This document shows, in pieces, positions 1 to 34,467 of a stretch of DNA of 34,467 nt (positions are counted from its first letter, which is position 1; each line of letters opens with the position of its first letter). Both the position numbers and the translations under genes were made by a program. Under the pieces are notes generated by a model. It searched no databases and had not been told where the DNA came from. It saw nothing but the letters and a program-made list of their open reading frames with translations. The stretch comes from Clostridia bacterium. Lineage in GTDB: Bacteria > Bacillota > Clostridia > Oscillospirales > CAG-272. The DNA lies in the NCBI GenBank assembly GCA_017501245.1, contig JAFVXI010000029.1, forward strand, positions 1 through 34,467. Reading direction: 5' to 3'.

Positions 1-311
1 ATGGGATGGAAATTTTCAACATATCCCTCCACGTAACAAACACTATTCGTTTCCAATAGTTCTTTATATTCAATGTGCTCAACCGCCATCCCAAGGGTGG
101 AAATAAGAAACAAGAGCACACCCAAAGGTCCTACAATAAAGCCCACTACTTTAAAAAATGCAGGATGAAAGCCGCGCACATCCTCGCCGCGCTTCTTAGC
201 TTTTATAATAGATATTGATGTTGCAAAAAAGCCTATGCCAACGATCAAGGGGATTAAATTCCATAAATATTCTGATAAATCTAACCCGTATTCATATAGA
301 ACCTTTTCCAT
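1..311 (-). CDS. Membrane protein, N-terminal part (runs off left edge)
   Basis: The frame opens with ATG at 311-309 and stays open to the window edge, giving about 103 residues of a longer protein. A strong ribosome site (GGGGGAG) sits 4-10 bases before the ATG. The N-terminus has two hydrophobic stretches, at about residues 16-33 (starting WNLIPLIVGIGFF) and 52-75 (starting KVVGFIVGPLGVLLF). They are separated by a short basic loop (KAKKRGED) and followed by the start of a soluble domain (YVEGYVENF). The topology suggests two membrane helices with an extracytoplasmic C-terminal domain. Similar small proteins of unknown function occur in Clostridia; I do not assign a role. Confidence 0.7.
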   Translation of the reverse strand, partial: MEKVLYEYGLDLSEYLWNLIPLIVGIGFFATSISIIKAKKRGEDVRGFHPAFFKVVGFIVGPLGVLLFLISTLGMAVEHIEYKELLETNSVCYVEGYVENFHP

Positions 312-357
312 AACTCTCCCCCTTGTGTTTCTTCGCTTCATTATACCACAAAAACAC

Positions 358-396
358 AAAAACCGCAACCCGCTTTGTATCAGAATTGCGGTTTTT
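358..396. terminator. Stem-loop, probable bidirectional terminator
   Basis: An 11-bp perfect stem (aaaaaccgcaa / ttgcggttttt) closes a 17-base loop. U-rich tails follow on both strands. It lies between the hairpin array and the leftmost gene. Confidence 0.5.
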
Positions 397-477
397 ATTT
401 GTGTAAGGGCGATAAAAAAGATATTCTCGCCTTTTTTGTTTGGGTTTGAATTGTAGCGTCCCAATCACGCCAAAGGC

Positions 478-634
478 GTGTATATCATCAAAACGAAGTT
501 TTGTATATCACCAAGGCGAAAAGCCTTGTATATCATCATTGCGAAAGAAGATACAGCCTACGGCTGATGATATACACCTTCGGTGATGATATCCACGACA
601 GCGTCGTGATGATATACCATTGCTTTCGCAATGG
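478..634. repeat. Array of seven small hairpins with gatgatatac spacer
   Basis: Short palindromes follow one another: aaaac-gaa-gtttt (490-502), aaggc..gcctt (513-527), a partial one near 538-545, cagcc-tac-ggctg (554-566), cacc-ttc-ggtg (575-585), cacgac-agc-gtcgtg (594-608) and cattgc-tttc-gcaatg (618-633). They are separated by the same 8-11 base spacer. The spacer reads gtatatcatc in the left half (480-490, 503-510, 528-537) and gatgatatac in the right half (566-575, 585-593, 608-617). The two halves are therefore inverted and could also pair over long range. No gene lies in 312-672. The element resembles short dispersed repeats of Clostridia, but I cannot name a family. Confidence 0.7.
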
Positions 635-636
635 AT

Positions 637-673
637 AAAAAAATTCGACAAGTCGAAACTTGTCGAATTTTTT
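637..673 (-). terminator. Terminator of tRNA-Ser
   Basis: A perfect 16-bp palindrome (arms aaaaaattcgacaagt and its complement, loop cgaa) begins immediately after the tRNA CCA end. A U-run closes it on the minus strand. Confidence 0.85.
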
Positions 674-764
674 GGCGGAGATGGAGAGATTTGAACTCTC
701 GCGCCGGTATAGCCGACCTACACCCTTAGCAGGGGCGCCTCTTCGACCTCTTGAGTACATCTCC
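673..764 (-). tRNA. tRNA-Ser, anticodon GCU (codons AGC/AGU)
   Basis: The 92-base minus-strand sequence has a 7-bp acceptor stem (GGAGATG / CATCTCC) and a T-arm containing GTTCAAATC. The anticodon loop is CTGCTAA (anticodon GCT) and the variable arm is long, as expected of a class II tRNA. CCA is encoded at the 3' end (675-673). The 3' end abuts a strong terminator and its own promoter lies upstream at 817-845, so it is transcribed alone. Confidence 0.95.
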
Positions 765-816
765 AGAGTAAGACGAGCATAGCTCGACAGGCCGTCGTTT
801 GGTAGCCTGCCATAGT

Positions 817-845
817 ATTCTATCAAATTTGGCGGCATTTGTCAA
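817..845 (-). promoter_or_regulatory. Sigma-A promoter of tRNA-Ser
   Basis: On the minus strand TTGACA (845-840) and TAGAAT (822-817) are separated by 17 bp. The -10 box ends about 52 bases before the tRNA 5' end. Confidence 0.75.
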
Positions 846-891
846 TACCTCAGCTAAAAAAACTTTTATATTAAGCCGCTTAACAATATCC

Positions 892-920
892 TTGACACAA
901 AACGTAAGGGGGAGTATAAT
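892..920 (+). promoter_or_regulatory. Consensus sigma-A promoter for the lipase/Nudix pair
   Basis: TTGACA (892-897) and TATAAT (915-920) are separated by exactly 17 bp, a perfect consensus. It lies 44 bases before the ATG at 965. Confidence 0.85.
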
Positions 921-964
921 CTTTATATACACTAGATGCGAAATAATGAGGAAGGAGATGCCGT

Positions 965-1744
965 ATGGCAACACGATATCCAATCATATTAGCGCACGGA
1001 GTAGCCGCAAAGCAGCTCCGCATTATGAACGCCTTTGGTCGTATCGGTGACGAGCTTAAGCGTGCGGGCAACGACGTCTACGTCGCAGACACCGACGGCT
1101 TCGGTAAAATTGAAACCAATGCCGAGCAGCTCCGTGACTTCATTCTCGCTGTTCTTGAGAAAACAGGTGCCGAAAAAGTAAACATTATTGCACATTCTAA
1201 GGGCGGTCTTGACTCAAAGTATATGATAACTGAGCTGGGGATGGAAGACAGGGTCGCATCGTTAACGACGCTATGTACGCCGCATCAAGGCTCCATCATC
1301 GCATCCTGGGTGTGGGATCTGCCGAGATGGATGAAGGGAACTATCGCCTTTTTCATCAACGTATTTTATAAGTTTTTCCTAAGGGATAAGCATCCCGATG
1401 CGCTCGGCGCCTGTGAGCAGCTGCGAAAGGTGGATGAAAGTGCCGCAACGCTCGAATTTTCAAGCAAGGTCTATTGCCAGAGCTATTCGTCAAGCCTTAA
1501 GCGAGGCAGAGATTGCTTTATCATGGCGCTTCCGATGAAGATATATAAGCATTTTGAAAAGGTGGAAAACGACGGCCTCGTCTCCTGTGAGTCAGCCAAG
1601 TTTGGCAACTACCGTGGAGAATGCCTGGATATATCCGTTTCTCACGTACAGATCATAGATCTTTTCTCAAAAAAGAGCCAGAAGGAAAAGATCTACGCCT
1701 TTTATAACTCGGTTGCCGACGAGCTTGCCGAGATGGGATTTTAA
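965..1744 (+). CDS. Alpha/beta hydrolase of the triacylglycerol lipase type
   Basis: The 259-residue protein is a lipase-like serine hydrolase. The nucleophile elbow AHSKGG carries Ser78. The following stretch ends in TPHQGS, as in the Pseudomonas/Burkholderia lipase family. The motif ENDGLVS holds the probable catalytic Asp203, and SHVQIID holds His227. An N-terminal LAHG provides the oxyanion-hole strand. No signal peptide is visible, so unlike the secreted relatives it should act in the cytoplasm or at the inner membrane face; an acyl ester substrate is inferred only. The ATG at 965 has a GAAGGAG ribosome site 7 bases upstream and a consensus promoter at 892-920. The Nudix gene follows after 24 bases, probably co-transcribed. 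Confidence 0.85.
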   Translation: MATRYPIILAHGVAAKQLRIMNAFGRIGDELKRAGNDVYVADTDGFGKIETNAEQLRDFILAVLEKTGAEKVNIIAHSKGGLDSKYMITELGMEDRVASLTTLCTPHQGSIIASWVWDLPRWMKGTIAFFINVFYKFFLRDKHPDALGACEQLRKVDESAATLEFSSKVYCQSYSSSLKRGRDCFIMALPMKIYKHFEKVENDGLVSCESAKFGNYRGECLDISVSHVQIIDLFSKKSQKEKIYAFYNSVADELAEMGF

Positions 1745-1768
1745 CATTAATTTGCAGAGGTTATGTCA

Positions 1769-2299
1769 ATGGAGCTTTGGGACGTATATAACGTAGATAG
1801 AATAAAAACCGGCAAGCGTATAGTCCGAGGAAGGGACAAGCTCGGCGAGGGAGAATACCACCTCGTAGTTATCGTCCTCGTCTTCACGCCCGACGGCAGG
1901 CTTCTCATTCAGAAAAGGGCGGCAAACAAGGCAGGCTGGCCCTCGATGTGGGACGTTTCGGCAGGTGGTGCCGTCACAGCGGGCGAGACCAGCTCGGAGG
2001 GCGCAGAGCGAGAGCTATACGAGGAGGTCGGCATAAGGCATAGCTTTAAAGGCAAGAGACCGCATTTCAGCTTTGCCCACCGTATAGGCTTTGCCGACTG
2101 CTATATCATAACCAAGGACGTTAAGCTCGATGAGCTTTCGCTCCAGGCCTCCGAGGTCTCTGATGCGAGGCTCGCTACCCTCGACGAGATCATAGCTATG
2201 ATAGACAAGGGAGAGTTTATCCCCTATTACGAGTCGCTTATCAGGCTTATGTTTGATATGCGATTTGGCTACGGATCGCATAAAAAGATAGATAAATGA
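1769..2299 (+). CDS. Nudix hydrolase (IDI/YfcD-like)
   Basis: The 176-residue protein carries a full Nudix box at residues 67-89: GAVTAGE, then seven residues, then RELYEEVGI. This is the Mg2+-binding signature of enzymes that hydrolyse nucleoside-diphosphate-linked compounds. The N-terminal region (LWDVYNVDRIKTGK, then FTPDGRLLIQKR) resembles the YfcD / isopentenyl-diphosphate-isomerase-like branch, whose substrates are poorly known. Two start codons are possible. The ATG at 1769 is preferred because the AGAGG ribosome site (1756-1760) is 8 bases away, whereas it is only 2 bases from the ATG at 1763. A strong terminator follows. Function beyond the fold is not assigned. Confidence 0.85.
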   Translation: MELWDVYNVDRIKTGKRIVRGRDKLGEGEYHLVVIVLVFTPDGRLLIQKRAANKAGWPSMWDVSAGGAVTAGETSSEGAERELYEEVGIRHSFKGKRPHFSFAHRIGFADCYIITKDVKLDELSLQASEVSDARLATLDEIIAMIDKGEFIPYYESLIRLMFDMRFGYGSHKKIDK

Positions 2300-2340
2300 C
2301 ATAAAAAGACAACTTAAATTGTCAAATATATGTAAAAAAA

Positions 2341-2397
2341 CAGCGCAGATAACTTCCAAGCCTTTAGTAGTTGGAGATTATCTGCGCTGCTTTTTTT
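2341..2397. terminator. Bidirectional terminator between convergent genes
   Basis: The outer stem cagcgcagataa / ttatctgcgctg is extended by an inner tccaa/ttgga pairing. T7 follows on the plus strand and a run of seven U on the minus strand. It serves both the Nudix gene and the folate operon; its last bases overlap the stop codon of the MIF-like gene. Confidence 0.85.
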
Positions 2398-2740
2398 AGC
2401 ATAGAGCGCCGCCGACGCCCCAATCTTTAAAGAACGTGTGGTTTATATATATTCGGCTCTCGTCGATGCCGAGTATGCGGCTTATGTCCTCGCTGATCTT
2501 AGCCGTCAGCACCTCAAGCTCGCCTCTGTCCGCCTCGCCGAGCAGCTGAACCTCAATCATGGCGAGAGGAGTTTTCATATCGCCCTGATAGGCCATCGTG
2601 ACGCCGTCCTCGATCGAGAGCATCAGGTAGCATTCCGCCTTGCCCGATACGATTGATATTGATGCGCCGAGCGCCGTCTTTAGCTCGGCCTTTTTTTCGT
2701 CGCAGACGCTTACATTAGTGGTAGCTCTGATAAAAGGCAT
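2396..2740 (-). CDS. MIF-like tautomerase family protein
   Basis: From the ATG at 2740 the protein is 114 residues, the usual length of the macrophage migration inhibitory factor family. It begins MPFIRATTNVSV, so Pro2 becomes the N-terminal catalytic proline after Met removal. A lysine in SGKAECY lies near position 33, as in MIF. The C-terminus (RIYINHTFFKDWGVGG) matches the family's last strand. Members are trimeric tautomerases; the bacterial substrate is unknown. A longer reading from 2818 is rejected because it would lie inside folC and delete the Pro start. A GAGGA ribosome site is 8-9 bases upstream of ATG 2740. It is the last gene of the folT-folC unit, 17 bases after folC. Confidence 0.85.
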   Translation of the reverse strand: MPFIRATTNVSVCDEKKAELKTALGASISIVSGKAECYLMLSIEDGVTMAYQGDMKTPLAMIEVQLLGEADRGELEVLTAKISEDISRILGIDESRIYINHTFFKDWGVGGALC

Positions 2741-2757
2741 TTTTTTGTCCTCACTTT

Positions 2758-4053
2758 TTATTTGATTTCGTTTATAGCACCGACAACGTCGGCATAGGTG
2801 TAGAGTGAGCCGAGGCAAACGAGAGGAACGCCGTCTCTTTTAGCATCCTCAAATGCGTGCTTAACCGCATCGGTTATGCTCTCGTGTGCAAGTGCCTCTA
2901 CGCCCTCCTCGCTGATAACTTTTGCAAACTCCTTGGCATCAAGCGCTCTGGGGTTATCCGGCGTCTGGGTATATACACGAGCAGCGACCGTCGCCAGTGC
3001 CTTAGCGATCCTCACGTAGTCCTTATCCTTAAGCACACCGCTAAGGACGTAGACCATCTTCCCCATAAAATAGTTCTTTATGCTAAGAACCGCCGCATCG
3101 ATGCCCTGCGGATTATGTGCGCCGTCAAAGATGACGAGCGGCTCCTCGTTTACCTTCTCAAATCTCGCATGCCAGACGGTACTCTCAAGCCCCGATCTGA
3201 CGCTCAAGTCGTCGATATCAAGTCCGCGTGCCCGAAGCAGAGCTACCGCCTCGAGAACGGTTGCGGCGTTTTTCGGCTGGTAAGCTCCAAGCAGCGAAAG
3301 CCTGAGCCCATGCTGATCCTTATACGAAAAGACGGTGCCGGAGAGATCGTATTTTACGTCGGTGATCGACCCGTGTGATACCTCTCTATAAGCCGATCCG
3401 CGCTCGCAGGCTATCCTTTGTATGACCTCTCTTGCCACATCGTCCTCACCGCCGTAAAGGACGGGGCAGCCGTGCTTTATGATGCCCGCCTTTTCATATG
3501 CGATCTTTTCGACAGTGTCGCCAAGGATCGCCGTGTGATCAAGCGCAATTCCCGTAATGACGGAGAGTAGAGGAGAGTCGATGATGTTGGTTGAGTCAAG
3601 CCTGCCGCCAAGCCCGACCTCAAGCACGACCACGTCGACCGACGCTTCCTTAAAATAGAGGAACGCTATCGCCGTTATCAGCTCGAATTCCGTTGGCTTA
3701 TCCTGCATTCCCTCGGCTATGGGGCGCACAACGTTCGTTAGCCTTATCAGCTCGTCGTGAGGAATGGAAATCCCGTCCACCCTCATCCTCTCACAAAAAT
3801 CTACGATATAAGGAGAGGTATATAGACCGACGGAGTAGCCCGCCCCACGGAGGATGGCGTCAAGCATCGAGGAAACAGAGCCCTTGCCGTTAGTTCCTCC
3901 AACGTGTATGAATTTTAAACCCCGCTCGGGGTGTCCGAGCCTTTCGCAAAGCTCTCCGATGCGCTCGAGCCCGGGCTTACAAAAGCTGGAGCTCACGCCG
4001 TGGATATATTCGAGCGCCTCTTCGTAGGTAGTGATTTCGTTAGTGTTTTTCAT
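2758..4053 (-). CDS. folC: Folylpolyglutamate synthase (Mur ligase family)
   Basis: The 431-residue protein adds glutamate residues to folates in an ATP-dependent, amide-forming reaction and retains folate in the cell. Motifs in order are the P-loop VGGTNGKGS at 51-59, the family loop FCERMRVDGISIP, a Mur-ligase core with VVLEVGLGGRLDSTN, HTAILGDTVEKIAYEKAGI, and GAHNPQG in the C-terminal domain. A combined dihydrofolate synthase activity is possible but cannot be decided here. The start codon abuts the folT stop (4054), so the two are probably translationally coupled. This places folate import and trapping under the THF riboswitch at 4663-4767. Confidence 0.95.
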   Translation of the reverse strand: MKNTNEITTYEEALEYIHGVSSSFCKPGLERIGELCERLGHPERGLKFIHVGGTNGKGSVSSMLDAILRGAGYSVGLYTSPYIVDFCERMRVDGISIPHDELIRLTNVVRPIAEGMQDKPTEFELITAIAFLYFKEASVDVVVLEVGLGGRLDSTNIIDSPLLSVITGIALDHTAILGDTVEKIAYEKAGIIKHGCPVLYGGEDDVAREVIQRIACERGSAYREVSHGSITDVKYDLSGTVFSYKDQHGLRLSLLGAYQPKNAATVLEAVALLRARGLDIDDLSVRSGLESTVWHARFEKVNEEPLVIFDGAHNPQGIDAAVLSIKNYFMGKMVYVLSGVLKDKDYVRIAKALATVAARVYTQTPDNPRALDAKEFAKVISEEGVEALAHESITDAVKHAFEDAKRDGVPLVCLGSLYTYADVVGAINEIK

Positions 4054-4590
4054 TTAATCGATCCTCGTCGTGTCAAACAGTCGCTTGATAGAGCTGTGCT
4101 TATACATAAGGCAGATAATTGATATCTCGATAGGAGCTATAACCAGATATAGCGGTATCCTCCATAAAACGAGCCAGTTATAGAAAACGAACAAGCCAAT
4201 AGGCTTTATTATCATCGAGCCGACTATGTGCGCACACCCGCCCGCTATGATAAACTGTAAGGGCCCGTGCTTCTTAACGACGAAGCGTGAGATCACGCCC
4301 GAAACCACGCCGACCATACACGCCCCGAAGGTGACCACTAAATTTGGCGGGAAGGTCTGCGGAGATAAAAGATAGCTGATTAGATCGGATCCTATTCCGA
4401 CGACGCCTCCGACGACGGGACCGAAGAAAATGCCCGATATCAGGATCGGCAGATTTTCAAAGGTTATCCTGAATAAGCCGTCAGCAAAGTTCAGGACGGT
4501 CTTACAGAATATGCCGATGATAACGCTCATAGCCGTAAGCATAGCAGAGAGAGCAAGCCGCTTAATGTTAACTTTAATTTGCTTTTTCAT
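4054..4590 (-). CDS. folT: Folate-family ECF transporter S component
   Basis: From the ATG at 4590 this is a 178-residue membrane protein with about six hydrophobic segments, typical in size for ECF S components. Features are LALSAMLTAMSVIIG at the N-terminus, FRITFENLPILISGIFFGPVVGGVVG (helices 2-3), SYLLSPQTFPPNLVVTFG and a C-terminal helix pair. It would bind folate and work with shared EcfAAT subunits encoded elsewhere. The frame extends upstream to 4740, but that part lies in the riboswitch. ATG 4590 has GGAGGT at 4603-4598. A THF riboswitch upstream and folC immediately downstream support the folate assignment. Confidence 0.92.
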   Translation of the reverse strand: MKKQIKVNIKRLALSAMLTAMSVIIGIFCKTVLNFADGLFRITFENLPILISGIFFGPVVGGVVGIGSDLISYLLSPQTFPPNLVVTFGACMVGVVSGVISRFVVKKHGPLQFIIAGGCAHIVGSMIIKPIGLFVFYNWLVLWRIPLYLVIAPIEISIICLMYKHSSIKRLFDTTRID

Positions 4591-4595
4591 AAAAA

Positions 4596-4652
4596 ATACC
4601 TCCATAACACAGATTTTCACCTTCTGCACCATGGGGGTATCCTTTATGGATA
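4596..4652 (-). promoter_or_regulatory. Expression platform: anti-Shine-Dalgarno helix before folT
   Basis: AUACCCCCAU (4640-4631) can pair with AUGGAGGUAU (4605-4596), which contains the folT ribosome site, with one mismatch. A competing hairpin, UAUCC-AUAAA-GGAUA (4652-4638), shares three bases with it. This suggests translational control by hiding or exposing the ribosome site. The pairing is seen; its ligand dependence is inferred. Confidence 0.55.
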
Positions 4653-4662
4653 GGCTTGCGGT

Positions 4663-4767
4663 GACAGTGGGATGCGAAGGATATACCGCAAGGCACATAC
4701 GCCTTTTCGTTCCGACGACAACTCCCCGTCCGTCAGACACTTAAAACGCATATCCTTCTACTCTGTC
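4663..4767 (-). promoter_or_regulatory. THF (tetrahydrofolate) riboswitch
   Basis: The minus-strand leader of folT reads GUAGAAGGAUAUGCGUU, then UUAAGUGU, a central arm with GUUGUCGUC and CGGAACGAA, GCGUAUGUGC, and a closing strand CGGUAUAUCC-UUCGCAUCC. This order and these bases match the THF-I aptamer. GGAUAU pairs with AUAUCC, and the outer GACAG/CUGUC closes P1. THF-I riboswitches are known upstream of folT in Clostridia and usually lower expression when reduced folate is plentiful. The aptamer ends about 70 bases before the start codon. Confidence 0.88.
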
Positions 4768-4796
4768 CGTGACATATGCCACAATATTTATTATTT

Positions 4797-5528
4797 TTAT
4801 TTTTTGGATTTTCTATGCGACGTGATAAGCTCGCTAAGCTTATGTGAAAGCCTTTCACAGTCGCTCTCCTTTGCCTCCGGGATATCCGAGGCAGGGAAGG
4901 GAATACCCAAGCTCTCGTATTTCTCAAGGCAAAGCTTCCGGAAGGGCAAAAGCTCAAGCTTCTCGATGCATTCATATCGCCATATCAGCTCTGCGAATGC
5001 CTCTAAGTCCGTATCCGTGTCGTTTATTCCGGGCAGGATGACGCGTCTGATCCAAACCGGCGCACCCATCCTCTCCCTTTCGCCAAGTATCTTCATTGCG
5101 CCCGCCAGGCTGCCGCCCGTATAGCGTGAATACTCCTCCTCGGTGTTAAACTTAACGTCAAGGAGCACGAGATCAACCGAGCGCACAAGCTCCATAGCCC
5201 TCTCGCCGGTTACGGCGCCCGAGGTGTCAAGAGCGACGTGAAGCCCCATCCCGTGTAAAGTTTTCGTTATTTCAATGAAGAAGTCTGCCTGCAAGCAGGG
5301 CTCGCCGCCGGATAGCGTAACGCCGCCATCCTTGATATAGCTCTTAAGCCTCGCTATCTTCGCTATCAGCTCGTCGTGGCTTATCGCCTCTCCGTCGCCG
5401 ACTTTCCAAGTGTCGGGGTTATGGCAATATGCGCATCTGTAAGGGCAGCCCTGCGCAAAAACCACCGCACGCACGCCCGGGCCGTCAACCGTTCCGAGCG
5501 ACTGCAGGCTGTGTATGTAGCCTATCAT
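4797..5528 (-). CDS. pflA: Pyruvate formate-lyase-activating enzyme (radical SAM)
   Basis: The 243-residue protein installs the glycyl radical on PflB using S-adenosylmethionine and a 4Fe-4S cluster. The CxxxCxxC cluster motif is at Cys28, Cys32 and Cys35 (GCPYRCAYCHNPDTW). The SAM-binding GGE motif is in VTLSGGEPCLQ, and DVKFNTEEEYSRYTGG follows. Length matches PflA enzymes. Its ATG is one base after the pflB stop (TGATATG), so translation is probably coupled. No terminator separates it from the THF riboswitch downstream, only about 30 bases of A/T-rich sequence. Confidence 0.95.
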   Translation of the reverse strand: MIGYIHSLQSLGTVDGPGVRAVVFAQGCPYRCAYCHNPDTWKVGDGEAISHDELIAKIARLKSYIKDGGVTLSGGEPCLQADFFIEITKTLHGMGLHVALDTSGAVTGERAMELVRSVDLVLLDVKFNTEEEYSRYTGGSLAGAMKILGERERMGAPVWIRRVILPGINDTDTDLEAFAELIWRYECIEKLELLPFRKLCLEKYESLGIPFPASDIPEAKESDCERLSHKLSELITSHRKSKK

Positions 5529-5529
5529 A

Positions 5530-7767
5530 TCAGACGCTCTCGTGGAAGGTCCTGCTGATGACCTCGCGCTGCTGCTCGGGCGAAAGCTTGTGGAAATTAA
5601 CGGCGTAGCCCGAAACGCGGATGGTGAGGTTGGGATAAAGCTCGGGGTCGTTCATTGCGTCTATGAGCTTCTGCCTCTCAAGCACGTTTACGTTGATGTG
5701 ATGAGCGCCCTGCGCAAAGTAGCCGCCGAGGATAGAGACGAGATTGCTGATCCTCTCATCCCTCGTCTTGCCGAGTGCGGAGGGGACGATGGAGAAGGTG
5801 TTCGAGATGCCGTCTCTGCAGTCGTCGTAGGAGAGCTTGGCAACCGAGTTGAGCGATGCGAGCGCACCGTTCTTCTCTCTGTTGTGCATAGGGTTAGCAC
5901 CGGGGGCAAAGGGCTCGCCGGCACGTCTGCCATCGGGCGTTGCGCCCGTCTTTTTACCGTAAACCACGTTCGAGGTGATGGTAAGCACCGAGAGCGTGTG
6001 GATCGCACCTCTGTATGCCGGCGTCTTGCGAAGCTCGGTTATAAACTGGCCGACAAGCTCGCAGGCAATGCCGTCTACTCTGTAATCGTCGTTTCCGAAT
6101 TTGGGGAAATCGCCCTCGCATTCATAGTCAACGATCAGACCGTCCTCGTCCTTTATCGGACGGACCTTAGCGTACTTGATGGCCGAGAGGCTGTCCGTGA
6201 TAACCGAAAGGCCTGCGATGCCAAACGCCATAAGGCGCTCAACGTTGGTGTTATGCAGAGCCATCTGGATCTTCTCGTATGCATATTTATCATGCATGAA
6301 ATGGATCACGTTCATAGTCTTGACGTATTCCTTAGCTATCCAAGCAAGATATACGTTGAAGCGCTCCATAACCTTTTCGTATTCAAGGACCTCGCCCTCG
6401 TAGACGGGCATCTCGGGTCCTATCTGCATCTTGTATCTCTCGTCCTTACCGCCGTTGAGAGCCATAAGAAGCACCTTAGGCAGGTTGCATCTCGCACCGA
6501 AGAACTGCATCTGCTCGCCGACCTTCATAGCCGAAACGCAGCATGCGATAGCATAGTCGTCGCCGTATCTCGGGCGCATCAGATCGTCGGACTCATACTG
6601 AATGGAATCCGTGTCGATAGACACCTGTGCGCAAAAGCGCTTGAAGGGCTCGGGCAGCTTTTCGCTCCAAAGCACTGTGAGGTTAGGCTCGGGGGAGGAG
6701 CCGAGATTATAAAGAGTATGTAAGAAGCGGAAGGAGGACTTGGTAACGAGGGTTCTTCCGTCCTCACCCATGCCGCCGACCGCCTCGGTGATCCACATGG
6801 GGTCACCGCCGAACAGCTCGTTATATTCGGGTGTGCGGAGATGACGCATCATCCTGAGCTTGATGACCAGCTGATCGACAAGCTCCTGAGCCTCGCTTTC
6901 ATCTATCACGCCCTCGTTGAGGTCACGCTCGATATAAATATCGAGGAAGCTTCCGACTCTGCCGAGCGACATAGCCGCACCGTTCTGCTCCTTGTTAGCT
7001 GCGAGATAGCCGAAGTAGAGCCACTGGACGGCCTCCTTGGCGTTTGTTGCGGGCTTTGTGATATCGCATCCGTAGCCCGCCGCCATCTCTGCGAGGAAGC
7101 CGAGGAAGGTGATCTGCTTATGCACCTCCTCGATGGCGTTTATGTTCTCGGCGGTCATCTCACCTTTGCCGAGAGCCTCCTTGTCCTTTTTCTTTTCCTC
7201 AACGAGCTTGTCAACGCCGTAAAGAGCGATCCTTCTGTAGTCGCCGATGATCCTTCCTCTGCCGTAAGCATCGGGAAGTCCTGTGAGTATACCCGCATGG
7301 CGCATCTGGCGCATCGTATCGGTATAAGCTCTGAAAACGCCGTCGTTGTGCGTGGTCCTGTAGCGGAACGCTTCCTCAACCTTTTCGGAAAGCTCGTAGC
7401 CGTACGCCTTGCAGGCGGATCTCGCCATTCTGATGCCTCCGAAGGGGTTTACACCGCGCACGAGCGGTGCGCCGGTCTGGAGACCCACGATAAGCTCGTC
7501 GTCCTTATCAAGATATGCGGGGGGATAGCCCGTAAGCGAGGAAACGGTCTCGGTGTCAATGTCGAGAACGCCGCCCCTCTCACGCTCAAGTCGTGTGAGC
7601 TTCTCAAGCTTGTTCATCAGCCTGTTCGTTCTGTCGGTCGCACCGGCAAGGAACGAAGAGTCTCCCTCGTAGGGAGTGTAATTGTTCTGAATGAAATCTC
7701 TGACGTTGATTGTCTTTTGCCAAACTATGCCGTCAAAACCTCTCCATGCGTAATCATTAGTTGTCAT
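5530..7767 (-). CDS. pflB: Formate C-acetyltransferase (pyruvate formate-lyase)
   Basis: The 745-residue glycyl-radical enzyme converts pyruvate and CoA to acetyl-CoA and formate. It carries the active-site Cys409-Cys410 pair (AIACCVSAM) and the glycine radical site Gly720 in RVSGYAVNF. The length is close to the 760 residues of E. coli PflB. The frame is open further upstream to 7833, but the family N-terminus begins [10 protein letters not shown], so ATG 7767 is chosen. Its ribosome site AAGGAGG is rather far away (about 14 bases). The leader carries a ZTP riboswitch with terminator. Formate made here can enter 10-formyl-THF, which links the gene to the folate genes downstream. Confidence 0.97.
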
Positions 7768-7804
7768 AATTCTTAAAAAAACCTCCTTCTGCCGAAAAAA
7801 TGGT

Positions 7805-7840
7805 AAAAAAAACAGCTTCATGCCATAAAGCACAAAACTG
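7805..7840 (-). terminator. Attenuator terminator of the ZTP riboswitch
   Basis: CAGUUUUGUGC (7840-7830) pairs over all 11 positions (some G-U) with GCAUGAAGCUG (7823-7813), closing a 6-base loop. Eight U follow (7812-7805). The first three stem bases belong to the conserved GGGCAG of the aptamer, so ligand-bound aptamer and terminator compete. This is an ON-switch layout. Confidence 0.85.
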
Positions 7841-7904
7841 CCCAGACGTTCGGCATATTGCCCAGATGCTCCACGTGGGTGTTCCCACTTGACCGTCAGT
7901 TACA
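7838..7904 (-). promoter_or_regulatory. ZTP riboswitch (pfl motif) upstream of pflB
   Basis: The minus-strand leader contains, in order, AACUGACGGUCA, the hairpin GUGGG-AACA-CCCAC, GUGGAGCAUC, a loop GGGCAAUAUGCC, and GAACGUCUGGGCAG. The CUGACG strand pairs with the CGUC preceding UGGGCAG, and the C-terminal CUGGGCA block is the family hallmark. ZTP riboswitches sense ZMP/ZTP, which accumulates when 10-formyl-THF is low, and were first described upstream of pfl genes. Together with the overlapping terminator they would switch pflB on during folate stress. Confidence 0.88.
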
Positions 7905-7931
7905 TAAGGGCCTCACTTGTTTAGTGATTAT

Positions 7932-7960
7932 ATTTTACCATATCTATGGTAACAAGTCAA
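7932..7960 (-). promoter_or_regulatory. pflBA promoter with embedded palindromic operator
   Basis: TTGACT (7960-7955) and TAAAAT (7937-7932) are separated by 17 bp on the minus strand. The spacer and -10 contain a perfect 8-bp inverted repeat, TTACCATA-GA-TATGGTAA (7952-7935). A bound protein there would block polymerase. The half-site does not match the Rex or FNR/CRP consensus sequences. Confidence 0.75.
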
Positions 7961-7971
7961 GTATCGGGGCG

Positions 7972-8009
7972 AAAAAATGGCGATTTACGTAAAAAAAACG
8001 TAAATCGCC
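7972..8009 (-). terminator. Terminator of the methyltransferase-like gene
   Basis: An 11-bp perfect stem ggcgatttacg / cgtaaatcgcc (7979-8009) is followed on the minus strand by A and six U. It ends 12 bases before the pflB -35 box, so it insulates that promoter. Confidence 0.85.
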
Positions 8010-8017
8010 GGATAATC

Positions 8018-9019
8018 TTATACATTCTTTATAAATCCGATAAGCTCCTCGTAGCTCGAAAAATTCCGCCCGAGACCAAGCTCGATTATGTCCTTTGCGG
8101 CTCCGTAGCGCTCGGCTCTGCATCTCGAGATAAGGAAGTTTTCGATCCAGTAATAAAAGCTCGTATTCGGCGAAAGATGCTCGAGAGCCTTCATGCGCCT
8201 ATACATCGGAGCGCCGTCCGAGGCGTCGCGCCAGGTGTCAACGAAGGCGATGTCAAAGCCCTCGCTTGGCATAACCCCCTCGGCATAATCAAATGCGTCT
8301 GCCTCGACGAGCCTCACCTTTTCCGGATGCTCAAACTGCGGGAGTATATGCTCCTTGAACAGCCTTATGATGTCCGGGCTCTTCTCCACGACCGTGATGC
8401 TCTCGACCTCCGGCTTCCTCTGGCACATATATGCGTAGTAGCCGAGCCCAAGTCCGAAGGTCACGACCTTTCCCCTTGCGGCGGCGATTGCCTCCTCGCA
8501 GGTGTCCAGGTCAACAGGGGTCAAGGTCATCCACTCGTTACCGTCCTCCAGGACGGCAGGGAAGTGAAACTCCTCGGCGAAGAAGCCGAGCGGAGGCACC
8601 TCCTTCATATCCTCATAGATTTCGATATCGTTGCAGATAACTCCGCGATAGGCGGGGTAGGTCTCCAGGCGATACTCCCATGCGCCGTCCTTCAGGTCGC
8701 TTATCCTTATGTTTTTATAGTAGGGATCCTCCGTGTATTTTTTAGGATCCAAAATACGCACGGAGGGCGTTAGATAGTCTTTGATCAGCGCACGGTCCTC
8801 AGCGCCGTTATCAACGTCCAGCCCGAACGCCTCGGCAAGGATGGCAACTATCGCCTCCTTGACAGTCAGCGAGCCGTCCTCGGTCAGCAGCTCTATCATC
8901 TCTGAGGTGATAAGCTCGGGGCAATTATCTAAATAAGCCGCATAAAGCTGTGTGATCCTGAAATTGCGCCGGAATATCATTTCGGTGTGTCCGAAAAGCG
9001 CATTATCCCTATCGGTCAT
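8018..9019 (-). CDS. SAM-dependent methyltransferase-fold protein
   Basis: The 333-residue protein has an N-terminal domain of about 180 residues without a recognised motif, then a Rossmann-like class I methyltransferase core. Motif I is VVTFGLGLGYYAYM near residues 187-200. Motif II is SITVVEKSPDIIRLF, with the acidic residue at the end of strand 2. VRLVEADAFDYA and FDIAFVDTWRDA follow. The arrangement resembles spermidine-synthase-like proteins, but no catalytic signature for a substrate is seen. ATG 9019 has a GAGGAGGGG ribosome site. The gene stands alone between promoter regions and ends in its own terminator. The substrate is unknown. Confidence 0.7.
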   Translation of the reverse strand: MTDRDNALFGHTEMIFRRNFRITQLYAAYLDNCPELITSEMIELLTEDGSLTVKEAIVAILAEAFGLDVDNGAEDRALIKDYLTPSVRILDPKKYTEDPYYKNIRISDLKDGAWEYRLETYPAYRGVICNDIEIYEDMKEVPPLGFFAEEFHFPAVLEDGNEWMTLTPVDLDTCEEAIAAARGKVVTFGLGLGYYAYMCQRKPEVESITVVEKSPDIIRLFKEHILPQFEHPEKVRLVEADAFDYAEGVMPSEGFDIAFVDTWRDASDGAPMYRRMKALEHLSPNTSFYYWIENFLISRCRAERYGAAKDIIELGLGRNFSSYEELIGFIKNV

Positions 9020-9164
9020 ATCTGCCCCTCCTCTGCCTTGTTTTATACAAAGATTATACCCGAAAGAGAGGTTAAAGTCAATATCAGCATAGGGAAATAG
9101 CGAAAAAACAGAGGCCGTGATATGCCCCGCACCTCGTGCGTGCGCATATTAAAAATTAAATAAC

Positions 9165-9193
9165 TTGACACGCACCCTAAAATAATGTATCAT
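9165..9193 (+). promoter_or_regulatory. Sigma-A promoter for the esterase-acyltransferase unit
   Basis: TTGACA (9165-9170) and TATCAT (9188-9193) are separated by 17 bp, with TG just before the -10. It lies 43 bases before the ATG at 9237. Confidence 0.7.
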
Positions 9194-9236
9194 ATAGAAT
9201 GTAAAAGTATGACGAAAACCCGAAACGGAAGCACGA

Positions 9237-11480
9237 ATGAAGCTATTAGATAAATTCATCCGCTCACAGCTTGAGCTAACGAAAAATATGGGAGACGGCA
9301 CGACCCTTGAGTCGTCGAGATCCCTTCATAGTAAGGTCGGCAAGCTGATGCATTTCTCTCGCAGGAAGGACGTTGTCGTGATCGACGGCTATATCACCGA
9401 GCCCGAGTGCGCACTTATGGTGCCCAGGGATGAGCTGAGAGGAGGAGCCATTATCTACCTTCACGGAGGCGGCTACGTATGCGGCGATATTGACGCAGCC
9501 AAGGGATATGCAGCGGTTTTGTGCGCCGAATGCGGTATGAAGGTTGTCTGCGTTGAGTATCGCTTGGCACCGGAGAACCCATATCCTGCCGCACTCGACG
9601 ATGCTCTTGCGGCTTATAAAAAGGTTATAGAGCTTGGCACGTCGCCGGATAGGATAATCCTTGCGGGCGACAGTGCGGGCGGCGGAATGGCTTACGCACT
9701 CACTCTGCGGCTGAAGGCGGAGGGCATAGCCCTGCCTGCCGGTATTATTGCGATCTCTCCGTGGTGTGACCTCACCCTGAGTGGCGATAGCTATAAGGAA
9801 AACAGGGATAAGGATCCCGCTCTCACGATAGATAAGCTTGTTTTCTACACCGACTGCTACGTCGGTCAGAGCTATTGCTCGTCAAATAAGGGAGCTAATT
9901 CCTCGAAGCATTCATCAGTAGTAAGAGACCCCGAGCTTGAAAAACTCAAGGTCATCCCCGAGGTGTCGCCGCTATTCGGTGACCTTTCGGATATGCCGCC
10001 CTCCCTGATTTTTGCGGGAGGTGACGAGCTTCTTCTCTCGGATGCCAAGGCTCTTTCTGAAAAGCTTAAGGCGTCGGGCTGTGATGTCGAGCTTGTCGTC
10101 AGACAGGAGATGTGGCACGACTACGTGCTTTACTCCTTGAAGCGCTTCAAGGGCGATTACGATATGATGAACTCCTTCATCAGGCGTGTTTTACCTCGTG
10201 GCAACGAGCGAAAGCTCAAATGGATGCATATAGACAATCAGGGCAAGATCTATCCCGCCAGCAGGACGTCGAGGTGGAACAACACCTACAGGCTGTCTAT
10301 GACGCTTACCGAGGAGGTCGACCGTGAGATACTGCAATCTGCACTTGACGTAACGGTGAGGCGTTTCCCGTCGATCGCCGTTCGCCTGAGGCGGGGCGTT
10401 TTCTGGTATTATTTGCAGGAAATTCCACACGCCCCCGAGGTAAAGGATGAATTTGCCTATCCTCTCGTGCGTATGCCCTTCGATGATATAAGGCACTGTG
10501 CCTTCCGTGTCGTCGTGTATAAGAACAGGATAGCCTGTGAATTCTTCCACGCTCTTACCGATGGAAACGGCGCTCTCGTCTTCCTTAAAACTCTCGTAGC
10601 CGAATATCTTGAGGAGCGCTACGGAATTCATATAGAGCCTACGGACGGCGTCCTCGATAGGCTTGAGGAGCCTAAGGAGGAGGAATACCGCGACCGGTTC
10701 CCGGATTTCAAGGGACCCGTGTCAAAATCCAGGCAGGACACCGACTCCTACCGTATCCACGGCACCTACGAGGAGGACGGCTTCTGTCATCTGACGACCT
10801 TCTTACTTGATCCCGGCGAGCTTGTTGATCTGGCACACGAGAACGAAGTTACGGTAACTACTGTTCTTGCGGCTGCGATGACGATGGCGGCAATAAGACT
10901 TCAAAACGAGGATAAAGTAAATAAAAGGTGTCAAAAAGAGATAAAAGTGCTTATCCCCTGTGATCTCAGGCGCATTTTTGGCGTCGACAGCATGCGAAAC
11001 TTTATGATGTATGCGACTCCCGGCATAGACCCAAGGCTTGGTGAATATACCTTCGCTGAGCTAGCGTCGATAATTCATAAAAAGGTGCAGCTCGAATTGA
11101 CGGAGAAGAACCTCAGAGCGATGATAAGCACGAACGTTAAGGATGAGGAGAATATGTTCAATAAGATAGCGCCGCTCTTCTTAAAGAACATAGTGATGAA
11201 GTTCTTCTTCCTTCTCTTCGGAGAGAAGAAGTCGACCTTGACTCTGTCAAATCTTGGTGTAATAAAGCTGCCCGAGACTATGAGAAAGTACGTCAGCCGT
11301 GTCGATTTTATCCTTGGAACTCAGGCATCCGGTCCGTATAACGCCGGCGTGGTTTCCTATAACGGAACGCTTAACCTGAGCATTATCAGAAATATCAAGG
11401 AACCCAGACTTGAGCGTGAGCTGTACCGTGTTCTTCGCGAGATAGGCGTACACGTTAAGGTCGAAAGTAATGAGAGGTAA
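9237..11480 (+). CDS. Fusion: HSL-family esterase + alcohol acyltransferase-like domain
   Basis: The 747-residue protein joins two enzymes. Residues 1-320 form a hormone-sensitive-lipase-type alpha/beta hydrolase: oxyanion motif HGGG at 76-79, Ser146 in GDSAGG, Asp263 in GGDELL and His294 in WHDYV. Residues 330-747 resemble condensation/WS-DGAT/PapA5-type acyltransferases. They carry the HxxxD active site His438-Asp442 (HALTDGNG), an arginine-bearing strand PCDLRRIFG, and LSNLGVIKLP near the end. All residues of both active sites are present. No signal peptide or ribosome site at the junction is seen, so a true single polypeptide is likely. The substrate is unknown; transfer and hydrolysis of the same acyl group is conceivable. 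The zinc-ribbon membrane protein starts 3 bases after its stop. Confidence 0.85.
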   Translation: MKLLDKFIRSQLELTKNMGDGTTLESSRSLHSKVGKLMHFSRRKDVVVIDGYITEPECALMVPRDELRGGAIIYLHGGGYVCGDIDAAKGYAAVLCAECGMKVVCVEYRLAPENPYPAALDDALAAYKKVIELGTSPDRIILAGDSAGGGMAYALTLRLKAEGIALPAGIIAISPWCDLTLSGDSYKENRDKDPALTIDKLVFYTDCYVGQSYCSSNKGANSSKHSSVVRDPELEKLKVIPEVSPLFGDLSDMPPSLIFAGGDELLLSDAKALSEKLKASGCDVELVVRQEMWHDYVLYSLKRFKGDYDMMNSFIRRVLPRGNERKLKWMHIDNQGKIYPASRTSRWNNTYRLSMTLTEEVDREILQSALDVTVRRFPSIAVRLRRGVFWYYLQEIPHAPEVKDEFAYPLVRMPFDDIRHCAFRVVVYKNRIACEFFHALTDGNGALVFLKTLVAEYLEERYGIHIEPTDGVLDRLEEPKEEEYRDRFPDFKGPVSKSRQDTDSYRIHGTYEEDGFCHLTTFLLDPGELVDLAHENEVTVTTVLAAAMTMAAIRLQNEDKVNKRCQKEIKVLIPCDLRRIFGVDSMRNFMMYATPGIDPRLGEYTFAELASIIHKKVQLELTEKNLRAMISTNVKDEENMFNKIAPLFLKNIVMKFFFLLFGEKKSTLTLSNLGVIKLPETMRKYVSRVDFILGTQASGPYNAGVVSYNGTLNLSIIRNIKEPRLERELYRVLREIGVHVKVESNER

Positions 11481-11483
11481 TCT

Positions 11484-12176
11484 ATGTATTGTGTAAAATG
11501 TGGGGTCGAGCTTGCGGATAGCGAGCATAAGTGCCCACTATGTATGACTCCGGTATATTTCCCGGAGCTTAAAGGCGAAAAGGAGCGCCCATACCCCGAG
11601 GCGCTGCCTGTCGAGGAAAAGGTGAATCTCAGAGGCTTAAACTTTATTTTAACCTTCGCCGTCATTCTTGCGGGGGTCATCTCAGTCGTCGCTGACGTTA
11701 ACACGGGTGCGGGCTTCTCTTGGTCGGGGCTTGTGGTTGGTGCGCTGATCCAGCTGTATATCACCTTAGTTTTCCCGCTTTGGTTCGTTCGCCGTTCTCC
11801 CTCGATCTTCGTGCCCGTCTCCTTTGCATGGTGTGCCGTATATCTTTTGTATATCTGTATCTATACGGGCGGAGACTGGTATCTCACCCTTGCGCTACCC
11901 GTGCTTGGAGGCTTTGCCCTGATCTGCACGGCCGTTACCACTCTTATCTACTATATCAAGAGGGGATATCTCTACATCTTCGGCGGCGCCTCAATTGCGC
12001 TCGGCGCACTCTGCATTTTGATAGAGTGGCTCCTGCACGTAACCTTCACACTCCCCGTGCATCATATCTGGAGCCCCTATCCGGCTATAGCTCTCGGGCT
12101 TTTCGGCATTATGCTTATCGTTATAGCAATTGTCAAGCCGCTCAGAGAGTCTCTTGCACGTATTTTCGCACTTTAA
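11484..12176 (+). CDS. Zinc-ribbon membrane protein (DUF6320-like)
   Basis: The 230-residue protein starts with a zinc ribbon (MYCVKCGVEL ... HKCPLCMTPVYFP; two CxxC knuckles within residues 3-21). A short linker is followed by about six or seven hydrophobic helices from residue 52 to the end. The last residues are basic (VKPLRESLARIFAL). It resembles proteins I know as DUF6320, which occur beside alcohol-acyltransferase-like genes in Clostridia; this is recalled, not searched. Its start lies 3 bases after the esterase-acyltransferase stop, and the GAGAGG of that gene's end serves as ribosome site. The two probably form one functional module at the membrane. Confidence 0.75.
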   Translation: MYCVKCGVELADSEHKCPLCMTPVYFPELKGEKERPYPEALPVEEKVNLRGLNFILTFAVILAGVISVVADVNTGAGFSWSGLVVGALIQLYITLVFPLWFVRRSPSIFVPVSFAWCAVYLLYICIYTGGDWYLTLALPVLGGFALICTAVTTLIYYIKRGYLYIFGGASIALGALCILIEWLLHVTFTLPVHHIWSPYPAIALGLFGIMLIVIAIVKPLRESLARIFAL

Positions 12177-12229
12177 TTTACATTTTCTGCGTTTTCCCCT
12201 TACCAACTCTTTAATTAAAGGAGCTTCCT

Positions 12230-14146
12230 ATGGGACTGCAAAATAAAAGGCGCCTGACGCTGATATTTATTGATTTCGGCATTATGGCGTGCGTTTACAC
12301 TTTCGCTTTCTTCCTTATGCTTTTGGCTGGAGCCGCAAATCAGGATGAGCTGTTAAAGTATTTTCTCAGCCTGCTTTTGTTTGCCGCTTGTATGTTTGGC
12401 GCAAGGCTACTACTCAGGGTGTACTCAAACGTATGGCGCTACGCTAACGCAAAGGCGTATCTCGGCATAGTTATCGCCGACGTCCTCGGCGGCATAATCG
12501 CTCTGTTTATAAGTATTTTTATCAAATATATTTTCCTTGGCGGATGGCATAGCGTCGCAATAGTGGCGATGATGACGACGGCAACCCTCGTGTCTCGCTT
12601 CGTCTATCAGCGCATACACAAGTCGGCATCCAAAGACAAGGGGGACGGGGTGAATAAGATCACCGTAGCGATCATCGGAGCGGGCCAGGTCGGTGCGCTT
12701 CTTGCAGAGGAGCTGCTATACTTCCGCGGCTCGCATTATCGTCCCGTAATGTTCGTTGATAAGAGCCGTGATAAGGTCGGCAGCCGTGTCGAGGGCATAC
12801 CGGTATACGCCGAAACCGATGACGTCTTTGAGATCATGCATTCCTACGGCGTGCAGGAGATTTTTATTGCCATCCCCCAGCTTACCTCCGACCGTGCAAG
12901 AGAGATGTTTGAGTATTATAGCCAGAGTGGCTGTAAGGTCAAGCTTTACGATTTTGCCATAGGCGCAGAGCATGGCAGTATGGAAAGTGATAAGAGAGTT
13001 ATTCGAGAGTTTAATATCGAGGATCTGCTTTTCAGAAGCTCGATAGAGGTTTTAGACGGGGCGTCCCGTGATTTCTACCGTGATAAGGTCGTTCTGATAA
13101 CGGGCGGCGGCGGATCGATCGGAAGCGAGCTTGCAAGACAGGTCGCTAAATGCTCCCCGAAGCATCTTATCATCTTCGACATTTATGAAAACAATGCTTA
13201 CGACATCGAGCAGGAGCTCTTACGCAGGTATAAGGGCGAGGTGAAGCTCAGCGTAGAAATAGGCTCGGTCAGAGATCCCGCAAGGCTTGACGCCGTATTT
13301 TCAAACTATCGCCCGGATATAGTGTTCCACGCAGCGGCTCATAAGCACGTTCCGCTTATGGAGCATAGCAACAGCGAGGCTATAAAGAACAACGTCCTAG
13401 GCACGTACAACACCGCAAACGCCGCAGAAAAGTGGGGCGCTGAGCGATTCATCCTCATCTCCACCGACAAGGCGGTCAATCCTACCAACGTAATGGGCGC
13501 ATCAAAGCGCATGTGCGAAATGGTCGTGCAGTGCCGCCGAGATAGCGACACGGTCTTCAGTGCGGTCAGATTTGGCAACGTTCTTGGCTCGAATGGATCG
13601 GTCATTCCCCTCTTTAAGCGCCAGATCGCAGCGGGTGGTCCCGTTACGGTTACGGACAAGCGTATCATCAGATACTTTATGACAATACCCGAGGCGTCCG
13701 GCCTCGTTATGCAGGCGGGTGCTATGGCGAGATGCGGCGAGCTGTTCGTGCTTGATATGGGCAAGCCGGTCAAGATCTACGATCTCGCTGAGAACGTGAT
13801 CAAGCTCTCCGGCCTTCGTCCCTACATCGATATCGAAATAGTCGAAACCGGTCTTCGCCCCGGTGAAAAGCTCTATGAGGAGCTCCTTATCAGAACCGAG
13901 GAGCTTGAAAAGACCGAGAACAACCTGATCTTCATCGAGCATGACACGCCTCTTTCCCGCACCGAAATAGAAGAAAAGCTTAAGATCCTTCGCACTGCGG
14001 TAAAGGATGCGGAGGGCGAGATTGGCGCTTTATCCATTACTGAGGCTATGAAGATGGTCGTTCCCACCTTCCATTCTCCCGACGAGGTTAATAGAACGGC
14101 AGAGGACGCCGAGGAGATGAAGAGCATAAACACTGCGAGAAGATGA
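12230..14146 (+). CDS. Membrane-anchored nucleotide-sugar 4,6-dehydratase (CapD/WbpM/PglF type)
   Basis: The 638-residue protein has four N-terminal membrane helices (about residues 10-125). A first Rossmann domain follows (IIGAGQVG near 148-155), then the catalytic short-chain dehydrogenase domain beginning with TGGGGSIGSE near 291-300. STDKA (about 410) and M422-GAS-K426 give the Met-for-Tyr active site typical of WbpM and relatives. FMTIPEA and ETGLRPGEKLYEEL are further family signatures. Such enzymes convert UDP-GlcNAc to a 4-keto-6-deoxy sugar for diacetamido sugars of surface glycans. No glycan cluster surrounds it here. The ATG at 12230 has AAAGGAG 8 bases upstream. A terminator follows at 14243. 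The precise product sugar is unknown. Confidence 0.9.
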   Translation: MGLQNKRRLTLIFIDFGIMACVYTFAFFLMLLAGAANQDELLKYFLSLLLFAACMFGARLLLRVYSNVWRYANAKAYLGIVIADVLGGIIALFISIFIKYIFLGGWHSVAIVAMMTTATLVSRFVYQRIHKSASKDKGDGVNKITVAIIGAGQVGALLAEELLYFRGSHYRPVMFVDKSRDKVGSRVEGIPVYAETDDVFEIMHSYGVQEIFIAIPQLTSDRAREMFEYYSQSGCKVKLYDFAIGAEHGSMESDKRVIREFNIEDLLFRSSIEVLDGASRDFYRDKVVLITGGGGSIGSELARQVAKCSPKHLIIFDIYENNAYDIEQELLRRYKGEVKLSVEIGSVRDPARLDAVFSNYRPDIVFHAAAHKHVPLMEHSNSEAIKNNVLGTYNTANAAEKWGAERFILISTDKAVNPTNVMGASKRMCEMVVQCRRDSDTVFSAVRFGNVLGSNGSVIPLFKRQIAAGGPVTVTDKRIIRYFMTIPEASGLVMQAGAMARCGELFVLDMGKPVKIYDLAENVIKLSGLRPYIDIEIVETGLRPGEKLYEELLIRTEELEKTENNLIFIEHDTPLSRTEIEEKLKILRTAVKDAEGEIGALSITEAMKMVVPTFHSPDEVNRTAEDAEEMKSINTARR

Positions 14147-14242
14147 TATCGAGTCTTCTATGCTTGTGTCTGTCTGATCGTATTTTATCGCTTGGTCGAT
14201 ATAGACTTTTAGCCGTATTATTCTTCCTATATATTATATAGC

Positions 14243-14285
14243 AAACAGCCACCGACAAGGATTGTCCCTTGAAGGTGGCTGTTTT
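14243..14285 (+). terminator. Terminator of the dehydratase gene
   Basis: An 11-bp stem aaacagccacc / ggtggctgttt, with a smaller inner stem gacaa/ttgtc, is followed by a short T-run. Confidence 0.8.
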
Positions 14286-14640
14286 GTGTCCTTTGAGCTT
14301 TTCTATCATCGCTTATCGACTTCAGTGGGGGAGGGAAGAATAGGTAAAGGCTTTCTACTATCTTCTATAAAGCGTTTATTGCGTCTGTCGAGGCTAATTG
14401 ACAGCCTAAACCCGGTTGCTTGTTATCACTATGCCGTTTGCGTTGAAAAAATCGTTTGACAGCCGAAGTGAAACGATGCATCGACCGCCAACGATGTCAA
14501 AAGATGGATCTGACTGCCACTGAAGTGAAAAAAGAGCCAATTGCCGCAGATGCGAAACGTTGGATAGATAATCGCTTATGCGAAAAAATGACGCAGCTTG
14601 CTACCGATAAGAAGCGTAGGGTCAAAGCTTCGGCAAAAGA
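14286..14640. repeat. Gene-free stretch with degenerate direct repeats
   Basis: I see no convincing gene here. Related segments recur: ttgacagcc at 14398, ttgacagcc-gaagtgaaa at 14456, ctgactgcc-actgaagtgaaa at 14510, then atgcgaaacg near 14550. A TTG-initiated frame (14456-14680) shows matching repeats KRCIDRQRCQKM and KRWIDNRLCEKM. It has no ribosome site and runs into the hairpin of a terminator. Possibly the eroded remains of a repeated sequence. Confidence 0.35.
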
Positions 14641-14671
14641 AAAGGGCATCTGCCGAAATTGGCAGATGCCC
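14636..14671 (-). terminator. Terminator of the repeat lipoprotein gene
   Basis: An 11-bp perfect stem gggcatctgcc / ggcagatgccc (14644-14671) is followed on the minus strand by TTTTCTTTT. It lies 15 bases after the lipoprotein stop codon. Confidence 0.8.
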
Positions 14672-14686
14672 ATATGTTAGTTTGGA

Positions 14687-16804
14687 TTATCCAAGGGGAA
14701 CCCAAGGAAGGGTGTTGGAGTTGGGGTTAGCGCCACAGTTGTCGCACTTGCCGTCAGCGTCGCCATCGTTATGAGTGGTCTTGCCGCAGCTGTCGCAAAT
14801 ACAGTCGTTGTTCTCATCCTTGTGCTGGATCTGAACGGTTGCACCGCAGTTCTCCTTATCGCACTTACCGTTGCAGTCGCTGTCAACGTGCTGGATCTGA
14901 ACCTCTCTGTTACACTTGTCGCACTTACCGTCGCAGTTGTCATCAACGTGGTCAACCATGCAGATGCCACACTTGTCGCACTGGAAGTCCTCGTTTCCGT
15001 CAACGTGAACTACCTCAACGTCGGTGCCGCACTTGTCGCACTTGCCGTCGCAAAGAGCGTCAACGTGGATTACTGCAAGACCCTCAACGATACACTTGTC
15101 GCACTTGCCATCGCAGTTAGTGTCAACGTGCTCGCCAAGGCACTTAAGGCACTTAGAGCATACGCCGTTGCCATCGTCTACGTGAACGATCTCAAGGTTC
15201 TCAACGATACACTTGTCGCACTTGCCGTCGCAGTTGCCGTCAACGTGGTCAGCGGTGCACTTAAGGCACTTCTCGCAAACGCCGTTCTCGTCGATGTCCT
15301 TATGAACGATCTCGATCGATGCGCCGCAGTTAGCCTTGTCGCAGATGCCGTCGCAGTTGTCGTCAACGTGCTTGATCTCAAGTCCGGTGACAACGCACTT
15401 GTCGCAGTTGCCGTCGCAGTTGTCGTCAACGTGCTCGCCGATGCACTCAACGCAGGTGTCGCAAACGCCGTCACCGTTCTCATCAGCACAGTCGGAGACC
15501 TTGTGATCACAAACGTCACACTTGTGGTTCTTATCGGAGTCGATGTGAACGCCGGTGCAGCCCTGGCACTTATCACATCTGGAGTCGTTGTTATCGTCCT
15601 CGTGGGTGATCTCAAGATCGGTAACGATACAAAGGTCGCACTTGCCGTCGCAGTTGTTATCAACGTGCTCGCCTACGCATCTCTGGCACTTGTCGCAGAT
15701 GTTGTCGGTGTTGGCATCCTTGTGCTCAAGAGCAACCTCAGCCTCACACTTATCGCACTTAGCGTCGCAGTTGTTATCTGTGTGAACGATCTCCATAGCG
15801 TCGGAGCAGTTGTCGCATGCGCCGTCACAGTTGTTATCTGCATGACCCTTGATGCAGATGGAGCACTTATCGCACTTACCGTTGTTGTCAGCATCTAAGT
15901 GAGTGATGCCAACCTCGGTATTACACTTGTTACAAATACCGTCGCAGTCGGAGTCGTCGTGATCCTCGATGCACTTTACGCACTTCTCACAGACGCCGTC
16001 CCCGTTAGCATCAACGTGGTTGATCTCAACCTCGCCGCCGCACTTGTCGCACTCGCCGTCGCAGCCTGCATCGATGTGGTTGATAGCAACCTCGTCGCCG
16101 CACTTGTCGCAGATGCCGTCGCAAAGATCGTCAACGTGATCGCCTACACAATTCTCACACTTGTCGCACACGTCGTCGCCGTCAGCGTCAACGTGGTTGA
16201 GCTCAACTGCTGCACCACAGGTGTCGCACGCTGCGTTACAGTCATTGTCCTCATGAGTGCCGTCCGCACAGGACTTACACTTGTCGCAGACGCCGTTGTT
16301 GTCAGCGTCAACGTGAACTACCTCGATGGTAGCACCGCACTTGTCGCACTTGCCGTCGCAGGTAGCGTCAGCGTGAGCAACCTCAACGTCAGTTCCGCAG
16401 GCATCACACTCGCCGTTGCAATCAGCATCAGCGTGAACGCCGTCCATGCAGTAAGAGCAGTTATCGCACTTGCCGTCTGAATCGTCATCAATGTGGTTAA
16501 CCTCTACGTCAGCATCGCACTTGTCGCACTTGCCGTCGCAGTTTGCGTCGACGTGCTCAACAGCAACCTCTGCTTTACACTCGTCGCACTTGCCGTCGCA
16601 GTCGGCGTCAACGTGCTCGTCGCACTTACCGCCGACGAGATCGCCGATGATGGGGATGTTCTCAAGACTTCCGAGAACGCCTTCAAGCGTATCAGCGATG
16701 CCGGGGCCTACGCCGGGGATCTGCTCGATAGCGTCACAGGAGGTGAACGAGAGAACGAGGGCTACTACGAGCGCCAGAATGGATAGGATCTTAGTAATTT
16801 TCAT
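14687..16804 (-). CDS. Lipoprotein made of about 32 Cys/His/Asp-rich repeats
   Basis: From ATG 16804 the protein has 705 residues. Residues 1-24 are a signal sequence (basic MKITK, hydrophobic LALVVALVL) ending in FTSC, a probable though slightly atypical lipobox, so it should be lipid-anchored outside the cell. After a linker of about 35 residues come about 32 units of roughly 20 residues with the pattern H-x-D-x-(N/D)-x-D-G-x-C-D-x-C. Units with an extra Cys before DG and a tail like VEVxH alternate irregularly with units ending CxxCxxC. The D-x-N-x-D-G part resembles calcium loops of dockerin or thrombospondin type 3 repeats, and the Cys/His positions suggest zinc or disulfides. Its role is unknown. 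AGGAGA lies upstream; ATG 16807 is an alternative start. The gene is divergent from the GH2-like gene. Confidence 0.85.
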   Translation of the reverse strand: MKITKILSILALVVALVLSFTSCDAIEQIPGVGPGIADTLEGVLGSLENIPIIGDLVGGKCDEHVDADCDGKCDECKAEVAVEHVDANCDGKCDKCDADVEVNHIDDDSDGKCDNCSYCMDGVHADADCNGECDACGTDVEVAHADATCDGKCDKCGATIEVVHVDADNNGVCDKCKSCADGTHEDNDCNAACDTCGAAVELNHVDADGDDVCDKCENCVGDHVDDLCDGICDKCGDEVAINHIDAGCDGECDKCGGEVEINHVDANGDGVCEKCVKCIEDHDDSDCDGICNKCNTEVGITHLDADNNGKCDKCSICIKGHADNNCDGACDNCSDAMEIVHTDNNCDAKCDKCEAEVALEHKDANTDNICDKCQRCVGEHVDNNCDGKCDLCIVTDLEITHEDDNNDSRCDKCQGCTGVHIDSDKNHKCDVCDHKVSDCADENGDGVCDTCVECIGEHVDDNCDGNCDKCVVTGLEIKHVDDNCDGICDKANCGASIEIVHKDIDENGVCEKCLKCTADHVDGNCDGKCDKCIVENLEIVHVDDGNGVCSKCLKCLGEHVDTNCDGKCDKCIVEGLAVIHVDALCDGKCDKCGTDVEVVHVDGNEDFQCDKCGICMVDHVDDNCDGKCDKCNREVQIQHVDSDCNGKCDKENCGATVQIQHKDENNDCICDSCGKTTHNDGDADGKCDNCGANPNSNTLPWVPLG

Positions 16805-16874
16805 CATCTTTCTCCTAATTAAAAATTGTGTAATGTGCACCCGCTGACGCGGGAATACCTTTCACATTGTAGTC

Positions 16875-16903
16875 ATTATAACATAAAAAATAAAGTATTG
16901 CAA
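16875..16903 (-). promoter_or_regulatory. Promoter of the repeat lipoprotein
   Basis: TTGCAA (16903-16898) and TATAAT (16880-16875) are separated by 17 bp on the minus strand. The leader contains a small hairpin cccgc-tgac-gcggg (16840-16853). Confidence 0.75.
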
Positions 16904-16982
16904 TAGTTTTTTATAAAAAATGACCATGAGAGCCACAAATTGGGAAAAAGCAATAAAAAAATAAAGAAAAATTTGTATAGTA

Positions 16983-17011
16983 TTGAAAGTCGGCGAAATA
17001 TATGGTAAAAT
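16983..17011 (+). promoter_or_regulatory. Promoter of the GH2-like gene
   Basis: TTGAAA (16983-16988) and TAAAAT (17006-17011) are separated by 17 bp. It lies 30 bases before the ATG at 17041. Confidence 0.7.
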
Positions 17012-17040
17012 AAACATACCAAAAATGAGGGAGGTTGCTA

Positions 17041-19143
17041 ATGATCGTTAAACAAATATCCCATTTCAAGCTGTCAGTCGGAGATCACAAGGATATAGAT
17101 CTTGATGCGCCGTCCTCGGTGTTAACCGTTGCTGCAAGGCGGGGGATCATCCCGGAGCCTTACACCTCAAGTGGGAGGAGCGCTGCGATAAGTCTGCTTT
17201 CCGGCGAGGTCAGGCTTTTCGCCGAGTTTGAGCTTGACGCAGGACTGTTATCTATGGATCACCTTGAGCTATACGTGGGCGGAATAGATTCCGTCGGCGT
17301 TCTTTACGTAAACGGGTCGCCCATCGCCGCTCTCGCCTATCCCGCATCTCCCTACTCCTTTGACGTAAAGGGGATGCTGAAATATGGCAAAAACAGCATT
17401 GAATTGCGTCTGCCGCCGAGATCCGCCGAAAAGCTTTCGGACATCTGTATATATATGCCGATCGAGCTCAGGTCCTACACGGGCGAGAAGATAGATCGGG
17501 TAACTGTATCTCAGTCTGCAGATTCAACCAAGGCTCGCATTTATATTAAAATGACAACAAAGGGTTACAAAAAAGCGAGCAGGGCGGTGGCGGTGCTAGT
17601 CTCTCCCAGCGGAAGCGTAAGCTATTGCACTCTTAGGGACGGCGAGGGCTGGCTTGACATCCCGTCGCCAAGCCTGTGGCGCACCGGCAGAAGTAACGCT
17701 CACCCGCTATATCGCCTGACAGTTAATTTATATTCCGAAACCGAGCTTTCCGACTCCTATGAGTGCTTGATAGGCATCAGGACACTCTCTATATCTGAAG
17801 ACGGAAAACTTCTCCTTTCCGATAGCGTATATTGCCCCACCGCCGTCAGAATGACGGGATCGGATATTATTAAGCCTCGCTTTGCTGCTAAGCAGGAGCT
17901 CCTCCTCACGAGGCTTTCCGAGTCGGGTGCAGATATGCTGTATTTGTCGAAGCTTGACGCATATCCCGACGAGAGCTTTCTTTCGCTATGCGATAAGCTT
18001 GGAATTGGCTTGGCGATAGAGGTCATCGACCCGGGCAGCGCCTCCGGTGCAGTTGAGCAGAGGCTCAGAGAGGAGCATTTCATTAGGGCTCTTTCAAGGC
18101 TTTCGCTCCACCCATCTGTGATGATCCTCACAGGATCGTCGGACCCCGTAATGCATAAGTTAATTAATAAGGTAATTTCGGAGCAGCTCTCCGGCACAAT
18201 ATACCTTCCCGACTCGGCGAGCCGTCTGGCCATTCCGTCGGCTATGATGAGTGAATATACGGCGAGAGCCTATTCGTCGAACGGAATTCTGAATATCCTT
18301 AGCCCCGAGGTGCCTAGGATCGACGCTGATGGGATGCGGCTTCTTATGGAGGCTGTGATGGGCTGCTATCTGATGCCGAATGGCGATCGCCAGTGGCGTT
18401 ATCTCTCGGGCGTTGCCTCAGGAGCAGGGCTCACCGAGGCTGTTGCGTCCTGCAGGCTTAATAGCTCTCGCCTCGGCACTGTCTCCGAGCTTACCGATCC
18501 CCACCCCGCGGTTTCTCCATCCCTTACAGACTATCTCGGCAGAGTCAAGGCAGGCTATTATTATCTGAAAAGAGCGTCGATGCCAAACGCCGTTTATCCC
18601 GTAAGGAACGGAAGTAATGTTTCCTTCTGCGCCGCAAATATGTCAACAATTGATTACACGGCGACGCTTTCATACGGTATAAGTGACAGCGAAAACCGCG
18701 TTTTAGTGCGTGATGTCATAACGTATTCGGTGCCGCCTATGTCGGTTTCCAAGGTTTACGAGTATGACTTTTCCGAGATCATATCGGGCAGAGAAGAGGA
18801 GGTTTACCTCTGGTATTCGGTAACGGATAAAAGCGGTTCAACTCATCCCGAAACGGTTCTTTTCGTCAAGGACTCCGAGTTTAAGTATAAGGAGGCTGAC
18901 GTTGAGGCCGAGATAGTTGGCGCAGGATGCGATTACGTCATTACGGTGAGAGCAGGCGTATTCACAAGGTCTTTAGCTATTTCCTTTACAGGCGATACCG
19001 ACGCTACTTTTGAGAATAACTATTTTGACATCGTTTCGGAGGTTCCCGTAAGGCTGAAGCTGCGCACTCAGCGTCCAACGGCAACCGAAACTCTAAAACG
19101 CGAGCTCCTGCTTATCTCAATGAACGACGTGGGCAGGAAATGA
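17041..19143 (+). CDS. Shortened GH2 beta-mannosidase-like protein
   Basis: The 700-residue protein has the sugar-binding beta-sandwich of glycoside hydrolase family 2 (FAEFELDAG ... LELYVGGIDSVGVLYVNGSPI near 60-100). It also has an Ig-like domain, a remnant catalytic region and the C-terminal mannosidase Ig domain (NNYFDIVSEVPVRLKL). Active beta-mannosidases carry NE as acid/base and SEYG-type nucleophile motifs about 90 residues apart. Here the acid/base position reads HPSVMILTGSSD (Asp368) and SEYTARAYSS (Glu405) follows only 37 residues later. The chain is also about 120-150 residues shorter than usual. It may be catalytically inactive or have altered specificity. No signal peptide is seen. 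ATG 17041 is favoured over TTG 17035 because AGGGAGG (17028-17034) is 6 bases away. Confidence 0.75.
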   Translation: MIVKQISHFKLSVGDHKDIDLDAPSSVLTVAARRGIIPEPYTSSGRSAAISLLSGEVRLFAEFELDAGLLSMDHLELYVGGIDSVGVLYVNGSPIAALAYPASPYSFDVKGMLKYGKNSIELRLPPRSAEKLSDICIYMPIELRSYTGEKIDRVTVSQSADSTKARIYIKMTTKGYKKASRAVAVLVSPSGSVSYCTLRDGEGWLDIPSPSLWRTGRSNAHPLYRLTVNLYSETELSDSYECLIGIRTLSISEDGKLLLSDSVYCPTAVRMTGSDIIKPRFAAKQELLLTRLSESGADMLYLSKLDAYPDESFLSLCDKLGIGLAIEVIDPGSASGAVEQRLREEHFIRALSRLSLHPSVMILTGSSDPVMHKLINKVISEQLSGTIYLPDSASRLAIPSAMMSEYTARAYSSNGILNILSPEVPRIDADGMRLLMEAVMGCYLMPNGDRQWRYLSGVASGAGLTEAVASCRLNSSRLGTVSELTDPHPAVSPSLTDYLGRVKAGYYYLKRASMPNAVYPVRNGSNVSFCAANMSTIDYTATLSYGISDSENRVLVRDVITYSVPPMSVSKVYEYDFSEIISGREEEVYLWYSVTDKSGSTHPETVLFVKDSEFKYKEADVEAEIVGAGCDYVITVRAGVFTRSLAISFTGDTDATFENNYFDIVSEVPVRLKLRTQRPTATETLKRELLLISMNDVGRK

Positions 19144-19203
19144 CCTCCTACCCATCGGTGCTCTTGGGTAGCTTTCCCATTTTACTTACTATTCAGTTAT
19201 TAG

Positions 19204-19243
19204 AAAAAGGCGGCGGTGTCCCATTCGGGTCACCGCCGCCTTT
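19204..19243. terminator. Terminator between convergent genes
   Basis: A GC-rich 10-bp stem ggcggcggtg / caccgccgcc is flanked by AAAAA and TTT. The minus strand ends in five U, the plus strand in three. It serves mainly the ATPase operon on the minus strand. Confidence 0.8.
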
Positions 19244-19312
19244 GGCTTGTGCGTGGATCATCGCAGCTGACGTCCTATTAGTTTTTGTCGGTACGTCGGA
19301 CAGCGGCTGTGA

Positions 19313-21730
19313 TCAGCTCTCGCCGATCATCCTTTCCTTCGAGCAGGTGTAGTATAGCACCTGCTTTTCCTTTGCGATGCTTCTGATCAGCTCCTTGGCG
19401 TAAACGAGCTTATCAGAATCCAGGTTGGTAAACGGGTCGTCAAGGATGACGAGCGGCAGTGCTCCGCCGAAGAGCGAGTCGGAAAGCGCAAGACGCAGGC
19501 AGAAGGAGTAGAGATCCCTTGTTCCTCTGCTGTAGCTTTCGTGATTTCTCATCACCCCCCTGTCGTGCTTCGTGAGCAAAAAGGTCGTGCTGAGCGAGAA
19601 GTCGCCGTCGGTTCCCAGTAGCTTGACGTAGTGGTCAAAGCGCTCCTTGGTGCCGCCGATATATCTCGAGGTCATTGCCTCCGACGCCTCCTTCAGCAGC
19701 TCGTGCGTCAGCTTGATCGCCTCGAGGTTGCCCTCGTATTCCGAAAGTCTATCCTTCAGCGCATCCTTCATAGATGAAACCTCGTCGATACGCTCGACGT
19801 CTGCCAGGAGCTCGTTGTAGTCTCTTTTCAGAACGGCATCCATTCTTCTTTGCTCGAGTATCTCACTGTCGAGCTTGCCAAGAGCTTCCTCGAGCATAGG
19901 TATCTCGGATGCCCCTCTGACGCTCAGCTCAGCGTCGGAAATAGCGTGCTGTTCCTTGAATCTTCTCGCCTCCTCCTCGTGTCTTGTGAGTGACATCTCG
20001 GCGTATCGGTAAGAGTTTAGACGTCTTCTGATCTCATCAAAGGGATCGGGCTCCGACGTTTTATATTTTTCTAAGAACTGCCGTGCCTTGTCGGCAAAGA
20101 AGCTTATGCGGAAGTCGACGTCGCGTCGACCCTCCTCGTTAAGCTTTGCCTCGGTGGAGAGCTTGTAGAGTTTTCTGAATGCCTGCTCGATCCTTTCTAT
20201 CGCCTGTGCATCGTCGACGGCATCCTTCTCATATCTTGCAACGAAGGATGAGATCCTTTCCGAAAGCGTCGAGATCCTTCCTTCGAGCAGCTCGATCCGC
20301 TCCTCGTCAGCCTTGACGGATCTCTCGTGATCCTCTATCCTCGCTGTCAGCTCGCTAAGCCTCTTGGCTTTATCCGATTTAATGCCGATAGAATCGCAAA
20401 AGGCGTTCGCCTCTTTCTTGACTCCGACTGAGCTGACGAAGGCGATGAGTGCAAAAACGACTCCTATCACGCCGACTATAGCTGCAATGATATATTCTCC
20501 CAAAACGGCGCATACAGAAGCTCCGATAACTGCCAAAACTAAGGCGATAACGCCAAGCGGCGACACATTTGTTTTTGCCAGAGTCTCCGTATGCTTTCTT
20601 AGCTCATCGGAGGTCGGGATCCTTCCGGAAAGCTCATCCTGTAAAGTTTCATTTGCAAAAATGCGATTTTTACGTATAATATCAGCCTCGAGAACAGAAT
20701 CGTTTCGCTCTTTAAGATCGTGCTTTATCGCCTCTATCTCGCCGAAATCCGTGGGGCTGACAAAGTATTCCTTAAGCTCGAGAAGCTCGGGGGACTGTCC
20801 GTCACGCCTCTGTGCTTCAAGCTTTTTTGCGGTAGCGTGGGCATCGTACGCCTCGTTTATCTCGAGGTCCGTCGGAACGCCGGAGGCGAAGAATTCCTTA
20901 AGCTCGGAAAAGCTCTTGCGCTCACGCTCAAGCGACGCAAGCATATCCGCATACTGCTGCGCATAGCCCATTCTTGCCGCTTTTATCCTCTCGCCATGAA
21001 GCCTCTCGTCGATCTCGCTGCGCCTTTTTTCAAGCTCGGCGATCCTGCCTTCAAGTGCAGTGAGCTCGTCCTCTTTTTTGTCGAGCTGCTGTCTCGCTGC
21101 TTCGAGGTTGACGAGCGCCGTCTCACATTCGCTGATCTTCGCCCTCAGGGTTGGGATCTCGCCTTGATTTCCTCTTTTCTCATAAAATTTCCTGCGCTCC
21201 TCGAGCTTATCAAGCGCACGGCTCACCTCGCCCGCATCACCTGTTGTGCCGGCAAGGTCGGATAGCTTGGCGGCGATGCTGTCGTTTTTGATGGCTCCCT
21301 CGACGTTCTTCTCCGAAAGGAATACCGTCCGCAAAAAGCCCTGCGCATCGATATCAAAGATCTCGTAGCCGAGGTTCTCGGTATAATCTGCGCTGACCGT
21401 GCCGCGCTCAAGGTCGTAAAGACGGAATTCATCGTCCTGCGCCGTCGAGCCGAAGCTTCGCTCGATGCGATATCTCTTTCCTCCCTCCTCAAATGTCAAT
21501 GAGCCGCCGTAGCGACCGCCCTGCCAGGGGAGGTATTTTTTTCTGTCGTTTTCATCAAGCGACACCTTTCTGTCGGTGTTCAGTCCGTATAGCATAGACT
21601 TGATGAAAACGGTAAAGGTCGTCTTTCCCGCACCGTTTTCCGCATATGTTGAGTTTAACCCGTCGGTGAAGCTGTGCGAAACTCCGGAAAGCGAGCCGAA
21701 ATTTTCAATGTAACACTCTAAAAGCTTCAT
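19313..21730 (-). CDS. YhaN/SbcC-like SMC-type ATPase
   Basis: The 805-residue protein has an ABC/SMC-type ATPase head split between its two ends. Walker A is ENGAGKTT at 31-38. The signature-like SRGTRDLYSFCLRLALSDSL and Walker B LPLVILDDPFTNLD are near 735-765. Between them lie long charged coiled-coil segments (about 165-340 and 445-690), interrupted by two membrane helices at about 388-433. That central membrane hairpin is characteristic of YhaN of Bacillus rather than SbcC. With the nuclease encoded upstream it should form a DNA-processing complex at the membrane; the role is inferred from the family. ATG 21730 has GGAGG 5 bases upstream and is 9 bases from the nuclease stop. Confidence 0.88.
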   Translation of the reverse strand: MKLLECYIENFGSLSGVSHSFTDGLNSTYAENGAGKTTFTVFIKSMLYGLNTDRKVSLDENDRKKYLPWQGGRYGGSLTFEEGGKRYRIERSFGSTAQDDEFRLYDLERGTVSADYTENLGYEIFDIDAQGFLRTVFLSEKNVEGAIKNDSIAAKLSDLAGTTGDAGEVSRALDKLEERRKFYEKRGNQGEIPTLRAKISECETALVNLEAARQQLDKKEDELTALEGRIAELEKRRSEIDERLHGERIKAARMGYAQQYADMLASLERERKSFSELKEFFASGVPTDLEINEAYDAHATAKKLEAQRRDGQSPELLELKEYFVSPTDFGEIEAIKHDLKERNDSVLEADIIRKNRIFANETLQDELSGRIPTSDELRKHTETLAKTNVSPLGVIALVLAVIGASVCAVLGEYIIAAIVGVIGVVFALIAFVSSVGVKKEANAFCDSIGIKSDKAKRLSELTARIEDHERSVKADEERIELLEGRISTLSERISSFVARYEKDAVDDAQAIERIEQAFRKLYKLSTEAKLNEEGRRDVDFRISFFADKARQFLEKYKTSEPDPFDEIRRRLNSYRYAEMSLTRHEEEARRFKEQHAISDAELSVRGASEIPMLEEALGKLDSEILEQRRMDAVLKRDYNELLADVERIDEVSSMKDALKDRLSEYEGNLEAIKLTHELLKEASEAMTSRYIGGTKERFDHYVKLLGTDGDFSLSTTFLLTKHDRGVMRNHESYSRGTRDLYSFCLRLALSDSLFGGALPLVILDDPFTNLDSDKLVYAKELIRSIAKEKQVLYYTCSKERMIGES

Positions 21731-21739
21731 GTCGCCTCC

Positions 21740-22807
21740 TTATATCTCTAAGTCGTCGCCGAGCAGCGCACGTATTCCCAGCCTGATAACTCTGTCCCGA
21801 GCCTCCTCGTCGATGTCGGTACGTGAGCTGACAAGTCGAATGAACTCGCCCTTAAGCGTTTTATCATAGGCGTATTTCATCGGGTCGATCTTCATTTTTG
21901 ATTCATCCTTCAGCTCGAGATAGTAAAATCTCGACTGCCAGCGCTGAAGTATGGCATCCCTGTCGGCGTAAAGCTCGGGAGGTCGCTCGCCGACGATAAG
22001 AATCCTCACAAGGTCGGTCGGCGCTATACCCGCCAGAGCATCTGCGATAGCGTCCTCAATGTCAAGCCTACGCTCGAGTCCCGATATATCCACCTTGACG
22101 ATCCTTATGCGCCTCTTTGCCGCAGGGCAAAATCTGTAGCCGACGGGCGACGAATCAGTGTCGATAAGAACGAATCCGTGCTCTCCCGGCTCGTCAAAGC
22201 CTCTTCCCTCGGGAGAACCGCAAAAGACGGCTGAGCAGCGCTCGTCGATCCTGTATTCGGTGTATGAATGATAATGACCGAGCGCAATATAGTCGATCCC
22301 GCGTCTCGACGCCTCCGAAAGGCTGATCTCCTCTCCGGATGTTGCGTGGTCAACGACGGCTCCGTGTAAAACGACGATATTCTTTTTATCCCTATCGACC
22401 GTCAGCTCGGAGAACATCGTCGGGCTGGGTATATTTCTACCCCAGATAACCGTGTCACCGTAATCGAACGAGCTCCATCCGTCGGAGAAGATGCGAAGAT
22501 TGTCGGGCTTGCGGTCTATTTTATTAATGAAGGCTTCTCCCTCGTGATTGCCCCTTAAGTAGAGGAAGTCCATCTCGGGGTGGCGCTCGATCAGGTTCGT
22601 CACTCTCTCGGCGGCTCGCTTCGTTATCCTCTCGGTGTCAAAAAGATCTCCGGCTATGATAACGGCTCTGCAGCCCATCCTCGACGCCTCCTCGATCATT
22701 CTCGACAGCACGAGGAAGAGCTCCTCCTTTCGCTCCTTCACCTGTGAGGGAGCGAGCTTCACGAATGAAGACTCAAGATGTATGTCCGCCGTATGTAAAA
22801 TCCTCAT
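21740..22807 (-). CDS. YhaO/SbcD-like metallophosphoesterase (DNA nuclease)
   Basis: The 355-residue protein carries all motifs of the calcineurin-like phosphoesterase family: DIH at 8-10, GDLFD at 53-57, GNHE at 86-89, VVLHGAVVDH, and GHYHS. Two metal ions are bound by these residues. C-terminal sequence (YLELKDESKMKIDPMKYA) matches the YhaO/SbcD-type capping domain. It probably works with the adjacent YhaN-like ATPase as an Mre11/Rad50-like nuclease. The ribosome site AGGAG lies within the last codons of the PocR/AraC gene. The start is 3 bases after that stop, so translation is likely coupled. Confidence 0.9.
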   Translation of the reverse strand: MRILHTADIHLESSFVKLAPSQVKERKEELFLVLSRMIEEASRMGCRAVIIAGDLFDTERITKRAAERVTNLIERHPEMDFLYLRGNHEGEAFINKIDRKPDNLRIFSDGWSSFDYGDTVIWGRNIPSPTMFSELTVDRDKKNIVVLHGAVVDHATSGEEISLSEASRRGIDYIALGHYHSYTEYRIDERCSAVFCGSPEGRGFDEPGEHGFVLIDTDSSPVGYRFCPAAKRRIRIVKVDISGLERRLDIEDAIADALAGIAPTDLVRILIVGERPPELYADRDAILQRWQSRFYYLELKDESKMKIDPMKYAYDKTLKGEFIRLVSSRTDIDEEARDRVIRLGIRALLGDDLEI

Positions 22808-22810
22808 ATG

Positions 22811-23680
22811 CTATCTCCTTTTTATTGCTTCGTCGGGGTCGGGAAGTGCATCATAGCCGAAAAGCGGCGCATCCTCGCTTGCCCACTCGCTGGGCGGCGT
22901 GCCAAACCTTGCTGAAAACACCTTCGAAAAGTACGATTGATCCGAATATCCGCACCTGAGAGCTATCTCTCCGATGCTCATATCGCCCTGCCTCAAAAGG
23001 TGTACGGACTCCGCAAGCCTCACCTCATTAAGATAGGCGTTGACCGTCGTGCCGTACTCCTTTTTAAACGCCGTAATGAGCGCAGACTTTGAGCAGCCAA
23101 CCTCGCGGCAGATACGATTTATACTGATTTTTGTATGGAAATGTAAAGAAATGTATTCTTTTGCCAGGTGTGCGACCGACAACTTGTTGCTGGGAATGGC
23201 GTGAGAAACCGTCAGATACTGTGCGCACACGGTCATTATCCTTATGAAGGATGGCACGAGCTCTGGGTCTGCTGAGGGGATGGATCCAAGAGCTGCGACG
23301 AGCGCCTCTTTATCTATATCCTTCTTGGAGAGCGCCTCCAGCGCATGCGCCTTGTCTGCGTCATCCTCGTAGACCTGCCCCATCATCAGAAAGCCCGTGA
23401 GAGTTCCGAAATTGTAAAGCGGGCTGACCGCCTCGGTCATTCCGTAGCGGCATCTGTATATGTGTGCGCCCTTCTTGTCTATTGCCGCCTTGCAGGCCTC
23501 GTGGTCGCTCTCTACGCACCTTTCATACTCTCCGGGAATAGCCTGTATAAGTCGGCACAGCTCGCATTTTGGCTTTGGATATGCGGCGATCTCTCCATAG
23601 TCGGCGCTGTGGAGCGAGATGCGGAAGCCGGTTATTTTATGTAGATCAGCAAGTGTTGCAACGATCTCTTCTTTGGTCAT
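22811..23680 (-). CDS. AraC-family regulator with PocR ligand-binding domain
   Basis: The 289-residue protein has an N-terminal PocR-type sensor domain (about residues 5-155): a cysteine-rich pattern CELCRLIQ, ERCVESDHEAC, HIYRCRYGMTEAVSPL, and GFLMMGQV. An AraC-type double helix-turn-helix domain follows (about 170-265: ISINRICREVGCSKSALITAFKKEYG, then SIGEIALRCGYSDQSYFSKVFSARFG). PocR domains are thought to bind small molecules such as hydrocarbon derivatives. The ATG at 23680 has GGGAGG 5 bases upstream. It is the first gene of the operon with the YhaO/YhaN pair and is divergent from the double sugar kinase. It could control either or both; neither is proven. Confidence 0.9.
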   Translation of the reverse strand: MTKEEIVATLADLHKITGFRISLHSADYGEIAAYPKPKCELCRLIQAIPGEYERCVESDHEACKAAIDKKGAHIYRCRYGMTEAVSPLYNFGTLTGFLMMGQVYEDDADKAHALEALSKKDIDKEALVAALGSIPSADPELVPSFIRIMTVCAQYLTVSHAIPSNKLSVAHLAKEYISLHFHTKISINRICREVGCSKSALITAFKKEYGTTVNAYLNEVRLAESVHLLRQGDMSIGEIALRCGYSDQSYFSKVFSARFGTPPSEWASEDAPLFGYDALPDPDEAIKRR

Positions 23681-23771
23681 ATAGCCTCCCGTGCGTGGCG
23701 TGTCAATTTCGCCTCACACCCACAGAATGGAATTTGTAATTTTCGCAAAAAATAAATCTTTTCTACAAATA

Positions 23772-23800
23772 ATTATACGATTTTCCATTGAAAAAGTCAA
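23772..23800 (-). promoter_or_regulatory. Promoter of the PocR/AraC-nuclease operon
   Basis: TTGACT (23800-23795) and TATAAT (23777-23772) are separated by 17 bp on the minus strand. The leader is about 85-90 bases. Confidence 0.8.
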
Positions 23801-23816
23801 TAGCGTATAGTACAAT
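23788..23816 (+). promoter_or_regulatory. Promoter of the double-kinase/nagB unit, interlocked with the divergent promoter
   Basis: TTGAAA (23788-23793) and TACAAT (23811-23816) are separated by 17 bp. The -35 box lies inside the spacer of the minus-strand promoter, so the two face through each other. ATTGA-N5-TCAAT (23787-23801) spans both -35 boxes and could be an operator. Confidence 0.7.
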
Positions 23817-23848
23817 TTATCCTGTAATAGAAATAATGCGAGGTATAT

Positions 23849-25915
23849 ATGAAATACTGTATAGGCATAGATCTCGGCGGCACGAATATTGCCGTCGGTC
23901 TCGTTGATCTTGACAGCAAGCGCATCCTGGATAAAAGGAGCGTAAAGACACTTGCGCCCCGCTCGGCTGACTCCATCGCTCAGGATATGGTTAAGCTTAT
24001 CACAGGTCTTTGCGAGCGTGCGGGCATCAAGCTATGGCAGGTTGAGTGGATTGGCGTTGCCACGCCCGGCGTGGTCAAGGACGGAGTGGTTATCTCCGCA
24101 CCCAATCTCGGCTGGCGTAACGAGCCTCTCGGCGAGATCGTTTACAGCCTCACGGGCAGACCCACCTTCGTTGCAAACGATGCAAACTGCGCAGCGTATG
24201 CCGAGGCTATCTGGGGCTGCGGCGTTGGCTCTCAGTCGCTCGTTGCTGTGACTCTCGGCACGGGTGTCGGCGGTGGCATCATCGTTGATAGAAAGGTCTG
24301 GGAGGGCATTAACGGCTTTGCGGCAGAGATTGGCCATATGGTCATCGAGGCAAACGGAAGGCAGTGCGGCTGCGGAAAGCGCGGATGTCTTGAGGCTTAT
24401 TGCTCGGCGTCGGCTCTCGTTAAGGAGTCGCGCAGGATGATGACCCTTTATCCCGACAGCGCTATGTGGCAGCTTGCAGGCGGTGATATAAACCGTGTCA
24501 GCGGAATCCATCCCTTCGTTGCTGCAAGAGCGGGAGACGTTGCCGCAAATCAGGTGGTCAACGATTATGTCAATTATCTCGCCATCGGCATATCTAATAT
24601 TATAAACGTATTCCAGCCCGAGGTCGTATGCGTCGGCGGCGGAGTTTCGGGTGAGGGTGATAATCTCCTTCTTCCTCTTCGCGAGAGGCTTAAGTACACG
24701 TCCTTTGGCACGGAGGCATCACGTACACGTGTGGAAATTGCAAAATACAGAAATGACGCAGGAATAATCGGAGCAGGTCTGCTCGGACTTATGAAGGAGG
24801 AGCTACAGTTGAAGAGTGTAGTTGAGCTTATTGTTGAAAAATTTGAGGTCGAGGGAGCCTTTGTCTCCGCTCAGCCCTTTGGAAACGGACATATAAACGA
24901 CACGAGGCTTGTTAAGTGCAAGACACCCGACGGCGATCTCGTTGAATACGTGCTTCAGAAGATCAACAAGTCGGTCTTTAAAAATCCTCCCGAGCTTATG
25001 GAAAACTACGCTAAGGTCACCGAGTTTGTAAGAGAGCAGATCATCGAGCAGGGCGGAGATCCTGAGAGAGAGGTCCTCCATCTTATCAAGTCGCATGAGG
25101 GCAAGGACTACGTGGTCGACAACAGAGGCGAGTATTGGCGCCTGCTCACCTACGTCACCGATTCTATGAGCTACGACAAGGTTGAGCGTCCCGAGCAGTT
25201 CTACGACAGTGCGGTAGCGTTTGGAAACTTCCAGTATATGCTTCGCAACTATCCCGCAGACACCCTCCACGAAACCATCAAGAATTTCCACAATACTCCC
25301 GACCGTGTAAGGCAGCTTAAGGATGCTATCGCTCTTGACGCCTGCGGCAGACTTTCCGAGGTCGAGGCAGAGGTCAAGTTTGCTCTTGACAGGGAGGAGT
25401 TTGCAAAGACGCTTGAGATCGCACACGAGGAGGGCAGACTGCCTCTCAGAGTTACGCACAACGACACCAAGCTTAACAACATCCTCTTCGACACCAAGAC
25501 GGGCAAGTCGCTTTGCGTCGTAGATCTTGACACCATTATGCCCGGCTATTCGGTAAACGACTTTGGCGACTCCATCCGCTTCGGTGCTACGACGGCACTT
25601 GAGGACGAGGCTGACCTCACTAAGGTCAACTTTGATATCTCTCTCTTCGAGCTTTACACCAAGGGCTTCATTGAGGGAACCAAGGGCGGTCTCACCGTCT
25701 CCGAGCTCGAGCTTCTTCCCATCGGTGCTATGATGATGACCTACGAGGTCGGCATCCGCTTCCTTGCAGACTATCTCAACGGCGACGTGTATTTTAGAAC
25801 TCACAGACCCGGTCATAACCTCGACCGTGCCCGCAACCAGTTCAAGCTTCTTTCGGATATGGAGAAGGCTCTGCCCGAGATGCAGAGGATCGTCGCTAAG
25901 TACATAAACAAATAA
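23849..25915 (+). CDS. Fusion: ROK-family hexokinase + NahK-like N-acetylhexosamine 1-kinase
   Basis: The 688-residue protein joins two sugar kinases. Residues 1-315 are a ROK kinase: ATP site DLGGTN at 8-13, the catalytic region ANDANC, VTLGTGVGGG, then the zinc motif with GHM and CGCGKRGCLE. Residues 322-688 are of the aminoglycoside-phosphotransferase fold: AQPFGNGHIND loop, catalytic HNDTKLNNIL and metal-binding DLDTIMPG. They resemble bifidobacterial N-acetylhexosamine 1-kinase (NahK). Together they could phosphorylate a hexosamine at C6 and at C1. nagB follows after 51 bases, which supports amino-sugar use such as mucin or milk glycan breakdown. An internal ribosome site and TTG at the junction (24794-24811) may allow separate synthesis of the second half. 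The start has only a weak site (GCGAGG, 23839-23844). Confidence 0.88.
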   Translation: MKYCIGIDLGGTNIAVGLVDLDSKRILDKRSVKTLAPRSADSIAQDMVKLITGLCERAGIKLWQVEWIGVATPGVVKDGVVISAPNLGWRNEPLGEIVYSLTGRPTFVANDANCAAYAEAIWGCGVGSQSLVAVTLGTGVGGGIIVDRKVWEGINGFAAEIGHMVIEANGRQCGCGKRGCLEAYCSASALVKESRRMMTLYPDSAMWQLAGGDINRVSGIHPFVAARAGDVAANQVVNDYVNYLAIGISNIINVFQPEVVCVGGGVSGEGDNLLLPLRERLKYTSFGTEASRTRVEIAKYRNDAGIIGAGLLGLMKEELQLKSVVELIVEKFEVEGAFVSAQPFGNGHINDTRLVKCKTPDGDLVEYVLQKINKSVFKNPPELMENYAKVTEFVREQIIEQGGDPEREVLHLIKSHEGKDYVVDNRGEYWRLLTYVTDSMSYDKVERPEQFYDSAVAFGNFQYMLRNYPADTLHETIKNFHNTPDRVRQLKDAIALDACGRLSEVEAEVKFALDREEFAKTLEIAHEEGRLPLRVTHNDTKLNNILFDTKTGKSLCVVDLDTIMPGYSVNDFGDSIRFGATTALEDEADLTKVNFDISLFELYTKGFIEGTKGGLTVSELELLPIGAMMMTYEVGIRFLADYLNGDVYFRTHRPGHNLDRARNQFKLLSDMEKALPEMQRIVAKYINK
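24794..24811 (+). promoter_or_regulatory. Internal ribosome site and TTG at the kinase domain junction
   Basis: AAGGAGG (24794-24800) is followed after 8 bases by an in-frame TTG (24809-24811, codon 321), exactly where the NahK-like domain begins. Initiation here would give a free 368-residue kinase, close to the length of stand-alone NahK. Confidence 0.55.
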
Positions 25916-25966
25916 TAAAAGCGCCCCCGCTATCGGAGGCATGATCAAATATAAAGGAGAAAAATT

Positions 25967-26731
25967 ATGATCAGAATCATCTATTCAAAGACTGCCGAGG
26001 AGGCAGGCATCAACGGCGCTGACGTCATCACCGCCCAGCTTATGGTAAAGAAGAACTCGGTTCTCGGCTTTGCAACCGGCTCCTCGCCCGTAGGCATGTA
26101 TAAGGAGCTTATCAAGAGATGTGCGGACGGCCTTATTTCCTTCAAGGGCGTAAAGACCGTTAACCTCGATGAGTACAGAGGCCTTGCGGCAGATCACGAC
26201 CAGTCCTATTCCTACTTCATGCACAACAACCTCTTTGACCACATAGACATCAAGGATGAGAACACCCATCTTCCCGACGGTCTTGCAAAGGACCCCGAGG
26301 CAGAGCGTGCTCGCTACGATGCTGTCATCGAGTCTATGGGCGGCGTTGACGTTCAGGTTCTCGGCATCGGCAACAACGGTCACATCGGCTTCAACGAGCC
26401 CGCAGACTTCTTCTCTAACGGCACCGTTCTCGTCGACCTCACCGACTCCACCATCGATGCAAACTCCCGCTTCTTCGAGCGCCGTGAGGACGTTCCTACC
26501 CAGGCTTACTCTATGGGCATCGGTCAGATCATGAGAGCAAGGAAGATCGTTATGATCGTTCTCGGCAAGGGCAAGGCAGAGATCCTCGAGCGTGCATTCT
26601 TCGGTAAGGTAACTCCAGAGGTTCCCGCATCTATTCTTCAGTTCTATCCCGGTGAGGTCGTACTCTGCGCAGACGAGGAGGCTCTCAGCGTGATCCTTGA
26701 GAAGCACCCCGAAGCTGTTGAGATGCCCTGA
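25967..26731 (+). CDS. nagB: Glucosamine-6-phosphate deaminase
   Basis: The 254-residue enzyme converts glucosamine 6-phosphate to fructose 6-phosphate and ammonia. It shows ATGSSPVGMY (phosphate loop), VNLDEY with the catalytic aspartate, and GIGNNGHIGFNEPA with the catalytic histidine. A C-terminal helix (ADEEALSVILEKHPEA) follows. It is slightly shorter than E. coli NagB (266), as is usual in Bacillota. The ribosome site AAAGGAG is 7 bases before ATG 25967. It follows the double kinase in the same direction and ends in a strong terminator, so the pair likely acts in amino-sugar catabolism. No N-acetylglucosamine-6-phosphate deacetylase (nagA) is present in the window. Confidence 0.95.
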   Translation: MIRIIYSKTAEEAGINGADVITAQLMVKKNSVLGFATGSSPVGMYKELIKRCADGLISFKGVKTVNLDEYRGLAADHDQSYSYFMHNNLFDHIDIKDENTHLPDGLAKDPEAERARYDAVIESMGGVDVQVLGIGNNGHIGFNEPADFFSNGTVLVDLTDSTIDANSRFFERREDVPTQAYSMGIGQIMRARKIVMIVLGKGKAEILERAFFGKVTPEVPASILQFYPGEVVLCADEEALSVILEKHPEAVEMP

Positions 26732-26772
26732 TTTTGTAAATAAGAATTAACATATCAATCATCAATTTGATG

Positions 26773-26806
26773 AAAAAAGAGGCGAAAAACTTTTCGCCTC
26801 TTTTTT
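26773..26806. terminator. Bidirectional terminator between nagB and the cyclophilin gene
   Basis: A 16-bp perfect stem (aaaaaagaggcgaaaa / ttttcgcctctttttt) with a 2-base loop provides U-runs on both strands between the convergent genes. Confidence 0.9.
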
Positions 26807-26818
26807 GTTTTGTAAAGC

Positions 26819-27289
26819 TTAAGCGAGGTAGACCTTCTTCATCCTGACTGCGATCTTGGGTCTATCGTTATAGTCGGTGGGGATAGATGCGATCTCGTCG
26901 ACGGCCTCTATGCCCGAAACCACCTTGCCAAACGCCGCATACTGTCCGTCAAGATGCGGAGCATCAGCGTGCATGATAAAGAACTGGCTGGATGCAGAGT
27001 TGGGGTCGAAGGATCTAGCCATGGAGATGACGCCGCGGACGTGCTTCAGGTCGTTTCTTACGCCGTTAGCACGGAACTCTCCCTTGATCCTCTCCTTGGA
27101 GCCTCCCATGCCGTTGCCCTGGGGGTCTCCGCCCTGGATCATAAATCCGGGGATAACTCTGTGGAAGCCGAGTCCGTTATAAAAGCCCTCGGAAACAAGC
27201 TTCTCAAAGTTCTTGACGGTGATGGGTGCAACCTCGGGATAAAGCTCTATCTCGATCTTAGCACCGTTTTCCATTTCGATGATAACCAT
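26819..27289 (-). CDS. Peptidyl-prolyl cis-trans isomerase, cyclophilin type
   Basis: The 156-residue single-domain cyclophilin speeds proline isomerisation during protein folding. Active-site motifs are complete: FHRVIPGFMIQGGDP with the catalytic arginine, GPF-equivalent region ISMARSFDPNSASSQFFIM, and HLDGQYAAFGKVVSG. There is no signal peptide, so it is cytoplasmic. ATG 27289 has AAGGAG 7 bases upstream. It is transcribed divergently from the YtvI-like gene through a 71-base A/T-rich gap, in which I see no clear promoter pair. Confidence 0.95.
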   Translation of the reverse strand: MVIIEMENGAKIEIELYPEVAPITVKNFEKLVSEGFYNGLGFHRVIPGFMIQGGDPQGNGMGGSKERIKGEFRANGVRNDLKHVRGVISMARSFDPNSASSQFFIMHADAPHLDGQYAAFGKVVSGIEAVDEIASIPTDYNDRPKIAVRMKKVYLA

Positions 27290-27360
27290 ACTTTTCTCCT
27301 TATCGGTATAAAAAAATAATAATGATCTTATAATTTATAAAAAACTGTTGAGGTGGATAA

Positions 27361-28416
27361 ATGGATGAAAACAAGCTGAGGCGCCTTGCCTATCTGACCG
27401 TCGTTTCCTTCGGCGGCATAGCTCTCGTCTATCTCTTTTTTAAAAACGTTTTTGCAGTTCTGCTTCCGCTCCTTATCGCCTGGGCGATAGCCTTTATCAC
27501 AAGACCCATAGCCGAAGCTATCGGTCGTCGGGTGAGGATCCCGCGCGGAGTTCTGAGGGCTATATTCGCCCTGCTTATCACGGTCACGGTGATCGGTGCG
27601 ATCTCGCTGCTCGTATATGCCGTAGCGCACGAGCTGTGGCTGTTATTGTCCGGCTTCGGTGACGGTGAGGGGCTGAGAGCCTTGATAGATAAGCTCGTCT
27701 CCGGCGGCTTTCTCGGCGGCATCCTCGACAGCCTCGGGGAGCGGATAGCAGACGTGTTCTACGAGCTGGTCATCTCTGTCGTCAGCGGACTTGGCAGTGC
27801 GATAACTGGCGTGCTCGGCGCCATCCCCGGTACGCTTTTATTTATTCTGGTAACCGTCATAGCCTCGGTATATTTTGCTCTCGATCTTGAGCGCATAAAC
27901 TCCTTGGTACTGCGCATTTTACCGGCAAAGGGTGCAGAATGGCTTAAGCGCTTCAAGACGGGGCTCTTTTCCGTCGGGTTAAAATATATCGGCTCCTATC
28001 TGATCCTTATGCTGATAACCTTCGTGATAATGCTTGTAGGTTTGCTGATCATAGGTGCGCCATACGCCCTCTTGCTCGCATTCATTATAGCTCTTTTCGA
28101 TCTTTTGCCCGTTATAGGTGTCGGAACGATCCTTATCCCCTGGGGGCTATTTGAGCTCGCGGTGGGAAGCGGCGCTCTTGGGGTCGGCTTGCTCGTGCTA
28201 TTCTGTATTTATCAAGTAATAAGACAGCTGGCAGAGCCGAGGATAATCGGTCGAAATTTAGGCGTTCATCCTCTTCTTACGCTAACCTTACTTTACATTG
28301 GATATTCATTATTCGGTTTTTCGGGCATTTTAGTCGTCCCGATAGTTTCGGTTTTAATCGAGATCAGCTTCAATAAAAAGGATTCCGCCGAGGTCGGTGA
28401 GGGGGGCGTCACTTAG
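27361..28416 (+). CDS. AI-2E family / YtvI-like membrane protein
   Basis: The 351-residue polytopic protein has the layout of the AI-2E transporter family. Two helices lie near 13-50 (ALVYLFFKNVFAVLLPLLIAWAIAF), one near 66-90, then an amphipathic soluble part (100-145) and helices near 145-170. A cluster of four or five helices in 205-335 contains the family motif IIALFDLLPVIGVGTILIPWG and the ending RIIGRNLGVHPLLTLTLLYIGYSLFG. Among Clostridia the closest type is the sporulation protein YtvI, but transport of any substrate is unproven. The ribosome site GAGGTGG lies 5 bases before ATG 27361. Its last 63 bases overlap the convergent DUF6873-like gene. Confidence 0.88.
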   Translation: MDENKLRRLAYLTVVSFGGIALVYLFFKNVFAVLLPLLIAWAIAFITRPIAEAIGRRVRIPRGVLRAIFALLITVTVIGAISLLVYAVAHELWLLLSGFGDGEGLRALIDKLVSGGFLGGILDSLGERIADVFYELVISVVSGLGSAITGVLGAIPGTLLFILVTVIASVYFALDLERINSLVLRILPAKGAEWLKRFKTGLFSVGLKYIGSYLILMLITFVIMLVGLLIIGAPYALLLAFIIALFDLLPVIGVGTILIPWGLFELAVGSGALGVGLLVLFCIYQVIRQLAEPRIIGRNLGVHPLLTLTLLYIGYSLFGFSGILVVPIVSVLIEISFNKKDSAEVGEGGVT

Positions 28417-29085
28417 CATGATCGGCTTGATGCTCTCTCTGTCGAGCGCCTCCTTGATGATGCTGTGGGACGGATGCAGGGAGGCGTCACCAAGGAAATA
28501 GGCACAGCCTCCAAAGACGCCTGCTGCCCCTCCGATAAAGCCGTATTCATAGGGAGGCAGCTGTATGCCTCCGTTCTCTATTCTGTATACTCTGATTCCG
28601 TATGAGGAAAGCAGCTTCTCCATTCCGGGGTCTGCGGTTATTACCGCCTCGTCCGAAAGCTTTAAGGTCGTGCAAGCGGGATAGCCTTGACTAACGTTTA
28701 TCAATTCGAGCCCATTTGCCTCGGCAAGCTCTTTAAGATAAGGCGAAAGGCTCTCAAGCCTTGCAAAGAGTCTGTTCCCGAGGGGCAGGGAGTTGAAGAT
28801 CACGTCGTCGGGATAGCTTTTGCCATGACTGTCTGCGGTGAAATGGAATTTCAGCCTTACCTCGTCGTAGATCTCGCTTATAGCGAAGGCTGCCTCCTCG
28901 CAGTAGTCTGAGGTGGTCACCAGCTCGTCTTTGACCTTTGCGATGAGCATATCGGGATGCGAGGCGATAGGCTCGGATAGGGTAGAGCAGGGCGGCAGAG
29001 TAATAACGCGAAAGCCCCTCAGCATCAGCGCTCGCAGGCATTCCTCGGATATCCGTCCATCAACGATAGCAATTCTTTTCTTCAT
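28354..29085 (-). CDS. DUF6873-like protein (predicted deiminase-type fold)
   Basis: From ATG 29085 the protein has 243 residues. It begins MKKRIAIVDGRISEE and contains SHPDMLIAK, SYPDDVIFNSLPLGN, NVSQGYPACTTLKL, VITADPGM and YEYGFIGGAAG, ending SDAPLTDLGGILFIE. This order of motifs matches what I recall as DUF6873, placed in the guanidino-group modifying enzyme fold; the activity is unknown. The conserved Cys in YPAC and the GG pairs could be catalytic. The frame continues to a TTG at 29100, but that lies in the rpmB terminator; the family N-terminus favours the ATG although its ribosome site is weak. Its 3' end overlaps the convergent YtvI-like gene by 63 bases. Confidence 0.75.
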   Translation of the reverse strand: MKKRIAIVDGRISEECLRALMLRGFRVITLPPCSTLSEPIASHPDMLIAKVKDELVTTSDYCEEAAFAISEIYDEVRLKFHFTADSHGKSYPDDVIFNSLPLGNRLFARLESLSPYLKELAEANGLELINVSQGYPACTTLKLSDEAVITADPGMEKLLSSYGIRVYRIENGGIQLPPYEYGFIGGAAGVFGGCAYFLGDASLHPSHSIIKEALDRESIKPIMLSDAPLTDLGGILFIEADLD

Positions 29086-29098
29086 ATTAATAAATAAC

Positions 29099-29124
29099 AA
29101 AAAACTCCGCTATTCTTAGCGGAG
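29099..29124 (-). terminator. Terminator of rpmB
   Basis: The stem ctccgcta / tagcggag with a 4-base loop is followed on the minus strand by six U. It sits directly before the DUF6873-like start. Confidence 0.88.
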
Positions 29125-29136
29125 CTTTTGATGCGC

Positions 29137-29322
29137 TTATATACGCTCGACCTTTCCGGAACGAAGGCAACGAGAGCAGACCGCAACGGTGGTATGAGCA
29201 CCGTCAACAACTGCCTTAACCTTACGGATGTTAGGCTTCCAGGTTCTGTTGGTCTTACGGTTAGAGTGGGAAACGTTATGACCGAAGGTCACGCCCTTAC
29301 CGCAGATGCTGCACTTAGCCAT
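29137..29322 (-). CDS. rpmB: 50S ribosomal protein L28, zinc-binding type
   Basis: The 61-residue protein is part of the large ribosomal subunit. MAKCSICGKG at the start and VCSRCLRSGKV near the end give the four cysteines of the zinc-binding (C+) form of L28. Between them NVSHSNRKTNRTWKPNIRKV is the conserved basic core. The frame extends to 29337, but ATG 29322 has GGAGG 9 bases upstream and fits the family start. It has its own promoter (29399-29427) and terminator. Confidence 0.97.
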   Translation of the reverse strand: MAKCSICGKGVTFGHNVSHSNRKTNRTWKPNIRKVKAVVDGAHTTVAVCSRCLRSGKVERI

Positions 29323-29398
29323 TTTTGACACCTCCAAATCTAGCCCTTTCAGGCTAAAATATATCTAAATTTTTTGATAATCTAAATCAGCAAGCAAT

Positions 29399-29427
29399 AT
29401 TATAGCATACGGAAAGCTAAATTGCAA
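29399..29427 (-). promoter_or_regulatory. rpmB promoter
   Basis: TTGCAA (29427-29422) and TATAAT (29404-29399) are separated by 17 bp. The approximately 70-base leader contains a hairpin TAGCC..GGCTA near the ribosome site. Confidence 0.8.
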
Positions 29428-29467
29428 GTCTTTTTTTTATTTTTTCAAACTTTTTTAAGCCGCAAAT

Positions 29468-30253
29468 TTATTTGCCGAGCTTCTTGGTTTTTTCATAAGC
29501 TGCGACAACGGCGTCAGCCACCGTTCCGCGCATTCCGCCCTCCTCAAGGGCGAGAACTCCCTCGATGGTGCTTCCTCCGGGCGAGCATACGGCATCCTTG
29601 AGCTCACCGGGGTGCTTTCCCGACTTGAGCACGACGGTGGCAGCGCCCAAAACCGTCTCTGCCGCATACTGCATAGCCCTGTCTCTCGGCAGTCCCGATG
29701 CAACTCCGCCGTCGGCAAGCGCCTCGATAAACATATAAACGAATGCGGGTCCGCAGCCCGAAACGGCAGAGCCTGCGTCAATCAGCCCCTCGGGGATCCT
29801 GTCGAGCCTTCCCGCCTCGGTCATTATCTTAAGGAAGCCCTGCTCATCCTCGGGCGAAACCGATTCCGACAGAGCGTAAAGGATCATCCCCTTGCTGTAT
29901 GCAACGGGGGTGTTAGGCATAATTCTGATAATTCTTTTTTTGCCTCCGAGCGCCGCCTCTACCTTTGATATAGCAACGCCGGCAGCCATACTGATGACGA
30001 CGCAGTCCGTGCTTAGCACAGGCGCAAGCGCCGCCGCTGCCTCGGATATGATATTCGGCTTAACGCCAAGGAAAACGAAGTCGCATCCCCCGATCACGTC
30101 AAGTCCGCACGCCTCGCCGCCAAGCTCCTTTGCCAGAGCCTCGGCACGGGCAGTGTCCTTGTCAAATAAATATACCTTCGCCGCATCCACCTTCGAGACG
30201 GCTCTTGCGAGAGCGCCTCCCATGTTTCCGCAGCCAACAAAGCCAACCTTCAT
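29468..30253 (-). CDS. proC: Pyrroline-5-carboxylate reductase
   Basis: The 261-residue enzyme catalyses the last step of proline synthesis, reduction of pyrroline-5-carboxylate by NAD(P)H. It has the Rossmann motif GFVGCGNMGGA at 4-14, VFLGVKPN, and RIMPNTPV. The C-terminal signature SGCGPAFVYMFIEALADGGV and the closing block DAVCSPGGSTIEGV are present. A GGAGG ribosome site lies about 5-6 bases before ATG 30253. It follows proA after 53 bases holding two hairpins (30292-30311 and 30267-30284) without U-runs; these could adjust mRNA stability. No terminator is seen after it. Confidence 0.95.
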   Translation of the reverse strand: MKVGFVGCGNMGGALARAVSKVDAAKVYLFDKDTARAEALAKELGGEACGLDVIGGCDFVFLGVKPNIISEAAAALAPVLSTDCVVISMAAGVAISKVEAALGGKKRIIRIMPNTPVAYSKGMILYALSESVSPEDEQGFLKIMTEAGRLDRIPEGLIDAGSAVSGCGPAFVYMFIEALADGGVASGLPRDRAMQYAAETVLGAATVVLKSGKHPGELKDAVCSPGGSTIEGVLALEEGGMRGTVADAVVAAYEKTKKLGK

Positions 30254-30306
30254 AAAAACCTCCGCTACGCACGTCGCCGTGCGTTATTTTTGATAAGCAG
30301 AGAAGC

Positions 30307-31566
30307 TTATCTTATCTGTCCTGTTCCTTTGATCACGTATTTGTAGGTCGTAAGCTCGGCTATGCCCATAGGACCCCTTGCGTGCATCTTCTGGGTCGAA
30401 ATGCCCATCTCGCATCCAAGGCCAAACTGACCTCCATCGGTAAATCTCGTGGAAGCGTTAACGTATACCGCCGCCGAGTCGACCTCTCGTGTGAATTTTT
30501 CCATACTGACGGGGTCCTCGGTGATGATCGCCTCGCTGTGGTGCGTGGTGTGCTCGCTGATATGCGCAATAGCCTCGTCAACTCCGCCGACAATGCCGAG
30601 CGCCATCTTGTAGTCGAGGAACTCGGTGTCAAACGACTCATCGGTAGCCCGTGACGCATCGATGATAGCGAGCGCCTTGGCATCCGCAAAGATCTCAACT
30701 GGCGTAAGCCCCGCCTTAGCCCTCGTATCGACGAGCCTCTCCTTCAGCATAGGGAGAAATTCTCCTGCGATATCCTCGTGGACGAGCAGAACCTCCATAG
30801 CGTTGCAAACCGAGGGGCGCTGTGTCTTGGCGTTTTCGATGATATCAAGCGCACAGCACAGATCTGCGCTCTTATCCACGAATATATGGCAAATTCCCGT
30901 GCCGGTTTCGATAACGGGAACGGTAGCGTTCATAACGCAGGCGTTGATCAGCCCCTTTCCGCCTCTCGGAATAAGCAGGTCAACGTAGCCTCTCGCCTTC
31001 ATCAGCTCGTTTGCGCTCTCGCGCGTGGTGTCGTCGATAAGCTGAACGGTGCATTCGGGCAGCCCGGCACGAACAGCGCCTCGTGTGAGTGCGTCGACGA
31101 TAGCTCTCGCAGAGCGATAAGCCTCTTTGCCTCCCCTGAGTATGCACACGTTGCCGCTCTTGATGGCCAGCGCCGCAGCGTCGGAGGTTACGTTAGGCCT
31201 TGATTCGTATATGATGGCTACGACGCCCATAGGCACCGACGTCTTTTCAATGACAAGACCGTTCGGCCTCTCAACACGGCTGAGCACCTCGCCTATCGGC
31301 GTGGGCAGCTCCATAACGTCGAGGATGCCCTTAGCCATATCCTCGACCCTCTCGGGCGTCAGGCGCAGTCTGTCGATCATAACTGGGCTGATGTTGCCCT
31401 CCGCCGCCTCGCAGTCGAGTGCGTTCGCGCGGCAGATCTCCTCGCTCGCCAACCTCAGCTCCTCTGCCATATAGCCTAGCGCCTTGTTAAAAGTGTCGGC
31501 TCCTATGCCTCTGATCCTAGCCTCTGCGAGCTTCGCATCCTTTAATATGTCAATAGTAGTTTTCAT
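30307..31566 (-). CDS. proA: Gamma-glutamyl phosphate reductase
   Basis: The 419-residue enzyme reduces gamma-glutamyl phosphate to glutamate semialdehyde with NADPH, the second step of proline synthesis. The catalytic cysteine is in RPSVCNAMEVLLVH, a typical ProA motif. EKTSVPMGVVAIIYESRPNVT, LIPRGGKGLI and the C-terminal CEMGISTQKMHARGPMG are further signatures. The start is ATG 31566, which overlaps the proB stop by sharing sequence (TGAAAATG), indicating translational coupling. A TTG 6 bases earlier is not preferred. It is the middle gene of proB-proA-proC. Confidence 0.96.
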   Translation of the reverse strand: MKTTIDILKDAKLAEARIRGIGADTFNKALGYMAEELRLASEEICRANALDCEAAEGNISPVMIDRLRLTPERVEDMAKGILDVMELPTPIGEVLSRVERPNGLVIEKTSVPMGVVAIIYESRPNVTSDAAALAIKSGNVCILRGGKEAYRSARAIVDALTRGAVRAGLPECTVQLIDDTTRESANELMKARGYVDLLIPRGGKGLINACVMNATVPVIETGTGICHIFVDKSADLCCALDIIENAKTQRPSVCNAMEVLLVHEDIAGEFLPMLKERLVDTRAKAGLTPVEIFADAKALAIIDASRATDESFDTEFLDYKMALGIVGGVDEAIAHISEHTTHHSEAIITEDPVSMEKFTREVDSAAVYVNASTRFTDGGQFGLGCEMGISTQKMHARGPMGIAELTTYKYVIKGTGQIR

Positions 31567-31568
31567 TT

Positions 31569-32339
31569 TCAACTCTTTTTCGAATAAAATCTTGTGCCAA
31601 CGGCCTTTCCGTCAAGCACGTCGTAAAGCCTCTCAGGGTAGGATCCGTTGGTGATGATCATATCGCAGCCTGCCTCGGTTGCGATCCTTGCTGCGCGAAG
31701 CTTGGTCTGCATTCCGCCGGTTCCAAGTGCGCTTCCCGCACCCTCTCCAAGCGCCATAACTCCGTCCGTGATCTCTTTAACCTCTTTGATCAGCGTCGCA
31801 TTCTTATCTCTTTTCGGGTCTGCTGTGTAGAGTCCCTCGATATCCGAGAGCAGAACGAGCAGATCCGCCTTAACGCTTGCGGCGATCCTTGCGGAAAGCG
31901 TGTCGTTGTCGCCGAATTCTATCTCCTCGGTGCTTATCGTATCGTTTTCATTGATGATCGGAATGACCGATAGCTCGAGCAGCTTGTTTACCGTTGCATC
32001 AAACTTAGCGTGTCTGTCGGCGCATTCAAGATCGGGGGCAGTAAGCAGTATCTGTGCCACCGTGTGGTTATGAGAAGCAAATTCCTTGTCGTATATGTAC
32101 ATCAGCTCACATTGTCCGACCGCTGCCGCCGCCTGCTTCGTCGCAATGTCCGACGGCCTCTTAGGCAGATGCAGCTTTCCGACGCCCATGCCGATAGCGC
32201 CCGAGGAAACGATGATGATCTCGTTGCCTGCGTTCTTCATATCGCTTATAGCTCGGCAGAGCAGCTCCATCCTGCGGATGTTAACGGCTCCGTTGGCGTA
32301 TGTCAGGGTTGACGTGCCTATTTTAATTACAATTCTCAT
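31569..32339 (-). CDS. proB: Glutamate 5-kinase without PUA domain
   Basis: The 256-residue amino-acid-kinase-fold enzyme phosphorylates glutamate, the first step of proline synthesis. It shows VIKIGTSTLTY at the start, VSSGAIGMG, IPIINENDTIS, and LLSDIEGLYTADP. GTGGMQTKLRAA is the late nucleotide loop. It ends without the C-terminal PUA domain of E. coli ProB (367 residues), a common short form. The frame extends to 32390, but ATG 32339 has GGAGG 7 bases upstream and matches the family start. It is first in the operon, behind a promoter at 32381-32409. Proline feedback inhibition is known for the family. Confidence 0.96.
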   Translation of the reverse strand: MRIVIKIGTSTLTYANGAVNIRRMELLCRAISDMKNAGNEIIIVSSGAIGMGVGKLHLPKRPSDIATKQAAAAVGQCELMYIYDKEFASHNHTVAQILLTAPDLECADRHAKFDATVNKLLELSVIPIINENDTISTEEIEFGDNDTLSARIAASVKADLLVLLSDIEGLYTADPKRDKNATLIKEVKEITDGVMALGEGAGSALGTGGMQTKLRAARIATEAGCDMIITNGSYPERLYDVLDGKAVGTRFYSKKS

Positions 32340-32380
32340 ATCCGACCTCCGGGGTTTTGGGGTATAATAACTTATTTTAC

Positions 32381-32409
32381 ATTTTAGCACATAGCTTTTG
32401 ATTATTCAA
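32381..32409 (-). promoter_or_regulatory. proBAC promoter
   Basis: TTGAAT (32409-32404) and TAAAAT (32386-32381) are separated by 17 bp on the minus strand. It lies 42 bases before the proB ATG. Confidence 0.7.
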
Positions 32410-32436
32410 GCCTTTTATTCTATTTTAATAAATATA

Positions 32437-32742
32437 TTAAAAGAAACGTAGTTCAATAATCGACAGAGCGCACGGATCCACACGTATATATCTACTGCTG
32501 CCGGCAGGAAATTCGTCGCTATTGTCATTCGCTATGATAAAATAATAGAGCCGTGACGTATCGTCCGGAAATCCGATCCGTATCTCGATCAATGGCGTAT
32601 ATGCTTTGTCCTTGCTGAAGAAGGTCAGCTAAGCTTCGTCAAGCCTTTCGTCAAGCAATTCACCCATAGAAAAGGGGAATATGGCTTGCACCTGCATCCA
32701 TACTCCCCATGGCGCTTTGATTTCTGCTACAAAATTGTTCAC
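32437..32742 (-). pseudogene. Phage-tail-like small gene interrupted by an in-frame TAG
   Basis: On the minus strand a GTG at 32742, behind GGAGGTAAA, opens a frame that reads VNNFVAEIKAPWGVWMQV and continues to LLDERLDEA. It meets TAG at 32631-32629 (codon 38) and then stays open for 63 more codons to TAA at 32439-32437. The sequence after the TAG (LTFFSKDKAYTPLIEIRIG, then YYFIIANDNSDEFPAG) continues the same protein sense. The pattern of a LDERLDEA block followed by an ANDN block recalls N-terminal parts of prophage tail-associated proteins; this is from memory. Most likely it is a decayed phage fragment with a premature stop. Readthrough at UAG is the alternative. Confidence 0.6.
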
Positions 32743-32751
32743 TTTACCTCC

Positions 32752-32780
32752 AAAAGAAAAGAGCGACTATCCGTCGCTCT
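32752..32780 (-). terminator. Terminator after the first 63-codon gene
   Basis: The stem agagcgac / gtcgctct is followed on the minus strand by TTTCTTTT. Variant copies with poorer U-tails recur at 33024-33043 and 33292-33311. Confidence 0.75.
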
Positions 32781-32799
32781 TCTAATTTAATCGAAAGAT

Positions 32800-32991
32800 T
32801 TACTTGATACGAAAACGCTCTATTTCCTCTCGGGTGAGGTCTGTATATGCCTTTCCGTTTTCTTTTGCATACTTTCGTATTCCAAGATCATCAAATTTGC
32901 CATGATCTTTCGGCCTAACGGGATCAAGCCCACCGCAAGCCATCATATCAAGGGCTTCGTCCATCTCTTCACGGGTAGGTTTTCTCTTCAT
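32800..32991 (-). CDS. Small protein of unknown function, copy 1
   Basis: From ATG 32991 the product has 63 residues. It begins MKRKPTREEMDEALDMMACGG, contains LDPVRPKDHGK and a central KYAKENG, and ends LTREEIERFRIK. It appears helical and highly charged. The second copy differs mainly in residues 15-20 and 35-50, and the differences keep the frame, which suggests both were selected as proteins. A TTG 24 bases earlier is rejected because AAGGAGAT lies between it and the ATG with correct spacing. I do not recognise a family; a DNA-binding or antitoxin-like role is only a guess. Confidence 0.7.
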   Translation of the reverse strand: MKRKPTREEMDEALDMMACGGLDPVRPKDHGKFDDLGIRKYAKENGKAYTDLTREEIERFRIK

Positions 32992-33067
32992 TAACGCTAT
33001 CTCCTTTGGTAGCAATATATATCAAAGCGACTATTTGTCGCTCTTCTAATTTTATTTATCGAAAGAT

Positions 33068-33259
33068 TTACTTGATACGAAAACGCTCCATTTCCTCTCG
33101 GGTGAGTTTGTTATAGGGTATGCCGTTGTCTTTAGCGTATTTGACGATGGCATTCATATCATACTTGCCATGATCTTTCGGCCTAACGGGATCAAGTCCA
33201 CCACAAGCCGCCAAGTCGAGGGCTTCGTCCATCTCTTCACGTGTAGGTTTTCTCTTCAT
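33068..33259 (-). CDS. Small protein of unknown function, copy 2
   Basis: This 63-residue paralog of the neighbouring gene begins at ATG 33259 behind the same AAGGAGAT site. It reads KRKPTREEMDEALDLAACGG, LDPVRPKDHGKYDMNAIVKYAKDNG and ends LTREEMERFRIK. Identity with copy 1 is about three quarters by eye, and N- and C-termini are nearly identical. Only a weak hairpin (33024-33043) follows, so transcription may continue into copy 1. Confidence 0.7.
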   Translation of the reverse strand: MKRKPTREEMDEALDLAACGGLDPVRPKDHGKYDMNAIVKYAKDNGIPYNKLTREEMERFRIK

Positions 33260-33355
33260 TAACGCTATCTCCTTTGGTAGCAATATATATCAAAGCGACT
33301 ATTTGTCGCTCTTCTAATTTAATTTATCGAAAGATTTACTTGATACGAAAACGCT

Positions 33356-33589
33356 CTATTTCCTCTCGGGTGCATCTGACTTGATGGGCTTGCCCCATAT
33401 GTTTAGGCCTTTGGCGTAATTGTCTTTGGCTTGCTTGATGGTTGTATGGTTTTCAGATGAATAAAAATCATCGGGAGCCTCGTTTTCCCATCCACACACC
33501 ATCCAATCACAAACCGGGCAAATATCTTCGTAGTCGCCCTTGAAATGATGACCGCAAATCGGGCATTCTAAATTAATTGATCTCTTCAA
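33356..33589 (-). CDS. CPCC-type cysteine-rich zinc-ribbon protein, chimeric 3' end
   Basis: The 77-residue product carries two zinc knuckles, CPICGHHF and CPVCDWMVCGW, then SENHTTIKQAKDNYAKGLNIWG. This is the pattern of the cysteine-rich CPCC family (function unknown). The start is TTG 33589, with GAGGTGGG 7 bases upstream; the nearby ATG is in another frame and soon stops. The last codons (APERK and the stop) are read out of frame from the truncated third copy of the small-gene repeat, so the original C-terminus was lost or replaced by recombination. Confidence 0.7.
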   Translation of the reverse strand: MKRSINLECPICGHHFKGDYEDICPVCDWMVCGWENEAPDDFYSSENHTTIKQAKDNYAKGLNIWGKPIKSDAPERK

Positions 33590-33606
33590 GTTTATCCCAC
33601 CTCATT

Positions 33607-33963
33607 TTAATGTGAAATCTTTATGTATTTGAAAAATCTATTGCGAGCCCAGCTGTAATATGCTTTGCCTTCGCCTCTCGTCCCAAACTCGATAGCTGCG
33701 GCCTCGTATTCTAGCTGAGTTTTATATCCCATCTCCAGGGCGTGCCTTACGTAATGTTCGGTGTTTAACCTCTCGCGGTTTGCAAAACCATAAACCTCCA
33801 CAGGGGGCTCGGGCATACTTGTGTTTTGAATGCTTTTAGTGCGCTGTTTATTACCGAAAAAGCGCAGGCTCATCAGCTCTTTGTAAGATGTATTTTGCCT
33901 ATATACAACACCGCCTAATTTGGTACAACGGCCGTGGTAATCTCGAGGCTGATTTAGATGCAC
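33607..33963 (-). pseudogene. Toxin-like C-terminal fragment lacking a credible start
   Basis: The longest start is GTG 33963 (118 residues), with no ribosome site. The open frame itself extends back to a TAG near 34029-34027 without an ATG. The C-terminal half (RLNTEHYVRHALEMGYKTQLEYEAAAIEFG, then YYSWARNRFFKYIK) resembles small RNase-like toxin domains at the ends of phage head or polymorphic toxin proteins; this is pattern memory, not a search. It probably is a remnant of a longer gene. It ends 17 bases before the CPCC-type gene on the same strand. Confidence 0.45.
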
Positions 33964-34061
33964 GCAAATTTTAGCAGAGGATACACGACCCCCTTGGCGA
34001 TGATGGGAGTTAAAAGTATCCGCGACCTACTGGACTTTTAACGCCATGCTTGCAACGAAGC

Positions 34062-34467
34062 CTATGTATTTTTCGTTTTTCTTACAACCTGTGTTTTAGC
34101 GATGGAATCCCCTAAGCGTTTGCCTTTGTTAACTAAAACCACAATGCCTTCAATCTGCACGATTACATATGTAACGTTTCGCAATATCAAACTGCCAAAA
34201 GATGCTTTTTCTCCGGTTTCGGAATTTTGAATTGTCAGTCCAAAGATAAGTTTACCCAGACTTCTTCGTCCAAACAAGCAATCCTTGAATAAACAATATA
34301 GAAGTAACCATGCAAGCCCCATAAGGAATCCTGCAGAGCTTAACATCTTGATACTTGGATAAAGTAGGTATTCAGGGTTGCTTCCGGGGCCGTAGAACAT
34401 AAGCACCATGGCAACACCGAACATAATATTCCAGTCAATTACAAATGCGAAAAATCTTCGAATGAGA
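34062..34467 (-). CDS. RDD family membrane protein, partial (runs off right edge)
   Basis: The frame is open from the window edge to TAG at 34064-34062, so the true start lies outside. The first visible residues LIRRFFAFVIDWNIMFG form the RDD-defining helix (R...AFVID). A second hydrophobic stretch follows (SAGFLMGLAWLLLYCLF). GRRSLGKLIFGLTIQ is the usual loop after helix 2. A third segment (LILRNVTYVIVQIEGIVVLV) and KGKRLGDSIAKTQVV close the domain. RDD proteins have been linked to ion exchange in a few cases; the role here is unknown. ATG 34424 inside is not the start, because the family's first helix begins upstream of it. Confidence 0.8.
   Translation of the reverse strand, partial: LIRRFFAFVIDWNIMFGVAMVLMFYGPGSNPEYLLYPSIKMLSSAGFLMGLAWLLLYCLFKDCLFGRRSLGKLIFGLTIQNSETGEKASFGSLILRNVTYVIVQIEGIVVLVNKGKRLGDSIAKTQVVRKTKNT

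Follow-up and report, generated by a model that had tools for sequence, protein, structure and literature searches.

Gram-positive anaerobes are thought to exclude Cys from their exported proteins (‘cysteine exclusion’), in eukaryotes small Cys-rich repeats outside the cell frequently contain many disulfides, and metal sites of three Cys and one His usually bind Zn tightly, a property better fitted to a structural role than to exchange. Calcium loops of the EF-hand/dockerin kind are defined by acids or amides at loop positions 1, 3 and 5 and an acid at position 12. In the Gram-positive Lactococcus lactis, the membrane proteins Llmg_0524 and Llmg_0526 hold Zn via a CX2CX10CX2C motif (PMC4628341). 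We analysed a window of 34,467 nucleotides (the whole stretch of DNA under study, contig JAFVXI010000029.1 of the Clostridia bacterium assembly GCA_017501245.1, here genome G000) with a gene for a probable zinc-stapled stalk or metal holder, of a kind for which the libraries searched (Pfam and NCBIfam) offer no family name.

Neither library contained a family that exceeded its curated cut-off on the array of units that makes up this protein, the below-cut-off matches being to DUF6520 (E 0.0051) and zf-FPG_IleRS (E 0.018), and a known protein family was therefore rejected as its identity. Sequence and profile searches of the PDB returned nothing significant (best E 0.0082); most of the weak profile matches are to what we take to be proteins with structural zinc sites, such as GATA, the adenylate kinase LID, the ClpX zinc domain and S27ae, a haem protein being among the exceptions, and any CxxC profile may draw such zinc-protein matches. 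No publication on the H-x-D...C-D-x-C unit was found in open-licence PMC main text, either by the letters of the unit or, among the matches listed, by topic.

A lipoprotein of serial Cys- and His-rich units

The open reading frame was read from the ATG of MKITKILS at position 16804, a GTG at 16840 and an ATG just upstream also being open (Table 1). Residues 1–23, MKITKILSILALVVALVLSFTSC, read as a lipoprotein-type signal with basic N-terminal residues, a hydrophobic stretch and a lipobox Cys, in agreement with a PROSITE-type lipobox pattern; the ortholog described below departs from this pattern at one position, by reading, yet retains Cys23, which is presumably lipidated. A linker of 37 residues separates C23 from C61, and nearly all of the protein is array, with no cargo domain. 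A preliminary description, made from the letters alone, had proposed a lipoprotein built almost entirely of about 32 metal-ligand-rich units with 90–100 cysteines, and this account is borne out at the sequence level: 32 consecutive units span residues 64–697, and the 705-aa protein has 97 Cys (the lipobox C23, C61 just before unit 1, and 95 within units), 33 His, 124 Asp and 3 Arg.

The units are 17–22 residues long (about 20 aa on average, n = 32). The single repeat consensus given earlier conceals two main types: type A, H1-x-D-x2-C6-[DN]-G-x-C10-D-x-C13, and type B, H1-x-D-x6-C10-D-x-C13-x2-C16. Type A has Cys at 6, 10 and 13 in 16 units and at 6, 10 and 15 in two further ones, while type B, with Cys at 10, 13 and 16, accounts for 9 units with His1. 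One-off ligand sets comprise a unit with C8, a shortened B, the last unit with three ligands, and the atypical pair at residues 420–457, of which the first has two Cys and three His and the second has Cys replacing His1.

Table 1. Coordinates of the array gene, its parts and neighbouring features in the window
Feature	Position	Strand	Basis or remark
Array lipoprotein CDS, 705 aa, stop included	14687..16804	-	Open reading frame; supported by ortholog
Signal peptide and lipobox, last residue Cys23	16736..16804	-	Sequence; agrees with PROSITE-type pattern
Linker residues 24-60 and C61 (leading ligand, GGKC-DE-H; GGEC-TE-H in ortholog)	16622..16735	-	Sequence, ortholog
32 tandem units, residues 64-697	14714..16615	-	Order AABAABABAABABAABABoBAABABAABAAoo (o, other)
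Two atypical units, residues 420-457	15434..15547	-	Both retained in ortholog
C-terminal tail GANPNSNTLPWVPLG, 15 aa, ends TLPWVPLG	14690..14734	-	Sequence
CapD/PglF-like nucleotide-sugar dehydratase (Polysacc_synt_2), marker of conserved locus	12230..14146	+	Pfam match
GH2-like (mannosidase-like) protein	17035..19143	+	Pfam match
AAA_23/SMC-like ATPase, metallophosphoesterase, PocR/AraC regulator	19313..23680	-	Syntenic
Extended -10 type promoter match TTGCAA-17-TATAAT	16875..16903	-	Consensus match only
Leader with hairpin CCCGC-GTCA-GCGGG (ortholog CTCGC-GTAA-GCGAG)	16805..16868	-	Sequence comparison
Intrinsic-terminator-like hairpin, 11 pairs, then T run	14644..14671	-	Consensus match only

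Upstream of the gene, the -10 region of the promoter match is retained in the ortholog, and a C-G pair of the leader hairpin has become T-A there, a compensatory change (fold z -1.9 and -3.2). The leader site occurs as a single copy in each of the two genomes, which rejects a leader common to other genes, and by eye none is present at other arrays; Rfam gave only matches below the gathering score in 14100–17100. Scans for promoters (5 sites against a shuffle mean of 3.1, s.d. 1.8) and terminators (2 sites against 3.1, s.d. 2.0) were both at about chance level. A mobile or phage origin was rejected, with no confirmed viral-contig relative and no plasmid or phage match at 1e-6. A direct repeat of 268 bases in 2.3 copies (88% matches) lies elsewhere in the window, at 32762–33372.

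Ligand count and selection against an ortholog

When units are cut at each first His, 30 of the 32 carry exactly four Cys/His, with exactly three Cys in 29 and exactly one His in 30, while the position of the fourth ligand varies, being found at C6, C8 or C16 or arising via His/Cys swaps. In the ortholog, the same cut leaves exactly four Cys/His in 30 of 33 units. Cutting after each CxxC instead gives four ligands in 9 units, five in 12 and three in 11 (mean 4.03). Four per unit is thus robust to the cutting phase as a total only, the 32 units sharing 129 Cys/His counted from C61 onwards, or about four each, and the sequence does not choose the phase. No unit has both the early (C6) and the late (C16-type) Cys: the window protein has early only in 18 units, late only in 11 and neither in 3, and the ortholog, with one unit skipped, has 17, 12 and 3.

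The variance of the ligand count is lower than in all 5,000 column shuffles, three Cys plus one His occur in 29 units against a residue-shuffle mean of 3.0 (maximum 11), and the window contains 13 matches to a 13-codon type A DNA pattern against a mean of 0.00 in 100 shuffles, although the units are related through duplication, so that these shuffle figures and the Fisher figures overstate independence. The residue and DNA-pattern shuffles reject chance or low complexity as the origin of the array. Unit borders for the counts of ligands, selection and loop positions were set by hand from regular-expression output, and unit counts depend on the pattern used, the ortholog giving 28, 32 or, after a double segment was split by hand, 33.

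In a collection of genome contigs, the type A DNA pattern matched 22 stretches, those with 12 and with 5 matches both belonging to one sheep-colon Clostridia metagenome-assembled genome, RGIG5535 (G562), and the other 20 having a single match, in many cases in a protein or frame that lacks an array. RGIG5535 encodes the true ortholog, a syntenic 697-aa protein of 33 units that is identical to the window protein at 395 of 687 aligned residues (57%). This value lies in between those of the neighbours, which are 74% for the CapD-like protein, 50% for the ATPase and 41% for the GH2-like protein; these three genes and the phosphoesterase gene stand in the same order in both genomes. The ortholog keeps 96 of the 97 Cys and 32 of the 33 His, one His1 of the window protein is aligned with a Cys, and the A/B order is equal in 32/32 units, one extra B unit standing in front. 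Synonymous difference between the two array genes is 0.72 per site overall (pS), and nonsynonymous difference is 0.012 per site at Cys/His codons versus 0.34 at other codons; for Cys/His codons alone, the synonymous value is above 1, beyond correction.

A neutral low-complexity expansion with no particular role would fit the differing repeat number between species at this locus, but hardly seems credible beside such strong purifying selection on Cys/His and a fully retained unit order at this synonymous distance. The near-constant four ligands, the exchange of His for Cys and the freezing of both residues in the ortholog together strengthen the Zn-type part of the earlier proposal, which had joined zinc-like ligands to a calcium-like loop in each unit. 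We consider a four-ligand metal site per unit likely and, with somewhat less assurance, zinc the probable metal.

The calcium-loop half of that proposal fares poorly. The units have a DxDxDG-like stretch in common with EF-hand, dockerin and thrombospondin type 3 repeats, with D3 invariant (57/57), D/N at position 7 in 54 and G8 in 46 of the 57 canonical units, and the ortholog gives a weak EF-hand_1 match (E 0.024, under the cut-off), all of which would suit a calcium rod of these kinds with Cys in a secondary part. Such a rod is nonetheless quite improbable, as loop position 12 is acidic in only 12/57 units and loop position 3 is D/N in only 44/57, several loop acids are missing, only 6 of 25 unit pairs compared with the ortholog agree at position 5, type A places a Cys within the loop, and Cys and His are the most frozen residues.

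The order of ligands allows two readings of the phase. Counted in fours from C61, the ligands up to the atypical units fall into 18/18 groups of C-H-C-C and leave one over; counted from His1, the same stretch gives 18/18 groups of H-C-C-C. C-H-C-C is slightly favoured, because both species keep a leading Cys (GGKC/GGEC) ahead of the first His and because a fourth ligand is missing from the last unit. If C61 and the last CxxC were both used, and the Cys pair of the type A CDxC served neighbouring metal ions, the chain could form one continuous metal-stapled fibre rather than beads on a string; in that case the sequence of A and B units would define the geometry of an extracellular rod of 32 metals, and this would account for its retention in 32/32 units. 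We regard such a fibre as unlikely, and a lost Cys in the ortholog, which moves the C61-based phase after the second group of four, speaks neither clearly for it nor against it.

The spacings CX3CX2C (type A) and CX2CX2C (type B) resemble known Fe-S sites, and 32 closely spaced sites of this kind, with His as a further cluster ligand, might form an iron-sulfur conduit or a thiol redox buffer. The signal is of the lipoprotein type without twin arginine, so clusters would need to form outside, and no redox partner was seen among the window genes (seven scanned with Pfam, the rest by eye), which makes this role very improbable. A haem protein or multihaem cytochrome was rejected on the count of CxxCH sites, of which the array protein has 0.

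Arrays at the same locus and related units elsewhere

At a threshold of 1e-60, a CapD-like match was present in 42 of 69 genomes of the genus, and 20 of these loci were read (the window, G562, G559, G022 and 16 more; 22 weaker loci were left out). An array stands at the CapD locus in 5 of the 20 (G000, G562, G559, G022 and G011). A six-frame check of the fetched stretch revealed no array in G574, G012, G035, G567, G568, G561, G028, G569, G025, G551 and G002, and the contigs of G013, G017, G439 and G560 run for no more than about 0.7 kb past CapD and are uninformative on array presence. At this spot G012 has a 315-aa lipoprotein-like open reading frame without an array (L133 2420–3367), whose end resembles, by eye, the Endonuclea_NS_2 lipoproteins L011 and L019.

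Pure arrays are found at this CapD-side locus in G562, G011, G559 and G022. The statement in the preliminary description that such units appear as a few copies in larger surface proteins is true of many proteins of the genus, but pure arrays recur as well and the window protein is not unique. The same-locus arrays count 8 units in G011, 17 in G559, 15 and 17 in tandem genes of G022 (pattern-dependent: 10 and 14, 15 and 17 cores, or 12 and 15), 32 in the window and 33 in G562, the last two being the longest arrays found. All share with the window a CapD-like neighbour, a lipoprotein-type start and about four ligands per unit, whereas those of G011, G559 and G022 differ in having 8 to 17 units per gene, mostly C-x2-H-x8-C-x2-C rather than types A and B. 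The G011 locus has the GH2-like, ATPase, phosphoesterase and PocR-like genes in the order of the window; in G559 and G022 a DUF11 protein takes the place of the GH2-like neighbour. Tails similar by eye to that of the window protein (LPSVPLS, LPPHYFG, LPPHEFN, FPEMPV) end the arrays of 4 of the 5 syntenic genes elsewhere; the fifth, the first of the G022 pair, has a different tail that is not of the LPxxPL type.

Beyond this locus, the ortholog protein found matches at E 1e-8 in 12 of the 69 genus genomes (G000 and G562 included), and a profile of the unit found matches at 1e-4 in 22 of the 196 genomes of the family, spread over 15 of 71 genera and counting G000, and at 1e-3 in only 4 of 299 phylum genomes (own included), searches by which single units would be missed. 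Two species have a second pure-array locus, L120 5371–6243 (G567) and L121 5427–6389 (G568), with tails GSTDSDxS, adjoining a protein of 1213–1239 aa and, by eye, a PHP-like protein. Small open reading frames with single or few similar units occur on Lachnospiraceae and Gemmiger contigs (L049, L052 and L061), L052 having a His-rich stretch behind the unit.

Several lipoproteins of the genus carry related units between the lipobox and NlpC/P60, Endonuclea_NS_2, Big_3 or unnamed parts, with copy numbers across genus proteins from 2 to 33. These carriers resemble the window protein in their H-x-D...C-D-x-C units, often placed after the lipobox, and differ from it in having other domains and fewer units, where the window protein is the array itself. 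Cys makes up 12.5% of array residues (202/1612) in ten carrier proteins, versus 1.4% (55/4007) in the parts behind. Two homologous NlpC/P60 lipoproteins, L002 1–1800 in G000 and L051 2976–6464 in RGIG5535, have 2 and 14 units, respectively, and are identical at 255 of 548 residues in the aligned part; they form a natural length series before the same cargo. Units are C-terminal in at least six proteins (L009, L010, L013, L014, L021 and L029) and lie inside the chain, not directly behind the lipobox, in L004, L025 and L068.

Outside the window family, 36 loci, 34 in the genus and 2 in other genera of the family, supplied 280 distinct units, with four ligands in 184, three in 40, five in 51 and more in 5. 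C-x2-H-x8-C-x2-C is the commonest ligand set, and H-x6-C-x-C-x2-C and C-x6-H-x-C-x2-C also occur; L011 1201–2619 has HxYDNACDTDCNEC units with the type A spacing C-x3-C-x2-C. A preceding Cys alone is present in 157 of the 280, an inner Cys alone in 13, both in 5 and neither in 105, 49 of these last having Cys1 and an inner His, so that the exclusivity is only moderate (p 0.012, with units that are not independent).

A candidate zinc-stapled stalk

Our best explanation, to which we give an even chance, is that the array protein would be a stalk anchored by lipid and stapled by zinc, with 32 knuckles of four ligands each and a short exposed tail. Each set of four ligands, mostly three Cys and one His, would hold one Zn(II) that gives the unit of about 20 residues its fold, and an exported Cys-rich chain could in this way become a semi-rigid stalk without disulfide enzymes. 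Its base would sit at the membrane lipid and its far end would display the short LPxxPL-type C-terminal tail, while in sister lipoproteins the same kind of stalk may bear enzymes instead.

Whether serving as a stalk would be its main function seems evenly poised. Spacer-like units in other lipoproteins, the NlpC/P60 homologs with 2 and 14 units, the length series at the same locus and the concentration of Cys in the arrays of the ten carriers argue for a stalk; the C-terminal or internal units of some proteins, the lack of a cargo domain in the window array and a strict order of unit types (32/32) that a stalk would not need argue against it. Among the rivals, the strongest one still open is a metal store, buffer or sponge, which would exist for its capacity to take up some 32 Zn or other thiophilic ions on each chain, as a reserve or as protection from toxic metal. 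The very high number of ligands, a protein that is array throughout and the frozen Cys/His would all suit a store, but capacity likewise needs no fixed unit order, the related units of several other lipoproteins look spacer-like, tight Zn sites of the three-Cys-one-His kind favour structure over exchange, and no metal transporter, sensor or resistance gene was seen among the window genes (seven scanned with Pfam, the rest by eye). We hold a store to be a minority possibility; the data lean towards the stalk and do not decide.

The preliminary description had also offered a redox buffer or a disulfide-stiffened stalk, neither of which is favoured, as VKOR, DSBA and DsbB each exceeded the cut-off in 0 of the 69 genus genomes (DSBA gave two weak sub-cut-off matches), a search for thiol oxidases that comprised these three families and in which only 22 of the 69 genomes reach 90% completeness with contamination of no more than 5%. 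Controls among 14 known genomes were positive in 3, 8 and 6, respectively, and clostridial DsbA and VKOR do exist elsewhere (PMC12453122). A rod held by oxidative pairing of its Cys, with the acidic loops serving simply as polar spacers, would follow the eukaryotic precedent, and pairing between units would permit an odd number of Cys. With three Cys rather than an even number in 29/32 units, and with His conserved equally and exchanged with Cys, we find such a rod improbable.

A genus with this result for VKOR, DSBA and DsbB exports a chain with 97 Cys. If zinc is bound by these Cys, the part of disulfides in stapling surface stalks would fall to metal. The zinc-stapled stalk, if true, would represent a protein rod of a new class, account for a set of repeats that lack annotation in one gut Clostridia family, and make metal supply relevant to the surface architecture of these Clostridia. 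Llmg_0524 and Llmg_0526 are likewise Gram-positive membrane proteins with Zn bound via a Cys motif, but have one site per protein (PMC4628341). Structural zinc knuckles and ribbons such as those of GATA, the adenylate kinase LID, the ClpX zinc domain and S27ae have the same four Cys/His per site; those are single, intracellular sites, whereas the window protein would line up 32 in series along an exported chain.
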